Source: an uncultured Coriobacteriaceae bacterium | Lineage (GTDB): Bacteria > Actinomycetota > Coriobacteriia > Coriobacteriales > Atopobiaceae | DNA length: 64,000 bases | NCBI GenBank assembly: GCA_902777325.1 | Contig: CACYTH010000021.1 | Location: forward strand, 1-64,000 | Reading direction: 5' to 3' | Part shown: in pieces, positions 1 to 64,000 of the stretch | Position numbering within the stretch: position 1 is the first letter of the stretch | How the letters are laid out: each line of letters opens with the position of its first letter | The notes under the pieces: model-generated | The model's input: only the letters and a program-made list of their open reading frames with translations | What the model was told of the DNA's origin: nothing | Database searches by the model: none | Made by a program: the position numbers and the translations under genes

Positions 1-38
1 GGCCGCGTAGCCGGTCCAAGAAAATGTCCGCACCCCCC

Positions 39-113
39 GTGCCTGGTGTCCCACTTTGTCTTGGCCAAAGTGGGACACCAGGCACGTCCCCTGTCCCACG
101 TCCCCTGTCCCAC
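39..113. repeat. Perfect 20-bp hairpin plus a tandem 14-bp repeat
   Basis: Positions 39-58 and 66-85 are exact reverse complements around a 7-base loop (tcttggc). Two copies of a 14-base unit (gtcccctgtcccac) follow directly at about 86-113 and echo the gtccc motif of the stem. The structure lies beyond the terminator of the reverse-strand gene that follows, and no gene is visible in 1-172. It has no T tract on either side, so it does not look like an ordinary terminator. It resembles in architecture, though not in sequence, three other intergenic hairpins in this window. Confidence 0.85.
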
Positions 114-172
114 CCCCGACCCGCCCGCAGCCCCCGACCAGACCCGCCCATGGCGCCGGCAGCCCGTACCCA

Positions 173-202
173 CGAAAAAGGCCACCCGCATGACGGGTGG
201 CC
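173..202 (-). terminator. Intrinsic terminator of the cell-wall hydrolase gene
   Basis: A perfect 9-bp GC-rich stem (180-188 with 194-202, loop catga) is followed on the reverse strand by a run of five T residues (aaaaa at 175-179 on the plus strand). It lies 26 bases beyond the stop codon of the reverse-strand gene ending at 228. Confidence 0.8.
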
Positions 203-227
203 AAAGGCTCGGACTATGCTATTTGCC

Positions 228-1379
228 TTAGATGCAGCTCATCTCGGCGAGGACCGAGGAGTACCAGGCCTGCCAGGTGGGCGGGCAGTACTTCTGCGCC
301 GCGGAGGTGGAGATGGTGTAGCCGTAGCCTGCCGACAGGCCCGCGACGTGGCTGCGGATGGCGCTGTCCCAGTCAGACCAGCTTGCGCTGCCCCAGCCCC
401 ATGCGTTGTACGGCCTGAAGCAGATGGCGCCCTTGGAGCTCTCGATGCAGGAGATGGCGGGCGACCAGCGCGGGTCGACGTTGTAGTCCCATGCCGCCTC
501 GGCAAAGGTGCGGCCATGGCCGCCAAGGGGCGATCCGCCAAGGTAGGCGTCAATGCGCGGGGCCCACTTGGCGATAAAGGCGTCGCGCTCGGAGGTGATC
601 GTCACCGGCTCGCTCGCGGGCTCGGGCGTCTCGGTCTGGCTGGAGCTCTCCTCGGAGGTGGGCTCCGGCGTGGTCTCGGAGGCCTTGTCGTCCTTGCTCT
701 CCTCCTCGACGGCGGGGGAGGCGTCCTGAGGCGTGGAGACCACGGCCTGCTGGCCGCTTGCGTTGGTGAAGGTCTTGTTCTCCTCGGCGGCCTTGGCAGC
801 CTCGGCAATGGCGGCCTCGGCAGCCGCGCGCTCGGCCTCTGCCTGCGCGATTGCCTGCAGGCGGACCTCCTCGCGGGCGGCAAGGGCCTCCTGCTGCGCG
901 GCGAGCGCACGGTCGGCCTCCTGGCTCGCCTGCGCGTGACGCGCCGACAGCGTGTCGCGCTCCTGCTGGAGCTCGGCGTTCATGTCGGCGAGCACTTGGA
1001 GCTCGTCCATGTTGTGGGACTGGATGCGGTCGAGGTAGGTGAGCGTCGAGAGGAACTCGCTCCAGTCCTCGGAAGAGAGCAGCAGGTCGACCAGCCCGTT
1101 GCTCGATTGCTGGAGCTTGTAGAGGTTGCGCACGGACTCGGCTGCGCGCTCGCGCTGCGCAGGCATCTCGGCCTCGAGGTCGGCGATGCGCTGCTCGTTG
1201 GCGTCAATCTCGCCGTTGATCTTGTCTACGTTGGCGCTGGCCTGCTCATAGGCGGTGGTTGCGTCCTCCACCTGCTGCTGCAGCTCCTCGTAGGTGGCAG
1301 CGTGCGCGGCGGTGGGGACAAGCGAGAGGCCAAGGCCGGCGGCAATGGCAAGGGCGGCAATGCGCATTCGTACGTGCAC
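228..1379 (-). CDS. Secreted coiled-coil protein with lysozyme-like C-terminal domain
   Basis: Probable cell-wall hydrolase or wall-remodelling protein, acting outside the membrane. The product is about 383 residues. An N-terminal signal peptide ends in AHA/AT, a long coiled coil follows (TYEELQQQVEDATTAYEQA onward, to about residue 210), then a Ser/Glu/Thr/Pro-rich linker. The roughly 110-residue C-terminal domain (ERDAFIAKWAPRIDAYL... to the end) has the look of a transglycosylase/lysozyme-like fold: an ISCIESSKG segment where a catalytic Glu would sit, plus AWGWGSASWSDWDSAI. The layout resembles CwlO-type proteins with a different catalytic end. I place the start at GTG 1379 because AAGGGG lies six bases upstream; ATG 1367 is possible but has no well-placed site. 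Substrate specificity is not visible. Confidence 0.75.
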   Translation of the reverse strand: MHVRMRIAALAIAAGLGLSLVPTAAHAATYEELQQQVEDATTAYEQASANVDKINGEIDANEQRIADLEAEMPAQRERAAESVRNLYKLQQSSNGLVDLLLSSEDWSEFLSTLTYLDRIQSHNMDELQVLADMNAELQQERDTLSARHAQASQEADRALAAQQEALAAREEVRLQAIAQAEAERAAAEAAIAEAAKAAEENKTFTNASGQQAVVSTPQDASPAVEEESKDDKASETTPEPTSEESSSQTETPEPASEPVTITSERDAFIAKWAPRIDAYLGGSPLGGHGRTFAEAAWDYNVDPRWSPAISCIESSKGAICFRPYNAWGWGSASWSDWDSAIRSHVAGLSAGYGYTISTSAAQKYCPPTWQAWYSSVLAEMSCI

Positions 1380-1632
1380 GGGCACCCCTTTCGTCGGGGA
1401 CAGGACAGCCAAGAAACTGGCATTCGATAATAATAACCTTAACGGGCCGCAGACACTGCATTTTCATCACCGCACGGCCCTTGGGGCGCGTTTGGGCGCG
1501 TGAACAGCCCGTTTGCGGACCGATGGCACCCCATTGCGGCAGCGCGTCGGATTTCGTGGGCGTTGTGTGGCATGTTCGGCGATGGTGCATCATGGGAGGG
1601 CAACGGGCACTGGACAGGCGAGGAGGCAACCC

Positions 1633-2550
1633 GTGGACATGATCGAGCTTCTCAAGGCGGTTCTCTATGGCGTCGTCGAAGGCATAACCGAGTGGCTTCC
1701 CGTCTCGTCGACGGGTCACATGCTGCTGCTCGACCAGTTTGTGAAGCTCGACGTCTCACGCGACTTCTGGGACATGTTCCTGGTGGTCATCCAGCTGGGC
1801 GCCATCCTTGCGGTGTGCGTGCTGTTCTTTGGCAAGCTCAACCCCTTCTCGCACAAGAAGGACCGCAACGAGCGTCGTGCCACGTGGGCCCTCTGGGCAA
1901 AGGTCGTGGTGGCCTGCATCCCCGCCGCGGCGGTGGGCATTCCCCTGGACGACTGGATGGAGGAGCACCTCGGCAGCCCCTACATCATCGCCGCGGCGCT
2001 GATAGTCTACGGCATCGCCTTCATCCTCATCGAGAACGCCCGCGAGCGCCGCGTCGCGCGCATGGGCCAGCCCGAGCGTCCGCGCCACCTTGCGGCGCAG
2101 GTCAACGTGGGCACCACCGCGCAGCGGGCCGACCTCTACGCGCGCGTGACCGACATCGACAGCCTCGACTGGCCGACCGCCATCGGCATCGGCATCTTCC
2201 AGGTGCTCTCCATCGTCCCGGGCACCTCGCGCTCGGGCTCCACCATCATCGGCGGGCTGCTTCTGGGCTGCTCGCGCTCCGTCGCGGCCGAGTTCACCTT
2301 CTTCCTGGCGATACCGGTCATGTTTGGGGCGAGTGCCCTGCGCCTGGTGAAGTTCTTTGTCAAGGGCAACACCTTCGCGCTGGCAGAGTGGCAGATCCTG
2401 GGCGTGGGCTGTGCCGTTGCCTTTGTGGTCTCCATGCTGTCGATCAGGTTCCTGATGGGGTTCGTGCGTCGTCACGACTTCAAGCCGTTCGGCTGGTACC
2501 GGATCGTGCTCGGCCTGGTCGTCATTGCCTACTTCGCCATTTTCCGCTGA
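1633..2550 (+). CDS. uppP: Undecaprenyl-diphosphatase UppP (BacA)
   Basis: Integral-membrane enzyme that dephosphorylates undecaprenyl pyrophosphate to recycle the lipid carrier used for peptidoglycan and surface polysaccharides; it also confers bacitracin tolerance in other species. Family hallmarks are clear: EGITEWLPVSSTGH near the N-terminus and PGTSRSGSTIIGG in the second half, with about eight hydrophobic segments. The length of about 305 residues is slightly longer than usual because of a hydrophilic insert around ERRVARMGQPERPRHL. AGGAGG at 1621-1626 sits six bases before GTG 1633 and twelve before ATG 1639, so GTG is preferred. It stands alone, with the peptide transporter operon starting 69 bases later. 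Confidence 0.95.
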   Translation: MDMIELLKAVLYGVVEGITEWLPVSSTGHMLLLDQFVKLDVSRDFWDMFLVVIQLGAILAVCVLFFGKLNPFSHKKDRNERRATWALWAKVVVACIPAAAVGIPLDDWMEEHLGSPYIIAAALIVYGIAFILIENARERRVARMGQPERPRHLAAQVNVGTTAQRADLYARVTDIDSLDWPTAIGIGIFQVLSIVPGTSRSGSTIIGGLLLGCSRSVAAEFTFFLAIPVMFGASALRLVKFFVKGNTFALAEWQILGVGCAVAFVVSMLSIRFLMGFVRRHDFKPFGWYRIVLGLVVIAYFAIFR

Positions 2551-2567
2551 GCTTTGTGCGCAATAGA

Positions 2568-2594
2568 TTGGTAACGCATCTAAATTAATATAGA
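2568..2594 (+). promoter_or_regulatory. Possible promoter of the peptide transporter operon
   Basis: TTGGTA at 2568-2573 and TATAGA at 2589-2594 are separated by 15 bases, inside an unusually AT-rich stretch between uppP and the permease gene. The spacing is short, so this is only a candidate. Confidence 0.35.
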
Positions 2595-2619
2595 GCGTAT
2601 CGACTGAAGGGAGTGAGGC

Positions 2620-3552
2620 GTGAGGGACTTTCTTATCAGGCGAGCGCTGCAGGCCGTCGCGGTCATGCTCTGCATCTCAGCCATCACGTTTTTCGTGCTC
2701 AACGTGGTGCCGGGAGACCCGGTGCGCATTATGTTGGGCGACCTCGCCTCCGAGGAGGCGCTCGAGACGGTGCGTCACCGCATGGGCCTTGACCAGCCCG
2801 TCTTTGTGCAGTACTTCAATTGGCTCACCAACATGCTGCGCGGCGACTTTGGCGACTCGTACTTCCAGCGTGCCCCGGTGATCCAGCTTCTGGGCCGCTC
2901 GCTGGCCGTCACGGCGCGCCTGGCGGGCTTCGCCTACCTGTTTGCGCTGATATCGGGAGTCACCATCGGCGTGGTCGCGGCCGTCAATCACGGCAATGCG
3001 ATCGACCGCATCCTCATGTCCATCGCCGTGCTGGGCATCTCGGCGCCGGCGTTTTGGGTGGCGCTGCTCCTGCAGATCGTCTTCGCCCTCAACCTACACT
3101 GGCTGCCGCTCTCCGGCACCAAGACGGCGGCGCACTTCGTGCTGCCCGTCATAGCGCTGGGCACCCGCTACTTTGCCTCCATCTCGCGCGTCACGCGCAC
3201 CGCCATGCTCGAGGTGCTGAGCCAGGACTTCATGCGCACCGCCGAGGCGAAGGGCCTGCGCAAGTGGGCGGTCATCCTGCGCCACGGCCTGCGCAACGCC
3301 CTGATTCCCATCATCACCATCGCCGGCACGCAGCTCGGCGACATCTTCACCGGCTCCATCCTTGTCGAGACCATCTTCTCCATGAACGGCGTGGGCAGCC
3401 TGATGGTCAACTCGATCAACCAGCGTGACCTGCCGCTCATCGAGGGTGGCGTCATGTACATCGCCCTGATCTGCGTCGTGGTCTACCTCATCGTGGACGT
3501 GCTCTATGCCGTGGTCGATCCGCGCATCCGACTGAGCGGAGGTGAGGCGTAA
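2620..3552 (+). CDS. Peptide ABC transporter permease (DppB/OppB type)
   Basis: First inner-membrane subunit of a dipeptide/oligopeptide-family ABC importer. The 310-residue protein begins MRDFLIRRALQAVAVMLCIS, the typical first helix of this family. It contains VVPGDPVRIMLG in the external loop, and the cytoplasmic EAA loop that contacts the ATPase (DFMRTAEAKGLRKWAV and following). About six membrane segments are visible. Translation starts at a GTG preceded by GAAGGGAG. The stop codon abuts the next gene's ATG directly, so the two permeases are coupled. Specificity within the peptide/nickel family cannot be assigned. Confidence 0.93.
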   Translation: MRDFLIRRALQAVAVMLCISAITFFVLNVVPGDPVRIMLGDLASEEALETVRHRMGLDQPVFVQYFNWLTNMLRGDFGDSYFQRAPVIQLLGRSLAVTARLAGFAYLFALISGVTIGVVAAVNHGNAIDRILMSIAVLGISAPAFWVALLLQIVFALNLHWLPLSGTKTAAHFVLPVIALGTRYFASISRVTRTAMLEVLSQDFMRTAEAKGLRKWAVILRHGLRNALIPIITIAGTQLGDIFTGSILVETIFSMNGVGSLMVNSINQRDLPLIEGGVMYIALICVVVYLIVDVLYAVVDPRIRLSGGEA

Positions 3553-4494
3553 ATGGCACTGCTGAGAAGTGACGCCAAAGACCCCAAGACGCAGGACGCC
3601 GAGCGCGTGGCGCGCGCTGCCAGCGAGGCCGCCAAGAAGTCCCGCAAGTCGTCGGAGAGCTACTGGCAGGTGAGCTGGCGCATCTTCCGCAAGAACCACG
3701 TGGGCGTCTTCTGCCTGGGCATCGTGGTCCTGCTCGTGTTCGTCGCGCTGTTCGCTGGTCTCATCGCGCCGTTCGACCCCGACGCCATCGAGCTGACCAA
3801 CCGTCTTCAGGGTCCTGGCGGGTCTCATCTGCTGGGTACTGACGAGCTGGGGCGCGACATCCTCTCGCGCATCATCTACGGCTGCCGCATCTCGCTATCG
3901 GTGGGCGTGGTCTCGCAGGCCATCGCCCTGTTCATCGGCTTCTTTGCCGGCGTTATCGCGGGCTACTTCGGCGGCAAGGTCGACACGGTCATCTCCTTCG
4001 TGATCCAGGTCTTCTCCAGCTTCCCGTTCCTGCTCTTTGCCATCGTCGTGATGTTCGTGCTCGGGCCGGGACTGGTCAACCTCTACGTGGCCCTCGGCCT
4101 TCTGATGTGGACCACCACCGCGCGCCTGGTGCGTGGCGACGTCATGCGCCTCAAGGAGTCCGAGTACATCCAGTCATGCGTGCTCTCCGGTGGCTCCAGC
4201 TGGCGCATCATCACCAAGCACCTGCTGCCCAACTGCGTCTCCACGCTCATCGTGACCTCCACTCTGGGCATCCCCAACGCCATCATGAGCGAGGCCTCGC
4301 TCTCCTTCCTGGGCCTCGGCGTGCAGCCGCCCACCTCGAGCTGGGGCGCCATGATCAGCGCGAGCCAGCCCTACATCCAAGTCAACCCCACCTACAGCAT
4401 CGCGACCGGCGTGGCCATCATCATCACCGTCATGGCCTTCAACCTGCTGGGCGACGCCCTGCGCGATGCCCTCGACCCCAAGATGCGCTCATAA
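3553..4494 (+). CDS. Peptide ABC transporter permease (DppC/OppC type)
   Basis: Second permease of the importer, 313 residues. It has a hydrophilic N-terminal extension of about 40 residues, then FRKNHVGVFCLGIVVLL as first helix. The family motifs HLLGTDELGRDILSRI and SYGC-type RISLSVGVVSQ are present, as is the EAA loop (ESEYIQSCVLSGGSSWRII). The C-terminus ends GDALRDALDPKMRS, as is usual for DppC. It begins immediately after the first permease's stop codon and is followed ten bases later by the first ATPase gene. Confidence 0.93.
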   Translation: MALLRSDAKDPKTQDAERVARAASEAAKKSRKSSESYWQVSWRIFRKNHVGVFCLGIVVLLVFVALFAGLIAPFDPDAIELTNRLQGPGGSHLLGTDELGRDILSRIIYGCRISLSVGVVSQAIALFIGFFAGVIAGYFGGKVDTVISFVIQVFSSFPFLLFAIVVMFVLGPGLVNLYVALGLLMWTTTARLVRGDVMRLKESEYIQSCVLSGGSSWRIITKHLLPNCVSTLIVTSTLGIPNAIMSEASLSFLGLGVQPPTSSWGAMISASQPYIQVNPTYSIATGVAIIITVMAFNLLGDALRDALDPKMRS

Positions 4495-4504
4495 GGAGGC
4501 TCGC

Positions 4505-5596
4505 ATGGCAGATACCAACTTCATACCTGCGACCGGCGCATCGGCGGGCGCGGTCAACACCTTTGACGCCTATGGCGCCGGAGCCGTGGAGCGCATGAGC
4601 AAGGCCGAGAAGGTGCTCGACGTGCAGGACCTCTCCGTCACGCTCTTCACCGAGGACGGCGAGCTGCCCGCGCTGCAGGGCGTCTCCTTCGCCATGCGCA
4701 AGGGGGAGACCCTCGCCGTGGTGGGCGAGTCGGGCTGCGGAAAGTCGATGACGGCGCTCGCCCTGATGGGTCAGCTCCCGACCCCGCCCGCGCGCATCGT
4801 GGGCGGTCACATCAACTTTGGCTCCACCGACCTCGCAGCCCTTTCGCGCGACCAGATGCGCGAGCATCGTGGCAGCTCGATTGGCATGATCTTCCAGGAA
4901 CCCATGACCTCGCTCAACCCGGTCATGAAGGCTGGCCGACAGATCCGCGAGGGCATCCTGGTGCACAACCCCCAGATGTCCAAGGCGGATGCCGACGCCC
5001 GCGCGCTCGAGATGATCAAGCTGGTGGGTATCCCCGCTCCGCAGAAGGTCTTCAACAGCTATCCGCACGAGCTTTCGGGCGGCATGCGTCAGCGTGTGAT
5101 GATCGCCATGGCCCTTGCCTGCGAGCCGAAGATCCTCATCTGCGACGAGCCCACCACGGCGCTCGACGTGACTATCCAGGCGCAGATCCTGCAGCTCATC
5201 GACCGCATGCGCGAGGAGCTGGGCACGGCGGTGCTGCTCATCACTCACGACATGGGCGTGGTGTCCGAGATGGCCGACTGGGTTCTGGTCATGTACACCG
5301 GTCACGTGATCGAGTACGCCACTGCCTACAACATCTTCCATCACCCGCTGCACCCCTACACGCAGGGCCTCATCGCCTCCATCCCCGACGTCAACGCGGT
5401 GACGGAGGACGACCTCTACGCCATTCCGGGCAACGTCCCCATGCTCTCCGACCTGCCCTCTGGCTGTCCGTTCCACCCGCGCTGCCCGTTTGCGCGCCAG
5501 GAGTGCGCCGAGCGCAAGCCCACCATGGCCCCCGTACCCGGTGACGAGTATCACCAGGTGGCCTGCTGGAAGACCATCGAGAATTGGGGTGAGTAG
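4505..5596 (+). CDS. Peptide ABC transporter ATP-binding protein (DppD/OppD type)
   Basis: First ATPase of the peptide importer, 363 residues. Walker A (GESGCGKS) is near residue 74, the signature LSGGMRQR near 189, and Walker B ([11 protein letters not shown]) near 210. The C-terminal extension typical of oligopeptide ATPases carries the Cys-rich segment [15 protein letters not shown], which in relatives can bind an iron-sulfur cluster. ATG 4505 has AGGAGG a few bases upstream; the extra N-terminal stretch of about 35 residues before the ABC domain is longer than usual. The stop is one base before the next gene. Confidence 0.94.
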
Positions 5597-5597
5597 C

Positions 5598-6590
5598 GTG
5601 GCCGAGAATGTCAACGACGCCAGGGTCGTGCTCGAGGTCTCCGGCCTCGTCAAGCGCTTTCCCATCAAGGGCGGTCTGGTCCGCCACGAGATCGGGCAGG
5701 TCCACGCCGTAGAGGACGTCTCCTTCGTCGTGCACGAGGGGGAGACCTTCTCCATCGTGGGCGAGTCGGGCTGCGGCAAGTCCACCACGGGCAAGTGTGT
5801 CCTGCGCCTGATCGAGCCCACCTCCGGCTCGGTCAAGCTCGACGGCAAGGAGTTCACGACGCTCACGGGGGAGGACCTCACGCGCGAGCGCCGCAAGATG
5901 ACCCTCATCTTCCAGGACCCGTACTCCTCGCTCAACCCCCGCATGACCGTGGGCGACATCATCGCCGAGCCCATCGACATCGCGGGCATCTACGCGACGC
6001 GCGAGGAGCGCGACGCGCGCGTGGAGCAGATCATGGAGGAGGTCGGCCTCGACCTCGCCTTCAAGAACCGCTACCCGCACGAGTTCTCCGGTGGCCAGCG
6101 CCAGCGCATCGGCATCGCGCGCGCCATCGTCATGCAGCCCGAGCTGGTCATCTGCGACGAGCCCGTCTCGGCGCTCGACGTCTCGGTGCAGGCGAAGGTC
6201 ATCAACCTGCTCAAGCAGCTGCAGCGCGAGATGGGCCTGGCATACGTCTTCATCAGCCACGACCTGTCGGTGGTCAAGCACATCTCCGACACGGTGATGG
6301 TCATGTACCTGGGCCACGAGATGGAGCTCGCCTCCAAGGAGGAGCTCTTTGGCAACCCGCTGCATCCCTATACCAAGGCGCTGCTCGACGTCATCCCGCG
6401 CATCCGCAGCGAGCGCGTGCAGGACAAGCGCATCCTCGAGGGCGACGTGCCCAGTCCCACCAACCCGCCGTCAGGCTGCTGCTTCCACACGCGCTGCCCG
6501 TTTGCCACCGACCGCTGCAAGAGCGAGGTGCCGGCAAAGCACGAGGTGACGCCTGGCCACTTCTGCAGCTGTCACCTGTACGATAACTAG
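5598..6590 (+). CDS. Peptide ABC transporter ATP-binding protein (DppF/OppF type)
   Basis: Second ATPase of the importer, 330 residues. It pairs with the preceding ATPase to power uptake. Walker [10 protein letters not shown] is near residue 55, the FSGGQRQRI signature near 162, and Walker B VICDEPVSALDVS near 183. The C-terminal Cys motif GCCFHTRCPFATDRC matches the partner subunit. GTG 5598 is chosen because GGGGTGAG overlaps the end of the upstream gene at the right distance and the protein then begins VAENVNDARVVLEVSGL, just ahead of the ABC domain. It is the last gene of the plus-strand operon; the binding protein is encoded convergently. Confidence 0.93.
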   Translation: MAENVNDARVVLEVSGLVKRFPIKGGLVRHEIGQVHAVEDVSFVVHEGETFSIVGESGCGKSTTGKCVLRLIEPTSGSVKLDGKEFTTLTGEDLTRERRKMTLIFQDPYSSLNPRMTVGDIIAEPIDIAGIYATREERDARVEQIMEEVGLDLAFKNRYPHEFSGGQRQRIGIARAIVMQPELVICDEPVSALDVSVQAKVINLLKQLQREMGLAYVFISHDLSVVKHISDTVMVMYLGHEMELASKEELFGNPLHPYTKALLDVIPRIRSERVQDKRILEGDVPSPTNPPSGCCFHTRCPFATDRCKSEVPAKHEVTPGHFCSCHLYDN

Positions 6591-6605
6591 CTGCCCCTTG
6601 CCCCG

Positions 6606-6679
6606 TGACACACTATCTCCGTGGGAGTTGGTGTGTCACTTCTGGCTGACACACCAACTCCCACGGAGATAGTGTGTCA
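6606..6679. repeat. Perfect 33-bp intergenic hairpin
   Basis: 6606-6638 and 6647-6679 are exact reverse complements with an 8-base loop (cttctggc). Within each arm the ends also repeat the word tgtca/tgaca, so the element has nested symmetry. It lies between the convergent ends of the transporter operon and the binding-protein gene, next to a separate ordinary terminator. It has no T tract and no sequence similarity to the other long hairpins of the window, apart from the loop ending in tggc, as in the first hairpin. Confidence 0.9.
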
Positions 6680-6693
6680 GCCCGCGAATGAGG

Positions 6694-6726
6694 GACAGAA
6701 AAGGGCCTCTCCAAAGGAGAGGCCCT
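6694..6726 (-). terminator. Intrinsic terminator of the peptide-binding protein gene
   Basis: An 11-bp perfect stem (6702-6712 with 6716-6726, loop aaa) is followed on the reverse strand by TTTTCTGT. It sits about 30 bases past the stop codon of the reverse-strand binding-protein gene. Confidence 0.85.
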
Positions 6727-6758
6727 CGTTGCGTCTGGCTGTGGCCGTCTAGGCTGCC

Positions 6759-8390
6759 TTACGCCTTGGTGACGTTCTTGAAGTGGAAGTCGACGAGAAC
6801 CTCGAGGCCCTCAAAGCCCGGCTTGAGGGCGTAGGGGTTCTGCGGCCAGTCCACGGGGATGGTGCCGTAGTCCACATGCGTGAGCTGGTAGTCGGCCTGA
6901 CGGGTGAGGTCGTCTGCCTCGTCGAGGTCGGTCGCGGTCTTGGCGGCGTTGGCCAGCTTGTCGAACTCCTCGCTGTTGTAGAAGGAGCTACGCTTGGAGG
7001 ACTCGGAGCTCAGGAAGAAGGAGCCCATGAACTCGATGCCGACGTTGGAGGTGGAGCTCCAGGTGACGGTGGTGGCGGTGATCTCGCCGTTGCCGCGCTT
7101 GGTGGACCAGTCCTCGTCCTCGATGACGGAGACGTTGGCGGTCACGCCGATCTCCTTCCAGTTGGCCTGCAGGACCAGTGCCACGGTCTCGTCGCGCTGG
7201 CGCACGGGGAAGTCGAAGGTCAGGTTCTCGACCTTGGCCTCGGCGAGAAGCTCCTTGGCCTTTGCAGGGTCATACGCGAAGACCTCGAGGGAGGGGTCGT
7301 ATCCGTTGACGGTGGGTGGCAGGAAGGACGAGCAGGGCTGGGCCGCACCGGAGAGCACGGTGTCGCAGAGCTCGGCACGGTTGATGGCCAGCGAGAGGGC
7401 CTCGCGGACGCGCTGGTCCTTGAACTCGTCGCCATTGAGGTTGAGGTTGACGAACTGCGTCGCGCACGGCGTGTAGTTGACGATCTCGGCGGAGACGGTC
7501 TCGTCGTTGCGGTACTGCTCGATGAGCGCCTTGGGAACGAAGACCACGTCGAGGTCGCCGTTCACGTACATGTTCATGAGGGTGCTGTCATCGCTGACGT
7601 AGTTGATCTCGACGGCGTCGATGGCGGGCTTGCCAGCGTGGTAGTCCTCGAAGGCCTCGAGGCGCACGAAGGTCATTCCGTCGTTCTCGGCGATGCGGAA
7701 CGGGCCGGAGCCGAAGTAGGTGGTCCAGTCCGGGCCGGTGGCGATGCCCCAGTCGTCGCCGACCTCCTCGACGGCGGCCTTCGGGTAGATGTTGGCGTAG
7801 AACTGGCAGAGCAGGCGCAGGAAGGAGGAGTGCGGCTCGGTCAGCTTGAAGGTGAGATGGGTGTCGTCCTGCACGGTGAGGCCGGTGAGCTCGTCGGTCT
7901 CGCCAGCGGCCAGCGCATCAAAGCCCTCGATCTTCTGGAAGGAGTCGGCCTCGGCGTTGATGGAGACGAGGCGCGTGAAGGTGAACTTGACGTCGTCGGC
8001 GGTGAGGGTGGAGCCGTCGTGGAACTTGATGCCCTCGTTGAGCTCGATCTCGTAGGTGAGACCATCCTCGGAGACGGTGGGGAGGCTCTTGGCGATGAGC
8101 GGCTTGACCTCGTTGGTGCTGGGGTCGAGCTCGTAGAGGGCCTCGGTTACGTTCTCGGAGACGCCGATGGTGGTGGAGGTGGTTTGCGTGTCGAAGGAGG
8201 CGTCGGGCTTGGCGATGCCGAAGCGGATGATGTTCTCGCCACCCGCGGCGCCGTCATCGGAGGAGCCTCCGCAGCCGACGAGTGCCACGGTCGAGGTTGC
8301 CGCTGCGGTGCCGGCAACGGCGCGCAGGAAGTTGCGACGGGTGAGGCCACTGGAGAGCAGGCGGCCTACTGCGGTGCTGGTCTTGTCCAT
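6759..8390 (-). CDS. Peptide-binding lipoprotein, Tat-exported (family 5 SBP)
   Basis: Extracellular solute-binding protein (SBP_bac_5 family) that presumably feeds the adjacent peptide ABC transporter. The product is 543 residues from ATG 8390, which has AGAGAGGGG upstream. The leader contains a twin-arginine motif (TRRNFLR) followed by a hydrophobic stretch and a lipobox ending ALVGC. It is therefore expected to leave through the Tat system and be lipid-anchored; tatA/B and tatC genes lie in this window. Family features include the N-terminal segment after FGIAKPDASFD, GIKFHDGSTLTADDVKFTF, and FKDQRVREALSLAINR. It is encoded convergently to its transporter rather than in the same operon, so expression can be set separately. 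Confidence 0.93.
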   Translation of the reverse strand: MDKTSTAVGRLLSSGLTRRNFLRAVAGTAAATSTVALVGCGGSSDDGAAGGENIIRFGIAKPDASFDTQTTSTTIGVSENVTEALYELDPSTNEVKPLIAKSLPTVSEDGLTYEIELNEGIKFHDGSTLTADDVKFTFTRLVSINAEADSFQKIEGFDALAAGETDELTGLTVQDDTHLTFKLTEPHSSFLRLLCQFYANIYPKAAVEEVGDDWGIATGPDWTTYFGSGPFRIAENDGMTFVRLEAFEDYHAGKPAIDAVEINYVSDDSTLMNMYVNGDLDVVFVPKALIEQYRNDETVSAEIVNYTPCATQFVNLNLNGDEFKDQRVREALSLAINRAELCDTVLSGAAQPCSSFLPPTVNGYDPSLEVFAYDPAKAKELLAEAKVENLTFDFPVRQRDETVALVLQANWKEIGVTANVSVIEDEDWSTKRGNGEITATTVTWSSTSNVGIEFMGSFFLSSESSKRSSFYNSEEFDKLANAAKTATDLDEADDLTRQADYQLTHVDYGTIPVDWPQNPYALKPGFEGLEVLVDFHFKNVTKA

Positions 8391-8606
8391 GGGTATCCCC
8401 TCTCTGAAATCTACGTGGTTCAATGATAACAACCAATTGTTTCAGGTCGTGAACGAAAAACCTAGCTGAGCGGTGGAATTTAAGCACGTGAGCGCAGGGC
8501 GGGTCGTCTCGGGCCATGCCATTGTTCGCAAAAGTCAAGGTCAAAGCGGGAGCCATGTGGTACGTTAGATGGTGTTCTTTCGTCGGCTGACGTGAGGTGA
8601 CGTGAC

Positions 8607-10109
8607 GTGTATTGCCCCAATTGCGGCTTGAGGCTTCCTGACTGGGCCAACTTCTGCGAGCGCTGCGGCGCACGCGTGAGCATGGGGGTCCTCGAGGACG
8701 ATCCCCTCGAGAGCGTGGGGGCCAACGACACCACCTCGATGGAGCCCCTGTGGGCAGAGGCTGCCGCCGAGCCGCTGGATGCGGAGCCCCAGCCCGTGGA
8801 CGAGCCCGACGAGACCCAGCTTATGCAAGCCGAGCCCGAGGAGTCCCTGCAGGAGCAGACGGTCCTGATTGACATGGAGTCCGAGGCCGACGCGGAGCTG
8901 CCGGGCGAGGAGGTCGACGAAACGCGCCTGTATGCCCCGGACGAGGAGCCCTCTGAGCCTGAGGGCGAGGGAGGCCTGGCGCCGGAGGGCGAGGAGGAGC
9001 CTGGTGTCGAGGCGGATCCCGAGCCGGACGGTGAGCCAGAGCCCGAGTCTGATGACGCCGCCGAGCCCGAGGCCGAAGAAGATGTCGCAGACGACGAGCA
9101 GGACCTCTTCTCCGACGAGACGGTAATCATGGACATGGCCGAGCAAGGCGCGGCCTCCGAGGAGCCCGGCCAATACCCGCAGCCCAAGAACGTGATCGAC
9201 GTGGGCGAGCAGGACATCGTATACGGCATGGATCCCAACCTGCGTCACTTGGCTGCGGCGGAGACCTGGCGTGGTCGCACGCGTCCCTCCGAGCGTCACG
9301 CCGCCGAGCGGTCGTTGCCCATGGCAGCCGTGGCCACCGTCGCCGCGCTCGCCATCGTACTGGGCTTTGTCGTCGCCTTCTTTGTGCTGGGTGGCAGCTC
9401 GTCCGACCAGTCGGGGGAGCAGACCGAGGCAGTGGCCTCCTCCAAGCGCGTCTCCAAGCGAAAGGCCAAGGAGATCGTCGCAAGCCTTGACGGATGGTGG
9501 AAGACCAACAGGACCTTCGACGGCCGCTACTGGCATATCCAGGACGGCCTGATGGAGACCTATGCGGCCGACGGTGTCCTTGCGGGGCAGGTGCTGATCG
9601 ACCCCGGCAGCATCGATGGCATGACCGCTGGCCCGGGCGACATCGAGGGCGCGGGCTACTACCTAAAGGACATTGCCTACTACCTCACCGAGGACGACCC
9701 CGACACGCTGCACGCGATCGGCTCTGACGGAGCCGCCGAGGCGGACGGCAACCTCGTGCGCACCGAGGCGCCTGCCTTCATGGGAGGCGGATCCTCGCAG
9801 GAGGAGGCTGCCGAGCTTCCCGAGCAGGCTGACAGCAGCGAGTACATGCTTCCCGAGTCCTCGACGCGCGTCTACGACGTCTCCGAGCTCGAGGGAATGA
9901 GCGACCACGACCTCTTTATCGCGCGCAACGAGATCTATGCACGCCATGGGTACGTCTTCGAGGCGGGCGAGCTGAGCGAGTACTTTGGGTCCAAGAGCTG
10001 GTATCACCCCGCCGACGTCTTCAATGAGGGTGACATCACCGAGATCGAGCGTCAGAACGTGAGCGTGATTCTCTCGATCGAGCAGTCGCGTGGCTCGCAG
10101 TACGTGTAG
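8607..10109 (+). CDS. Zinc-ribbon membrane protein with YARHG domain
   Basis: Function unknown. The 500-residue protein starts with a zinc ribbon (CPNCG and CERCG pairs, residues about 3-20). A long, very acidic low-complexity segment rich in Glu, Pro and Asp follows (to about residue 190). A single transmembrane helix (AAVATVAALAIVLGFVVAFF, about residues 239-258) leads to an extracellular part that ends in a YARHG domain (LFIARNEIYARHGYVF, about residues 434-490). YARHG domains are extracellular modules often found at the ends of membrane-anchored zinc-ribbon proteins in Gram-positives. Translation starts at GTG 8607, giving MYCPNCG. It is not obviously co-transcribed with the phosphatase that follows 18 bases later, but the spacing permits it. 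Confidence 0.8.
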   Translation: MYCPNCGLRLPDWANFCERCGARVSMGVLEDDPLESVGANDTTSMEPLWAEAAAEPLDAEPQPVDEPDETQLMQAEPEESLQEQTVLIDMESEADAELPGEEVDETRLYAPDEEPSEPEGEGGLAPEGEEEPGVEADPEPDGEPEPESDDAAEPEAEEDVADDEQDLFSDETVIMDMAEQGAASEEPGQYPQPKNVIDVGEQDIVYGMDPNLRHLAAAETWRGRTRPSERHAAERSLPMAAVATVAALAIVLGFVVAFFVLGGSSSDQSGEQTEAVASSKRVSKRKAKEIVASLDGWWKTNRTFDGRYWHIQDGLMETYAADGVLAGQVLIDPGSIDGMTAGPGDIEGAGYYLKDIAYYLTEDDPDTLHAIGSDGAAEADGNLVRTEAPAFMGGGSSQEEAAELPEQADSSEYMLPESSTRVYDVSELEGMSDHDLFIARNEIYARHGYVFEAGELSEYFGSKSWYHPADVFNEGDITEIERQNVSVILSIEQSRGSQYV

Positions 10110-10127
10110 GCACCTGAGGTTATCTCC

Positions 10128-10646
10128 ATGAAGCGCATCCTGATGATCTGTCATGGCAACATCTGCCGCTCGACGATGGCCGAGTACGTGATGCGCCATC
10201 TGGTGGCACAGCACGGGGCGACGGACCGGATCGCGGTCGATTCGGCTGCCGCCACCCGGGACGCCGAGGGCTGGGGCGTCCACCACAAGACGCAGGAGGT
10301 CCTTCGTCGACACCATGTCCCCTGTGGCGACCACCGCGCCTGGCAGATGACGCCCGCGGACTACGCCTGCTACGACATCATCTGCGGCATGGACGAGGAG
10401 AACCGGAGCGACATCTTGCACATCCTGGGCGGCAGCCGCCGTCGTGGCTGGCATTGGCAGCCTATGACGGCTACCGAGCTCGCCAAGGCTGACCCAGAGG
10501 GAAAGGTGCACCTGTTGCTCGACTGGTCGTCCAGCCCTCGCGAGATCGCAGACCCGTGGTACACGGACGACTTCGAGACCACCTATCGTGACGTGCTCGA
10601 AGGCTGCGAGAGCCTGCTTGCTGCCATCGAGGAGGGCAGGGCATGA
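10128..10646 (+). CDS. Low-molecular-weight protein-tyrosine phosphatase
   Basis: Cytosolic phosphatase of the LMW-PTP family, 172 residues. The P-loop CHGNICRS occupies residues 8-15, with the nucleophile Cys8 and Arg14. The general-acid loop is DPWYTDDF at about residue 142, with Asp142 as the expected proton donor. Such enzymes dephosphorylate tyrosine kinases or other phosphoproteins, often in capsule control, but no tyrosine kinase is adjacent here. The stop codon overlaps the next gene's start by four bases (ATGA), which indicates translational coupling to the U32-family gene. Confidence 0.92.
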   Translation: MKRILMICHGNICRSTMAEYVMRHLVAQHGATDRIAVDSAAATRDAEGWGVHHKTQEVLRRHHVPCGDHRAWQMTPADYACYDIICGMDEENRSDILHILGGSRRRGWHWQPMTATELAKADPEGKVHLLLDWSSSPREIADPWYTDDFETTYRDVLEGCESLLAAIEEGRA

Positions 10647-11818
10647 GCGACGCGGCGCGCATGGAGCTGCTGGCCCCGGCCCAGGGACCAGAGCAGCTTG
10701 AGATGGCCATCCACTTTGGTGCCGACGCGGTGTATCTGGCCGCGCCGCGCTGGGGCATGCGCGCGGGCGCCCGCAACTTTGCGCCCGACGAGCTTGCCCG
10801 CGCCGTGGAGCGCGCGCATGAGCAGGGCGTCTCGGTGCACCTGACCCTCAACACGGTGATGCGTGACGAGGACGCAGACGAGCTGCCGGCCTTTCTCCAG
10901 GGTATCGACGAGCTGGGCGTGGATGCGGCCATCGTTGCAGACTTGGGCGCAATGGCGCTGGTCAGGCAGCATGCGCCACACGTGGAGATCCATGTGTCCA
11001 CGCAGGCCTCGGTGATGAGCGCGGCTGCGGCGGAGCAGTACGCGCGTCTGGGTGCACGGCGCATCGTGCTTGCGCGCGAGATGACGCTGGCGCAGATAGC
11101 CGAGCTCAGGCGTCGCCTGACGCGGGAGGTCGAGTTGGAGGCGTTTGCCCATGGGTCCATGTGCATGGCCTACTCCGGGCGTTGCCTGCTCTCCGCCGAG
11201 CTCATGGGGTCCGAGCGCTCGGCAACGCGGGGCGCCTGCGCGCAGCCTTGCCGCTGGGCATGGGAGCTCGTGGAGGAGCGTTCCGGCGCGCGGCTCGGCT
11301 TGGAGGCGGGGGAGGGCGCCTCGTACCTGCTCTCGTCAAACGACCTCTGCCTTATTGGGCATCTGGGAGAGCTCGCGGAGGCGGGCGTCGACGCCATAAA
11401 GATCGAGGGGCGTTCCAAGGGGAGCTACTACACCGCCTGCGTGACCAATGCGTACCGCCACGTGCTGGACGGCGAGCCGGCCGAGGCGTGGGCGGGCGAG
11501 CTCGACGCGGTGAGCCACCGCCCGTACTCCACGGGCTTTCTGCTGGGCGAGCCCACGCAGAACCCCGGGCGCGTGGACTATGCGCGCGAGCGCACGATGG
11601 TAGGCGTGGTGCGCGGCTGCGAGCGTGCGGGCGAGCGCTGGCTGGCGCGCGTGGAGTGCCGCAACCGCGCGGACGCAGGCGACGAGCTCGTCGCGCTCTC
11701 GCCGGGGCATGCGGTGCGCGGCCTTGGCGCCCTGGAGCGGCCCCTGGTGCGAAACGGCGAGACATACGAGCTCTTTGTGCCCTTTGAGCTGGGCAAATGG
11801 GATCTTCTCTGTCGCTAG
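10643..11818 (+). CDS. U32 peptidase-family protein (possible tRNA hydroxylation factor)
   Basis: 391-residue member of peptidase family U32. The signature EAFAHGSMCMAYSGRC... with downstream GACAQPCRW places four conserved cysteines that ligate a cluster in this family. The N-terminal half (MELLAPAQGPEQLEMAIHFG) is the expected TIM-barrel start. In E. coli and B. subtilis, members of this family (TrhP/YegQ and relatives) make prephenate-dependent 5-hydroxyuridine at tRNA position 34; others are described as collagenase-like proteases. I favour the tRNA role as the better-established one, but the paralogue cannot be told apart here. It overlaps the upstream phosphatase gene by four bases. Confidence 0.85.
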   Translation: MSDAARMELLAPAQGPEQLEMAIHFGADAVYLAAPRWGMRAGARNFAPDELARAVERAHEQGVSVHLTLNTVMRDEDADELPAFLQGIDELGVDAAIVADLGAMALVRQHAPHVEIHVSTQASVMSAAAAEQYARLGARRIVLAREMTLAQIAELRRRLTREVELEAFAHGSMCMAYSGRCLLSAELMGSERSATRGACAQPCRWAWELVEERSGARLGLEAGEGASYLLSSNDLCLIGHLGELAEAGVDAIKIEGRSKGSYYTACVTNAYRHVLDGEPAEAWAGELDAVSHRPYSTGFLLGEPTQNPGRVDYARERTMVGVVRGCERAGERWLARVECRNRADAGDELVALSPGHAVRGLGALERPLVRNGETYELFVPFELGKWDLLCR

Positions 11819-11921
11819 GCGAGCCTTGCGGAAACGCGGTGGGCCTCCCGTCGCACCAACATGTCCGAGGCTCGCGGTAGTATCCTTGGGTACGTTTCTC
11901 ACTCGCGACCCAGGGAGTCAC

Positions 11922-14384
11922 ATGCCCCACGACCAGCAGCAGCTCTTCTCGTTCGACCAGCCCGCGACGGCCCCCATCCCTGCCCCGATGGCCCCGTCCA
12001 TCGACCTCGATGGGCTCAACCCCGCCCAGCACGAGGCGGTCATGTGCACCAAGGGCCCCCTCCTGGTGCTTGCCGGCGCCGGGTCGGGCAAGACGCGCGT
12101 GCTTACCTACCGCATCGCGCATATGATCGCGGACGAGGGCGTGCGGCCCTGGCAGGTGCTGGCCATCACCTTCACCAACAAGGCGGCCGCCGAGATGCGC
12201 GAGCGCCTGGGCACGCTTCTGCCGGGTGGCACGCGCGGCATGTGGGTGTGCACCTTCCACGCCATGTGCGTGCGCATTCTGCGGGAGGACGCCGACCTGC
12301 TGGGCTACCAGCCCAACTTCTCCATCTACGATGACGACGACTCGCGGCGCCTCGTCAAGTCCATCATGTCGGAGCTCGACATCGACCAGAAGCAGGCCCC
12401 GCTCAACGCCATCCGCTCGCTCATCAGCCAGGCAAAGAACGCCCTGGTCGACCCTGACGAGATGGAGGCCAGGGCCGCCTCGCCCCAGCAGAAGGCCGCG
12501 GCGCGCGTGTACCGCACGCTGCAGCGCCGTCTGGCCAGGGCCAACGCCATGGACTTCGACGACCTGCTCGTCAACGCCTACGAGCTTCTGTCCAAGCACC
12601 GCGAGGTGCTCGAGCGCTACCAGGAGCGCTTCCGCCAGATCAGCGTGGACGAGTACCAGGACACCAACCACGTGCAGTACCAGATCACCAACCTCTTGGC
12701 GGCGCACTACCAGAACCTGATGGTGGTCGGTGACGACGACCAGTCCATCTACAGCTGGCGCGGTGCCGACATCCGCAACATCCTCGCCTTCCGCAAGGAC
12801 TATCCCGGTGCGAGGGTGGTCAAGCTCGAGGAGAACTACCGCTCCACGGGGCACATCCTCGAGGCGGCCAACGCCGTGGTGGCCCACAACAACAAGCGCG
12901 AGTCCAAGCGCCTCTACACCAACTCGGGTGACGGCGAGCTCATTGAGGTCTTCCAGGCCGCCGACGAGCGCGACGAGGGGCGCTGGATCGGCTCGGAAAT
13001 CGAGAAGCTCCACGACAAGGGCATCGGCTACGACGACATCGCCGTCTTCTACCGCACCAACGCGCAGTCCCGCACGCTCGAGGACATGTTCCTGCGCGCG
13101 GGCGTGCCGTATCGCATCGTGGGCGGGACGCGCTTCTTTGACCGCGCCGAGATCCGCGACGTGATGGCCTACCTCAAGCTGGTGGTCAACCCCGACGACG
13201 ACGTGAGCGCCGAGCGCGTGGTCAACACGCCCCGCCGTGGCGTGGGCACCACCTCCATCGCAAAGGTGCGTGCCTACGCCGCCGCCTACGGCCTCTCGTT
13301 CTTCTCGGCGGCGCAGGCCTGCATCGCCGAGACGGGCCTTCTGCCCGCAAAGGCGCGAAGCGGCCTCACGGAGTTCTGCTCGGCCGTCGAGGCAGGCCGC
13401 CACTATGACGGCGACCTTGCCGACGTCGTGCAGATGATCGTGGAGAAGGCGGGGCTCATCCGCGCCTACGAGGCCGAGAACACCGTCGAGGCGGATGCGC
13501 GCATCGAGAACATCCGCGAGTTCTTTGGCGTGGCGCAGGAGTTCGACGAGACGCACGACGACGTCGCGGAGACGCTCGAGAGCCTGCGCCAGCTCCGCGA
13601 GGCGGGTGCGCTCGACGCGGGCATCCCCGCTCCCGTGGCACCCGAGGAGCCGGCACACCCGCAGGTGGCGGCCGAGAAGCTTCCCGCGCTCATGGAGTGG
13701 CTGGCCCTGCGCAGCGACCTCGACGCCCTCGCCGGGCAGTCGAGCGCCATCACGATGATGACCGTGCACTCGGCAAAGGGCCTGGAGTTTCCGGTGGTGT
13801 TTGTCGCCGGCATGGAGGAGGGACTCTTCCCGCATCGCGCGCACGAGGGCGACGGCGCCTCCATCGAGGAGGAGCGTCGCCTGGCCTACGTGGCCATCAC
13901 GCGCGCAGAGCGCAGGCTCTACCTCACCTATGCCAGCACCCGTCGCGTGTTCGGCTCGGTGCAGACCAACCCGCCCAGCCGCTTCTTGAACGAGATCCCG
14001 CGCGAGCACCTGCATGCCACCGGCATCGGCAGCTCGGGGCTCTCGGGCGTGGGCTGGGAGAAGCGCGGCGACCGCCATGGCACCTACGGCAGCGGACGCG
14101 GATCGGAGGTCTACGGCGGGCGCGTCTTTGGCTCGCGCACGCGCTCGACGGGAGGCTCGCGCGTCTCCGAGGGCGTCACCCTGCGCAAGCCGGAGCCCAT
14201 CAAGCGCGATCCGGCCAAGGTGGCCGAGGCGTTCTCCGCTGGCGACCACGTTGCGCACAAAACCTTTGGTCCCGGTGTGGTCAAGTCCGTGTCGGGCGAT
14301 ACGATAGAGGTGTACTTCACACGGACGGGCAAGACGAAGAAGCTGCTCAAGGGCTTTGCGCCCATTGTGCGGATCGAGGGATAG
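11922..14384 (+). CDS. pcrA: ATP-dependent DNA helicase PcrA (UvrD family)
   Basis: 3'-5' SF1A helicase used in nucleotide-excision repair, plasmid replication and removal of transcription or recombination blocks. From ATG 11922 (AGGGAG upstream) the protein is 820 residues. Motif I AGAGSGKTRVLTYR is near residue 51. Motif II VDEYQDTN is near 243, followed by DDDQSIYSWRGADI. The C-terminal motifs TVHSAKGLEFPVVF and YVAITRAERRLYLTYA are also present. A Ser/Gly/Arg-rich linker leads to the C-terminal Tudor-like domain typical of Gram-positive PcrA (GDHVAHKTFGPGVVKSV...), known to contact RNA polymerase. A longer upstream open frame exists but lacks any supporting site. Confidence 0.95.
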   Translation: MPHDQQQLFSFDQPATAPIPAPMAPSIDLDGLNPAQHEAVMCTKGPLLVLAGAGSGKTRVLTYRIAHMIADEGVRPWQVLAITFTNKAAAEMRERLGTLLPGGTRGMWVCTFHAMCVRILREDADLLGYQPNFSIYDDDDSRRLVKSIMSELDIDQKQAPLNAIRSLISQAKNALVDPDEMEARAASPQQKAAARVYRTLQRRLARANAMDFDDLLVNAYELLSKHREVLERYQERFRQISVDEYQDTNHVQYQITNLLAAHYQNLMVVGDDDQSIYSWRGADIRNILAFRKDYPGARVVKLEENYRSTGHILEAANAVVAHNNKRESKRLYTNSGDGELIEVFQAADERDEGRWIGSEIEKLHDKGIGYDDIAVFYRTNAQSRTLEDMFLRAGVPYRIVGGTRFFDRAEIRDVMAYLKLVVNPDDDVSAERVVNTPRRGVGTTSIAKVRAYAAAYGLSFFSAAQACIAETGLLPAKARSGLTEFCSAVEAGRHYDGDLADVVQMIVEKAGLIRAYEAENTVEADARIENIREFFGVAQEFDETHDDVAETLESLRQLREAGALDAGIPAPVAPEEPAHPQVAAEKLPALMEWLALRSDLDALAGQSSAITMMTVHSAKGLEFPVVFVAGMEEGLFPHRAHEGDGASIEEERRLAYVAITRAERRLYLTYASTRRVFGSVQTNPPSRFLNEIPREHLHATGIGSSGLSGVGWEKRGDRHGTYGSGRGSEVYGGRVFGSRTRSTGGSRVSEGVTLRKPEPIKRDPAKVAEAFSAGDHVAHKTFGPGVVKSVSGDTIEVYFTRTGKTKKLLKGFAPIVRIEG

Positions 14385-14393
14385 GCGGGCTTC

Positions 14394-15179
14394 ATGGGCT
14401 GGCTGGACTACCTGAGCGAGACTGAGATCCTGGGCGTCAACCTGGCCGGCCTTCTCGGCAAGGTGGTGCTGGTCGCGGTCGTGCTGGGCGTCGCGCTCGC
14501 GGTGCAGCGGATGCTGCTCAGCGTGACCAGGCGCGCCCTCAACAAGGCGCGGGTGCCCTCGGCCTCCATCATCATCAACATACTGCGCGGCCTGGTATGG
14601 ATGTTTGCGCTGATGATCGTGCTCGAGCCCGTGTTTGGCATCCAACCCACGGGCTTCATCGCCACGCTGGGCATCGGCTCGGTGGCGCTGTCGCTGGGCC
14701 TGCAGGACACCGTGTCCAACATCGTCGGCGGGCTCATCCTCATGGTGGGTAAGGTCATCGAGCCGGGCGACACCATCAAGGTCGGCGACTTCACCGGCGT
14801 GGTCACCGACATCGACCTGCGCGCCACCTGCATCGTGGACGCCTACGGGCAGGTGGACATGATCCCCAACTCGGTGCTCTCCAAGCAGGCGCTGGTCAAG
14901 CTGTCGAGCTTTACCGAGGGGCGCGTCATGCTGCAGCTGCCCATCCGGCACGGCAGCAGCTTTGACGAGGTGAAGGCCGACGTCGAGCGCATCGCGCGCG
15001 AGACGCTGGGGGAGTGGCTCGACGAGCGGCAGGGCGTGCAGCTTGTGGTGGTGAGCTTTGACCCGGCAAGCATCATCGTGCAGGTGGTGGTGCACGTCGC
15101 GCATGGGGTGTCCCTCGACGAGGCGCGCAACCGCCTGGCGGAGGGACTCTCCGACCGTCCGTGGACCTTTAGGGTATAG
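14394..15179 (+). CDS. MscS-family mechanosensitive ion channel
   Basis: Small-conductance mechanosensitive channel of the inner membrane that releases solutes on hypo-osmotic shock. The 261-residue protein shows three N-terminal hydrophobic helices (around residues 15-40, 60-82 and 85-110). The pore-lining third helix is ATLGIGSVALSLGLQDTVSN, with the alternating Gly/Ala pattern of MscS. The beta domain (EPGDTIKVGDFTGVVTDIDLRAT, VDMIPNSVL) follows. It starts nine bases after pcrA and probably shares its transcript, although the two have no obvious functional link. Confidence 0.93.
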   Translation: MGWLDYLSETEILGVNLAGLLGKVVLVAVVLGVALAVQRMLLSVTRRALNKARVPSASIIINILRGLVWMFALMIVLEPVFGIQPTGFIATLGIGSVALSLGLQDTVSNIVGGLILMVGKVIEPGDTIKVGDFTGVVTDIDLRATCIVDAYGQVDMIPNSVLSKQALVKLSSFTEGRVMLQLPIRHGSSFDEVKADVERIARETLGEWLDERQGVQLVVVSFDPASIIVQVVVHVAHGVSLDEARNRLAEGLSDRPWTFRV

Positions 15180-15256
15180 CGTCTCCTGGCAGGGGCGGGC
15201 AACGCTCGCCAAAGGCATGTGCCTGCGAGGTGCCTAAGCCCGTGTCTGATGGACGG

Positions 15257-15982
15257 CTAGCCGAGCAGCCCGATGGTGCGCAGGGCGATTCTCGCGCAGT
15301 GCTCGCCGGTCTCGGCCTCCGCGGAGCGATAGTTGTCCTTGCTGGAGTCGTCGGCCTTGTCGGATATGGCGCGCACGATGACAAAGGGGACCCTGTTGCG
15401 CCAGCACACCTGTGCGATGGCCGCGCCCTCCATCTCGCAGCAATGAGCGCCAAAGGTCTTCAGGATGCGCTCCCTGTCCGCGTCCTCGCAGACAAAGAGG
15501 TCGCCCGAGGCGACGCGCCCCTCGACGGTGGTGACCTCGGGGGCAACCTCGGCCGCCGCGGCGACTGCGAGCGCGCGCAGACGCTCGTCCGCCTCGAAGA
15601 AGGCCTTTCCGCCCTCGATGGTCAGGCTGGTCATCTCGGGGACCATTCCACGGACGTAGCCCAAGCCCGTGACGTCCATGTCGTGCTGGACGGCGTCGAC
15701 GGACACGACGATGTCACCCACCTCGAGGGAGGGGTCGAGTCCGCCCGCAACGCCGGTGTTGATCACGTGGGTGGCGCCAAAGCGGTCGATGAGCGTCTGG
15801 GTGATCATGGCCGCGTTCACCTTGCCAATGCCGCAACGCACCACGACGACAGGCGTGCCCACGATGCTTCCCTCGTAGAACACCGTGCCGGAGACCTGCG
15901 TCGCCCCGTCGACGGCCATGTGCCCCAGCAGGAGGTCGACCTCTACTTCCATGGCACCGATGATGCCGAGCTTGATGGGCAT
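15257..15982 (-). CDS. mtnN: 5'-methylthioadenosine/S-adenosylhomocysteine nucleosidase
   Basis: Hydrolyses MTA and SAH to adenine plus thioribose derivatives in methionine salvage, and thereby feeds the LuxS pathway. The start at 15982 has AGGAGGG upstream and gives MPIKLGIIGAMEVEV, with the catalytic acid Glu12 of the E. coli enzyme conserved. The nucleoside-binding CCEMEGAAIAQVC segment and SDKADDSS (general-acid Asp) are present. 241 residues is the usual size. It lies 16 bases downstream of the DUF1836 gene on the same strand, and they form a two-gene operon convergent to the MscS gene. Confidence 0.95.
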   Translation of the reverse strand: MPIKLGIIGAMEVEVDLLLGHMAVDGATQVSGTVFYEGSIVGTPVVVVRCGIGKVNAAMITQTLIDRFGATHVINTGVAGGLDPSLEVGDIVVSVDAVQHDMDVTGLGYVRGMVPEMTSLTIEGGKAFFEADERLRALAVAAAAEVAPEVTTVEGRVASGDLFVCEDADRERILKTFGAHCCEMEGAAIAQVCWRNRVPFVIVRAISDKADDSSKDNYRSAEAETGEHCARIALRTIGLLG

Positions 15983-15998
15983 GCGCCCTCCTTCGTGG

Positions 15999-16688
15999 CT
16001 AGCTGCGCCGCGCCTCCAGGGCGAGGAGCTTCTCGACAAACACGTGGTTGACCACAAGCCCGATGGCGCTCTCCATGATGGCGGGGAGCTCTCCGGTGAC
16101 GGCGTGACCGTCCTTGTCCAGGAGGTTCATGCGAACCTCGGACGTCGTGCGGCCGTTCATGTCTCCGAGGCCCTCTGGAAAGCGCGCGGAAAGCGCCTGC
16201 TCGAGGGTGCTCGCCAGCTCGTCAAAGGCGAGCTCCACATCCACGTTGGCCTGCTCGAGCATGTTGAGCAGGCTCGACACCTGCGAGATGGTCAGCACGC
16301 GCTTGAGGCAGCACACGAACATGAGCGTCGCCAGATGGGTGCGGTCGTAACGCCTGCGTGTGGGCGCCGGCACGACCTTCTGCTTCACGTAGTTGTTGAC
16401 CATCGATCCGGTGACGATCTTGTCACCAGGCTCGTAGAAAGGGGAGAGCTCGGTGCTTACCAGCGAGATGAGCTGGTCGAGGTAGAGGTCGATGCGCGGC
16501 ATCTCCTCTATGCGCATGATGTGAAGCCCGCGCATCTGCGCCGAGAGCTCCTGATAGGCCTGCTCGTAGTCGAAGGGCTCTGTCGCCTCGGTCCTCTTGC
16601 GCACTGGTCTGCCACTCCCTGCTCTTGTCGTGTTGCCAACCGCCTCGCCCGGTCCTGAAGACTGGGGCTTGCCGCCTTGGGTTCTCAC
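15999..16688 (-). CDS. DUF1836 domain protein, putative transcriptional regulator
   Basis: 229 residues. The first 40 are a basic, disordered leader. The DUF1836 core follows, with DQLISLVSTELSPF, TGSMVNNYVKQKVVP and RRRYDRTHLATLMFVCCLKRVLTI. The latter resembles a MerR-like winged helix, in which the VNNYVKQK segment would be the recognition part. The C-terminal region is helical. The family is restricted to Firmicutes and Actinobacteria and its role is inferred rather than demonstrated. It is the first gene of an operon with the MTA/SAH nucleosidase and has its own upstream intergenic region shared with the divergent nhaA. Confidence 0.8.
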   Translation of the reverse strand: MRTQGGKPQSSGPGEAVGNTTRAGSGRPVRKRTEATEPFDYEQAYQELSAQMRGLHIMRIEEMPRIDLYLDQLISLVSTELSPFYEPGDKIVTGSMVNNYVKQKVVPAPTRRRYDRTHLATLMFVCCLKRVLTISQVSSLLNMLEQANVDVELAFDELASTLEQALSARFPEGLGDMNGRTTSEVRMNLLDKDGHAVTGELPAIMESAIGLVVNHVFVEKLLALEARRS

Positions 16689-16892
16689 GCGTTGCAGTAT
16701 ACCCCGTGTGGAAAGGTCCTTGGGAGACCGAAGGTGCAGGTCGGCGCGCAGGGCGTGACTCAGGCGGTGCTCGTGCCAATGGAGTCAACCTTTTGGATAG
16801 TCCTTGAAAGCGGACGCCGACCGGTGAGCGGGCGTCATACACTAACGGTAGAATGATGTTCTTGAGAGTAACGAGGCCATCCAAGGAGGGAC

Positions 16893-18356
16893 ATGTCCGA
16901 CTCCCAGACCAACAAGCCCAACAACGCCAACTCGTCCAGCCGTCCGCAGAGGCCTGCCAAGGCCCGCGACAGGCAGGGGAGCGGGAGCAAGGGCTCCACG
17001 CCCAAGCGCATCTCCATCATTGCCGAGCCGGCGGTCGTCCGGCGCCTCAGCAGCCAGCGCGTGATCGACTCCATCACGTCCAACGGCACCATCGCTGCCA
17101 CCGTCATGGTCCTTTCGGCGCTTCTGGCCGTGGTGGTCGCCAACTCGCCGGCCCACGAGGCCGTGGAGCACATCCTTCAGGCGGAGCTCTCGGTGGGCAT
17201 CGGGTCCCTTACCGTGGGCATGTCGGTCGAGGCGTTCATCAACGACTTCCTCATGGCCATCTTCTTCCTGCTGGTGGGCATCGAGCTCAAGTACGAGGTG
17301 AGGGTGGGCCAGCTGCGCCATCCGCGTCAGGCGGCCCTTCCCATGCTTGCCGCCGTGGGTGGCGTCACCGTTCCGGCACTTATCTACGCGGTGCTCAACT
17401 GGGGCAAGGCGACCATAGGCGGATGGGCCATCCCTATCGCCACGGACATCGCCTTCGCGCTCGGCGTCATGTCGCTCCTCGGTGACCGCGTGGCGGCGGA
17501 GACCAAGGTCTTCTTCCAGACGCTGGCCATCGCCGACGACATCCTGGCCATCCTGGTGCTCGCGCTGTTCTACGGCCAGTCCCCCAACATCGCGTGGTGC
17601 GCGGCCTCCCTGGGCGTCACCATCGTCCTGTGGCTCATGTACAAGGCCAAGGTCTACACGGCCAAGCCCTACATCGCCGTGGGCGCCGTGCTCTGGGTGT
17701 GCATGTACAACTCCGGCATCCACGCCACGCTCGCCGGCGTCATCCTGGCCTTCTTCCTGCCCTCGCACTCCGACGTGCGCCTCTCCAACCTGCGTGACTG
17801 GCTGGGCCGCAAGGCGCGCGACCTCGACGACAAGTACGACGACGACGCGCACGTGCTGGGTCAGCACGACTTCACCAAGGCGGCCGTCTCGGTCGAGCGC
17901 GTTATGCACCATGTGACCCCGCCTCTCGAGCGCGTCGAGCGCAGCATCTCCACGGGCGTCAACTTTGTCATCCTCCCGCTGTTTGCCTTTGCCAACGCGC
18001 AGATACGCCTGGTGGGCATCGATCTGGGCTCCATCGTGACCGACAGCGTCGCGCAGGGCGTGTTCTTGGGAGCGGTGCTGGGCAAGCCACTGGGCATCGT
18101 CATCGTCACCTACCTGCTCGTGCAGATCGGCTTTGCCAAGCTGCCCGAGCATGTGACGTGGAGCCAGGTCATGGCCGTGGGCATCATGGGCGGCATGGGC
18201 TTCACCATGTCCATCCTGATCTCGGGCCTCGCCTTCGCTGATCCCAACCAGGTTCTTGCGGCCAAGTGCGCTATCCTAGTTGGCTCGGTGGTCGCAGGTG
18301 CGTCCGGTCTGGCGTTCGTTCACGCGCACGATGCCCTGAAGGGTGCCAGCAAGTAG
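16893..18356 (+). CDS. nhaA: Na+/H+ antiporter NhaA
   Basis: Electrogenic inner-membrane exchanger that expels Na+ for H+ in pH and salt homeostasis. The 487-residue protein has an N-terminal hydrophilic extension of about 50 residues rich in Ser, Lys and Arg, absent from E. coli NhaA. The core follows, with IPIATDIAFALGVMSLLGDR and TLAIADDILAILVLALFYG; this last segment contains the ion-binding aspartate pair equivalent to Asp163/Asp164. The C-terminal half has FVILPLFAFANAQI and GKPLGIVIVTYL as expected. GGAGGGAC precedes the ATG. The upstream region 16689-16892 carries a TAGAAT box at 16849-16854 but no convincing -35. Confidence 0.95.
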   Translation: MSDSQTNKPNNANSSSRPQRPAKARDRQGSGSKGSTPKRISIIAEPAVVRRLSSQRVIDSITSNGTIAATVMVLSALLAVVVANSPAHEAVEHILQAELSVGIGSLTVGMSVEAFINDFLMAIFFLLVGIELKYEVRVGQLRHPRQAALPMLAAVGGVTVPALIYAVLNWGKATIGGWAIPIATDIAFALGVMSLLGDRVAAETKVFFQTLAIADDILAILVLALFYGQSPNIAWCAASLGVTIVLWLMYKAKVYTAKPYIAVGAVLWVCMYNSGIHATLAGVILAFFLPSHSDVRLSNLRDWLGRKARDLDDKYDDDAHVLGQHDFTKAAVSVERVMHHVTPPLERVERSISTGVNFVILPLFAFANAQIRLVGIDLGSIVTDSVAQGVFLGAVLGKPLGIVIVTYLLVQIGFAKLPEHVTWSQVMAVGIMGGMGFTMSILISGLAFADPNQVLAAKCAILVGSVVAGASGLAFVHAHDALKGASK

Positions 18357-18453
18357 CCTGCGGCATACGCTCGCTAGGGGCAGAGGGCGCGCGCCTCGCC
18401 GCTCATGCTATCCTTAACGGGTGCCCTGTGCCTTGATGGAGGACGATAGGTTC

Positions 18454-19056
18454 GTGTCAGATTCGGTCGACATACCGTTTAAGAACTACCTTGCCCTGGT
18501 GGCGGTCTGCCTGCTCGTGGCGATCGCCGCCATGCTGCTGTGGTTCTTCAACCGCGACGTCTCGTGGATTGGCATGGCCATCCCGCTGTTCGTCTACTTC
18601 GACCTCGCGCTGCTCGGACTGACGTCGCTGGGGCTCTGGGCAAACGGTGCAGAGGAGGCCGACGCGCGCGAGACCTGCGATCCCATCCTCAGGCGCTACA
18701 AGCGCACGGGCGACGTCGACAACCTGCTCTACGGCTACGAGCTCTGGCGCATGGAAAGCCACGGCATGGCCACCAGGATCACCTTCATTCGCACGGTGAT
18801 CAATCTCCTCATCGAGGACGGCTACGTGTACGAGGCCGCCGACCTGCTCAACGACTACCAGATGATGGCCACCACGCCCGACAGCATCAGGAACTACCAG
18901 CGCTTCCGCAAGATCTCCGAGCGCAGGATGAACGCGATCGTGGAGGAGGCCGCCGAGCAGGAGCGCAGGTGGCAGGCGGAGCGCCGTGCTGAGGAGCGCC
19001 GTCGCGAGCGCCGCAGGCGCGAGGCCCTCGAGGGTCAGGGGCATGAGCGCAGATAG
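18454..19056 (+). CDS. Hypothetical membrane protein with basic C-terminal coiled coil
   Basis: Not recognised. About 200 residues. Two hydrophobic helices lie close together at the N-terminus (NYLALVAVCLLVAIAAMLLWF and IPLFVYFDLALLGLTSLGLW). A helical cytoplasmic-looking middle follows, with short tetratricopeptide-like helices (TGDVDNLLYGYELWRMESHG). The tail, from about residue 160, is an almost uninterrupted Arg/Glu-rich helix. I prefer GTG 18454 because GGAGGA lies ten bases upstream; the frame stays open to GTG 18421. An extended -10-like TGCTATCCT ends at 18414, which would make 18421 a leaderless start instead. Confidence 0.65.
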   Translation: MSDSVDIPFKNYLALVAVCLLVAIAAMLLWFFNRDVSWIGMAIPLFVYFDLALLGLTSLGLWANGAEEADARETCDPILRRYKRTGDVDNLLYGYELWRMESHGMATRITFIRTVINLLIEDGYVYEAADLLNDYQMMATTPDSIRNYQRFRKISERRMNAIVEEAAEQERRWQAERRAEERRRERRRREALEGQGHERR

Positions 19057-19080
19057 GTGTGGCGAGGCCTTGCCTTGAGG

Positions 19081-19386
19081 CTACTCGACCGTCCCGTACA
19101 CGAAGCCCCAGCCGTGGGCCGTGATGATGGAGTTGAGCTGGTCGCAGAGGCGCGCACGCTTGTACCTGCCGGCAGGGAGAAGGTCGATGACCTCCCTGAG
19201 GTCGTCCGAGAGGTCGTCTATCTCGGCGCGCATGATGACGTCGATGCGCGAGACCGCGCCGGACGGCCCAACCTCTCGGTATAGGGCATCGACCAGCTGC
19301 TGGAGCTCGCCGAAGTCTGCGGCGGGGTGGCTGCCTGCGGGGGCGGCGTCGTGATCTGTGTAATCGTACGTTTTCATATGTGACAT
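19081..19386 (-). CDS. Small hypothetical protein
   Basis: About 101 residues, acidic, with no membrane segment or signal peptide. The visible features are an N-terminal polar stretch (MKTYDYTDHDAAP) and two helical blocks (FGELQQLVDALYREVG and IDDLSDDLREVIDLLPAGRYKRARLCDQLN). It ends with the aromatic segment AHGWGFVYGTV. I do not recognise the family. The start could also be the internal Met three codons later; neither has a well-spaced ribosome site. It is convergent with the upstream membrane-protein gene and divergent from the aminotransferase. Confidence 0.6.
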   Translation of the reverse strand: MSHMKTYDYTDHDAAPAGSHPAADFGELQQLVDALYREVGPSGAVSRIDVIMRAEIDDLSDDLREVIDLLPAGRYKRARLCDQLNSIITAHGWGFVYGTVE

Positions 19387-19475
19387 AGTAGCAGGACTTT
19401 GCCTCCCGTTGCGTATACTTTAGGGGCTAGGATGGGGCTTTGAGCCCTTGCCCGCAACAACTCGAGGGAGTGGCA

Positions 19476-20765
19476 ATGAGCAACGTATACGAGGCTATGA
19501 CCGACGCCGAGCTTGACGAGGTCATCGTTCAGCTTGAGAAGCAGGCTGACGAGATCCGCGCGCGCGGCCTCTCGCTTGACATGGCGCGCGGCAAGCCCTC
19601 GGTGGAGCAGACCGACCTCTCGCGTCCCATGCTCGACCTTCTCACCAGCGAGAGCGACCTCACCGACGAGGGGGCTCCCGCGGACAACTACGGCATTCCC
19701 GACGGCCTCCCCTCGGCACGCCGCCTGGCGGCGGGGCTTCTGGGCGTCGACGCGGCAAACGTGCTGGTCATCGGCTCGTCGAGCCTCAACCTCATGCATG
19801 ATGCCGTGGCAAACGCCTACACGCACGGCATCGGCGGCAATGCTCCGTGGTGCCAGCAGGGCGAGGTCAAGTTCCTGTGCCCCAGCCCCGGATACGACCG
19901 CCACTTTGGCGTGACCGCGCACTATGGCATCACCAACGTGCCGGTTGCCATGACGCCGGACGGGCCTGACATGGACGAGGTCCAGCGCCTCGTGGAAGGC
20001 GACCCGCAGGTCAAGGGCATCTGGTGCGTGCCCAAGTACGCCAACCCCACCGGCATCAGCTACTCCGACGAGACGGTGCGCCGCTTTGCCGCGCTGAGGC
20101 CGGCAGCCCCGGACTTCCGCATCTTCTGGGACAACGCCTACATCGTCCACGACCTCTATGACGAGGGCGACGAGCTGCTCAACATCTTCGATGCCCTGAG
20201 GGAGGCGGGCAACGACAACCTCGTCTACGAGTTCGCCTCCACCGCAAAGATCACCTTCCCCAGCTCGGGCATGGCGTTTGTCACCGCAAGCCCGGCCGAC
20301 ATCAAGGAGCTGCGCAGCGCCTTCGCGGTCATGCGCGTCTCCCCGGAGAAGCTCACGCAGCTCATGCACGTGCGCTTCCTGCCCGACGTCGACGCCATCC
20401 GCGCGCACATGGCCAAGCATGCCGCCATCGTCCGTCCGCGCTTCGAGCTGGTGCAGGAGAAGCTCGAGGAGGGTCTCGCCGGCACGGGCATCGCCTCCTG
20501 GACCAAGCCGCGCGGCGGGTACTTCGTCTCATTTGACGGGCCGGAGGGGTCGGCCAAGCGTACGGTCGCGCTCATGAAGGAGCTCGGCGTGACGCTGACG
20601 GGTGCGGGTGCCACCTGGCCCTACGGCAAGGATCCCCACGACACCAACATCCGCATCGCCCCCACGTACCCGAGCCTCGAGCAGCTCGGCGAGGCGCTCG
20701 ACGTGTTTGTGGTCGCGGTGCGTCTGGTCGCCGCCCAGCTGGCGCGCGAGGCGCGCCAGGGGTAG
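19476..20765 (+). CDS. Class Ic aspartate aminotransferase-like PLP enzyme
   Basis: PLP-dependent aminotransferase of the fold-type I group annotated as PF12897 (class Ic aspartate aminotransferase, as characterised in corynebacteria and mycobacteria). It probably interconverts aspartate/oxaloacetate with glutamate/2-oxoglutarate. From ATG 19476 (GAGGGAG upstream) it is 429 residues. The family-specific N-terminal LSLDMARGKPS, the substrate-site NYGIPDGLPSARR, and GIWCVPKYANPTG are clear. The PLP lysine is Lys258 in FASTAKITFPSSG, and the C-terminal arginine segment is TNIRIAPTYP. It stands alone between a hypothetical gene and a TPR-protein gene. Confidence 0.88.
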   Translation: MSNVYEAMTDAELDEVIVQLEKQADEIRARGLSLDMARGKPSVEQTDLSRPMLDLLTSESDLTDEGAPADNYGIPDGLPSARRLAAGLLGVDAANVLVIGSSSLNLMHDAVANAYTHGIGGNAPWCQQGEVKFLCPSPGYDRHFGVTAHYGITNVPVAMTPDGPDMDEVQRLVEGDPQVKGIWCVPKYANPTGISYSDETVRRFAALRPAAPDFRIFWDNAYIVHDLYDEGDELLNIFDALREAGNDNLVYEFASTAKITFPSSGMAFVTASPADIKELRSAFAVMRVSPEKLTQLMHVRFLPDVDAIRAHMAKHAAIVRPRFELVQEKLEEGLAGTGIASWTKPRGGYFVSFDGPEGSAKRTVALMKELGVTLTGAGATWPYGKDPHDTNIRIAPTYPSLEQLGEALDVFVVAVRLVAAQLAREARQG

Positions 20766-20928
20766 GCATCCCAATCTCACGGGCAGACTTTGTGCAGGGT
20801 TTGGGCTGTGAAGCCCCTCGGCACAGCGCTCGTGATATTCGGTAGAATGGTAGGTTGCACAAGCATCTCGCGGGTGCACGCGTCCCTTCGGGCCGTGCAC
20901 CTCCTCGTATTTGAAAGGTCGATGAGGT

Positions 20929-21858
20929 ATGGCCGACAAGGGACCGGGTAGCACCAGCAGATCTCCCAAGAAGCGTCTTGCACGCGCCAAGATCAAGCAG
21001 ACCGAGCACGGCATCAAGTCGTCAAAGGGTCGCACCATCCAGGAGGACACGCTCAGCAAGGCCGAGCAGAAGAGGGAGCGCCAGAAGAAGCTCACCGGCA
21101 TCGCGATCGGCGTCTTTGCGGTCATCATGGCCCTGTCCATGATGCTTCCCTCGCTGAGCTACATCTTTGGCGGCAATGCCGACCAGGCGGCCCAGGAGCA
21201 GACTGCCGAGGAGGCGGCCAAGCAGGAGGAGCAGGCCAGCGAGGAGGCTGCGCAGGAGACCGAGGCAAGCGTCGAGACCGTCGACGCCAATTACGCCGCG
21301 GTGATCGAGCCGCTCGAGGCCAAGCTCGCCGAGAACCCCGAGGACCTCGCCACCATCCTCAACCTGGGCAACGACTACATGTCCTGGGCCTCCGAGGCGA
21401 GCGCCTACGCTACCGACGATGCGGGCGCGCAGCACGTGGGCGAGCTGTACGACAAGGCGATCGGCTACTTTGACCAGTACCTGGGCATCAACGACTCCGC
21501 CGTGGTCAAGTCCAACCGCGCCATGTGCTACCTGTACAAGGGCGACGCCGACACCGCGCTCGAGCAGCTGCAGGGCGTCACGTCCGAGACGCCTGACTAC
21601 GGTCCCGCGTGGGTGAACATCGGCATCATCAACGAGTCCCAGGGCAATACCGACGCGGCGAAGGAGGCCTACCAGAAGGCCGTCGACGCCGATCCCAACA
21701 ACGAGTACGGCGCCAAGAGCTATGCGGACAGCCGCCTTGCCTCGCTTGCGGCCGCCGAGGGCGGCGACGTCACCGAGGACGCTGCCCAGACCACCACTGA
21801 CACCACCGAGGCCACGGGTGCCGAGGCGCTTGAGGACGCCCTCGACTCCGGTCTCTAG
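20929..21858 (+). CDS. Membrane-anchored TPR-repeat protein
   Basis: 309 residues. The basic cytoplasmic N-terminus (residues 1-55) is followed by one membrane helix (GIAIGVFAVIMALSMMLPSL, about 58-77). A Glu/Ala-rich linker leads to extracytoplasmic tetratricopeptide repeats (DLATILNLGNDYMSWA, YFDQYLGINDSAVVKSNRAMCYLYKG, PAWVNIGIINESQGNTDAAKEAYQKA). TPR repeats mediate protein-protein contact; the partner is unknown. It heads a run of same-strand genes (STAS protein, TatA/B, TatC) with short gaps, so a scaffolding role at the membrane is conceivable but unproven. A TAGAAT box at 20843-20848 may be its -10. Confidence 0.75.
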   Translation: MADKGPGSTSRSPKKRLARAKIKQTEHGIKSSKGRTIQEDTLSKAEQKRERQKKLTGIAIGVFAVIMALSMMLPSLSYIFGGNADQAAQEQTAEEAAKQEEQASEEAAQETEASVETVDANYAAVIEPLEAKLAENPEDLATILNLGNDYMSWASEASAYATDDAGAQHVGELYDKAIGYFDQYLGINDSAVVKSNRAMCYLYKGDADTALEQLQGVTSETPDYGPAWVNIGIINESQGNTDAAKEAYQKAVDADPNNEYGAKSYADSRLASLAAAEGGDVTEDAAQTTTDTTEATGAEALEDALDSGL

Positions 21859-21871
21859 AAAGGGGAGCCTC

Positions 21872-22186
21872 ATGGCACTCACCATCACGACCACGACCGC
21901 TGAGGACCTCGCCGTGACCGTCGCGGCCGAGGGGGAGGTCGACGTCTCCTGCGCGTCCGAGCTGCGCGATGCCATCGACGCGGCACTGGAGGGCGGCGCC
22001 ACCGGCGTGACCATCGATCTCGCGCTGGTTCCCTACATCGACTCCACGGGCATCGGCGTGCTTGTCGGCGCCGCGCATCGCGGCGCGGAGGCCGGCACCA
22101 CCGTGCGCGTGGCAAACCCGCAGCGCAACGTCCGCCGCGTGCTCGACATGCTTGGCGTGGTCCACGAGCTGGGCATTGACGAGTAG
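21872..22186 (+). CDS. STAS-domain anti-sigma factor antagonist
   Basis: 104-residue single STAS domain of the SpoIIAA/RsbV class. The phosphorylation site is in YIDSTGIGVLVG, with the conserved serine after Asp. In known systems an anti-sigma kinase phosphorylates this serine, and the unphosphorylated form releases a sigma factor. No kinase, phosphatase or sigma factor gene is nearby, so the partner-switching module must be completed elsewhere or the domain has another use. ATG 21872 follows AGGGGAG and lies 13 bases behind the TPR gene. Confidence 0.85.
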   Translation: MALTITTTTAEDLAVTVAAEGEVDVSCASELRDAIDAALEGGATGVTIDLALVPYIDSTGIGVLVGAAHRGAEAGTTVRVANPQRNVRRVLDMLGVVHELGIDE

Positions 22187-22216
22187 AAGAGCCAAACAAC
22201 CTAGGAGGTAGCAGGA

Positions 22217-22876
22217 GTGTTTGGAATCGGAGAGACTGAGCTTCTGATCATCGTGGCCTTTGGCTTCATGATCTTTGGCCCCGACAAGCTGCCGGGCATG
22301 GGGCGCACCATCGGTCGCGCACTGAGGCAGTTCCGTCAGGCCCAGGAGGGCTTTACCGAGGTCGTGCAGACCGAGGTCATGGACCCCCTACAGGAGGCCA
22401 TGGGAGACCCCCTCGACACCGGCACGCGCAAGAAGCATCGCGCGACCGCCGAGGAGCGTGCCGCGGCAATGGCAGCGGACGCGGACATCGATGCCCCCGA
22501 GGCGGCTCCGGCGCACAAGGAGACCTTCGCCGAGCGCAAGGCACGCCTGGCCGCCGAGCGCAAGGCCCGCGAGGAGGAGGCGCTCGCTCAGGCGCAGGAG
22601 GCGGATGCCGATGCGCCCGAGAGTGCGGACGAGGCCGAGCCAGAGGCCGAGGGGCAGGTCGAGGTTGCCGAGCAGCCTGCGGCCAACAGCGCCGCAGCGC
22701 TCTACTCCATGGACGGAGGCTCGTCGTTTGCGGCCAACAAGCGCGCCGCAGCCGAGAAGGCCGCTGCCGAGAAGGAGGCAGCCGAGAAGGAGGCAGCTGC
22801 CGACGAGCCCGAGGCCGCAACCACTGCCGTAGAGGACCAGACCGACGGGAAGGAGGCCGAGGGCGAGCAGGCCTAA
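22217..22876 (+). CDS. Sec-independent translocase TatA/TatB-like subunit
   Basis: Component of the twin-arginine translocase. The first 60 residues have the TatA/B layout: a short periplasmic end and helix (MFGIGETELLIIVAFGFMIF), the FGPDKLPGMGRTIG hinge, then an amphipathic helix. The protein is 219 residues because of a long Ala/Glu-rich, charged C-terminal tail, more like TatB than the compact TatA; only one such gene is present here. The GTG start at 22217 has AGGAGGTAGCAGG upstream. It precedes tatC by about 20 bases, and at least one substrate, the Tat-signal peptide-binding lipoprotein, is encoded in this window. Confidence 0.9.
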   Translation: MFGIGETELLIIVAFGFMIFGPDKLPGMGRTIGRALRQFRQAQEGFTEVVQTEVMDPLQEAMGDPLDTGTRKKHRATAEERAAAMAADADIDAPEAAPAHKETFAERKARLAAERKAREEEALAQAQEADADAPESADEAEPEAEGQVEVAEQPAANSAAALYSMDGGSSFAANKRAAAEKAAAEKEAAEKEAAADEPEAATTAVEDQTDGKEAEGEQA

Positions 22877-22896
22877 CGGCTGCCCTCAACACCAAC

Positions 22897-23685
22897 ATGC
22901 CTATCGGACCAGCACGCATGCCCCTGATGGACCATATCGGCGAGCTTCGCCGCAGGTTTACCATCATCGTCGTCTCTCTTCTGATCACCGCGGTCGTCAT
23001 CTACTTTGCGACCCCCACGCTGATCGACATCATGCTCGACCCCATCCGCTCGTCCCTGCCCGAGGGCCAGGACCTCACCGTCATCAGCGTCCTGGGCGGC
23101 TTCACCATCCGCTTCAAGGTCGCCGTGTTCTTTGGCGCCATCGTCTGCCTGCCCATCATCGTCTGGGAGGTCATGGGCTTCATCCTGCCTGCGCTTCACG
23201 AGAAGGAGCGCCGCTGGCTGGTGCCCACCATCGGCGCGATGATCGCCCTGTTCTTCATCGGCATGGTCTTCTGCTACTTCATCATCCAACCGGCCGCCTT
23301 CGACTGGCTGCTTGCCCAGAGCTATGACTTCGCCAACGTGATCGCCGACGCCGAGGACTACCTGAGCATCATGATGCTTCTCGAGATCGGCTTTGGCATC
23401 GGCTTCCAGCTGCCGCTGGTGATTTTCTACCTGTCGGTGCTGCACGTCGTGCCCTACAAGACCTTCCGCGAGCAGTGGCGCGTCATCTACGTCGGCCTGC
23501 TCGTCATGGTGGCCATGATCACACCCGACGGCAGCCCCGTGACGATGCTCCTGATGTTTGCCGCGCTCGTGGTGCTCTACGAGATCGCCCTGGCCATCGC
23601 ACGCCAGGTCATCGTGGCAAGGGATGGCGCGGCGGCCCTCCGGTGGGACCGCTCCGAGTACGAGGAGCACGCCTTCGACGAGTAG
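22897..23685 (+). CDS. tatC: Sec-independent protein translocase TatC
   Basis: Core receptor of the twin-arginine translocase, recognising RR signal peptides; 262 residues with six membrane helices. The hallmark N-terminus MPLMDHIGELRRRF, the periplasmic loop before PIIVWEVMGFILPALHEKERR, and the glutamate of LLEIGFGIGFQLPL are all present. I use ATG 22897, but ATG 22918, giving MPLMDHIGEL directly, is equally plausible by family comparison because neither has a strong ribosome site. It is the last gene of the unit and is followed by a clear terminator. Confidence 0.95.
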   Translation: MPIGPARMPLMDHIGELRRRFTIIVVSLLITAVVIYFATPTLIDIMLDPIRSSLPEGQDLTVISVLGGFTIRFKVAVFFGAIVCLPIIVWEVMGFILPALHEKERRWLVPTIGAMIALFFIGMVFCYFIIQPAAFDWLLAQSYDFANVIADAEDYLSIMMLLEIGFGIGFQLPLVIFYLSVLHVVPYKTFREQWRVIYVGLLVMVAMITPDGSPVTMLLMFAALVVLYEIALAIARQVIVARDGAAALRWDRSEYEEHAFDE

Positions 23686-23708
23686 CGCCCAAGGCAAACG
23701 CGATCTGC

Positions 23709-23742
23709 AGGGGAGGGGACTTTTGCCCCTCCCCTTTGTTTT
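23709..23742 (+). terminator. Intrinsic terminator after tatC
   Basis: A 10-bp perfect G/C stem (23709-23718 with 23726-23735, loop acttttg) is followed by TTGTTTTG. The rest of the 303-base gap up to the topoisomerase gene holds no gene that I can support. It contains a TATATATATG run around 23780-23789 and a TATAGT box near 23915 that could be the -10 of the topoisomerase operon. Confidence 0.85.
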
Positions 23743-23988
23743 GCGCAGGCGGGCATCGCCTGACGATTGTCTCAGCATCTATATATATGTGGGGCCAGGC
23801 GCCTACGACACCTGCCCGGACCACGTCTGTGCTTTTTTGGCCAATACGTCCGTCTAACCGCAGACAATCGCACATCATCACGCTTTCGCCATAACCTGGC
23901 GGCCGTGTTGGGTATAGTGTCGTGACACGGTCCGCGCATGCCCTGGGCATGCGCCGGCAAGTCTGACGACAGAAACCAGGAGTTGCAC

Positions 23989-26496
23989 GTGATACTGGTA
24001 GTCACCGAGAAAAACGACGCGGCGCAGCAGATTGCCCGCTTGCTTTCCACCTCTGGCCGCCCCAAGGCGGACAAGGTGTACGACACGCCCGTCTATCGCT
24101 TTGCGGTCAACGGGGAGGATTGGGTCACCATCGGCCTGCGCGGCCACATCATGGTGCCGGACTTCCCGCCCCAGCTCAAGTTTGACAAGAACGAGGGCTG
24201 GTATGGCCTTACCGCGGAGGGCGAGCACATTCCAGCCGATCTCCCCGACGGCCTCGCGCGTCCGCCATACAAGTCCAAGCGCAAGCCCTTCCTCGCCGAC
24301 GGCGTGGACATCAAGGGGTGGAAGGTTCCCAGCCTGCCCTATCTGGTGTGGGCACCCATCGAGAAGCTTCCCGCCGAGAAGGGCATCATCCGCGCGCTCA
24401 AGAACCTCGCAAAGAAGGCCGACAGCATCGTCATCGGCACGGACTTCGACCGCGAGGGCGAGCTGATCGGCTCTGACGCCCTGCGCCAGATACGCATGGT
24501 TGCACCAAACACCCCCGTCTCTCGCGCGCGCTACTCCGCCTTCACCAAGGCCGAGATTGACCACGCCTTCTCCAACCTGGTCGAGCTCGACCAAGACCTG
24601 GCCGACGCAGGCGAGAGCCGTCAGTACATCGACCTCGTCTGGGGCGCCGTCCTCACCCGCTACCTCACCATGGCGCGCTTTGGCGGCCTGGGCAACGTCC
24701 GCTCCGCCGGTCGCGTGCAGACGCCCACTCTGGCCATCGTGGTCGAGCGCGAGCGCGAGCGCCTGGCCTTCGTGCCCGAGGACTACTGGGTGGTGTGGGG
24801 CAATCTCAGCAAAGACGGGTCGGACGAGTTCCGCACCACGCACGCCACGGCGCGGTTCAAGGACAAAGCTGCTGCCGAGGCCGCCTTTGCGCACGTCCGC
24901 GACGCAAAGCTGGCGCGCGTGGTCAGCGTGGAGAAGAAGTCGCGCACCCAGCGGCCTCCCGCACCCTTCAACACCACGTCGCTGCAGGCTGCGGCGGCGT
25001 CGGAGGGCATCAGCCCCGCACGCACCATGCGCCTGGCCGAGAGCCTCTACATGAACGGTCTCATCAGCTACCCGCGCGTGGACAACACGGTCTACCCGCG
25101 TTCGCTCGACCTGCGCTCCACGGTCAAGGCCCTGATCGACGTGCCGCAGTACGCACCCACCTGCCACCAGATTCTCTCCCAGGACAAGATCGTCGCCACG
25201 CGCGGCAAGCAGGAGACCACGGACCACCCGCCCATCTATCCCACCGCCGCGGCCGACCCTGACAAGCTGCAGCCGGCCGAGTGGAAGCTCTACAACCTCA
25301 TCGCGCGCCGCTTCCTGGCAACGCTCATGGGGCCGGCCACGATAGAGGGCACCAAGCTCACCTTCGACATCGAGGGCGAGCCCTTCACCACGAGCGGCAG
25401 CGTGCTGGCAAAGCCGGGCTTCCGCTCCATCTATCCCTTTGGCCTCAAGCGCGACGACCAGCTTCCCGCGCTTGTCGAGGGCGACACCTGCGACGTCACG
25501 AGCATGCAGCTCGACGCCAAGCAGACGGAGCCTCCTGCCCGCTACAGCCAGGGTCGCCTGATCCAGGAGATGGAGGCACGTGGCTTGGGCACCAAGTCCA
25601 CGCGCGCCAACATCATCCAGCGCCTGTACGACGTCAAGTACCTCAAGAACGACCCAGCCGAGCCGAGCCAGCTTGGCATGGCGGTCATCGACGCGCTCAC
25701 CGCCTACGCCCCCCACATCACCTCGCCCGACATGACGGCCGAGCTGGAGAACGACATGACACGCGTGTCGGAGGGCAAGGCCACGCGGGACCAGGTGGTC
25801 ACCCATTCGCGTGCGCTTCTCGCCGGCATGATGGATGCCCTGATCGAGCACAAGGAGGACCTCGGCGAGGCCATCGCCGACGCCGTCACGGCTGACGCCA
25901 AGGTGGGTGTCTGCCCCAAGTGCGGCAAGGACCTCGTGATGAAGACCTCTGCCAAGACGCGCGGCTCCTTCATCGGATGCATGGGATGGCCTGACTGCGA
26001 CGTCACCTACCCGGTGCCCTCGCGCGTCAAGGTGATCCCCATCGAGGGCGAGGCAGGCGTCTGCCCTGATTGCGGCGCTCCGCGCATCAAGTGCCAACCC
26101 TTCCGCCAGCGTGCCTTCGAGCAGTGCGTCAACCCGGTCTGCCCCACCAACCGCGAGCCGGACATCGTGGTGGGGGAGTGCAAGGCCTGCGCCGAGGCGG
26201 GCCGTCACGGCGACCTGGTGGCCCACAAGAGCGAGCGCAGCGGCAAGCGCTTCATCCGCTGCACCAACTACGACGACTGCGGGACCAGCTATCCCCTGCC
26301 TGAGCGTGGCGCCCTGAGCGCGACGGGCGAGACCTGCGAGCATTGTGGTGCCCCCATCGTGGAGGTCGCTACGGCGCGCGGCCCGTGGCGCATCTGCGTC
26401 AACATGAGCTGTCCGGGCAAGGAGAAGCAGGCCAAGACCGGCTCGCGCGGACGTGGCGGATCGCGTGGCGGCGCCCGACGCAAGCGCAGCTCGTAG
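23989..26496 (+). CDS. topA: Type IA DNA topoisomerase with archaeal-like active-site region
   Basis: Relaxes negative supercoils through a 5'-phosphotyrosine intermediate. GTG 23989 with AGGAG six bases upstream gives an 835-residue protein beginning VILVVTEKNDAAQQIARLL (Toprim). The Toprim acidic motif GTDFDREGELIG is near residue 149. The active-site loop is GLISYPRVDNTVYP with Tyr361 as nucleophile; the usual bacterial form is GLITYMRTDS, while YPR.DNTVYP is characteristic of archaeal and eukaryotic-type enzymes. The residue after Arg363 is Val where Thr is usual. Three or more C-terminal zinc fingers (CPKCGKDL, CPDCGAPR, CEHCGAPI) and a basic Gly/Arg tail follow. It leads a tmk-holB-ricT operon. 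Confidence 0.88.
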   Translation: MILVVTEKNDAAQQIARLLSTSGRPKADKVYDTPVYRFAVNGEDWVTIGLRGHIMVPDFPPQLKFDKNEGWYGLTAEGEHIPADLPDGLARPPYKSKRKPFLADGVDIKGWKVPSLPYLVWAPIEKLPAEKGIIRALKNLAKKADSIVIGTDFDREGELIGSDALRQIRMVAPNTPVSRARYSAFTKAEIDHAFSNLVELDQDLADAGESRQYIDLVWGAVLTRYLTMARFGGLGNVRSAGRVQTPTLAIVVERERERLAFVPEDYWVVWGNLSKDGSDEFRTTHATARFKDKAAAEAAFAHVRDAKLARVVSVEKKSRTQRPPAPFNTTSLQAAAASEGISPARTMRLAESLYMNGLISYPRVDNTVYPRSLDLRSTVKALIDVPQYAPTCHQILSQDKIVATRGKQETTDHPPIYPTAAADPDKLQPAEWKLYNLIARRFLATLMGPATIEGTKLTFDIEGEPFTTSGSVLAKPGFRSIYPFGLKRDDQLPALVEGDTCDVTSMQLDAKQTEPPARYSQGRLIQEMEARGLGTKSTRANIIQRLYDVKYLKNDPAEPSQLGMAVIDALTAYAPHITSPDMTAELENDMTRVSEGKATRDQVVTHSRALLAGMMDALIEHKEDLGEAIADAVTADAKVGVCPKCGKDLVMKTSAKTRGSFIGCMGWPDCDVTYPVPSRVKVIPIEGEAGVCPDCGAPRIKCQPFRQRAFEQCVNPVCPTNREPDIVVGECKACAEAGRHGDLVAHKSERSGKRFIRCTNYDDCGTSYPLPERGALSATGETCEHCGAPIVEVATARGPWRICVNMSCPGKEKQAKTGSRGRGGSRGGARRKRSS

Positions 26497-26505
26497 GGAG
26501 GTCTC

Positions 26506-27147
26506 ATGGCAGGGTTGTTCATAACGCTCGAGGGCATAGACGGCTGCGGCAAGTCGACGCAGGCTGCGCGCCTTGCGGAGGCACTGAGGCGTGCGGGCCA
26601 CGAGGTCGTCTCGCTGCGCGAGCCGGGTGGCACCGCCATCTCGGAGAAGATCCGTGCCCTGCTGCTCGATCCTGCCAATGCCGAGATGGCCGACGAGTGC
26701 GAGCTGCTGCTCTACGAGGCCTCGCGTGCCCAGCTGGTGCGCCAGGTGATCGAGCCGGCCCTCGCACGTGGCGCCATCGTGGTGTGCGATCGCTTCTACG
26801 ACTCCACCTACGGCTACCAGCACGGTGGTCGTGGTCTGGATGAAGATCTGATCAACAAATGCAATGCCCTGGGCAGCTGTGGCGTCGACCCGCATGTCAC
26901 CGTCGTCTTCGACCTCGCGCCGGAGGTCGCCCTCTCGCGTGCGACCAAGGGAGGGGCGGACCGCCTCGAGGGCGAGGGCCTCGCCTTCCAGTGCCGCATT
27001 CGCGAGGCGTACCTGCGCCTTGCCGAGCGGGAGGCTGCGCGCGTGCGCATGGTGGATGCGGACGGCAGCGTGGACGAGGTCTACGCGCGTCTGGTCGCCT
27101 GCCTCTCTGACGTGCTGCCGCAGCTGGGCGATGGCGAGGGCAACTGA
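26506..27147 (+). CDS. tmk: Thymidylate kinase
   Basis: Phosphorylates dTMP to dTDP in the dTTP pathway. The 213-residue protein has the P-loop GIDGCGKST (residues 10-18), the dTMP-binding DRFYDSTYGYQ segment starting at Asp95, and the lid region around RATKGGADRLEGEG. Arg residues in the P-loop neighbourhood and lid are arranged as in Gram-positive enzymes. It overlaps holB by one base (TGATG), a very common bacterial pairing. Confidence 0.95.
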   Translation: MAGLFITLEGIDGCGKSTQAARLAEALRRAGHEVVSLREPGGTAISEKIRALLLDPANAEMADECELLLYEASRAQLVRQVIEPALARGAIVVCDRFYDSTYGYQHGGRGLDEDLINKCNALGSCGVDPHVTVVFDLAPEVALSRATKGGADRLEGEGLAFQCRIREAYLRLAEREAARVRMVDADGSVDEVYARLVACLSDVLPQLGDGEGN

Positions 27148-28334
27148 TGGCCCCCGCACCCGCACCCATCCCCAAGGCCCTGAGGGCCCTTGACGACCAG
27201 CCGGCCGTGCGCGACTTTCTCGCCCGTGCCTATGCTGACGGACGGCTCTCGCACGCCTACCTCTTCCTCGGTGCGCCTGGCTCCGGCAAGACCGAGGCCG
27301 CGCTCGCACTGGCCCAGCTCATCGTGTGTCCCAATGGGGGCTGTGGCAACTGCGACGAGTGCAGGCGCGTGCGCCATCGCACCCATCCCGACGTGCGCGT
27401 CGTAGAGCCCGAGAGCGCGTCGGGCTACCTGGTCGAGCAGGTGCGCGAGCTGATCGAGGACATCCCGCTCGCGCCGGTGCGCGGCTCGGCAAAGGTCTAC
27501 ATCCTCACAAACGTGGGGCTCCTGCGTCGCGAGGCGGCAAACGCCCTGCTCAAAACCATAGAGGAGCCACCACGTGGCGTAAGCTTCATACTCATCGGCC
27601 GCACGGTCGACTCCATCCTGCCCACCATCGTGTCGCGCTGCCAGCGCGTGCCCTTCAAGATCATGTCTCCCGGCATGGCCGTGCGCAACGTGGAGCGCAA
27701 GGTTGGGGCAAACGAGGTCGAGGCCCGCATCGCCCTTGCCGTGGCTGGTACGCCCGAGCGCGCGAGCGAGTTCCTTCAGTCGTCCAATCGCCGCCAAGTG
27801 CGCAGGCTCATGGTGCGCACGATCGTCGAGCTCGCCCGCGATGACGAGTGGGACGTGCTCTGCTCGGCGCGTGCGCTGGTGGAGGCGGTCTGGGTGGCTG
27901 TGGGCCGTCCCGTCGCAAAGGGCCGCGGCAAGGCCAAGGACGACCCCGTAAAGCGGGCTCTCGAGGAGCGCATCGCCGGTCAGGAAGACTACCTGTCTCG
28001 CGGAGCAATCACGCAGATTGAGAAGACGGTGAAGCGCGAGCTTACCGCCCGAGAGCGTTCGGGTATGATGGAGGCACTCGCAGTTGCCGAGTCGCTCATC
28101 CGTGATGTGCTTACGCTCTGCGAGGATATACCCACGCCCATCGTCAATCAGGATGTCGCCGATGCCGTAGAGCGCATTGCCGCAGGCACCTGCACCGGCG
28201 GTGCGGTGCGGGCGCTCGAGGCCGTGGCGCGCGCCGCCGACGACATCGCGCACAACGTGAACCCACAGCTGGCCTTTGAGGTCATGCTTTTGCGTGTCAA
28301 GGAGGCACTCGCATGCCCACCGTCATCCCGGTGA
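27147..28334 (+). CDS. holB: DNA polymerase III subunit delta'
   Basis: Clamp-loader subunit, an AAA+ protein of 395 residues. LFLGAPGSGKTEAALALAQ is the P-loop-like region; the zinc module CPNGGCGNCDEC follows. ALLKTIEEPP and the SRCQRVPF sensor/arginine-finger segment identify delta'. The C-terminal half has a basic insert (AKGRGKAKDDPVKR) before the oligomerisation domain. Its 3' end overlaps the next gene by 22 bases, so tmk, holB and ricT are tightly coupled. Confidence 0.92.
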   Translation: MAPAPAPIPKALRALDDQPAVRDFLARAYADGRLSHAYLFLGAPGSGKTEAALALAQLIVCPNGGCGNCDECRRVRHRTHPDVRVVEPESASGYLVEQVRELIEDIPLAPVRGSAKVYILTNVGLLRREAANALLKTIEEPPRGVSFILIGRTVDSILPTIVSRCQRVPFKIMSPGMAVRNVERKVGANEVEARIALAVAGTPERASEFLQSSNRRQVRRLMVRTIVELARDDEWDVLCSARALVEAVWVAVGRPVAKGRGKAKDDPVKRALEERIAGQEDYLSRGAITQIEKTVKRELTARERSGMMEALAVAESLIRDVLTLCEDIPTPIVNQDVADAVERIAAGTCTGGAVRALEAVARAADDIAHNVNPQLAFEVMLLRVKEALACPPSSR

Positions 28335-29902
28335 AGTTCAAATATGCCGCGCGCGACCTTTGGTTTGACCCACAGGACACCGGCGCACAAGAGGGGGACC
28401 ACGTCATCTGCTCCACCGAGCGGGGTGACGAGATAGGTCTGGCCACCATGGACGCCATCGAGATGGACGATGAGCGCCTGCATGACACCATCGGCGACGC
28501 CACGCTCAAGCCGGTGCTGCGCATTGCCGACGATGACGACCTCGACCGTGCCGAGGAGCTTGCCGAGCGCGGTGACGAGGCGTTTCCGGTGTTCCGCCGT
28601 CTGGTCGCCGAGTCCGGCCTGGACATGAAGCCCGTCGGCGTCGAGTTCATCTTTGGCGGCGGCAAGGCCGTGTGCTACTTCTCCGCCGAGGAGCGCGTGG
28701 ACTTCAGGCAGCTCGTCCGCGACCTCTCGCACGAGCTGCATGAGCGCATCGACATGCGCCAGATCGGCGTGCGCGAGGAGGCGGCCATCATTGGCGGCTT
28801 TGCCCACTGCGGCCAGGAGCTCTGCTGTGCCCGCTTTGGCAAGCAGTTCGAGCCCGTGTCCATCCGCATGGCCAAGGAGCAGGACCTCCCGCTCAACTCC
28901 GCCAAGATCAGCGGCGCATGCGGGCGACTGATGTGCTGCCTGCGCTACGAGTTCGAGGCATACCGCGACTTCAAGAGCCGCGCACCCAAGCGCAATGCCG
29001 TGATCGAGACGCCGCTCGGCAAGGGCAAGATCATCGAGTACGACACGCCCAAGGAGCAGATCTGCCTGCGCCTGGAGAACGGCAAGCAGGTGCGTGTGGC
29101 CCTCGCCGACATGGAGGCCTCCGAGGCCGCCGTCAAGAAGTCCGAGGAGCTCAACTGCCCCTGTCGTCCCGACACGGTGACGCGCGCCGCGCTGGACAAG
29201 CTCGAGTCGCCCGAGATCAAAATGGCCCTGGCCGAGCTTGACCGTCAGATGGGCATCGTCCCCGACGAGGGCTTCGACGAGTCGGACATCTTTGTCGAGA
29301 CCAAGCCGCGCCGCAGGCGTCGCAAGTCGTCTGGCGAGAGCCAGGAGGCTGCGTCCTCCCAGAAGCCCGCGCGTGCCGCAGAGAAGAAGGAGGCCGCCTC
29401 GAGCGAGCCTACCGCAGGCAAGTCGCGCCGCCGTCGCCGCAAGACGGAGGGCGAGGCCACGGCAGCGTCCGTGCGTACCGAAGGCACGCCCACCGAGGAT
29501 GACGCCGCCCCCGCTCCGAGCACGCGCCGCCGCAGGCGCCACCATGTGAGCTCGGGCGAGCAGACGGGCGCCTCGCACGCCCAGGCGCAGGATCAGGCAT
29601 CCGGCCAGGAGACACAGGCGGAGCGTCCGCGTGGCATGCAGCCCAAGCGCCGCCGTCGTCCGGGCGACCGCGGGGGAGCGGCTGCGCAGCAGGCCGAGCA
29701 GGCTCCCAAGAAGAAGTCTGCGCCCAAGCACAAGGCACCGGCTCCGCAGAAGGCCAAGCAGCAGCCAAAGGATGTCGCAGCGCAGGCTGACGGCCAGCAG
29801 CCCAAGCCCAAGCGTCGCCGCCGCCATCGCGGTGGTCGCGGCAGGGGCAAGGGTGCCCAGGGCGAGGCTGGCACCCAGACGCCCTCGCCGTCGGGTGAGT
29901 AA
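28313..29902 (+). CDS. ricT: RicT (YaaT)-type PSP1-domain protein with long basic tail
   Basis: PSP1-domain protein equivalent to RicT/YaaT. In Bacillus, RicT joins RicA and RicF in a complex carrying iron-sulfur clusters that governs RNase Y-dependent RNA processing and several phosphorelays. The core (residues about 1-280) contains the conserved cysteines CGQELCCARFG and GACGRLMCCLRYEFE. The remaining 250 residues are a low-complexity tail of Arg/Lys clusters (RRRRRK, RRRRH types) alternating with Ala/Glu/Gln, absent from RicT of Bacillus; it could bind RNA or ribosomes. No ricA or ricF is seen in the window. Its start lies inside the end of holB. Confidence 0.85.
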   Translation: MPTVIPVKFKYAARDLWFDPQDTGAQEGDHVICSTERGDEIGLATMDAIEMDDERLHDTIGDATLKPVLRIADDDDLDRAEELAERGDEAFPVFRRLVAESGLDMKPVGVEFIFGGGKAVCYFSAEERVDFRQLVRDLSHELHERIDMRQIGVREEAAIIGGFAHCGQELCCARFGKQFEPVSIRMAKEQDLPLNSAKISGACGRLMCCLRYEFEAYRDFKSRAPKRNAVIETPLGKGKIIEYDTPKEQICLRLENGKQVRVALADMEASEAAVKKSEELNCPCRPDTVTRAALDKLESPEIKMALAELDRQMGIVPDEGFDESDIFVETKPRRRRRKSSGESQEAASSQKPARAAEKKEAASSEPTAGKSRRRRRKTEGEATAASVRTEGTPTEDDAAPAPSTRRRRRHHVSSGEQTGASHAQAQDQASGQETQAERPRGMQPKRRRRPGDRGGAAAQQAEQAPKKKSAPKHKAPAPQKAKQQPKDVAAQADGQQPKPKRRRRHRGGRGRGKGAQGEAGTQTPSPSGE

Positions 29903-29912
29903 CGCATACAGA

Positions 29913-29949
29913 CCAATGCGGCGCCGCAAGGCGCCGCATTGGTTTTTCT
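29913..29949 (+). terminator. Intrinsic terminator after ricT
   Basis: A 13-bp perfect stem (29913-29925 with 29930-29942, loop gcaa) is followed by TTTTTCTTT. It ends the topoisomerase-tmk-holB-ricT transcript ten bases past the stop codon. Confidence 0.92.
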
Positions 29950-29976
29950 TTCGTCCTCATGCGCTGAGGTGAGTGG

Positions 29977-30040
29977 GGCCAGAGACGGCAGCTCCAAAGC
30001 GACTGTGTACTTTGGAGCGCTGGAGCTGCCGTCTCTGGCC
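29977..30040. repeat. 20-bp intergenic hairpin with an alternative inner stem
   Basis: 29977-29996 and 30021-30040 are exact reverse complements (stem starting ggccagagacgg). Inside the 24-base loop, 30010-30018 (ctttggagc) is also complementary to 29991-29999. Two mutually exclusive foldings therefore share part of the left arm. It lies between the ricT terminator and the convergent SDR gene and has no T tract. Confidence 0.85.
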
Positions 30041-30068
30041 AAGTCCGTGCAATCCTACGCGCGAACCC

Positions 30069-30845
30069 TTACATGCACGTGTATCCGCCGTCGACGGGCA
30101 GCTGCACGCCCGTGACGTAGGAGCTCGCCGGGCTGGCCAGGAAGATGGCCGCGGTGTCGAGCTCGCCCTCGTTGCCGTAGCGCTCCTCGGGAATCATGGT
30201 CTTGGCGTTGGCCTGGAAGAAGTCGCTGTCGAGCGTCTCGCGCGTGAGCGGGGTGTAGAAGTAACCCGGGCAGATGGAGTTGACGGTGATGCCGTACTTG
30301 CCCCACTCGGCGGCGAGCGCGCGGGTGAGGTTGACGACACCGCCCTTGGCCGCGTGGTACGGCGCGGAGCCGGCGACCTTGTTGCCCACCAGGCCGTACA
30401 TCGAGGCAATGTTGATGATGCGGCCGTACTTGGCGGGGATCATGGCCTGCTTGGCGCACGCACGAGCGACCTTGAAGGTGCCGAAGAGGTCGATCTGCAT
30501 CTCGCCGTTGAACTGGTCGTCGGTGATGTCCTCGGCGGGGGCCACCGCGCCGGTGCCGGCGTTGTTGATGAGGATGTCGATGCGGCCGAAGTGCTCGAGG
30601 ACCTGGGCCACGGCGGCGTTGACGTTGTCGGTGTCGGTGATGTCGCAGCGGATGGCCAGCGTCTCGACGCCGAACTCCTCGGCGATCTGGGCGGCGACCT
30701 CGTCGATCTGCTGCTGGCGGCGGGCCATCACGACGATGTTGCAGCCCTGGCTGGCGAGCGCCTTGGCCATCTGAACGCCGAGTCCGCCCGAGGCGCCGGT
30801 GACGATGGCGACCTGTCCGGTGAGGTCGAAGTAGTTGCGGTTCAT
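30069..30845 (-). CDS. Short-chain dehydrogenase/reductase
   Basis: Classical SDR of 258 residues that uses NAD(P)H to reduce a carbonyl or oxidise an alcohol. The cofactor motif TGASGGLG is at residues 16-23, NNAG follows at about 94-97, and the catalytic YHAAK (Tyr-x-x-x-Lys) follows a serine in NIASMYG. The end LPVDGGYTCM is typical. Arg-rich residues after the second strand (VMARRQQQ) suggest an NADPH preference. It looks most like gluconate 5-dehydrogenase or 3-ketoacyl reductase relatives, and the substrate is not decidable. It is divergent from the GH5-like gene. Confidence 0.88.
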   Translation of the reverse strand: MNRNYFDLTGQVAIVTGASGGLGVQMAKALASQGCNIVVMARRQQQIDEVAAQIAEEFGVETLAIRCDITDTDNVNAAVAQVLEHFGRIDILINNAGTGAVAPAEDITDDQFNGEMQIDLFGTFKVARACAKQAMIPAKYGRIINIASMYGLVGNKVAGSAPYHAAKGGVVNLTRALAAEWGKYGITVNSICPGYFYTPLTRETLDSDFFQANAKTMIPEERYGNEGELDTAAIFLASPASSYVTGVQLPVDGGYTCM

Positions 30846-31056
30846 GCGAAACCCCCTTTGGCTGTGATGCCGTATGAATGGAATGACAAGACAAATGCTA
30901 TCCCTTTTGTCATATGGGACACAAACTCCCTCGGAGAAAGCGTGCCTCTCCTTTGTCTCAAACCGCTGGCCCGAGAATATGCCTCTGGCTCAATAGCGTC
31001 GGAATCGCGGCGTATACTGAAACCTGAAGTCGTGGTGCTACGTGATGGGATAAAAG

Positions 31057-32100
31057 ATGCAGGTACGAGCCTTTCATGGGGTTAATCTCGCGGGCTGGCT
31101 GACGCTCGAGTCCTGGGTGACGCCTGAGCTCTTTGCCGATTCCGGTGCGCTTGACGAGCCAACGCTTATCTCGCAGCTTGGCCGCAAGCGCTATGCCACT
31201 CTGGTCAGCCAGCATCGCAAGGACTTCATGTCGCAGGCGGACTTCACGCGCATCGCCTCGCGCGGCTTCAATGCGGTGCGCCTGCCGGTCCCGTGGTACG
31301 TCTTTGGCCGCCGTGGCCCTGACTGCGGGCCGTACATCGGTTGCCTGAGCCACGTTGACCACGCCTTCGACTGGGCCGAGGAGGTGGGCCTCAGCCTGCT
31401 TCTGGTGCTGGCCGTCTCCCCGGGCAATCCCAACGAGGCCGCCTCGCTCATCCGCGACCAGGCGGACTTCACGGAGTTCCGCAAAGACCTGCTGCAGGTC
31501 ATCGCAGCCCTCTCCAAGCGCTACGCCTCGCGCGTGGGCTTCCTGGGGCTCGAGGTCGCCGACGATCCCGTCGTGCAGGTCAGGAGAGGCATGCGCTTTA
31601 GCGATGGGGTCCCGCAGCACTCGCTGCGCAACTACTATCGCGACGCCTACGACGTCGTCCGCAGCAACGCCGGCGACGACGTGCTGGTGGTCATTCCCGA
31701 CGCCGGGCGCCCCGGCCTGTGGCGCAAGTTCATGGCGGGCGACTCCTACCAGGGCGTTTGGCTCGACTGTCACCTGTTCCACCACACCGACCACGTCGAC
31801 GCGGCCGGCCCCTCTGCCGTGCGCACACTCGTCGATCGTTCGCGGCGTTCGATCGCACGGGCAGCCAAGAGCGGCCTTCCGGTCATGGTGGGCAAGTGGT
31901 CGGCGTCGCTGCCCTATGCGGAAAGCATGATGACACCCGAGGGGCAGATTGCCCTGGCGCGCGTCTACGTGTCCGAGCAGCTCTCCGCGTTCTCCGACTG
32001 CCCTGGTTGGTTCTTCCAGACATGGAAGACCTCAGGCCGTCTCGTGGGGTGGGACGCCCGCGTGGCGCTTGCCACCTTCGAGCGAAGGATGCTCGACTGA
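31057..32100 (+). CDS. GH5-like cytosolic protein lacking both catalytic glutamates
   Basis: 347 residues with the fold signatures of the exo-beta-1,3-glucanase branch of glycoside hydrolase family 5: HGVNLAGWLTLESWVTPELF, the DF..IASRGFNAVRLPV segment, and WFFQTWK. There is no signal peptide, so the protein should be cytosolic. In active relatives the acid/base sits in an LNEP motif and the nucleophile in VGEWS. Here these read ADDP (Asp169-Asp170) and VGKWS (Lys280), and the usual DLHGAPG loop is LAVSPGN. Hydrolysis by the normal mechanism is therefore unlikely; a binding or regulatory role is possible. It overlaps rsmI by one base (TGATG). A TATACT box lies at 31013-31018. Confidence 0.82.
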   Translation: MQVRAFHGVNLAGWLTLESWVTPELFADSGALDEPTLISQLGRKRYATLVSQHRKDFMSQADFTRIASRGFNAVRLPVPWYVFGRRGPDCGPYIGCLSHVDHAFDWAEEVGLSLLLVLAVSPGNPNEAASLIRDQADFTEFRKDLLQVIAALSKRYASRVGFLGLEVADDPVVQVRRGMRFSDGVPQHSLRNYYRDAYDVVRSNAGDDVLVVIPDAGRPGLWRKFMAGDSYQGVWLDCHLFHHTDHVDAAGPSAVRTLVDRSRRSIARAAKSGLPVMVGKWSASLPYAESMMTPEGQIALARVYVSEQLSAFSDCPGWFFQTWKTSGRLVGWDARVALATFERRMLD

Positions 32101-32948
32101 TGGCGGCGGGGGAGGGCCTGCTCTCGGTTGTGGGCACGCCAATCGGAAACCTCTCTGACGTGTCGCCGCGCGTGATAGAGACGCTGCGGTCATCCGACGT
32201 GATCCTGTGCGAGGACACGCGCGTGACGGCGCGCCTGCTCGCCGCCTTCGACATTCACGTGGCGCTGCAGCGCGCCGACGAGAACGTCCTCGCCCGCAAG
32301 GTTGCCGCAGCGCTCGAACGCATTGCAGCCGGCGAGCACCTCTCGTTTGTCTCCGACGCGGGCATGCCCGGCGTCTCCGACCCTGGCCAGCGCCTAGTCG
32401 ACGGCGCCCTCGACGCGGGCCTGCGCGTGGAGGTCATACCTGGTCCGTCTGCGGTCACCTGTGCACTGGTGGCCTCGGGCCTGCCGATGGAGCACTTCTT
32501 CTTCGAGGGGTTCCTGCCGCGCAAGCACGGCGCCATCGTCTCGCGCCTGCAGGAGCTGGCCGCCATACCCGGTGCCCTGGTCGTCTACGAGTCCCCACAC
32601 CGCGTGGCGGCAACGCTCAGGGCGGTGGCCGAGGTCTTTCCGCTGCGTAGGGTGGCGCTCGTGCGCGAGCTGACCAAGCTGCACGAGGAGGCCGTGCGCG
32701 ACCTCGCGCCGCAGCTTGCCGAGTGCATCGCCGAGCGTGGCGAGCTCAAGGGCGAGTGCGTGATCGTGATCGAGGGCCCGGTGGAGGGCGAGGCGGCGGC
32801 AGCACCGGCCGATGCCCCCTCGCTCGATGAGGCCATAGCGCAGGGCCTGGCTGCCGGCGAGTCCAAGTCGCGCCTGGCCAAGCGTCTTGCGCGCGAGCTG
32901 GGCATGGCGCGCTCCGAGGTCTACGACCGCATTGTCGAGCTTGCCTGA
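32100..32948 (+). CDS. rsmI: 16S rRNA (cytidine-1402-2'-O)-methyltransferase RsmI
   Basis: SAM-dependent methyltransferase that modifies C1402 of the ribosomal P site. The 282-residue protein carries the tetrapyrrole-methylase fold motifs VGTPIGNLSDVSPRVIETL, LCEDTRVTARLL, SDAGMPGVSDPGQRLV and EVIPGPSAV. The C-terminal extension ends in the conserved KSRLAKRLARELGMARSEVY segment. It starts within the stop codon of the GH5-like gene and is followed by metG after 73 bases, a common neighbourhood. Confidence 0.94.
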   Translation: MAAGEGLLSVVGTPIGNLSDVSPRVIETLRSSDVILCEDTRVTARLLAAFDIHVALQRADENVLARKVAAALERIAAGEHLSFVSDAGMPGVSDPGQRLVDGALDAGLRVEVIPGPSAVTCALVASGLPMEHFFFEGFLPRKHGAIVSRLQELAAIPGALVVYESPHRVAATLRAVAEVFPLRRVALVRELTKLHEEAVRDLAPQLAECIAERGELKGECVIVIEGPVEGEAAAAPADAPSLDEAIAQGLAAGESKSRLAKRLARELGMARSEVYDRIVELA

Positions 32949-33021
32949 CGCTTCTCCCTGCAGACTGCACCTGTCATGTGTACAATAGACAGGTTGCAAC
33001 CTTCGTCATCAGGAGGAGCCC

Positions 33022-34610
33022 ATGGCAGACAAGCCCAGCTTCTACATCACCACCCCCATCTACTACGTCAATGCCGCCCCGCACCTGGGCACCGCATACT
33101 GCACCATCCTGTGCGACGTGATGGCCCGCTACAAGCGCGCCACCGGCTACGACGTCAAGTTCCTCACCGGTCTCGACGAGCACGGCGAGAAGGTCCAGCA
33201 GGCAGCTGAAGCCCACGACATGACCCCGCAGGCCTGGTGCGACAGCCTTGCCCCCGCCTTCCACGAGATCTGGAACACCCTCGAGATCAGCAACGACGAC
33301 TTCATCCGCACCACCGAGCAGCGCCAGATCGACGCCGTACAGCACCTCTGGGAGCTCATGAAGGAGTCCGGCTACATCTACAAGGGCAGCTACGACGGCT
33401 GGTACTGCGTGCCCGAGGAGACCTACTTCACCGAGACGCAGGTCACCAAGGCCGACGAGGAGCGCCACACCGAGGGCCAGGCCCCGACTGCGGCCGTCCG
33501 CTGGAGCGCGTCCAGGAGGAGAGCTGGTTCTTCAAGCTTTCCGCCTTCCAGGACAAGCTGCTCGCCCTCTATGACGAGCACCCCGAGTTCGTCATGCCCG
33601 ACTTCCGCATGCGCGAGGTGCGCACCTTCGTCGAGGGCGGCCTGCGTGACATCTCCGTCAGCCGCACCAGCTTCGACTGGGGCATCCCCGTGCCCTTCGA
33701 CGACGGGCACGTCACCTACGTGTGGTTTGACGCGCTGCTCAACTACGCGACGGCCGTGGGCTTCGGCAATCCCGACATGGCCGACGAGTACGCGCACCGC
33801 TGGCCCGCGCAGTTCCACGTGGTGGGCAAGGACATCATCCGCTTCCATTGCGTCATCTGGCCTGCCATGCTCATGGCCATCGGCGAGTCCCTGCCCGAGC
33901 ACGTCTTTGCGCACGGCTTCCTCATGGTGCGCGACGACGAGAGCGGCAAGAACGTCAAGATGTCCAAGAGCCTGGGCAACGCCATCGCCCCGCAGGACGT
34001 CATCGACCTGCTCGGCGTGGAGGGCTACCGCTACTACTTCATGACCGACTGCGTGCCGGGCGAGGACGGTGGCATCTCCTACGGCCGCATGGAGCAGGTC
34101 TACAACGCCGACCTGGCCAACAGCTGGGGCAACCTGGTCTCCCGCTCGCTCAACATGAGCGCCAAGTACTTTGACGGCAAGACGCCCGAGCTGCCCGAGG
34201 GCTGGGCTGGCACCGACAACCCCCTGCGCACCATTGCGGAGGGCATCGCCGAGCGCTACTGCGCGCATATGGACCGCGTGGAGTACGTGCAGGCCAAGGA
34301 CCAGATCATGGAGCTGGTCCACGCCGCCAACCACTACATCGAGGACTCCACCCCCTGGGCCGTGGCCAAGGACCCGGAGCGCGCCGACGAGCTGGCAACC
34401 ATCATCGCCAACCTGCTCGAGACCATCCGCATCTGCGCTCACCTGCTCGAGCCCTTCATGCCCGTGACCTCCGTCGAGGTCCTGCGCCGCATGTCGCTCG
34501 AGGACGAGGCGGACACCGACGACCTCGTGTCCGCATGCGCCTGGGGTGGCCTCAAGGGCGGGCTGCCGGTTACCAAGGGCAGCGCGCTGTTCCCGCGTCT
34601 GCAGAAGTAG
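33022..34610 (+). pseudogene. metG: Methionyl-tRNA synthetase, interrupted by a frameshift
   Basis: Class I aminoacyl-tRNA synthetase that charges tRNA-Met. The first frame runs from ATG 33022 (AGGAGG upstream) through FYITTPIYYVNAAPHLGTAY with HLGTA as the HIGH equivalent. It stays in register to about 33480 (EERHTEGQA). The rest (PDCGRPLERVQEESWFFKLS, KMSKSLGN, C-terminal anticodon domain) is in the frame one base back, so one base (or four, seven, ten) is missing near 33481-33486. Relatives read roughly P-x-C-P-D-C-G here, so the first cysteine of a zinc pair is lost as well. metG is normally essential, so an assembly error or a second copy is more likely than a true loss. TACAAT at 32981-32986 may be its -10. 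Confidence 0.88.
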
Positions 34611-34629
34611 ACACCCTCTCAACCGCCTG

Positions 34630-34672
34630 GGCGCCCCCTTGTGAAACGTGCGAAGCAAGGGGGCGCCTCCTT
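34630..34672 (+). terminator. Hairpin terminator after metG
   Basis: A 12-bp perfect stem (34630-34641 with 34656-34667) encloses a 14-base loop and is followed by the weakly T-rich TCCTTCT. It separates metG from ksgA. Confidence 0.65.
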
Positions 34673-34690
34673 CTACGAGGAGGTCGCACC

Positions 34691-35590
34691 GTGTACTCCT
34701 GGCTGGCAAACCCGCGTGAGACCCGCGCGACGCTCGAGGCGTTTGGCCTGGCGACGAAGCACCACCTGGGGCAGAACTTCATGGTCAACGACGCTGTCAT
34801 CGGCAAGATTCTCGATCTGGCAGAGCTTGCGGACGACGACGTGGTGTTTGAGGTCGGCCCTGGCATCGGAACGCTGACGGTGGCGTTGCTGCCACGCGCC
34901 GGGGCGGTCGTCTCGGTGGAGGCAGACCGGTCCCTGGAGACGGTGCTGGCCCAGACCTGCGCGCGCGACTCCGAGCGCTTTGCCCTGGTCATGGGCGATG
35001 CGCTGCGTGCGGACGAGGGCGTGCTGGTCGATGCCGTGCGCTCGCTGCGCATAGAGGGCCTTGACCCGCATCCCACCAAGCTCGTGTCAAACCTGCCGTA
35101 CCAGGTGGCTGCGACGCTGGTGCTCAAGACCTTCGAGCAGATGCCGTCGGTGCGTCGCATGGTGGTGATGGTGCAGGCAGAGGTAGCCGACCGCATGGCT
35201 GCCACCCCTGGCAGCAAGGCCTACGGCGGGTACACGGCAAAGCTTGCGCTCTATGCGCGGCCGACCGGTCGCTTTGAGGTGGGGCCGGGCAACTTCATGC
35301 CCGCGCCGCACGTCGACTCGGCCGTCATCAGGCTGGACCGCGCCCCAATGGCGGACGTCACCGCTGGCGAGCCCCTGACCCAGGCGCAGGCTGCCTGGTG
35401 CGCACAGGTGATCGACGCGGCCTTTGCCCAGCGCCGCAAGACCATCCGTAACTCCATGGGGTCAAACGGCTTCGACAAGGCGGAGCTTGACGCGGCCTTC
35501 GAGCGCACGGGCATCGACGCGCGCACCCGCGCCGAGGCGCTTGCACCGGAGGACTTCGTGCGTCTCGCCGGCGCTCTTGGGTGGCGATAG
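34691..35590 (+). CDS. rsmA: 16S rRNA dimethyladenosine transferase KsgA (RsmA)
   Basis: Dimethylates A1518 and A1519 in the 3' end of 16S rRNA during 30S maturation. The GTG start at 34691 follows GAGGAGG by seven bases and gives 299 residues. Motifs: KHHLGQNFMVND, SAM-binding FEVGPGIGTLTVALL, LVSNLPYQVAATLVLK (the NLPY active-site motif) and MVVMVQAEVADRM. The upstream frame stays open into metG but without a ribosome site. One base separates it from the tatD-like gene. Confidence 0.94.
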   Translation: MYSWLANPRETRATLEAFGLATKHHLGQNFMVNDAVIGKILDLAELADDDVVFEVGPGIGTLTVALLPRAGAVVSVEADRSLETVLAQTCARDSERFALVMGDALRADEGVLVDAVRSLRIEGLDPHPTKLVSNLPYQVAATLVLKTFEQMPSVRRMVVMVQAEVADRMAATPGSKAYGGYTAKLALYARPTGRFEVGPGNFMPAPHVDSAVIRLDRAPMADVTAGEPLTQAQAAWCAQVIDAAFAQRRKTIRNSMGSNGFDKAELDAAFERTGIDARTRAEALAPEDFVRLAGALGWR

Positions 35591-35591
35591 C

Positions 35592-36605
35592 ATGTCAAAG
35601 AAGCATCGCCTGACGACTGAGGAGCTGCTTGCGCTCACGCGCGAGGACGGCATGCTCTTTCATGACGCAAAGGGCAACCCGGTGGAGCTGCCCCAGGCTG
35701 GGGCCCCAATCGCAGACACTCATGGGCACCTCACGCACTTCCGCCAGTACGAACCGGCATCAGCGCTTGCACGCGCCTCGCTTGCCGGCATTGGCCTTCT
35801 GGGCGTGCCGGTCGACCCGACCGATGATGGGCTCGATGCCCCTCGGCTGCTCTCGTCGCTGGACGGCTGGGTAGAGGACGCCGAGACAAAGGTTGAGGAG
35901 CTGCTGGCGATCGGGGTGACCCCTGCCGGTGGCGATGCACGGGCACTTCTCGATGCGGTCCACATCTGGGCGGGCGTGCACCCGTATGGCGCGGAGGAGT
36001 TCGAGCAAAGCGCCGAGGCCCATGCCGCGCTCGAGCGCCTGCTTGCGAGTCCACGGGCGGTGGGCATCGGCGAGATCGGCCTTGATTACGGCCCCTACAA
36101 CGAGACCGACCCAGAGGCGCAGAAGCGCGTCTTTGCCTGGCACCTGCGGTTTGCCCATGAGCTGGGGCTTCCCGTCGAGTTGCACATCCGCGATGCGGAG
36201 GGCGACGAGCATGCGGCGGCGCATGTGGACGCGGCTCGTATCCTCGAGGAGGTCGGCGTGCCCAAGGCAGGCTGCGACCTGCATTGCTACACCTCAAACG
36301 AGCAGGTCATGAGGCCCTTCGTGGAGATGGGCTGCTTTGTGGCCTTTGGTGGGGCGGCTACCTTCGCGCGCTCCGAGGACATTCGGGACGCTGCGACCAC
36401 CTGTCCCGGGCACCTGATCCTCTCGGAGACCGACAGCCCGTACATGACGCCGGTGCCCCTGCGGGGCCTGGAGTGCGAGCCGGCGATGGCCGCCTTCACC
36501 GCAGATCTGGTGGCGAGGGTTCGCGAGGAGGCTGGCGTGTCCGCGCGCGAGCATACCTACAAGGCGCTTTGGGACAACGCACGAAGGCTGTTCGGCTTGG
36601 CCTAA
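35592..36605 (+). CDS. TatD-family metal-dependent hydrolase
   Basis: Member of the TatD DNase family, a TIM-barrel two-metal hydrolase with 3'-5' exonuclease activity in characterised members. The 337-residue protein has the metal motif ADTHGHL (Asp-x-His-x-His form), IGEIGLDYGPYN, PVELHIRDA, DLHCYTSNE and ETDSPYMTPVP. It is about 80 residues longer than E. coli TatD, owing to an N-terminal 38-residue leader (MSKKHRLTTEELLALTRED...) and an insertion after the metal motif. It is coupled directly to ksgA, as part of the widespread metG-tatD-ksgA association. Confidence 0.9.
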   Translation: MSKKHRLTTEELLALTREDGMLFHDAKGNPVELPQAGAPIADTHGHLTHFRQYEPASALARASLAGIGLLGVPVDPTDDGLDAPRLLSSLDGWVEDAETKVEELLAIGVTPAGGDARALLDAVHIWAGVHPYGAEEFEQSAEAHAALERLLASPRAVGIGEIGLDYGPYNETDPEAQKRVFAWHLRFAHELGLPVELHIRDAEGDEHAAAHVDAARILEEVGVPKAGCDLHCYTSNEQVMRPFVEMGCFVAFGGAATFARSEDIRDAATTCPGHLILSETDSPYMTPVPLRGLECEPAMAAFTADLVARVREEAGVSAREHTYKALWDNARRLFGLA

Positions 36606-36652
36606 CGCCCGATACCTGGTGCTCTGCGGCTCGTGGGTCTTGGTCGGCGGCA

Positions 36653-37150
36653 TCAGGCCTCTGCAGCCGTGCGCACGACCTGATAGGCCTCCTTCAGCCG
36701 GTCGAAGGTCCATGCGGCGTTGGCGGGACTTGTCGAGGGCAGGCCCGTGCAGGGCATGCCGCAGCTCGGCTCGCAGAGCCTCCGGTAGAGGCGTGTCGCC
36801 GTCGCCCCCGTCGTGAAGACGGCCTCGATGGGCGCCATCGACAGCACCCGTGCGATGTCATTGGGCTGTGGGTCTGCGATCGAGGCGTCGCTCGCGCCGC
36901 GAATCTCGCAGCTCTCAAGCACGTCCCACAGCGCCAGGCGGTGCCTTTGCAGCAGCAGGTAGCGCCCCTCGTTCGTACCCGGGTCCTCCTCGTCCCAGAG
37001 CGCTGCCATGACGGGCCAGAAGCGGTTTCGCGGGTTGCCGTAGTTGATCTGGTTCTCGCGCGACTTGGGGCTGGGGACGGTTCCCAGTATCAGCACGCGG
37101 CTGTCTGGCCATACGACCGGCTCAAATGACCTCACACGTCCCGTCGCCAT
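36653..37150 (-). CDS. DNA-deoxyinosine/uracil glycosylase (UDG superfamily)
   Basis: Base-excision repair glycosylase of 165 residues. The N-terminal motif VLILGTVPSPKSRENQINYGNPRNRFWPVM matches the hypoxanthine-DNA-glycosylase branch of the uracil-DNA glycosylase superfamily, in which GT.PS..S... and the YG.P.NRFW segment form the active site. The C-terminal motif PSTSPANAAW corresponds to the minor-groove intercalation loop. It begins at ATG 37150 and is convergent with the tatD-like gene. It is expected to remove deaminated bases in the cytoplasm. Confidence 0.88.
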   Translation of the reverse strand: MATGRVRSFEPVVWPDSRVLILGTVPSPKSRENQINYGNPRNRFWPVMAALWDEEDPGTNEGRYLLLQRHRLALWDVLESCEIRGASDASIADPQPNDIARVLSMAPIEAVFTTGATATRLYRRLCEPSCGMPCTGLPSTSPANAAWTFDRLKEAYQVVRTAAEA

Positions 37151-37375
37151 ACGCGTCCCGCCCCCGAATTGTGTTGATTTGAAATCCTGACAGGCCGTTG
37201 CCCAGGCCCCTTTTGGCAGGGCAAAGGGCAACGCCTCAAAACACGCTCATTCTACCTGCTCCTTTGGAGACATGTGACACGACCCGTCATGGGCGTGCGT
37301 TCTTGTGGCTACCTGTGGGCTAGCTTGCGCCAACCTCGCTTTGAGATGCTCTTCTCCCGTCGAGAGGAGGACCGT

Positions 37376-38455
37376 ATGGATAAGGACTTGTGCGTGCTCG
37401 GCCCCGTCACCTCGCTTCTGGTCTGGCGTGCGGCAAGGGGCGGGCTGATAGACCTGCCCAGTCAGGACGAGGCACAGCCCGACCTGGGGCTCTGCCATGC
37501 GCGCGTGCGCGAGGTGCGGCAGGTAGACCTTGTCCGCGCGATGGGGGAGGTACCCCTCGATGTGATCGTGGGCAGCAGGGCAAGGAGCCACAACGGGACG
37601 CTCCGCTCGATCTATCTGGCGGGCAAGATGCCGCCCGGCTCGTTCATGCATGTGGGGGAGGGGCTCTACGTCTGCACGCCGGAGCTGTGCTTTGCGCTTT
37701 TGGGGCGTGGCGGACAGGTGCTCAGGCTGGCAGAGCTTGGCCTCGAGCTGTGTGGCGCCTACTCACCTGCACCCGACCAATCGGGAAGGTTCTGCAGTTG
37801 CCCTGCCCTGACAAAGAAGAAGCGGCTGGCCTCCTACCTCGACCTACTCGGGCATCGCCACGGGCTGGTGACGGCACGCAAGGCACTCGATCTGGTGACG
37901 GACGGCTCCGCGTCCCCACGCGAGACCAGCTTGTATCTCATGTTTGTGACCCCCGTCCGCATGGGCGGCTACGGCTTCCAGAGGCCGGAGCTCAATGCAA
38001 GGGTGGGCATACGCCACCAGGCGACGGGATCGCCCTTGGTGAGGACCTGCATGGTCGACCAGCTGTTTCGGGATGACAAGGGCAAGAAGATCCTCGTTGT
38101 CGACGGCATAAAGAGACGTCCTCCTGCGGGTGCGCGACAGGCGGAAGGCGCAGGTCGGACAGATGGGGCCACTACGCGCGAGCAGCATTGGGAGGCCTTG
38201 GCCAGAGACGGGCTGGACGTGGTGGTCATGGGTAGGAGTGACACCATGTCCATGGGTGGGCTTGAGGCCAAGGCCCTGAGAATCGGGCGCCTCTTGGGCA
38301 GGCCCATGCATGTGGCCAGGGGGCTGGCGCGCCAGAGAAGGCTCGAGCTGTTTGGGCTGCTCTTTGACGACTCCCGCTGGCAGGCCGAGCATGCGGCGCT
38401 CTGCCAGCTGGCTGGCTACAGCCGTCCGGCTGCGCGCGAGAGGCGCGTCGCATGA
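37376..38455 (+). CDS. Hypothetical protein, coriobacterial family type
   Basis: 359 residues from ATG 37376, which has GAGGAGG six bases upstream. Not assigned to a function. The pattern is PPGSFMHVGEGLYVCTPELCFALL, then LAELGLELCGAYSP, a basic KKKRLASYLDL block, and GSASPRETSLYLMFVTPVRMGGYGFQRPELN. It resembles a family of coriobacterial hypotheticals, recalled from general knowledge, whose N-terminal half looks AbiEi/DNA-binding-like and whose C-terminal half looks nuclease-like (VSR/DUF559 fold). Here the C-terminal half (KKILVVDGIKRRPP) is poorly conserved, and a nuclease role is doubtful. An imperfect hairpin (37196-37203 with 37226-37233) precedes it. It runs into comF after 27 bases. 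Confidence 0.6.
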   Translation: MDKDLCVLGPVTSLLVWRAARGGLIDLPSQDEAQPDLGLCHARVREVRQVDLVRAMGEVPLDVIVGSRARSHNGTLRSIYLAGKMPPGSFMHVGEGLYVCTPELCFALLGRGGQVLRLAELGLELCGAYSPAPDQSGRFCSCPALTKKKRLASYLDLLGHRHGLVTARKALDLVTDGSASPRETSLYLMFVTPVRMGGYGFQRPELNARVGIRHQATGSPLVRTCMVDQLFRDDKGKKILVVDGIKRRPPAGARQAEGAGRTDGATTREQHWEALARDGLDVVVMGRSDTMSMGGLEAKALRIGRLLGRPMHVARGLARQRRLELFGLLFDDSRWQAEHAALCQLAGYSRPAARERRVA

Positions 38456-38482
38456 GCGTGCCAGTCGGACAAGGCTGCCACG

Positions 38483-39202
38483 ATGGCGCTCGCTGAGCTG
38501 TGGGTAGGCGTGCAGGAGCTGCTGTGGCCCACGCGGTGCGTGGTCTGCGAGCTTCCGGGTGAGCTCTTGTGCGAGCGATGCCGCGGCGAGCTGCCGTGGA
38601 TAGACCAGAGCCTTGCCTGCCCGGTCTGTGGGGCGCCTTTTGGCGCGCTCACCTGCACCGAGTGCAAGTCTGACTGGCCCACGCGCTCCTGCGTCTGCGC
38701 CTTGCCCTTTGCTGGTGCGGGGGCTCAGATGGCGACGGCCCTCAAGGACGGTCACGAGCTCAGGCTGGCTCCTATACTGGCGGCCGCGATCGCCACGGCC
38801 CTCGATGAGGCGTCCGCATGGCCGGCGAGAGATGGCATCCCGCGCTTCGACATTGCCGCGACGGATGCGCTCTGCTATGTGCCTGCCACCCGCGAGGCCT
38901 ATCTGCGCAGGGGGTTCGACCACATGGAGCTGGTGACGCGCGAGCTGTCATGGCTGCTTGCGCTGCCGGTGGCTGACGTGCTCGTGCGCGAGGAGGGCGC
39001 CGACCAGCGCACCCTCAGCCGTCTCGAGCGTGCACGCAATCTCGAGGGGACCGTCGGGCTCATCGGCAGCGTCGAGGGGCTGAACCTCCTTTTGGTGGAT
39101 GACGTGATAACCACGGGCGCCTCGGTATGTGCTTGTGCGAAGGCGCTCCTCGGGGGCGGTGCGCAGTCCGTCTCCGCATGTGCGCTTGCCCGTGTTTGGT
39201 GA
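38483..39202 (+). CDS. comF: ComF-family phosphoribosyltransferase-like protein
   Basis: 239 residues. The N-terminal zinc fingers CVVCELPGELLCERC and CPVCGAPFGALTCTEC precede a type I phosphoribosyltransferase domain ending in the PRPP loop LLVDDVITTGASVCACAKAL. ComFC in naturally competent bacteria is needed for DNA uptake; its enzymatic substrate is unknown. The position just upstream of a large structured RNA and near hpf matches the known comFC-raiA RNA-hpf neighbourhood of Gram-positives. Confidence 0.9.
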   Translation: MALAELWVGVQELLWPTRCVVCELPGELLCERCRGELPWIDQSLACPVCGAPFGALTCTECKSDWPTRSCVCALPFAGAGAQMATALKDGHELRLAPILAAAIATALDEASAWPARDGIPRFDIAATDALCYVPATREAYLRRGFDHMELVTRELSWLLALPVADVLVREEGADQRTLSRLERARNLEGTVGLIGSVEGLNLLLVDDVITTGASVCACAKALLGGGAQSVSACALARVW

Positions 39203-39206
39203 TACC

Positions 39207-39238
39207 TTGCACGCATTGTGTCCCGTAGCTGGTATACT
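39207..39238 (+). promoter_or_regulatory. Promoter of the structured RNA after comF
   Basis: An extended -10 (TGGTATACT, with TATACT at 39233-39238) is preceded by TTGCAC at 39207-39212. The spacer of 20 bases is long, so the extended -10 probably carries the activity. Initiation about seven bases downstream coincides with the start of the P1 stem at 39245. Confidence 0.55.
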
Positions 39239-39244
39239 TCCAAT

Positions 39245-39507
39245 CGTCTCACTCCAGGTCTGTGGTTGCGAGGGCCACAATTGGCCCTCTAGTCCATGGC
39301 AGACGAGGCCAAAGGGATCCACGTAAGCCTCCGCGTGCGCGCGGCGGCGATCATGGCTCGTCCTAGAGGTAAGTCGCACCGTCCGTTATACCTAAGAGGC
39401 ATCCGGCCTCGCGGGCGAGAGGGTCAGTAGTGATGGGGCCACGGTCCCTGAGCAAACGCCCCAGTGCGCGAGTGTGGGGGCAAAGACCAGGTCAGCTGGG
39501 TGAGACG
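39245..39507 (+). ncRNA. Large structured RNA, candidate raiA RNA
   Basis: A 357-base gap without a gene separates comF from the lipoprotein gene. Its ends pair: 39245-39252 with 39500-39507 (cgtctcac/gtgagacg), continuing after one bulged T as 39254-39257 with 39496-39499. Internal stems include gagggcca/tggccctc (39270-39289), gaggc/gcctc near 39396-39410, ggta/tacc around 39367-39392 and gccccag/..tgggg near 39458-39480. A promoter sits exactly upstream. RNase P, tmRNA and SRP hallmarks are absent. The size and location between comF and hpf fit the raiA RNA motif of Firmicutes and Actinobacteria, whose function is unknown; 6S RNA remains an alternative. Confidence 0.6.
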
Positions 39508-39559
39508 GGACTTTGAGAACAACGTGGCGTCGAGCCATGCGCGCGAGAGGGGTTTGGAC

Positions 39560-40657
39560 ATGCGGCATACGGGTAGTAAGTGGGCAAAGGCCACGGCGGT
39601 GGCCCTCGCCATGTCGGTGGCGCTCTCAGGTTGCACCATACCGTTCATTAACGTGGAGGTGCCCTTCGACCTGCCGGAGCTGCCCTTCGAGCTTCCGAGC
39701 CTTCCCAGCGTGGACCTCTCCAACCTCAACATCAATCCCATCAAGCTGCCCGTCGGTGTCACCACGTCGGTCGACGAGGCACGCCAGGAGGTGCTTGCGG
39801 GCAAGTCCGCGACGCTCTCCGATGACGCACTCGTCGCTCCTGGTTACCTTTCGGTGGGCGTCAAGCTCGCCTCGTCCTCCGCGCCCATGTGCGTGGCGGG
39901 CGATGGTGGCAGCCTGTTTGGCCTGGACGTCGACCTTGGTGCGGCCCTGGCGAGCGAGATGGGGCTCAAGGTGCGCTACATCCCCGTCGTCGATGACTCC
40001 TCGCTTGGCAAGGACTGCGACGTGGTCATGAACTCCCATAGTGACAACCCCGATGCCGTCGCCGTCGCGGGTACCTACGTGGAGTCCGCGTCTTCCTTCT
40101 TCACCAAGGGCGAACCGACGGTCGTTGCCGCCACCGATCTCGGCGGCAAGAGCGTCGGCCTCCAGAGCGGCTCGGCTTCCGAGGCCGTCCTCAATGACAC
40201 GGGCCTCAAGATGAGCCAGAAGTCCTTTGCCACGCTCAACGAGGCCTTCGAGGCCCTGGCAGCGGGCGAGGTCGACTACGTGCTGTGCGAGGCATACCCG
40301 GGCGCCTACCTTGCGGCGCTGCACACGGGCATCTCCTTTGCCGGCTCGCTCGAGACCCCTGTCACCTCGGGCATCGCCATGCTCCCGTCCAATGCCGAGC
40401 TTGTCGCCGCCGTCCAGACGGCCTTCGACGGCATCTCCTCCAATGGCATCTACAACGTGGTCCGCACCCGCTGGGTGGGAAACATGCCGGTGCTCACCTC
40501 CGACTCGGTGATCCAGAACGTTCCCGAGGGCACCAAGTCCAACGACAAGTCTGATGACGCCTCTGACCAGTCCGATTCCAACGAGACGGATGCGACTGAC
40601 TCCGAGGGGGAGGGCGACGGCTCCGACGCGGGCTCCAACGCCATCACGAGTCTCTAG
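39560..40657 (+). CDS. Lipoprotein with family 3 solute-binding domain
   Basis: Amino-acid-type extracellular binding protein, 365 residues from ATG 39560. The signal peptide ends in a lipobox (VALSGC). An unusual Leu-Pro repetitive stretch follows (PFDLPELPFELPSLPSVDL), then a bilobed SBP_bac_3-like domain with GYLSVGVKLASSSAPM, GLDVDLGAALASEMGLKVRYI and GGKSVGLQSGSASEAVL. The C-terminus is a Ser/Asp/Glu-rich tail of about 40 residues. No permease or ATPase gene is nearby, so it is an orphan receptor, or a ligand sensor for another transporter. It lies directly behind the structured RNA and may be transcribed with it, since no terminator is visible between them. Confidence 0.82.
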   Translation: MRHTGSKWAKATAVALAMSVALSGCTIPFINVEVPFDLPELPFELPSLPSVDLSNLNINPIKLPVGVTTSVDEARQEVLAGKSATLSDDALVAPGYLSVGVKLASSSAPMCVAGDGGSLFGLDVDLGAALASEMGLKVRYIPVVDDSSLGKDCDVVMNSHSDNPDAVAVAGTYVESASSFFTKGEPTVVAATDLGGKSVGLQSGSASEAVLNDTGLKMSQKSFATLNEAFEALAAGEVDYVLCEAYPGAYLAALHTGISFAGSLETPVTSGIAMLPSNAELVAAVQTAFDGISSNGIYNVVRTRWVGNMPVLTSDSVIQNVPEGTKSNDKSDDASDQSDSNETDATDSEGEGDGSDAGSNAITSL

Positions 40658-40684
40658 CCCTCATCACCTGAACGCGGCTTATCA

Positions 40685-40716
40685 GGCGGGCGTACCTGCG
40701 GGTGCGCCCGCCTTTG
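40685..40716 (+). terminator. Intrinsic terminator after the binding lipoprotein gene
   Basis: An 8-bp perfect stem ggcgggcg/cgcccgcc (40685-40692 with 40705-40712) with a 12-base loop is followed by TTTGTC. The rest of the gap to hpf (40717-40890) shows no further gene. Confidence 0.75.
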
Positions 40717-40890
40717 TCGTGCGACCTAGGCTGCCTGACCGCTTGCCGAGACGCTACGGAGCTGCGCTGCGACAACGCGCCATTCGGCGATTAGCCGTGG
40801 CACGCCCGCATGATTGGGTATGTACTTTTAATAAGCAGCAAGGCCTTCGGGCCGTCTGCACTGTCCATATCCGAGTCAAAGGAGGCATCA

Positions 40891-41490
40891 ATGGTCGACA
40901 TCAAGATCTCGGGACGCAAGATCAGCGTCAGCGACGGGATGCGCGAGCGAGTGACCGACAAGATCGGTGGGGCGCTCAAGGTCTTCGAGATCTCTCCTAT
41001 GACCTGCGACGTGGTGCTGAGGGTGGACAAGAATCCCTCCAATCCCGAGCGCAAGACCTGCGAGGTCACCGTATTCGTGCGCGACAGCGTGGTGCGCGTC
41101 ACCGCCACCGCGACCGATATGTACGCAGCCATCGACGAGGCGGCCGAGAAGGTCACGCGCCAGCTGCGCAAGTACAAGACCAAGGTCGTCGACAGGCGCA
41201 AGCGCTCTCCGCGTGGCCTCGCCCATCCCGAGCTCGAGGCCGTCACGGCCGAGAGCCTCAGCCAGCTGATCGAGCCGGCCGAGGACGAGGACGACCAGCT
41301 CGTCCGCGAGAAGATCGTCGACCTCGTGCCGATGACGGAGGAGGAGGCCCTCGTCCAGACCGACCTCCTTGGCCACGATTTCTATGTTTTCGAGAATGCG
41401 ACAACTGGTCTCGTCAACGTGATATATCACCGTCATAATGGCGGTTATGGCATTATTAAGCCCCGTATCGAGAGCGAGGACGACGAGTAA
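40891..41490 (+). CDS. hpf: Ribosome hibernation promoting factor, long form
   Basis: Binds the 30S decoding region and dimerises 70S ribosomes into inactive 100S particles in stationary phase. ATG 40891 follows AAAGGAGG and gives 199 residues. The N-terminal S30AE domain (MVDIKISGRKISVSDGMRERVTDKI... RQLRKYKTKV) and the C-terminal dimerisation domain (TDLLGHDFYVFENATTGLVNVIYHRHNGGYGIIKP) mark the long HPF typical of Gram-positives. A comF-structured RNA-(SBP)-hpf order is seen here, with the lipoprotein gene inserted. Confidence 0.95.
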   Translation: MVDIKISGRKISVSDGMRERVTDKIGGALKVFEISPMTCDVVLRVDKNPSNPERKTCEVTVFVRDSVVRVTATATDMYAAIDEAAEKVTRQLRKYKTKVVDRRKRSPRGLAHPELEAVTAESLSQLIEPAEDEDDQLVREKIVDLVPMTEEEALVQTDLLGHDFYVFENATTGLVNVIYHRHNGGYGIIKPRIESEDDE

Positions 41491-41519
41491 GGGCGTCCTC
41501 CAGTTGGATTGAGAGCAGC

Positions 41520-42554
41520 ATGGAGCGAGACGTCAGTTCTTCCACGATTGAGGCAGTACCCGCAGACCTGAACACCAACCCGGCCGACGTGTCCAACGTC
41601 GGCCGGGCGTATCACCGCAAGCGCAACTGCAAGATCATCGTCGACTCTCCGGCGGACTTCGCGCCGGCCGTCGCAAAGCGTCTCGGGGTGCGTGTCATCC
41701 CGTTTAGCTACGTGACGCCCGAGGGCGAGTTCGTCGACGACCTGTGGGAGTCGCGCGACCCGCACGAGTTCTACGAGTTCATGCGCAAGAACCCCGACGT
41801 GCGCATCACCACGGCAGCCGTCACCCCCGGCCGCTACATGGAGATCTTCGAGAGCGCGGCGGCCGACGGCCTGCCCATCCTCTACCTGGGCTTCACCGGT
41901 GGCCTCTCGTCGTCCATCGACTCGGCCCGCCAGGCGGCCGAGGCCGTGATGCAGGCCAACCCCGACATCAAGGTCTACGTGCTGGACAACCTGTGCCCCT
42001 CCCTGGCGGCGCAGCTTCTGGCCATCGAGGTCGTGCGCCAGGCGGCCGAGGGCCTCACGGCCGAGGAGCTCTACCACTGGGCCGAGGACGCGCGCTACTT
42101 CGTGCAGGGCTACTTCACGCTCGACAGCCTCCATTGGCTGAGCCTTGGCGGACGCATCCCGCCGACGGCCGCCAACGTGGGCAGCAAGCTCGACATCAAG
42201 CCCGAGCTCACCTACGACCGCACGGGCGCCCTCGCGCTGCGCGGCATGTGCCGTGGCCGCAAGAAGGCCCTGCGTGCCATTCTCGCCGACTTCCGCGAGA
42301 ACTACGCGCATGACCCATCGCTGCCCATCGGCATCGCGTCCGCCGACGCCGAGAAGGATGCCGACTGGCTCGAGGCGCAGATCAGACGCGAGAAGGGCTG
42401 CGAGGATGTCGTCATCATGCGCAGCTCCATCTCGCCGGTCATCGGCAGCCACGTGGGTCCGGGCATGGTCGCCGTGGCCTTCTGGGGCACCGACCGCCGC
42501 GAGAAGCTGTCGCTGACCGACCGCATCGCGCGCAAGGTTCGCGGTAGCGAGTAG
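41520..42554 (+). CDS. DegV-family fatty-acid-binding protein
   Basis: 344 residues. DegV/FakB proteins bind fatty acids and present them to the kinase FakA. Visible features: KIIVDSPADFAPAVAKRLGVRVIPF at the start of the first domain (usually D-S-x-x-D), the substrate loop TTAAVTPGRYMEIFE in place of the usual T-S-Q-P-S, the FTGGLSSSIDSARQAAE helix, and SLGGRIPPTAANVGSKLDIKPEL. The HVGPGMVAVAF motif is near the end. The extra 35-residue N-terminus and the altered T-S loop suggest a divergent member, so fatty-acid binding should not be assumed. No fakA is seen in the window. Confidence 0.88.
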   Translation: MERDVSSSTIEAVPADLNTNPADVSNVGRAYHRKRNCKIIVDSPADFAPAVAKRLGVRVIPFSYVTPEGEFVDDLWESRDPHEFYEFMRKNPDVRITTAAVTPGRYMEIFESAAADGLPILYLGFTGGLSSSIDSARQAAEAVMQANPDIKVYVLDNLCPSLAAQLLAIEVVRQAAEGLTAEELYHWAEDARYFVQGYFTLDSLHWLSLGGRIPPTAANVGSKLDIKPELTYDRTGALALRGMCRGRKKALRAILADFRENYAHDPSLPIGIASADAEKDADWLEAQIRREKGCEDVVIMRSSISPVIGSHVGPGMVAVAFWGTDRREKLSLTDRIARKVRGSE

Positions 42555-42580
42555 GTCGCCGCAGGCAGGAGCGTAAGCAT

Positions 42581-43543
42581 ATGGCTAGTATCACGGGCCG
42601 CAAGGTCGCGTTTGTCGGCACCGGCATCATGGGGGCTCCCATTGCGGGGCACCTGCTCGATGCCGGCTGCCAGCTGACTGTCAACACCCGTACCCGCGAG
42701 AAGGCCGAGGGTCTTCTCGCGCGGGGCGCCCGCTTGGCGGAGAGCCCCGCCGAGGCGGCGCGCGATGCCGACGTGGTCTTTACCATGCTCGGGTATCCGG
42801 AGGAGGTCGAGGAGGTCTACCTGGCCACGGGCGGCCTCGTGCGCGAGGCAAAGAGAGGCGCCTGGCTCATCGACCTCACCACCAGCTCGCCGCAGCTCGC
42901 CCGCGACATCCATGACGCCGCGGAGGTAGAGGACAAGCACGCCTTCGACTGCCCGGTCACGGGCGGCGAGCAGGGCGCCATCGACGGAACGCTCATGCTC
43001 ATCGCGGGCATCTCGGAGCGGGAGGCCGCGGACGTGCGCCCGCTGCTCGATTGCTTCTCTTCGCGCATCTGCTGGTTCGACCAGCCTGGCGCCGGGCAGA
43101 TCGCCAAGCTCTGCAACCAGGTGTCGCTGGCATCGTGCCTTGCCGGAGCCGCCGAGGCCATGGCGCTCGCAGAGCAGTCCGGGCTCTCGGTTCAGGCCAT
43201 GATCGACATGGTCTCGTCGGGCATGGGCGCGTCCCGCCAGCTGGAGAGCGTGGCGCCCAAGGCGCTGGAGGGTGACTACGCCCCGGGGTTCATGGCCGCA
43301 CATCTGCGCAAGGACATCGCCTTGGCACTCCAGACCGCGGGCGACTACGGTCTCTCCCTGCCCGCCACGGAGACCTCGCTCAACCTCGTGCACATGCTCT
43401 GCGAGGTCGGGGGCACCTTCATGGGCACGCAGGCGCTCTCGCTGCTCTACGCGGACGAGGAGACCTGCGCCGCCGCGGGGCTCGATTGGTCGCTTCTGCC
43501 CGATGACGACGAGCCCCACCACCATCACCATCATCACCACTAG
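42581..43543 (+). CDS. 3-hydroxyisobutyrate dehydrogenase-family oxidoreductase with natural His8 tail
   Basis: NAD(P)-dependent beta-hydroxyacid dehydrogenase, 320 residues. The Rossmann motif VGTGIMGAPIAGHLLDAG is at residues 12-29. The substrate-binding DCPVTGGEQGAIDGTL, the catalytic lysine Lys176 in GAGQIAKLCNQ and the C-terminal KDIALAL follow. Candidate substrates include 3-hydroxyisobutyrate and tartronate semialdehyde. The protein ends DDDEP followed by eight consecutive histidines encoded by mixed CAC/CAT codons (43517-43540), so the tail is a coding feature rather than a nucleotide slippage tract. It could bind metal ions. Confidence 0.9.
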   Translation: MASITGRKVAFVGTGIMGAPIAGHLLDAGCQLTVNTRTREKAEGLLARGARLAESPAEAARDADVVFTMLGYPEEVEEVYLATGGLVREAKRGAWLIDLTTSSPQLARDIHDAAEVEDKHAFDCPVTGGEQGAIDGTLMLIAGISEREAADVRPLLDCFSSRICWFDQPGAGQIAKLCNQVSLASCLAGAAEAMALAEQSGLSVQAMIDMVSSGMGASRQLESVAPKALEGDYAPGFMAAHLRKDIALALQTAGDYGLSLPATETSLNLVHMLCEVGGTFMGTQALSLLYADEETCAAAGLDWSLLPDDDEPHHHHHHHH

Positions 43544-43602
43544 GCCTGCGCGTCGCGCATGGCCTGCGGCATGGGCCGCACCAGAAAGGAAAGCTTTAGT
43601 AC

Positions 43603-44379
43603 ATGAGTGAATCAACCCAGAGCTCGCTTGCGGTTCTCATCGACTACGAGAACCTCGCGCTGGGCACGGGAAGGCGCAAGCGCAACGGGCACCAGGAGGT
43701 CGGCCCGAAGCCTGACGTCAAACGCATCCTCGAGCGCCTCGTCGACAAGGGGCGCATCACCGCAAAGCGTGCCTATTGCGACTGGCAGCGCTTCTCTGAT
43801 GCCATCATCTCGCTGCACGAGCTGGGCATCGAGCTGATCGAGATTCCCGACCGCGCCTTTACCGGCAAGAACTCAGCAGACATCCGCCTGGCGGTCGACG
43901 CCATGGAGATCTGCCTTACCAAGGACCACATCGACACCTTTGCCATCCTCTCCGGAGACTCCGACTTCTCGCCGCTCGTCTCTAAGCTCAAGGAGTTCGG
44001 CAAGACGGTGATCGGCGTGGGCATGAAGGAGGCCACGAGCCCCCTTCTGACCGAGGTCTGCGACGAGTTCCTCTTCTACGAGGACATCGTCAGCGCCGGG
44101 CGCATCCCCAGCTTCGATGGCAAGGTGTCGCAGGACGTCTATCCCTGCTACCAGCTGCTCTTCGAGACCATCGACGCCCTGCAGAGCGAGAGCGACACGG
44201 CCCTCCTCGCTTCGCGGCTCAAGGACACCATGAAGCGCAAGCGCCCGCAGTTCTCCGAGCGCAGCTACGGGTACCGCTCGTTCAGCACGCTTCTGCGCGA
44301 GGCGGCAAAGCTCGGCTTTATCACCATTCACCAGGACGAACGTAGCGGAACCGTCATGGTTGACGGTTTCTCTGAATAA
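43603..44379 (+). CDS. NYN-domain (LabA/DUF88) putative RNase with LOTUS-like C-terminus
   Basis: 258 residues. The PIN-like NYN domain has the acidic cluster expected for metal-dependent ribonuclease activity: LIDYENLALG near the N-terminus, then YCDWQRF, SADIRLAVDAME, and AILSGDSDFSPLVSKLKEFGK. The C-terminal 80 residues (YPCYQLLFETIDAL... RSYGYRSFSTLLREAAKLGFITI) resemble an OST-HTH/LOTUS domain, which binds RNA. Bacterial LabA-like proteins are thought to act in RNA processing or decay. It is followed by the HEAT-like gene after 15 bases. Confidence 0.85.
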   Translation: MSESTQSSLAVLIDYENLALGTGRRKRNGHQEVGPKPDVKRILERLVDKGRITAKRAYCDWQRFSDAIISLHELGIELIEIPDRAFTGKNSADIRLAVDAMEICLTKDHIDTFAILSGDSDFSPLVSKLKEFGKTVIGVGMKEATSPLLTEVCDEFLFYEDIVSAGRIPSFDGKVSQDVYPCYQLLFETIDALQSESDTALLASRLKDTMKRKRPQFSERSYGYRSFSTLLREAAKLGFITIHQDERSGTVMVDGFSE

Positions 44380-44394
44380 AGGGGGAAAGACACC

Positions 44395-44970
44395 ATGTCA
44401 GATGAGACCAGCAGCGCACCGAGCGTAGAGTACCTCGTTGGCGCCCTGACGGGGCCGCGCCGGCGCTCGCGCCAGGAGGCGGCCCACATGCTTGCTGCCG
44501 AGGCCCACGAGGATGCCGCGGCGCTCGCTCCCTATGTCGACGACCTTATCGATGCCCTGTATCGCCCCGAGGCCCAGACGCGCTGGGAGGTCTTTGACGC
44601 GCTCGGCGAGGTTGCCCTGATCAACGCCGATGCGGTTGCCGAGGGCTTTGACGGTGCCGAGGCATCGCTGTTCGACGAGAGCTCCGCGACCGTGCGCCTG
44701 GCGGCGTTCCGTTTCCTGTGCCGCCTGGGAGCCTCCTCTCCCGAGCGTTCCGATGCCGCATGGGGCCTCCTTGACGAGGCCATCCAGTGCTATCACGGCA
44801 ACCCGGAGTATCGCGACATGCTCCTCGCCCTGCTCGAGTTCGCCAAGGGCGACCTCTCTGACAAGACGCGCGATGCGGTTGTCGCGCGCATGGGCTTTGA
44901 CGCCGAGAACGGCCATAGCTTTATGAGGGCGTGCTCCACGCAGATCATCTCCGCCGCAAAGGGCGAATAG
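44395..44970 (+). CDS. HEAT/ARM-like repeat protein of unknown function
   Basis: 191 residues, acidic, with no signal peptide. It is almost entirely helical, with paired amphipathic helices resembling HEAT repeats (RRRSRQEAAHMLAAEAHED, YVDDLIDALYRPEAQTRWEVFDALGEVA, SATVRLAAFRFLCRLGA). Such proteins are scaffolds. I do not recognise the family. The short gaps on both sides place it in a unit with the NYN protein and the following membrane protein. Confidence 0.65.
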   Translation: MSDETSSAPSVEYLVGALTGPRRRSRQEAAHMLAAEAHEDAAALAPYVDDLIDALYRPEAQTRWEVFDALGEVALINADAVAEGFDGAEASLFDESSATVRLAAFRFLCRLGASSPERSDAAWGLLDEAIQCYHGNPEYRDMLLALLEFAKGDLSDKTRDAVVARMGFDAENGHSFMRACSTQIISAAKGE

Positions 44971-44972
44971 CG

Positions 44973-45878
44973 ATGGACGGAAAGGGAGAGGGGACTTCGG
45001 GCACGTCGTTTGCTCCCGCAGGCGTCTATGCGCCCTCGGCCCGTCGCCGGGGATCCTCGCTGCCGACGCCCGTGTGGCTGGCACTGATCGCAGTGCTTGC
45101 CCTTGGCAGCTACATGCTGGGAAAGCTTCAGGCAGGCGGTGCTGACTACGGCACGCTCGGCGGCAAGATTCAGATCAGCGAATCCGACCTCGACGCTGTG
45201 GTGGGTACCTACACCTATGACGGAGAGGTCTACGAGATCACGGCGCGCGAGGCCATCGCACAGCAGAGCTCGCTCGACGGCATTCGCATCTCTGAGGGAA
45301 CCTACGCCATGCCCGCCGCCGAGAGCGTGCTCTCCGCGGCGCGCACGGCGGTGCTCATGAAGGATGTCGAGGGGCATGGGATCACGGTAAGCGACGAGGA
45401 GCTTCTTGCCTACGCAAGCGAAACCTTCGGCACCGACGACATCGCGTCGCTCGCAACCACCTACGGCATGGACGAGACGACCGCCCACGACCGCCTGGCG
45501 GAGTCTGCGGCGATCGCCAAGCTGCGCAAAGAGGTGGTGGGGGAGCAGGCGGCCGAGCCTGCGGCACCCGCCAAGCCTGCAGACGATGCCGCCGACCAGG
45601 CAACGGCCGACTACGCGGCCTACATCATCGCGCTCGCCGGCGACGAGTGGGACAGCGAGCGCGGGGTGTGGGCGTCTGACGAAGGCGCGTACGCCACGGC
45701 GCTCAAGGAGTACGACGTGCGCGCGGATGCGGCAACCTACGATGCCGCGCAGACCGCCTACAACGTCGCCTACCAGAAGCATGCGGCGGACATCAACGCG
45801 GCAAAGATCAAATGGAGCGACTACGTCAACACGCTTCTGTCCGAGGCGAACCTGGCGCTGTCGTCCATCGTGGAGTAG
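44973..45878 (+). CDS. Membrane-anchored SurA-N-like protein, hypothetical
   Basis: 301 residues from ATG 44973. The N-terminal polar segment of about 30 residues is followed by one membrane helix (PVWLALIAVLALGSYMLG). The external part contains ISESDLDAVVGTYTYDGEVYEITAREAIAQQSSLDG and ESVLSAARTAVLMKDVEGHGITVSDEELLAYA. This resembles the N-terminal chaperone helices of SurA/PrsA-type foldases, but no peptidyl-prolyl isomerase domain is present. An Ala/Pro-rich linker and a C-terminal helix end the protein. The overall layout suggests an extracytoplasmic chaperone or assembly factor; this is an inference. Confidence 0.6.
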   Translation: MDGKGEGTSGTSFAPAGVYAPSARRRGSSLPTPVWLALIAVLALGSYMLGKLQAGGADYGTLGGKIQISESDLDAVVGTYTYDGEVYEITAREAIAQQSSLDGIRISEGTYAMPAAESVLSAARTAVLMKDVEGHGITVSDEELLAYASETFGTDDIASLATTYGMDETTAHDRLAESAAIAKLRKEVVGEQAAEPAAPAKPADDAADQATADYAAYIIALAGDEWDSERGVWASDEGAYATALKEYDVRADAATYDAAQTAYNVAYQKHAADINAAKIKWSDYVNTLLSEANLALSSIVE

Positions 45879-45888
45879 GCGAGGCGCC

Positions 45889-47082
45889 GTGGACGCGGTG
45901 GTCAGCGCCTGCCTGTTGGGTGAGCGCTGCCGCTACGACGGGGCTTCCAAGCCGTCGGCTGCGGTGCGTCACCTTGCAGAGGCGCTTGAGGCGCATCCCG
46001 TGTGCCCCGAGGTGCAGGGTGGGCTGCCGACTCCGCGAACGGCAAGCGAGCGTAGGGGCGATCGGGTGGTCATGCGCGACGGCACGGACGTGACCTGCGC
46101 ATTTGAGCGCGGTGCCCGCATATGCGCAAACGAGGTGCGCGCGCATGGCGCTACGCTCGCCGTACTCAAGGCAAAAAGCCCCTCCTGCGGCGTCGGGCTC
46201 ATCTACGATGGAACGTATTCCGGAAGGTTGGTCAAGGGCAACGGCGTCTTTGCCGAGCTCTTGGAGAAGGAGGAGGATGTCTGCATGGTGAGCGAGGAAG
46301 TCGTCGAGAGCTGCAGGCCTTCGGTCGAGCATCCGGTCGCGCTCGTGCTGGGCACGGGGCTGGGGCACCTGAGCTCGCTGGTCCATCCGGTGAGGCATGT
46401 CGACTACCACGACATCGACGGGTTCCCCGTTGACGCGCGCCCCATGGAGGGCCATCTCTTTGAGGCGACGATCGGCACGGTCGATGACGTGCCGGTGGTG
46501 GTCTATCCTGGCCGCATCCACCTCTACCAGGGCTATTCGGCAACCGAGGTCACGAGCCTCGTGCGCCATGCGCATCGCCTGGGCTGCCGTGACATCGTCT
46601 TTGCCTGCGCCACGGGTGCGATTCCCGGCAACGCCCACATGGGCCTCGGCATCCTGACCGACCAGATCAACCTAACGGGCGCAAACCCGCTGGTGGGGGA
46701 TGCCAGCACGCGCGGTCTGGAGACGCCCTTCGTGGACATGCGCGAGGCTTACAGCCCCTATCTGCGCACGCTGGCGCGCGGCGTGGCCGACGACCTCGGC
46801 ATCGCCGTCGAGGAGGGCGTGTATGCCGGGGTGATAGGGCCCAGCTTCGAGACGCCGGCCGAGGTGCGTATGCTGGCGGGCATGGGCGTGAGCTATGTGG
46901 GCATGTCGACGGTCTGCGAAGTAATTGCGGCGCAGGCGCTCGGCATGAATGTCCTCGGGCTCACGCTGGCGGCCAACTACGCGGGCGACGGCCAGGTGAG
47001 TCACGAGACGGTGCTCGAGGAGGCGAGGCGCCACGCGGACAGCTTCGAGCGGCTCGTGCGAGGCATCTTGCGACTGCTGTAA
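45889..47082 (+). CDS. DUF523 - purine nucleoside phosphorylase fusion protein
   Basis: 397 residues from GTG 45889. Residues 1 to about 140 form a DUF523 domain: VVSACLLGERCRYDGASK, HPVCPEVQGGLPTPR, LKAKSPSCGVGLIYDG, with Cys residues that could bind a cluster or metal. The remainder is a type II purine nucleoside phosphorylase: VALVLGTGLGHLSSLV, the phosphate-binding region around MEGHLFEATIG, VYPGRIHLYQGYSATEV, ILTDQINLTGANPL and GVIGPSFETPAEVRMLAGMGVSYVGMS. The usual N-x-A-G in PNPs reads CATGAIPG here. The fusion joins purine salvage to a domain of unknown function and has no internal ribosome site or stop. Both halves are intact. Confidence 0.85.
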   Translation: MDAVVSACLLGERCRYDGASKPSAAVRHLAEALEAHPVCPEVQGGLPTPRTASERRGDRVVMRDGTDVTCAFERGARICANEVRAHGATLAVLKAKSPSCGVGLIYDGTYSGRLVKGNGVFAELLEKEEDVCMVSEEVVESCRPSVEHPVALVLGTGLGHLSSLVHPVRHVDYHDIDGFPVDARPMEGHLFEATIGTVDDVPVVVYPGRIHLYQGYSATEVTSLVRHAHRLGCRDIVFACATGAIPGNAHMGLGILTDQINLTGANPLVGDASTRGLETPFVDMREAYSPYLRTLARGVADDLGIAVEEGVYAGVIGPSFETPAEVRMLAGMGVSYVGMSTVCEVIAAQALGMNVLGLTLAANYAGDGQVSHETVLEEARRHADSFERLVRGILRLL

Positions 47083-47136
47083 GGTGCGATGTCAGACGGA
47101 TTGGTGCACTGAGCAGCAAATCGTCATAACTGGCAC

Positions 47137-47166
47137 TTGAAATTGCAGGGCACTGTTAGGTATAGT
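47137..47166 (+). promoter_or_regulatory. Promoter of tRNA-Thr
   Basis: TTGAAA (47137-47142) and TATAGT (47161-47166) are spaced by 18 bases. This would start transcription about 20 bases before the mature tRNA. Confidence 0.65.
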
Positions 47167-47195
47167 TATAAACCGTCGCAACGCGACAAACATAG

Positions 47196-47271
47196 GCCGG
47201 ATTAGCTCAGTTGGTAGAGCGACGCACTCGTAATGCGTAGGCCAGCAGTTCGAGTCTGCTATCCGGCTCCA
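47196..47271 (+). tRNA. tRNA-Thr (anticodon CGT)
   Basis: 76 bases including an encoded CCA. The acceptor stem is GCCGGAT with ATCCGGC, the discriminator is T, and the D arm is GCTC..GAGC. The anticodon stem is ACGCA/TGCGT with loop CTCGTAA, so the anticodon is CGT. The T arm contains GTTCGAGTC. It decodes ACG codons. Confidence 0.96.
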
Positions 47272-47281
47272 CGACTTTCCG

Positions 47282-47320
47282 CAGGTCAGATGCACATCAG
47301 CGTCTGGCCTGTTTGCGTTT
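47282..47320 (+). terminator. Terminator after tRNA-Thr
   Basis: An 11-bp stem (47282-47292 with 47301-47311, two G-T pairs) is followed by TTTGCGTTTT. Confidence 0.7.
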
Positions 47321-47328
47321 TGGGCGTT

Positions 47329-47409
47329 TCTGGCACCACATCTGGCACCACACTTGGCACCTGCCATGGGGGGTAACCCCCCGTGACAGGTCGCCCCCCC
47401 GTGGCAGGT
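47329..47409. repeat. Nested direct and inverted repeats beside tRNA-Thr
   Basis: Two exact 12-base copies of tctggcaccaca (47329-47340, 47341-47352) and a partial third lead into a G6/C6 dyad. Its left arm (47359-47373) can pair with either of two near-identical right arms: ccccccgtgacaggt at 47377-47391 or ccccccgtggcaggt at 47395-47409. Only one of these hairpins can form at a time. No gene spans the region, although short reverse-strand frames exist. Confidence 0.7.
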
Positions 47410-47452
47410 TTTCGGTGCGCATGCGTCTTTCCGTCATCCCACATACGTGCAC

Positions 47453-47503
47453 CTTTACAGATAGCTGACAAGTGGCTAATACAAACATGCAGTAACATTA
47501 CAA
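47453..47503 (+). promoter_or_regulatory. Candidate Pho box upstream of the Na/Pi cotransporter
   Basis: Seven-base units recur with exact 11-base phasing: CTTTACA (47453), GCTGACA (47464), GCTAATA (47475), CATGCAG (47486) and ATTACAA (47497). The first three are the most alike. Direct repeats with 11-base phasing are the architecture of PhoB/PhoP binding sites. The position ahead of a phosphate transporter fits phosphate control. No promoter boxes are obvious downstream, which would suit activator dependence. Confidence 0.45.
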
Positions 47504-47559
47504 AGGTTTGCCTGTTTTAGCGGCGCGTAAGCGACCCCAAGCCTTTGAGAGGACCTACC

Positions 47560-49230
47560 ATGAACGGTGTGATGACGGCCACGGCCGTGCTGACCCTCCT
47601 TGCCGGTATCGGCGTCTTCCTGACCGCCTGCAGCATGATGAGCTCGAACCTCGAGTCCCTTGGCTCAGACAAGCTGCGTGACCTGTTTGCCTCTGCCGCC
47701 AAGAGCAAGCTCCTGGGCGTGGGCATGGGCGCCTTGGGCACAGCTGCCATCCAAAGCTCTGGTGCAACCACGGTCATCGTCATCGGCTTCGTCAACGCGG
47801 GCATCATGAGCCTGGCTCAGGCAGCCACCGTCATCTACGGCGCCAACATCGGCACCACCATCACCGGCCAGATCGTTGCCTGGGGCATCAGCGGCGAGGG
47901 AGGGCTCTCCTCCACGGTCATCTTCTCCGGTCTGGCGGGCATCGGTGCCTTCATCGTCTCGTTTGCCAAAAAGGACAAGGTCAAGACGCTTGGCGGCATC
48001 CTCTGCGGCTTTGGCATGCTGTTTGTGGGCCTCTCCATGATGAGCGGCGCCATGGAGGCCTTTGCCGAGCTCGACAGCGTCAAGAACTTCCTCGCGTCAA
48101 TCAACAGCGTGCTTCTGCTCGTTCTCATAGGTGCCGTGCTCACGGCCATCATCCAGAGCTCGTCGGTCATGACGTCGGTCGCCATCACCATGGTGGTGGC
48201 CGGCCTCATCACGCTCGACCAGGGCATCTACCTCACCATGGGCTCCAACATCGGCTCGTGTGTGGTGTCGGTCATCGCGGGCATGACGGGTACGGCTAAC
48301 GCCAAGCGCGCCAGCTACATCCACCTCATCTTCAACGTGGCCGGCGTGATTGTCTTCCTGCTGCTTGGCCAGGCACTCAAGCTGTTCACGGGCGGCTCGG
48401 TGAGCTTTGGCTCGATCTTCGATGCGCTCTTCCCGGGCATGCCGCAGGTGCAGCTGGCCATGTTCCACACGGTGTTCAACGTGGTGGCGGTGATTCTCAT
48501 CCTGCCGCTGACCAACCTGCTGGTGAGCCTCGTCACGCGCATGGTCGCCGACGACCAGGGACCCAAGTCCGGACTCGTCACCTTCTACCTCGACGACAAC
48601 TTCCTCGCCTCGCCGCCCATCGCCGTCCAGCAGGTCAAGAGCGAGATCATGGGCATGGCCGGCATCGCGATGCGCAACTTCGAGGCTGCCGTCAAGATGG
48701 TGCGCTCCTCCGACTACGCCGACCGTGGGGCGTTCGACGAGAACGAGGAGGAGCTCAACTACCTCAACCGGGAGATCGCGCGCTACGCGTCCAAGCTCTT
48801 CAGCGGCCAGCTGAGCGAGTCCGACAGCGAGTACCTCTCGTCCGCGCTGAAGTCCATCTCCGACCTCGAGCGGGTGGGCGACTACTCCAAGCATATCATC
48901 GAGTACGGCGAGGAGCTCATGGCCCAGGGAGATCGCTTCTCCGACACGGCCCTTTCAGAGATCGGCCAGCTGAGCGACATGGTGGAGACGCTCTTTGGTC
49001 AGGCCATGCGCGCCTACGAGAACGAGGACGAGAGCGAGGTCGTGAACGCCGGCGTGACCGAACTGGCGATTTCCGACCAAGTGGCCGAGATGTCCGCCAA
49101 CCATGCGCATCGCATCAGCGAGGGCAAGTGCAGCGCGGACGCCGGTGCCAACTACCTGGCGCTCGTCTCCGACGTCGAGCGCGTGGGGGCGCACTTCTAC
49201 AACGTGGCAAAGACGGTCCGCGGCCTGTAG
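47560..49230 (+). CDS. Na/Pi cotransporter family protein with PhoU-like domain
   Basis: Sodium-coupled phosphate transporter (NptA/YjbB class), 556 residues from ATG 47560 with GAGAGGA upstream. The membrane part contains two inverted-repeat QSS motifs, AAIQSSGATTVIVIGF and AIIQSSSVMTSVAITM, plus the GANIGTT and GSNIGSC segments that form the substrate site. After about residue 330 comes a soluble cytoplasmic PhoU-like helical domain (LNREIARYASKLFSGQLSESDSEYLSSALKSISDLERVGDYSKHI..., then SDVERVGAHFYNVAKTVR). Depending on the gradient, it may import or export phosphate. A candidate Pho box lies upstream. Confidence 0.93.
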   Translation: MNGVMTATAVLTLLAGIGVFLTACSMMSSNLESLGSDKLRDLFASAAKSKLLGVGMGALGTAAIQSSGATTVIVIGFVNAGIMSLAQAATVIYGANIGTTITGQIVAWGISGEGGLSSTVIFSGLAGIGAFIVSFAKKDKVKTLGGILCGFGMLFVGLSMMSGAMEAFAELDSVKNFLASINSVLLLVLIGAVLTAIIQSSSVMTSVAITMVVAGLITLDQGIYLTMGSNIGSCVVSVIAGMTGTANAKRASYIHLIFNVAGVIVFLLLGQALKLFTGGSVSFGSIFDALFPGMPQVQLAMFHTVFNVVAVILILPLTNLLVSLVTRMVADDQGPKSGLVTFYLDDNFLASPPIAVQQVKSEIMGMAGIAMRNFEAAVKMVRSSDYADRGAFDENEEELNYLNREIARYASKLFSGQLSESDSEYLSSALKSISDLERVGDYSKHIIEYGEELMAQGDRFSDTALSEIGQLSDMVETLFGQAMRAYENEDESEVVNAGVTELAISDQVAEMSANHAHRISEGKCSADAGANYLALVSDVERVGAHFYNVAKTVRGL

Positions 49231-49319
49231 CTGGAGTGAGCGGGAACGCAGACGGCTCGTTTACCGCATGGTTCCTGCAAAATTGAACTTTTGGTATTAA
49301 CCAGAAGGCTGCTGTGCTA

Positions 49320-49377
49320 AGGTGAGTTCAATTTGAACGACCGGTTCAAATTGAACTCACCTGTTCTTCAAATTGAA
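49320..49377 (+). promoter_or_regulatory. Operator array of the XRE-aminotransferase gene
   Basis: A perfect 19-bp inverted repeat (49320-49338 with 49344-49362, spacer gaccg) contains the core ttcaawttgaa twice (49327-49337 and 49345-49355). A third copy lies at 49367-49377, just before the ribosome site, and a degenerate one at 49277-49287. A possible promoter, TTGGTA (49291-49296) and TGCTAA (49315-49320), overlaps the first arm. The arrangement suits repression, most simply by the HTH domain of the gene's own product. Confidence 0.8.
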
Positions 49378-49389
49378 CTTTGGAGCATC

Positions 49390-50856
49390 ATGGCACAGAC
49401 AGCGTTTGCAGAGCGCCTGAGGGAGGCGATGGAGGAGCAGGGCCTCAAGCAGGTCGACATGCTCCGCCTTGCTGCCGAGCGGGGAGGCAAGCTGGGAAAG
49501 TCGCAGCTCAGCCAGTACCTCTCCGGCAAGACCGTCCCACGGCAGGCCGTGGTGGCACTTCTCTCGGACATGCTCGGCGTAAGCGCAGGCTGGCTTCTGG
49601 GGGAGGACGAAGACGCCAGTCCGCAGCCGGCGCAGCCCACCACGCACGCAGACCCAAAACCCGCACCAATGCCTAAGGAGGCAGCACCCATGCGCAAGTT
49701 TGACAAGTCATCCAAGCTCGATCACGTGTCCTACGATGTCCGTGGCCCCGCGCTCGACGAGGCCATGCGCATGGAGGAGGACGGCATCAACATCCTCAAG
49801 CTCAACATCGGAAACCCCGCGCCCTTTGGCTTCCGCACGCCCGACGAGGTGGTGCAGGACATGGCCAGCCAGCTGCGCGACACCGAGGGCTACTCCGACA
49901 GCCGCGGCCTGTTTGCCGTCACGATGAACGACATCTACACGGGCAACGGCGTCTCCGACCTGATCAACCTGGTCATGCAGGCAATGGTCGAGACTGGCGA
50001 CGAGATCTTGGTCCCCAGCCCCGACTACCCGCTCTGGACCGCCTGCGTCACCCTGGCGGGCGGCAGGGCCGTGCACTACCTCTGCGACGAGCAGGCCGAC
50101 TGGCTGCCCGATCTCGATGACATGCGCGCCAAGATCACGAGCAACACCAAGGCCATCGTCATCATCAACCCCAATAACCCAACCGGCGCCCTCTACCCGC
50201 GCGAGGTGCTGGAGGAGATCGTGGAGATCGCCCGCCAGAACCAGCTCATCATCCTCTCCGACGAGATCTACGACCGTCTGGTGATGGACGGGGAGGAGCA
50301 CGTCTCCATCGCAAGCCTGGCGCCGGACCTGTTCTGCATCACGTTCAACGGCCTCTCCAAGAGCCACATGATCGCCGGATGGCGCATCGGCTGGATTTCC
50401 ATCAGCGGCAACAAGCGCCTGGGCAAGGGGCTCATGGAGGGCATCCACATGATGAGCAACATGCGCCTGTGCTCCAACGTGCCGGCGCAGTCCATCGTGC
50501 AGACGGCCCTCGGTGGCTACCAGAGCGTCAAGAACTACGTGGTGCCCACCGGTCGCGTGTGCAAGCAGCGCGACTTTGTCTACGAGCGCCTGTGCGCCAT
50601 GGACGGCGTGAGCGTGGTCAAGCCCAAGGCGGCGTTCTACATCTTCCCCAAGCTCGACCCCAAGAAGTTCAACATCACCGACGACGAGCAGTTCCAGCTT
50701 GACCTGCTGCAGGACAAGCGCGTGCTGATCGTGCCAGGCAAGGGCTTCAACTGGGAGACGCCGGGGTACTTCCGCATCGTCTACCTGCCGCGTCGCGCAG
50801 TATTGGGCGAGGCGCTCGACCAGCTCGAGGACTTCCTCAAGTACTACAGGCAGTAA
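49390..50856 (+). CDS. XRE-type HTH domain fused to class I aminotransferase (AlaT-like)
   Basis: 488 residues from ATG 49390. The N-terminal ~75 residues form an XRE/Cro helix-turn-helix (FAERLREAMEEQGLKQVDMLRLAAERGG..SQLSQYLSGKTVP). A Gln/Pro-rich linker follows. Residue ~98 begins a full AlaA/AlaT-type alanine aminotransferase (KLDHVSYDVRGPALDEA, LKLNIGNPAPFGF, PSPDYPLWTA). The PLP lysine is Lys324 in NGLSKSHMIAGWRIGW, and the substrate Arg is in FRIVYLP. It probably makes alanine from pyruvate and glutamate. A DNA-binding domain on the enzyme, with clustered palindromes upstream, suggests a metabolite-responsive autoregulator. Confidence 0.9.
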   Translation: MAQTAFAERLREAMEEQGLKQVDMLRLAAERGGKLGKSQLSQYLSGKTVPRQAVVALLSDMLGVSAGWLLGEDEDASPQPAQPTTHADPKPAPMPKEAAPMRKFDKSSKLDHVSYDVRGPALDEAMRMEEDGINILKLNIGNPAPFGFRTPDEVVQDMASQLRDTEGYSDSRGLFAVTMNDIYTGNGVSDLINLVMQAMVETGDEILVPSPDYPLWTACVTLAGGRAVHYLCDEQADWLPDLDDMRAKITSNTKAIVIINPNNPTGALYPREVLEEIVEIARQNQLIILSDEIYDRLVMDGEEHVSIASLAPDLFCITFNGLSKSHMIAGWRIGWISISGNKRLGKGLMEGIHMMSNMRLCSNVPAQSIVQTALGGYQSVKNYVVPTGRVCKQRDFVYERLCAMDGVSVVKPKAAFYIFPKLDPKKFNITDDEQFQLDLLQDKRVLIVPGKGFNWETPGYFRIVYLPRRAVLGEALDQLEDFLKYYRQ

Positions 50857-50861
50857 CTGCT

Positions 50862-50946
50862 CCTGCTCATACCGTGCCTACAAGTGCCGGGGCCGGTCTC
50901 CGTGAGGGAGACCGGCCCCGGCACTTGTAGGCACGGTATGAGCAGG
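50862..50946. repeat. Perfect 40-bp intergenic hairpin
   Basis: 50862-50901 and 50907-50946 are exact reverse complements around a 5-base loop (gtgag). It begins five bases after the stop codon of the XRE-aminotransferase gene. It is the longest of the four large hairpins in the window and lacks a T tract. Its sequence is unrelated to the others. Confidence 0.92.
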
Positions 50947-51411
50947 TACGAACTGGCCCATTCTTGACGGCTCCGAAAAGCCGGAAGCGTCTCCGAGCGA
51001 GTCATGGGAAAAGAAAAATCGAGCAAAACCAATATCTCCGCGAACTCCAATTAAAGTAAGGCTAAAATGCTAGAAGCTAGTAACATAAGACCGATACGCT
51101 ATGGGTTGTCGTGATTCTGTCCTGCAAAGTCTGAAATGAGTAACAGGGATAACAAGACAGCCTTCCATCACGTGTCGACAGTCCCAGGGAGGTGTAGGTG
51201 ACCAGAGCCCATCGGCTCAGCGTTTTTTGACGGGTGCATCCTCCCGATGCGTCCATCAAAGGACACTGCCAAGGGCAGTATCCCAAACCGCTTGCTCCGG
51301 GCCTCGTGCGGTTGCAGTCGTCCGTCAAGGGGAGCGAATACGTCTCTTTTGGGCATGGCCGATCGGCCCATGGCGAAGCCATGGCTCTATGTCGTGCGGA
51401 CAGGGGAGCAG
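50947..51411 (+). other. Structured leader of the polysaccharide operon
   Basis: 465 bases without a supportable gene precede the antiterminator gene. The left part is AT-rich, with TAAAAT at 51063-51068 as a possible -10. Several hairpins follow: gagcc/ggctc at 51205-51218 followed by TTTTTT (51223-51228), which looks like a terminator; gcatc/gatgc near 51236-51250; and actgcc/ggcagt at 51265-51279. A terminator inside the leader of a NusG-paralogue operon suggests attenuation that the encoded antiterminator could itself relieve. The region also holds short open frames, none with a convincing start. Confidence 0.5.
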
Positions 51412-51978
51412 ATGCGAGGCGCCGACTGGTACGTCATACAGGTGGAGACGGGGCGTGAGAGCGTGGCCTGTGAGGCCATCCAACGGGCCTGCCAAGTAGC
51501 CTCGGTTGATTCTCCGAGCGATGACACGCTGCTGCACGAGTGCTTTGCACCGTCATATCGCTCGCAGTTCAAGCGTCACGGCGAGTGGCATGACGAGGAG
51601 CGTCTGCTGCTTCCGGGATATGTGGTAGCCGTTACCTCAGACCCTTGGAGGCTCGCATGCGTGCTGCGCGGGGTGGGTAGCCTGACCAAGATTCTCACCA
51701 TGGGAGAGACGTTCGTTCCCCTAAGCGACAACGACAGGGGTTGGATCGAGCGGTGGACGGCAGAGGGTGACAGGGCCATACCCATGAGCGTCGCCTATAA
51801 GGAAGGCGACCGGATTGTAGTGGCGGAGGGGCCGCTTAAGGGCATGGAAGCCATGATCACGCAGGTGAAGCGGCGCCAGAATCTGGCGAAGATCGAGATC
51901 CATGCCGGGGCGATAACGATTCGCGCGACGGTGGGCCTGGCGGTGCTGCCCAAAGAGGCGAGCAGGGCATCCAAATAG
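51412..51978 (+). CDS. NusG-family transcription antiterminator (LoaP/UpxY-like)
   Basis: Specialised NusG paralogue of 188 residues. Such proteins ride on RNA polymerase and permit read-through of long polysaccharide or secondary-metabolite operons. The NGN domain starts GADWYVIQVETGRESVAC, includes the FAPSYRSQFKRHGEWHDEERLLLPGYVVA strand pair, and ends near the KILTMGETFVPLS segment. The KOW motif is YKEGDRIVVAEGPLKGMEAMITQVKRR. ATG 51412 has AGGGG five bases before it and gives the normal N-terminus; upstream in-frame Met codons at 51355 and 51370 add an atypical tail. It heads the polysaccharide locus. Confidence 0.85.
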   Translation: MRGADWYVIQVETGRESVACEAIQRACQVASVDSPSDDTLLHECFAPSYRSQFKRHGEWHDEERLLLPGYVVAVTSDPWRLACVLRGVGSLTKILTMGETFVPLSDNDRGWIERWTAEGDRAIPMSVAYKEGDRIVVAEGPLKGMEAMITQVKRRQNLAKIEIHAGAITIRATVGLAVLPKEASRASK

Positions 51979-52118
51979 CGCGCGGGCGTAGCGGGGCCAG
52001 CACTGTCGTCTAACGAGCCATTTTCAACGTATCACGCTTTGGGATTCTGGGCGCGCCATGAGCCCGCTGCAGGAGGCGAATAACCATTACAGGTATCAGT
52101 GAGGCACTGTCCGGCGCA

Positions 52119-53135
52119 GTGCTTATGGTCACGGGCGGCACGGGGTCGTTTGGCTCCACCTTTTTGAAGCACTATCTCGACTCAAATGTGGCTGAGATTC
52201 GCGTGCTCTCCCGTGACGAGAAGAAGCAAGACGACATGCGTCATCTGCTTCAGCAGGCACATCCCGCATCGGCGAGCGAGGTGCGGTTCTTTATCGGTGA
52301 CGTCCGTGATGAGCGTTCCGTGCGAGACGCAATGCGCGGGGTGGACTACCTCTTTCATGCGGCTGCGCTCAAACAGGTGCCAAGCTGCGAGTTCTTTCCC
52401 ATGGAGGCCGTTCGCACCAATGTGATTGGCACGGACAACGTGCTGCATGCTGCCATCGACGCGGGGGTCAAGCGCGTGGTGTGCCTTTCGACCGACAAGG
52501 CGGCATATCCCATCAACGCCATGGGCACGTCAAAGGCCATGATGGAGAAGATCGTCTACGCCAATGCGCGCAATGGTGCGGGGAGTACCACCATCTGCTG
52601 CACGCGCTACGGCAACGTGATGTGCAGTCGCGGAAGCGTGATCCCGCTGTTCATCGACCAGATACGGGCGGGTCAGCCGATTACGGTCACCAACCCGGAC
52701 ATGACGCGCTTTCTGATGAACCTCGACGAGGCCGTCGATCTGGTTAGCTATGCCTTCGAGCATGCCCAGCCGGGCGACCTCTTTGTGCAGAAGGCTCCCG
52801 CGGCAACCATCGGCACGCTTGCCCAGGCCGTGCAGAAGCTCTTTGGTGACACGGGCATCAAGATCATCGGCAGCCGCCACGGCGAGAAGCTCAGTGAAAC
52901 GCTGATGACGCGCGAGGAGAGCCTGAGGTCAGAGGACATGGGCAGGTACTTCCGCGTGCATGCCGACTCGCGCGACCTCAACTACGACAAGTTCGTGATC
53001 AAGGGGGAGCCGCACGTTGGGGCGGGGGAGTCCTACACCTCGGACAACACGCTGCGCCTTGATGTGGATGCGACGGTGGAGAAACTCCTCACCACAAGCT
53101 ATGTGCAGCGAGCTTTGGCGGGCGACCTGGGATGA
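52119..53135 (+). CDS. UDP-GlcNAc 4,6-dehydratase, CapE-like
   Basis: Short-type extended SDR that dehydrates, and in CapE also 5-epimerises, UDP-GlcNAc as first step to 6-deoxy amino sugars of capsules. The 338 residues include VTGGTGSFG (NAD site), HAAALKQVPSCEF, LSTDKAAYPINAMGTSKAMMEK, and RYGNVMCSRGSVIP. The MGTSK segment has Met where the classical SDR Tyr stands; CapE and PglF share this Ser-Met-Lys type active site. GTG 52119 is the first ordinary start, yet it clips the first beta strand and has no ribosome site. AGGAGG at 52071-52076 instead points to an ATT codon at 52086. It overlaps the sugar-transferase gene by four bases. Confidence 0.85.
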   Translation: MLMVTGGTGSFGSTFLKHYLDSNVAEIRVLSRDEKKQDDMRHLLQQAHPASASEVRFFIGDVRDERSVRDAMRGVDYLFHAAALKQVPSCEFFPMEAVRTNVIGTDNVLHAAIDAGVKRVVCLSTDKAAYPINAMGTSKAMMEKIVYANARNGAGSTTICCTRYGNVMCSRGSVIPLFIDQIRAGQPITVTNPDMTRFLMNLDEAVDLVSYAFEHAQPGDLFVQKAPAATIGTLAQAVQKLFGDTGIKIIGSRHGEKLSETLMTREESLRSEDMGRYFRVHADSRDLNYDKFVIKGEPHVGAGESYTSDNTLRLDVDATVEKLLTTSYVQRALAGDLG

Positions 53136-53860
53136 CGGCTCATGCCGAGGGGCTGCTTGGCGGCTGGAATGACGTGCAATCCGACGAGCCGATGGTCATC
53201 GCCAAGGTAGCCGAGGGGTTGGTGGACAAGTCGCGCGTCGTGGAGGTGGAGCGGGTGGATCCCGCGACGCTCCCTAGGCGCACGGTGTATCGCGCGTTCA
53301 AGCGCGGGTTTGACGTTGTGGGCTCGGCGGTAGCGCTGGCTGTTCTGGCGGTACCCATGGCAGCAGTGGCGGTTGCAGTGAAGATTGACTCTCCAGGTCC
53401 GGTGTTCTTCAAGCAGGAGCGCCTGGGCAAGGATGGCAAGCCGTTCACGCTGGTCAAGTTCAGGACCATGTGTGTGAACGCCGAGGAAGAGGGAGCGCAG
53501 TGGGCGTTGGATGGCGATCCCCGCGTCACCAAGCTCGGACGGGCCCTGCGCAACACGCGCTTTGACGAGGTGCCGCAGTTTTGGGGAGTCATCAAGGGCG
53601 ACCTCTCCATCGTGGGCCCACGCCCGGAGCGCAAGGTGTTCTACGACGAGTTCTGCAAGTACATTCACGGGTTCGAGCAGCGGATGATGGTGCGTCCTGG
53701 CATCACGGGGCTCGCTCAGGTGGAGGGTGGCTACGATCTGCTGCCCGAATACAAGATCCAGTACGACATGAAGTACATCAAGGAGCAGAACCTGTTTATG
53801 GACCTGCGCATTCTGGCAAAGACCGTGGGCGTGGTGCTGAAGTGCGGTGGAGGGCGCTAA
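53132..53860 (+). CDS. Initiating sugar-phosphate transferase (PF02397)
   Basis: Transfers a sugar-1-phosphate to undecaprenyl phosphate at the membrane, starting each repeat unit. 242 residues. About 50 soluble residues precede the re-entrant helix (RGFDVVGSAVALAVLAVPMAAVAVAVKI). The catalytic core has SPGPVFFKQERLG, VKFRTM, DPRVTKLGRALRNTRFDEVPQ, GDLSIVGPRPE and PGITGLAQV. The small size without extra membrane helices resembles PglC-type enzymes. ATGA overlap with the dehydratase, and TAATG overlap with the next gene. Confidence 0.92.
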   Translation: MTAHAEGLLGGWNDVQSDEPMVIAKVAEGLVDKSRVVEVERVDPATLPRRTVYRAFKRGFDVVGSAVALAVLAVPMAAVAVAVKIDSPGPVFFKQERLGKDGKPFTLVKFRTMCVNAEEEGAQWALDGDPRVTKLGRALRNTRFDEVPQFWGVIKGDLSIVGPRPERKVFYDEFCKYIHGFEQRMMVRPGITGLAQVEGGYDLLPEYKIQYDMKYIKEQNLFMDLRILAKTVGVVLKCGGGR

Positions 53861-54639
53861 TGGAGTCGTCTCCTGTGGTCTCGGTCATCATGCCCGCTTA
53901 CAATGCGGAACGTTTCATAAAACAGGCGATTAACTCGGTGCAAGCCCAGACCTTTGAAGATTGGGAGCTAATCGTTGTTGATGACTGCTCCACCGACGGG
54001 ACGGTGTCAGTGGCGGAGGGGCTAGCCCACGGAGACAATCGCATATCTGTTGTGCGCAATGGTCACAACTTGGGAGTGTCTAGAACGCGCAATCGTGGCA
54101 TAGACCTGAGCGATGGAGAGTTTGTCGCCCTGCTGGATTCCGATGATTATTGGGATCCGAGAAAGCTTGACAAGCAGTTAAAGCTTATACGGAAAGAGCA
54201 GGCAGATATTGCGTACTGTTCATATGAGATAGTGGATGAACAAGGCAGCAAAAAGGCCAACGACTTTATCGTTCCCGCCATTGCGACTTATGCTGGCACG
54301 CTGGTGAAAAGCGTGATGAGCTGCTCTACGGTGTTGATTCGCCGCTCATCCCTTGGAAGCCGGCGTTTCTCTAGCGAGGTTTGCCACGAAGATCTCGTCT
54401 TGTGGCTCGACTTGCTTAAGAGTGGTTGCAAAGCTGTCGGCGATGAGGAGGTTCTGGCCGCCTACAGAGTTGTTTCTGGTTCCCGCACTTCGAACAAACT
54501 CAAGAGCGCGGTTCACAGATGGGACTTGTTCCGACGCTACCTCCATCTTCCATTAGATACCTGCATCGTGCTCATCGTACGTTATGGATGGTTTGCTGTC
54601 AGAAAGTACCTTCCAGCAAGAGGTGGCGGTTCATCATGA
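53860..54639 (+). CDS. Family 2 glycosyltransferase
   Basis: GT-A fold glycosyltransferase of 259 residues that probably adds the second sugar to the lipid-linked unit. VSVIMPAYNAERFIKQAINSV, VVDDCSTDGT, the metal-binding DSDDYW (DXD-like) and HEDLVLWLDLLKSGCK are the expected landmarks. A hydrophobic segment near the end (DTCIVLIVRYGWFAVRKYL) may contact the membrane. Base composition drops from here on (24 G/C of 60 at 54181-54240). It is coupled by TAATG upstream and ATGA downstream. Confidence 0.9.
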   Translation: MESSPVVSVIMPAYNAERFIKQAINSVQAQTFEDWELIVVDDCSTDGTVSVAEGLAHGDNRISVVRNGHNLGVSRTRNRGIDLSDGEFVALLDSDDYWDPRKLDKQLKLIRKEQADIAYCSYEIVDEQGSKKANDFIVPAIATYAGTLVKSVMSCSTVLIRRSSLGSRRFSSEVCHEDLVLWLDLLKSGCKAVGDEEVLAAYRVVSGSRTSNKLKSAVHRWDLFRRYLHLPLDTCIVLIVRYGWFAVRKYLPARGGGSS

Positions 54640-55322
54640 ACTTGTTTGATGCGCTTCGCCTCATGTTGAAACGTTGGAAGATGATTCTTGCTATTGCACT
54701 GGCATTTTCGGTTCTTGCTGCCGGTGCTTGCTGGAGATTACTCCCGAGCGTCTATTGTGCCAAGGCAACTCTTTACGTGCTTAACACGAGGTATGTATAT
54801 GCCTCCTCGGATTCATCGGCTGGGGAGCTGTCGGCATACTACGATTTGCAATCTGCCCAGCTTATGGCAAACGACTTTGCCGAGGTTGCCAACAGCAAGG
54901 ACATGCGGGACGCAGCAGCGCAGAGTGTCGGGCTGAAAGACATCGATGAGTATGACATTCACGCTGAAGTCATCCCGGGCACTCGCATAATCAACCTGCT
55001 GGTTACTGGCCCGAATGCCCGATTGGCAGGTCAGATTGCTGACGCACTCTTCCAGTCCGTCTCCGATACCGCCATCAGGTTCATGGGCGTCCGAGCAGTG
55101 AACAACATCGGGGAAGTCGAGGTTGGCAATCGTCCTATCGCTCCACAACGAAAGCTCCTTACAGTTTCAGCCTTTTTCGTTGGTCTTGCGCTCGCAGGAA
55201 TCTATGTTGTGGGTGAAGCACTTATTGATACGCGCGTACGGACCGAAAGAGATCTTGCCGACATAATTCCCGTTCCGGTTTTTGGCCACATTGCAGTGGT
55301 CGGTCGGGGCCGAGTATCATGA
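54636..55322 (+). CDS. Wzz-like polysaccharide chain-length/co-polymerase protein
   Basis: 228 residues with the Wzz layout. The first membrane helix lies at the N-terminus (MILAIALAFSVLAAGACWRLL) and an extracytoplasmic domain follows (YCAKATLYVLNTRYVYAS... GTRIINLLVTGPNARLAGQIADAL). The second helix is near the C-terminus (LLTVSAFFVGLALAGIYVVGEALI). No tyrosine kinase domain is fused or adjacent; the LMW phosphatase in the window is 44 kb away. It would modulate chain length or export of the polysaccharide. It overlaps both neighbours by four bases. Confidence 0.82.
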   Translation: MNLFDALRLMLKRWKMILAIALAFSVLAAGACWRLLPSVYCAKATLYVLNTRYVYASSDSSAGELSAYYDLQSAQLMANDFAEVANSKDMRDAAAQSVGLKDIDEYDIHAEVIPGTRIINLLVTGPNARLAGQIADALFQSVSDTAIRFMGVRAVNNIGEVEVGNRPIAPQRKLLTVSAFFVGLALAGIYVVGEALIDTRVRTERDLADIIPVPVFGHIAVVGRGRVS

Positions 55323-56173
55323 CGTCTTCCCTGCGTGAACACCAGCTTGTGATGCTCGAAATGCTGCGAGTTCTTGACCGGATTTGCAATAAGCACAGCA
55401 TCTCTTATCAGCTCTTTGCTGGTACGGCACTTGGAGCTGTGCGTCATGGTGGCTTTATTCCTTGGGACGATGACCTTGATGTCGTCATGCTACGAGAGGA
55501 GTACGAGCGCTTCTTACAGGTTGCGCCTAATGAAGTGGGGGAGCGCTACTTCGTTCAGGCAGAGTTTTCAGAACACTGGCCCTGCGCGTTCTCGAAGCTA
55601 CGCAAGAACGGCACTGCTTGTATTGAACGCTATATTCCGAAGGACCTACAGACTCACCAGGGCGTCTATATCGACATATTCCCCTGTGACAATCTGTCGT
55701 CAAATCGGCTGGTAAGGCCTCTTCAGTTTATCGCGTCTAAGCTTCTGATCGCACAGGCTCTTGATGAGCGTGGATACATTACTGGCAGCCCCGCAAAGAA
55801 GATTGCAATGAGGTCGGCGCGCTTTCTTCCCAGGGACACTCTGCATCAGTTTGTTATTGATTCGCATGACAGTGCAACTCAGCTCGTACATACGTTTCTC
55901 GGTGCATCCCATAGCTATCGCAAGTCCGTATACCCTCGGCAGTGGTTTGAGAACAGCATCAACATGGTCTTTGAGGATGGGTCCTATCCTGTATCGGCCA
56001 ACTACCATGAGTTGCTTACGGTCTTGTACGGCTCATACATGGAGCTCCCATCTATGGAGAGCCGCGTAATCAAGGTGCATGCGGAGCTCGTTGACCTTGA
56101 ACACTCATATGAGGACTACGCAGGTATTCAGAACGACATGACGTTTGACGTTTTAACTAGGAGCATTAGATGA
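55319..56173 (+). CDS. LicD-family phosphotransferase
   Basis: 284 residues. LicD proteins transfer phosphocholine or other phospho-substituents to surface sugars as phosphodiesters. The active-site region is clear: FAGTALGAVRHGGFIPWDDDLDVVMLREEYERF, with the paired aspartates that bind metal. YIDIFPCDN follows at mid-length, as in known members. No choline kinase, cytidylyltransferase or choline transporter gene is seen nearby, so the attached group is unknown. It overlaps both neighbours by four bases (ATGA). Confidence 0.9.
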   Translation: MTSSLREHQLVMLEMLRVLDRICNKHSISYQLFAGTALGAVRHGGFIPWDDDLDVVMLREEYERFLQVAPNEVGERYFVQAEFSEHWPCAFSKLRKNGTACIERYIPKDLQTHQGVYIDIFPCDNLSSNRLVRPLQFIASKLLIAQALDERGYITGSPAKKIAMRSARFLPRDTLHQFVIDSHDSATQLVHTFLGASHSYRKSVYPRQWFENSINMVFEDGSYPVSANYHELLTVLYGSYMELPSMESRVIKVHAELVDLEHSYEDYAGIQNDMTFDVLTRSIR

Positions 56174-57450
56174 GCGCGACGCGTTCGGATATGCCAAAAA
56201 TATTAGTGGTCAGCCATAACGTCATGGGTGGCTCTACGGGTATGGGAAAAACCTTGGCTAATATGCTCGCGTTTGTCCCGCGTGAGTGTATGGCACAGCT
56301 TTACTTCCATTCCGAGGTGCCTACCAAAGATGTCTGCACAAGTTATTATCGCGTTACCGATCCCGAGATGCTCGCATCACTTGGCAGAAGGGGCGCGGCA
56401 GGTACCGTTTTTAATCATGACGACGTTCGAGATGCCAGATCGTCACGTGTCGACGCAGGCGCTACCGCCAAGGCTTACCAGCTGGGGCGAAGGAGAACAT
56501 CTCTCGTTTACGTACTGCGGAATACCCTTTGGAGACTAGGCCGCTGGGATACTCCGGAGCTTGATGCTTGGCTTCGGAGCTTCGCGCCAGATGTCATCTT
56601 CTTTGCAGCGGGTGACTACTCCTTTGCATATCGGATTGTTCACACCATAGCCATGAGGCTAGGGATTCCTGTTGTCATGTGGTGTGCGGATGATTACTAC
56701 TTGGGGCACTCTCTCAAGGGTCTTGTGCACCGCAATCTCATGCGTTGGCTTAAGCGAATGGATGACGAGATTGCCTCGGTTATAACGATAAGCGACAAAA
56801 TGGCACGCGATTATGCGACGCTCTTTCACCAACCAATCTGTGTGGTTCGCATATCTGCAGATGACAACCCGTACAGGATTCCCTTTTCCGAGCGGAAGGG
56901 GATCGTTTACATCGGAAGCCTGGGGGTTGGAAGGCTCAAGCCGTTGCTCGAGCTGGCGCGCGAGGTGCAAAGTGCCGGTGCCTGCGGCTTTGAGGCCATA
57001 GACGTATACACCGGCGACAGGAACGAGAAGACCCTCGCCGAGCTGCACGCAGAGCCGGGAATTCGGTACCATGGCCAGATTGATGAGGATCAGGTGCTTC
57101 GGGTCCTCGGCACCGCTCTATACGTTTTGCACGTTGAGTCGTTCGAGGCTCGCTTCAAAGAGCGTACTCGATACTCGCTCTCGACGAAGATTGGCGAAAG
57201 CCTAGCCAGCGGTGCGTGTCTTATTGCATATGGGCCGTCGAATATCGCTTCCATCGAGTACCTCTCGGAACATCACGCAGGGATTGTATTAAACGAGCCG
57301 CGTGAGCTCCGCGAGGTGCTTGTTGATGAGGGAAATAGCGCTGGCGTTCTATCTCGAATCGAAAACTCTCTGTCGCTTGCTCGGGATTTGCATGATGCAA
57401 CGTGGAATAGAGAACTGCTGCGAAAAGCGCTTATAGATGCGTGTGCGTAG
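56170..57450 (+). CDS. Glycosyltransferase (GT-B fold, GT4-like)
   Basis: 426 residues. The N-terminal half opens with ILVVSHNVMGGSTGMGKTLANML, a Rossmann start with the glycine-rich acceptor loop. FAPDVIFFAAGDYSFAYRIV and VVMWCADDYYLGHSLK follow at mid-length. The C-terminal donor domain has KGIVYIGSLGVGRLKPLLELA, GIRYHGQIDEDQVLRVLGTA and TKIGESLASGACLIAYGPSN. These fit a retaining GT4-type enzyme. Its sugar donor is unknown. It is the last tightly coupled gene of the operon; the lipoprotein gene follows after 18 bases. Confidence 0.85.
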   Translation: MSATRSDMPKILVVSHNVMGGSTGMGKTLANMLAFVPRECMAQLYFHSEVPTKDVCTSYYRVTDPEMLASLGRRGAAGTVFNHDDVRDARSSRVDAGATAKAYQLGRRRTSLVYVLRNTLWRLGRWDTPELDAWLRSFAPDVIFFAAGDYSFAYRIVHTIAMRLGIPVVMWCADDYYLGHSLKGLVHRNLMRWLKRMDDEIASVITISDKMARDYATLFHQPICVVRISADDNPYRIPFSERKGIVYIGSLGVGRLKPLLELAREVQSAGACGFEAIDVYTGDRNEKTLAELHAEPGIRYHGQIDEDQVLRVLGTALYVLHVESFEARFKERTRYSLSTKIGESLASGACLIAYGPSNIASIEYLSEHHAGIVLNEPRELREVLVDEGNSAGVLSRIENSLSLARDLHDATWNRELLRKALIDACA

Positions 57451-57468
57451 TGAAAGGAGTTGGAAGGG

Positions 57469-57957
57469 ATGAAGGTGAATCATAGGGGTGTGACTGTTAT
57501 CGGAGCCGTATGCGCCGCGCTTGTGGTGTTTGCTCTGGCAGGCTGTGGTTGTACAAGGCAAGGTGGCATGCCGTCTGATAACGAAGACCAAGAAACGACA
57601 CCGAGTCTTACTTCCGACACCATGGTCATCTCAACAGACAGGGGCGACCTGTACTACTCGGATGAGTGGGAGGGTCTTGTCACTATTGACCAGGAAAACG
57701 TTGGGGATGCACTAGTCGTTTCTTTCACTACAGATGTTGATGGACAGACAATCGGCCTCTTCAAGGTGTTTATCGATGGGGCGGAGAGCGACGGGTTTGC
57801 TGCTGGGTCCCTAGCCGATGCCTCCGGGAACAAACATCCCGTTTACATCAAAGCTGACGATCACTCCAATCTGGAAGGGCTGGATGCGACTACGCAAGAT
57901 CGCATCTACGCCATGACAGATGGAGTGAATACCCTCATTGAGCATCTTGGCGAGTAG
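57469..57957 (+). CDS. Small lipoprotein of the polysaccharide locus
   Basis: 162 residues, not recognised. The signal peptide ends in a lipobox (ALAGC). The mature part is acidic, with beta-rich segments (SDTMVISTDRGDLYYSDEWEGLVTI, ALVVSFTTDVDGQTIGLFKVFIDGAES). ATG 57469 has AAGGAG nine bases upstream. It precedes the giant surface protein by eight bases, so the two are probably expressed together and could interact at the membrane surface. Confidence 0.75.
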   Translation: MKVNHRGVTVIGAVCAALVVFALAGCGCTRQGGMPSDNEDQETTPSLTSDTMVISTDRGDLYYSDEWEGLVTIDQENVGDALVVSFTTDVDGQTIGLFKVFIDGAESDGFAAGSLADASGNKHPVYIKADDHSNLEGLDATTQDRIYAMTDGVNTLIEHLGE

Positions 57958-57965
57958 GAGCAGAA

Positions 57966-60900
57966 ATGAGAGCAAACAAAGGCAAGGTTATTCTCGCGTT
58001 GGTGCTGGCGTTCATAGTTGCGTGGATGCCACTGTTTGCCTATGCGAATGACGACGAAGTTAAAGGTGCAGGTGCTGGTGATTCTCAGGAAGAAGAACAA
58101 CCTCTCGTAACAGACTTTGGGACCTTCATTTCTGACCTCAAGGTGCTCGAGGGCTATGCGACCAGCTATGCCAATGGTCACAACGGTGAAAATGCGACGG
58201 AGTTAGTTATCAACTTCGTGCGTACTGGCGTGAATCGATACAACACAGGCACTTGGAATATCCTGGCAGGTGAAGAGAAGACCGCATTCGTTAACTACGT
58301 TGTTGCGCAGGACGCAGCCAACGGTACGCATGCGATGGACTTGAGAAGCCTCGGTGAGTTCGAAGCGCCTAACGGTCAGAAGATGGCGTTCGACCATGTC
58401 TTTGGCACCATGAACATCACCTTGTACATGGCTCGAAAGAACCCTACCGAAGCGTTGACGTATGCGGACATGGGCGGATGGGCTGGCGATCTTGTAGACC
58501 TCTATGCCTACGTGTGCCAGCATCGCTACGAAGAAGTCAGTGGCCAAGACATCGATACGATGACGGACACTATTCGTACGGCTATCTTGGGCTATGACGA
58601 TCCCGAGTACAGCTCGTTTGGCATAGATGACATCCGCGGTGACCTTGATGTTCTCTACATCATGAACGGAATCAACTCTGGTAAGAAACTCAGCTCGGTT
58701 ATGAGCAGCTACTACAGCACTTACCTTACTGATAAGGCTCGTGCAAAGAGCTTTATTAAGCTTCGTTTCGGCTCTGCAGAGACCAAGGCCGACCTGCGCA
58801 GGGTCATCGAGAATGCATATAACTCCAATAACATGATTCCTACGTTGGAAGAAGAGCATGGTCTTGGTAACGCTGACACTGACGCGCGCGTTGCTTCTTG
58901 CCGCGCATTCGCAGACTACCTGTTCGAATTGACCGGCGGTGTCTCTGAGAAGGAAAGCAACGAGCTATACAGTGTGTTCTCCAGCAAGGAATCGACTATT
59001 GCTCCTGGAGTAACGCAGCAGATTAAGACTGCAACAACTGCTGACAACAAGCAGCTGGTCTATTACATCGCCACGGCCGATATATCACGTGAAGACGTAA
59101 TGGTGCAGGCAAACTACAAGGACAATCAGGGCGCCGCATGGGGAATGCAGCGCGTTCAAGATCAGATGGAGGCGGCAAAAGCCAACCATGACGATCCGTC
59201 GGATGAGCGCTACATCCCCAACTACAATCCGGTTGTTGGAGTCAATGCGGACCTCTTTAATATGGTCACCGGCAAGCCTACGGGTGCTTTGGTGATGGAG
59301 GGTACGGAGTACAATCCGGCGGGGAACGAAGGCTTCTTTGCCATCCTCAAAGATGGCTCTGCGACGTTTGGTACGAGCGGCCAGTACAACAGCATGAAGA
59401 ACCAGATTCAAGAAGCCGTCGGCGTAAACGCCGTCTTAGTGAGGAATGGCGAGCTTGCCGTCAAGGCTACGGCAAACTATTACAACAACCGAGCATCCAG
59501 GACGGCTGTCGGCATTACGGCCGACGGTAAGGTCGTCCTCATGGTCATGGATGGACGTCAAGAACCTGTTTCTGTTGGTGGTTCAGCAGTCGAGATCGCG
59601 CAGGTCATGCTTGACGCGGGCTGCGTCGAGGCATACAACCTCGATGGCGGCGGATCAACTACCTTCATTGCAAGGGAAGAAGGCGAAGAGGGACTCTCCG
59701 TGGTCAATACCCCTTCGGATGGATTCGCCCGCTCTGTCAGCTCGTCTCTCATGATTGTCTCGACGGCACGTCCGTCAGACGAATTTGACCATGCACTGGT
59801 TGTCACCGATTACGACTATCTGACCGTTGGCACTACACAGGAAGTGACCGTAACTGGTGTAAGTGCTTCTGGCGGTGCCGCTGAGCTGCCAGAAGGTACT
59901 GAGCTTGTGGTTAGTGACAATTCCATAGGCAAGATAGAGGGCACGACTTTCACAGCGCTCTCCGAGGGAACAGTTAAGATTCAGGCGGTTTGGGAAGGTC
60001 AGGTATTTGGCGAGAAGACCCTGAATGTGGTCACGCCGACGACTATTGCCTTCAGCAAGTCGAACATCAATGCCATCTATGAGAAGCCGCTGAAGCTGCC
60101 CGTTGTGGTCAGCTATAACGGCAATCCCGTAGCAACCAATCAGGCCGATGTGCTTTGTGGCTATATTCAGGATGGCGCGCCCGTAACTGAGGGAGATGTC
60201 GCAACCGTTACTGGTACCACGTTTGTTGGCCATGAGGCATCTGGAGTCCGTAGCGTCAATGTAGGCGCGGTGCTTATCATCAATGGTCAGCCCGACATGT
60301 CAAAATACGCCCTGGCTAAGGTCAATCTCTTCAGCGAGAACGAAGCAGTCTTTGATTTTGACAATGCGACTTCGGGTGACAGGTCCCTTGCGTACACTCG
60401 CGAAGTGTCCAATTCGAGCACCTCTGATGAGCACATATACTATGCGGTTGACGTCAGCAAGCCCATGGACACTACGTACACCTTCGCGCTGGACATGACA
60501 ACCATTCCCATTCCGGAGCAAATGGCGAGTTTCGTTAGCTTGCTGCCCGGTGGCGATAATGTTGACGCGACAGCTTGGAGCTTCTTGCTACAGCTGGCAG
60601 AGCGCGTAAGCGTGCTTACTGAGGTAAAGATCGAGCTGCAGGTTGATCCGAACCTCAGCATTGACGCAAGCCAGCTTCAGGTGGTCAATGAGTACTTCGA
60701 GCTGAAGTCTGCGACAGTTGACGAGGAGACAAACACGCTCACCATCCTCTGTAATTGGCTAGATCAGACGCAGGCGATTGAGCCCGATACCGCAAATCCG
60801 ATGTGCATCTTGAGTGGCATCAAGTTAACACCGAAAGATGATGCGGCATGGGATGCGAACACCCAGCTTTCAATCGTTAACAAGGGCTCTATCGCATATG

Positions 60901-63900
60901 ACATATTTCTGCGCGCAAGCTTCCTTGCTGGACTGAGTGAGGACAGTGACCTCTATAAGATTGGCGTTCGACCCTATACCGCAACGGATGTCATGTATAA
61001 CGGTGCCCCCGAGAGGGGTGGGCACTTTGCCAGCGACTTCGCATCCATCGAGGACTCCTACGTACTTGATGCCTCTTCTAGGCAGGGTTGGGTTATGGAC
61101 GGCGATGGTGACTACCGCTACTTCGTCGACAACGAGATGCTGACAGGCGTCCAAAAGCTTCCTGACTATAACGGTGAAGGGGAGTACTACTTTGACCTCG
61201 GCGATAATGGCATAAGTCAGGGCAAGATCAGTGGTCTCTTTAACTACGACGGCGGTCTGTACTTTGGCAAGAATGGCGTGCCGCAGGGCGGGTGGCAGAC
61301 GGTTGTGCGCTCTGAGGGCGATGCAGACTATTACTTCTTCAACACGTGGTCTAAGCGTGCTTTGAACGGCGAACAGACTATCAATGGCTACCACTATCTC
61401 TTCGAGGACTACAAGCTCGTCCGTGGCGACTTGGTCACGCAGCCCAATGGACAGATTTGGTATATGTGGGCTGGAAGTTGGACCTCGCAGAAGTGGGTGA
61501 CGATTGACGGGAACAAGTATTATTTCCGTTCCAGCTATGCTGCGGCAACTGGCATCTACGGCTTCAACATTGCCGGCGTAAACAAGTACTACGTCTTCGG
61601 TGATGACGGTGTCTGGCAGGAAGATCTCAATGGATTCTATACCGCAGATAACGGGCGCACGTATCTTGTTGAGGCGGGCATAGTCAATGCCTATCCCGGC
61701 TTGGTGTACTACGACGGTGACTTCTATTACTTCACGTACGACAGCATTGGCTACATGGTCAAGGGTGGCACCTACTGGGTTGATAAGACCAACGGCCTGC
61801 TTCCACAGGGCAACTACAAGTTCGATGCTGACGGAAAGATGATTGATGTTCCCACGGCAACGGTGACGTGGAAGAACTGGGACGAGACGACACTTGCGAC
61901 CGAGACGGTCTCTTATGGCGCTACTCCAGAATACAAGGGCGATACTCCTGCTCGTCCGTCTGACCAAGAAGGCGCATACGAATTTACGGGCTGGAACCCT
62001 GAGGTCGTGGCGGCTTCTGGTGACGCGACCTACACTGCCCAGTTCGAAAGGGTGCCCATTACCTACACGGTAACGTGGCTTGATGAGGATGGTACTGAGC
62101 TTCAGGTTACCGAGGTCGAACAAGGCAAAACGCCTCAGTTCACAGGCGAAGCTCCCAAGAAGCCATCGACCGCTCAATACTCGTATGAGTTCGCTGGATG
62201 GACGCCCGAGGTTACCGAGGCTACCGAGGACGTTACGTATACCGCGACGTATACAGAGGCGCCGCGGCAATACACCATTACCTGGCTGAGCGACGACGAG
62301 AGCCTCATTGACGCGACCTCCGTAGCCTATGGTCAGGTTCCTGAGCATGAGGCCCCGAACAAAGAGGGCGACGCTCGGTTTACGTACGAATTCATGGGGT
62401 GGAATCCTGAGCCCGTGGCCGTGACGGGTGATGCAATCTATCAGGCCTCCTTCAAGAGCATCCCTGTGATGTATACCGTGACTTGGCTGAACGATGACGG
62501 TACGCTGCTTAAGGAAGACAGCGTTGCTTATGGTGTGACTCCTGAGTATGGCGCGGATGTACCCGTTAAGGCATCCGACGGCCAGCATGTCTACACGTTT
62601 GCGGGTTGGGATCATGAGGTTGCGCCAGTTACCAGCGACGTCACCTATACCGCGACCTACTCGTCCAAGGCTCAGACGTACACGGTTACGTGGGTTGACG
62701 ACAAGGGCGCTACACTTGAGATCGATGAGGACGTTGAGTGTGGTGTCATACCGTCGTACGATGGTGAGGAGCCGACCAAGGAAGGGGATGCTCAGCACTC
62801 CTACACGTTCGTCGGCTGGACGCCCGAGTTGACTGAGGTGGTTGGCAACACCACTTATCAGGCCGTGTTCGAATCTACGGTTAATGCCTATACGATCACT
62901 TGGTACGACGAGGATGGCAAGACTGCCCTCGAAACTGATGAGTCGGTCGAATACGGCACAATCCCCTCATACGATGGGGAGGAGCCTTCCAAGGCCGCTG
63001 ATGACTATCAGACTTACGTCTTTGCTGGCTGGGATCCTGAACCTGTAGCGGTCGAGGCTGATGCGTCCTACAAGGCGGTGTACACACCGACTGACCGACT
63101 CTATCTGGTTATTTGGCAGGATGATGATGGCACGGAACTTGCACGCCTGAGCGACGTGACGCTTGCCAGTGTGCCTGCATACGAAGGTGGGACTCCGACC
63201 AAGGAGGCGCCGGCAGGTTCTTCTTACACGTTTACTGGATGGAGCAAGAGCGTCGATGTAGAGAATCAAATCGTCTGGCTTACAGCCACATACGAATACT
63301 CCGTGACCCAGTACACCGTGAAGTGGCTCAATGACGATGGTTCCGAGCTGAAGACTGAGCAGGTTCCGTTTGGTGAAACCCCTGTATACGCTGGCGCAGA
63401 ACCGACCAAGGCTGACGATGAGCTACATACATATTCATTCTCGGGTTGGACTCCTGAGGTTGTGCCTGTTGCCGGTGATGCCACCTACACTGCAACCTAT
63501 GAAGCTAAGCCACGCACCTACACAGTCCAGTGGCTCAATGCGGATGGCACTCTTCTGGAGACGGACGAAGGCCTCGCATACGGAGACATGCCTTCATATG
63601 ATTCCTCTGAGCCCACGCTGGCTGGCGACGGAACATTGGCCTACGCCTTCAAGGGTTGGTCTCCTGAGATTTCCGAGGTGACGGGAGACGCCACTTATAC
63701 AGCAGCCTATAGCAGGACGGGTTGGGTAACTGACGAGAATGGCACCACCTATCTGATTGATGACGAGATTGCTCACAAGAATGAAATCGTCAAGATTGGT
63801 GACGAAACTTACCTCTTTGACGCAGATGGTTATCTGGCCAAGGGCTACGGCCTTAAGCGCGTCATCAATGGGGACGAAATCAACTACTACTACTTTGACC

Positions 63901-64000
63901 AAGATGGCAAGGCGGTCCGCAACGTGCCTGAGGGTGGTCAGGACTTCTGGGTCTCCAAGACAAATGGTTTGCCGCTTCCAGTCTGGGGTTACTACTTTGA
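57966..64000 (+). CDS. Giant surface protein: NAGPA domain, binding repeats, B-repeats (runs off window)
   Basis: At least 2011 codons without a stop; the C-terminus lies outside. Signal peptide: VILALVLAFIVAWMPLFAYA. Residues ~40-370 are helical and unassigned. Residues ~372-600 form a NAGPA (phosphodiester glycosidase) domain: GVNADLFNM, RTAVGITADGKVVLMVMDGR, NLDGGGSTTF. Ig-like and beta-rich modules follow. From ~61083 come aromatic choline/glucan-binding-like repeats (GWVMDGDGDYRYFV, YYFDLGDNG, KWVTIDGNKYYFRS). Nine ~70-residue B-repeat-like modules occupy 61857-63717. More YYF-type repeats run to the edge. It is presumably wall- or polysaccharide-bound and may bind and trim the polymer made by the preceding operon. 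Confidence 0.88.
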   Translation, partial: MRANKGKVILALVLAFIVAWMPLFAYANDDEVKGAGAGDSQEEEQPLVTDFGTFISDLKVLEGYATSYANGHNGENATELVINFVRTGVNRYNTGTWNILAGEEKTAFVNYVVAQDAANGTHAMDLRSLGEFEAPNGQKMAFDHVFGTMNITLYMARKNPTEALTYADMGGWAGDLVDLYAYVCQHRYEEVSGQDIDTMTDTIRTAILGYDDPEYSSFGIDDIRGDLDVLYIMNGINSGKKLSSVMSSYYSTYLTDKARAKSFIKLRFGSAETKADLRRVIENAYNSNNMIPTLEEEHGLGNADTDARVASCRAFADYLFELTGGVSEKESNELYSVFSSKESTIAPGVTQQIKTATTADNKQLVYYIATADISREDVMVQANYKDNQGAAWGMQRVQDQMEAAKANHDDPSDERYIPNYNPVVGVNADLFNMVTGKPTGALVMEGTEYNPAGNEGFFAILKDGSATFGTSGQYNSMKNQIQEAVGVNAVLVRNGELAVKATANYYNNRASRTAVGITADGKVVLMVMDGRQEPVSVGGSAVEIAQVMLDAGCVEAYNLDGGGSTTFIAREEGEEGLSVVNTPSDGFARSVSSSLMIVSTARPSDEFDHALVVTDYDYLTVGTTQEVTVTGVSASGGAAELPEGTELVVSDNSIGKIEGTTFTALSEGTVKIQAVWEGQVFGEKTLNVVTPTTIAFSKSNINAIYEKPLKLPVVVSYNGNPVATNQADVLCGYIQDGAPVTEGDVATVTGTTFVGHEASGVRSVNVGAVLIINGQPDMSKYALAKVNLFSENEAVFDFDNATSGDRSLAYTREVSNSSTSDEHIYYAVDVSKPMDTTYTFALDMTTIPIPEQMASFVSLLPGGDNVDATAWSFLLQLAERVSVLTEVKIELQVDPNLSIDASQLQVVNEYFELKSATVDEETNTLTILCNWLDQTQAIEPDTANPMCILSGIKLTPKDDAAWDANTQLSIVNKGSIAYDIFLRASFLAGLSEDSDLYKIGVRPYTATDVMYNGAPERGGHFASDFASIEDSYVLDASSRQGWVMDGDGDYRYFVDNEMLTGVQKLPDYNGEGEYYFDLGDNGISQGKISGLFNYDGGLYFGKNGVPQGGWQTVVRSEGDADYYFFNTWSKRALNGEQTINGYHYLFEDYKLVRGDLVTQPNGQIWYMWAGSWTSQKWVTIDGNKYYFRSSYAAATGIYGFNIAGVNKYYVFGDDGVWQEDLNGFYTADNGRTYLVEAGIVNAYPGLVYYDGDFYYFTYDSIGYMVKGGTYWVDKTNGLLPQGNYKFDADGKMIDVPTATVTWKNWDETTLATETVSYGATPEYKGDTPARPSDQEGAYEFTGWNPEVVAASGDATYTAQFERVPITYTVTWLDEDGTELQVTEVEQGKTPQFTGEAPKKPSTAQYSYEFAGWTPEVTEATEDVTYTATYTEAPRQYTITWLSDDESLIDATSVAYGQVPEHEAPNKEGDARFTYEFMGWNPEPVAVTGDAIYQASFKSIPVMYTVTWLNDDGTLLKEDSVAYGVTPEYGADVPVKASDGQHVYTFAGWDHEVAPVTSDVTYTATYSSKAQTYTVTWVDDKGATLEIDEDVECGVIPSYDGEEPTKEGDAQHSYTFVGWTPELTEVVGNTTYQAVFESTVNAYTITWYDEDGKTALETDESVEYGTIPSYDGEEPSKAADDYQTYVFAGWDPEPVAVEADASYKAVYTPTDRLYLVIWQDDDGTELARLSDVTLASVPAYEGGTPTKEAPAGSSYTFTGWSKSVDVENQIVWLTATYEYSVTQYTVKWLNDDGSELKTEQVPFGETPVYAGAEPTKADDELHTYSFSGWTPEVVPVAGDATYTATYEAKPRTYTVQWLNADGTLLETDEGLAYGDMPSYDSSEPTLAGDGTLAYAFKGWSPEISEVTGDATYTAAYSRTGWVTDENGTTYLIDDEIAHKNEIVKIGDETYLFDADGYLAKGYGLKRVINGDEINYYYFDQDGKAVRNVPEGGQDFWVSKTNGLPLPVWGYYF
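61857..63717 (+). repeat. Nine tandem B-repeat-like modules inside the giant surface protein
   Basis: Modules of about 66-70 codons begin near 61857, 62061, 62271, 62472, 62679, 62889, 63102, 63312 and 63519. The shared pattern is YTVTWLNDDGT, then a YG.TP.Y.G..P.K turn, YTF.GW.PE and V.GDATYTA.Y. This resembles Listeria-Bacteroides/InlB B-repeats. Module 7 is most divergent (VENQIVWLTATY replaces the GDATYTA end). Modules 5 and 6 share long identical DNA around PSYDGEEP, which suggests recent duplication or conversion. Confidence 0.85.

Follow-up and report, generated by a model that had tools for sequence, protein, structure and literature searches.

A raiA (ModT) RNA and its divergent solute-binding lipoprotein neighbour in an uncultured Coriobacteriaceae bacterium

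The raiA RNAs are among the most abundant structured bacterial RNAs without an assigned activity. A stretch of 64,000 nucleotides from an uncultured Coriobacteriaceae bacterium (hereafter, the window) includes, between comF and hpf, a region that was proposed from its letters alone to be one of them. The locus raises two questions: whether this region is a raiA RNA, and how it relates to the lipoprotein gene that starts immediately behind it. The location named in the original prediction was borne out by profile matches to both flanking genes. comF lies directly upstream of the RNA and hpf next after the lipoprotein gene, SBP1, which is the classical raiA neighbourhood; degV is the next gene after hpf. 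The features of the locus are as follows.

38483-39202, + strand: comF, ComF-family protein, upstream of the RNA (Pfam DZR_2 and Pribosyltran; TIGR00201 below its curated cut-off)
39230-39238, + strand: extended -10 element TGGTATACT, recognised by its sequence and conserved in relatives, with a predicted start at about 39245
39245-39507, + strand: raiA (ModT) non-coding RNA, including the extended P1 stem (RF03072 match and covariation)
39508-39559, + strand: spacer between the RNA and the lipoprotein start codon, 52 nt in the window
39560-40657, + strand: SBP1, family-3 solute-binding lipoprotein of a divergent raiA-linked clade (lipobox LSGC; SBP_bac_3)
40891-41490, + strand: hpf, ribosome hibernation-promoting factor, the raiA gene (both S30AE domains, PF02482 and PF16321; TIGR00741 above cut-off)

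Identity and fold of the RNA

The whole window was searched against Rfam at curated thresholds and two matches were obtained, the raiA RNA and one tRNA. The match to RF03072 (raiA), at 39248-39504 on the + strand, covers the model from end to end (1-209 of 209) with 164.6 bits (E 1.9e-41), far over the gathering cut-off of 101.3 bits. In a permissive search the other families stood at chance level over the RNA region and none came close to its own cut-off, the next best being BTH_s1 with 18.7 bits (cut-off, 74). The RNA is present in a single copy in the genome, and it shares 87-97% identity with its counterparts in genus relatives, versus 59-85% for the spacer. The claim that the region is non-coding was also upheld. 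Nothing argued for coding, the open reading frames that overlap the RNA are mechanical, and the conserved positions agree with the RNA structure.

The architecture of the family, with helices P1-P8 and the core pseudoknots pk-1 and pk-2, has been published (PMC11751092), and its numbering maps to the Rfam consensus. The elements were located in the window as listed here.

39245-39267, + strand: P1 5′ strand (segments 39245-39252, 39254-39257, 39260-39262 and 39263-39267), paired with 39485-39507, with covarying pairs
39270-39289, + strand: P2 hairpin, an optional helix of the family and an insert relative to the Rfam model; 97.5% of cells paired
39292-39318, + strand: P3a/P3b stem-loop, with loop 39302-39307 as one half of pk-1; P3b 100% paired
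39319-39322, + strand: P4 5′ strand, partner 39474-39477
39327-39348, + strand: P5 hairpin; double changes in 8 of 8 pairs, 80.8% of cells paired
39354-39355, + strand: first half of pk-2, partner 39481-39482
39357-39362, + strand: other half of pk-1, partner of loop 39302-39307
39375-39468, + strand: P6/P7/P8 domain (P6, 39375-39379/39464-39468; P7, 39380-39385/39412-39417; base of P8, 39421-39424/39458-39461)
39485-39507, + strand: P1 3′ strand, paired with 39245-39267

To assess this fold, 69 RNAs from the class were aligned with MAFFT without structure and the published P1-P8, pk-1 and pk-2 were mapped onto the alignment. Circularity is limited because MAFFT used no structure, even if the structure itself still comes from the family's own literature. 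Pairing was found in 90.7% of 4463 cells, versus 30-46% (maximum, 46.3%) in controls slid by 1-3 columns. Double changes occurred in 39 of 66 pairs, and all measures lay above those of 500 out of 500 shuffles. Compensatory changes in relatives, which had been named as a check of the RNA reading, were found.

The individual elements contribute to different degrees. The 12-bp closing stem of the original prediction corresponds to 39245-39252/39500-39507 plus 39254-39257/39496-39499, that is, 12 pairs with one bulged base, and the nested helices inside it were found as well. Double changes were seen in P1, P3b and P5-P8 across the 69 sequences and in three of the four basal pairs of P2; P3a showed none. 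In the P6/P7/P8 domain 98.8-100% of cells are paired and each helix has double changes. P4 is complementary in all 69 sequences, but it is invariant and therefore has no covariation support, which neither supports nor refutes the pairing. The pseudoknot pk-1 is paired in 69 of 69 sequences, with double changes in three of its six counted pairs (in 11, 11 and 33 sequences); the published seventh pair is A-C in the window. In pk-2, a U-A pair is replaced by C-G in six sequences. These data place the fold in agreement with the published raiA structure, both pseudoknots included.

The region also folds better than its dinucleotide shuffles (-121.3 versus -105.8 ± 5.2 kcal/mol), although plain minimum-energy folding did not recover the family fold. 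Taken alone, this energy difference is modest (z = -2.97, with 2 of 200 shuffles as good), and it is the one observation that would suit a reading in which the region holds no RNA gene and is G+C-rich intergenic DNA free of constraint, its folding being due to chance. The full-length Rfam match and the covariation in 69 sequences refute that reading, to which we assign a negligible probability. By homology and covariation, the region at 39245-39507 is identified as a raiA/ModT RNA, a standard representative of a known abundant family.

Distribution and promoter

RF03072 was present in 117 of 121 genomes of the bacterium's own taxonomic family, in 144 of 148 of its class and in 101 of 296 of its phylum. 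The raiA RNA is near-universal in the class, and no real loss was demonstrated among the class-level absences. One genome of the own taxonomic family (G025), in which the RNA is absent from an otherwise complete neighbourhood, was considered as a case of SBP1 kept without the RNA. This candidate was rejected as an assembly fault, because what separates comF from SBP1 there consists of a string of N fused to unrelated sequence. Another genome (G160) has neither the RNA nor SBP1. On one contig (G105:C56) two raiA loci, L111 and L112, face each other 55 kb apart with equal scores and equal distances to their neighbours, and this pair is possibly an assembly duplication.

A conserved element is found about 9 nt 5′ of the RNA, usually ending 8-10 nt ahead of the Rfam start. 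In the window it is the extended -10 sequence at 39230-39238, from which transcription is predicted to start at 39245, the base of P1. The original prediction, which had placed the start exactly at the 5′ strand of the closing stem, agrees with this, and the element is kept in most relatives. The strict form TGNTANAMT precedes the RNA in 66 of 101 loci of the own taxonomic family and in 56 of 64 other class loci; for TANAMT the counts are 98 of 101 and 61 of 64. No conserved -35 box was found among the RNA promoters of the relatives. Sigma-A-type promoters have been reported for clostridial ModT (PMC11706538). The predicted promoter described here is consistent with that type, its conserved part being the extended -10 element.

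Linkage to SBP1 and origin of the layout

The lipoprotein gene had been described as inserted between the RNA and hpf. That interpretation did not hold, since a family-3 SBP gene is the immediate downstream neighbour of the RNA in 153 of 165 class loci (90 of 101 in the own taxonomic family and 63 of 64 in the others) and the gene is best regarded as the remnant of a transporter operon. At 36 other loci of the phylum an SBP gene is never next; hpf is next in 25 of them. SBP1 of the window matches PF00497 with 38.8 bits (cut-off, 26.4).

The origin of this layout can be traced in the deep branches of the class, where the RNA heads SBP1, SBP2, a permease and an ATPase gene, and where nine genomes have hpf on the strand of the RNA, 3.6-4.3 kb further downstream. 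In a Phascolarctobacterium (Bacillota) the order, with genes assigned by Pfam, is RNA, SBP, SBP, permease, ATPase, hpf, and in a Veillonella it is RNA, SBP, permease, ATPase, with genes named by their resemblance to those of the Phascolarctobacterium. Because these lineages share the order, RNA-transporter genes-hpf, with comF in front in the class, appears to be an old arrangement. Judged by gene order, SBP1 of the window is the surviving first member of the ancestral SBP1-SBP2-permease-ATPase set. As a separate observation, the raiA RNA precedes amino-acid-type SBP genes at five loci of Veillonella, Acidaminococcus and Phascolarctobacterium (L306, L311, L326, L324 and L334), and terminator-like sequence follows the RNA at two of them (L306 and L324).

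A tree was built from 72 raiA-linked and 29 second SBPs together with 27 others drawn from class genomes. The linked proteins formed an exclusive clade that included 71 of the 72 sampled (support, 0.97). In genomes without the linkage SBP1 was absent elsewhere, the best matches scoring 70-129 bits versus 300-351. In amino-acid-binding family-3 SBPs the arginine of the T-x-[ED]-R segment binds the ligand. This segment was found in none of the 153 raiA-linked SBPs, that of the window included; it is present in 11 of 29 second SBPs, and 20 of 29 have an arginine within the segment. One second SBP, about 1051-1920 nt behind the RNA of locus L145 (G122), seems to be circularly permuted, with the C-terminal half of SBP_bac_3 preceding the N-terminal half.

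Between the RNA and the inferred start of SBP1 the spacer has a median of 36 nt (5-95%, 15-103 nt). Neither terminator-like nor -10-like sequence was found when the window spacer was scanned. Across the class, -10-like sequences occurred in 2 of 152 spacers versus 5.3 in shuffles, no excess for the promoter types scanned, others of which would escape; terminator-like sequences followed the RNA at 9 of 153 loci, again no excess in a scan that Rho-dependent or non-canonical termination would escape. A terminator-like hairpin is located at 40698-40711, downstream of SBP1 and ahead of hpf. T-runs directly after P1 are more frequent in class members that lack an SBP and in the phylum outside the class, a comparison affected by phylogenetic non-independence. 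The idea that a terminator was lost in this class as part of a family-wide loss was set aside, because such runs were not in excess (1.9 versus 2.2) at 75 further loci, most of them in Bacillota, that came from the contig scan.

Function of the RNA and its relation to SBP1

In clostridia, ModT is abundant, stable and trans-acting, its deletion affects the growth transition, sporulation and aggregation, and in C. difficile it can be replaced by orthologues from other species (PMC11706538). The statement that raiA RNAs have no known role was correct only as far as their biochemical activity goes: deletion phenotypes and cryo-EM structures have been published (PMC11706538, PMC11751092, PMC12286853). 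The RNA of the window shares with ModT of Clostridium acetobutylicum and Clostridioides difficile the whole-model match, P1, P3-P8, pk-1, pk-2, the upstream comF, an own promoter (predicted here) and the single copy. C. difficile ModT lacks P2 (PMC11706538), whereas the window RNA has this optional helix. The surroundings also differ. C. difficile ModT is accompanied by a PTS operon and has two terminated isoforms; no terminator was seen after the window RNA and the SBP start lies 52 nt on.

Considering the evidence jointly, we regard as probable that the locus is a gene for a trans-acting raiA/ModT growth-transition RNA whose primary transcript continues through SBP1. A vegetative (sigma-A type) promoter would drive abundant synthesis of an RNA about 260 nt long, which would adopt the compact fold of the raiA family and, as in clostridia, act in trans to time the passage from exponential to stationary phase. 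The primary transcript would run through SBP1 to about 40710, at the terminator-like hairpin ahead of hpf. Processing, or partial termination, at P1 would free the RNA, and the read-through transcript would serve for the translation of SBP1. Read-through is the simplest inference, since the stretch separating the RNA from the SBP1 start has no evident terminator or promoter. The trans role is carried over by analogy from clostridia, which form spores, to a class in which sporulation is not known. That nearly every genome of a class outside the clostridia carries the RNA, and with the same two pseudoknots, speaks for a basic role that is not confined to sporulation.

The main rival is that the RNA acts in this class as a cis-acting, riboswitch-like leader that controls SBP1 by translation or read-through, in place of the trans role or in addition to it. 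Rfam classes RF03072 as Cis-reg; riboswitch, and like such riboswitches it is a structured RNA closely upstream of a transport-related gene. The constant SBP1 neighbour, the short spacers without promoter- or terminator-like excess, and the confinement of the SBP1 clade to positions behind the RNA among the checked genomes would all fit. However, riboswitches carry a conserved expression platform and none was found here, the spacers being variable in length, poorly conserved and seldom terminator-like. In addition, eight loci of the own taxonomic family keep the RNA without SBP1, and the raiA family is trans-acting elsewhere, trans complementation having succeeded in two species of clostridia (PMC11706538 and references therein). 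The missing platform and the loci with RNA but no SBP1 make a cis leader improbable.

A less remote option, although still a doubtful one, is that SBP1 is a neighbour independent of the RNA, the two being held together only by an inherited gene order under slow rearrangement, with SBP1 transcribed by unrelated means. comF, hpf and degV likewise remain near the RNA in the own taxonomic family, and three lineages lost SBP1 while keeping the RNA. Against this, another taxonomic family keeps the RNA and SBP1 adjacent and co-oriented even though its comF mostly has the reverse orientation and its hpf is elsewhere, and the spacer usually leaves too little room for an independent promoter and has no promoter-like sequence.

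Going beyond the preferred explanation of a trans-acting RNA with read-through, we tentatively suggest, as a rather unlikely extension, that the RNA and the divergent SBP1 form one functional unit throughout the class. A single transcript would give both the RNA and a surface binding protein for which ordinary amino acids have ceased to be ligands, and this protein would report on, or be set by, the growth-transition pathway of the RNA. SBP1, the gene most tightly tied to the RNA in the class and a divergent leftover of a transporter operon, is in any case a concrete candidate partner.

The occurrence of the raiA motif beside periplasmic-binding-protein genes has been pointed out in a review (PMC11477304) with reference to the first description of the motif. 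The neighbour found here is of the same kind, a family-3 solute-binding lipoprotein, but it belongs to one divergent clade throughout the class, with very short spacers, and its origin is placed in an SBP-SBP-permease-ATPase set located between the RNA and hpf. In a search of the literature other than the original synteny description, no account was found of the class-wide clade, of the short spacer free of terminators or of the operon derivation. To our knowledge, the RNA family and its link with binding-protein genes were known already, and the divergent clade and the leader-like layout are apparently added here.

Two further proteins of the window deserve mention. A 393-aa protein encoded upstream of comF (37274-38455, + strand) has no Pfam match and shares 40-57% identity with proteins of some genus relatives, and a dehydrogenase-like protein (42581-43543, + strand) has a natural stretch of eight consecutive histidines at its C-terminus.
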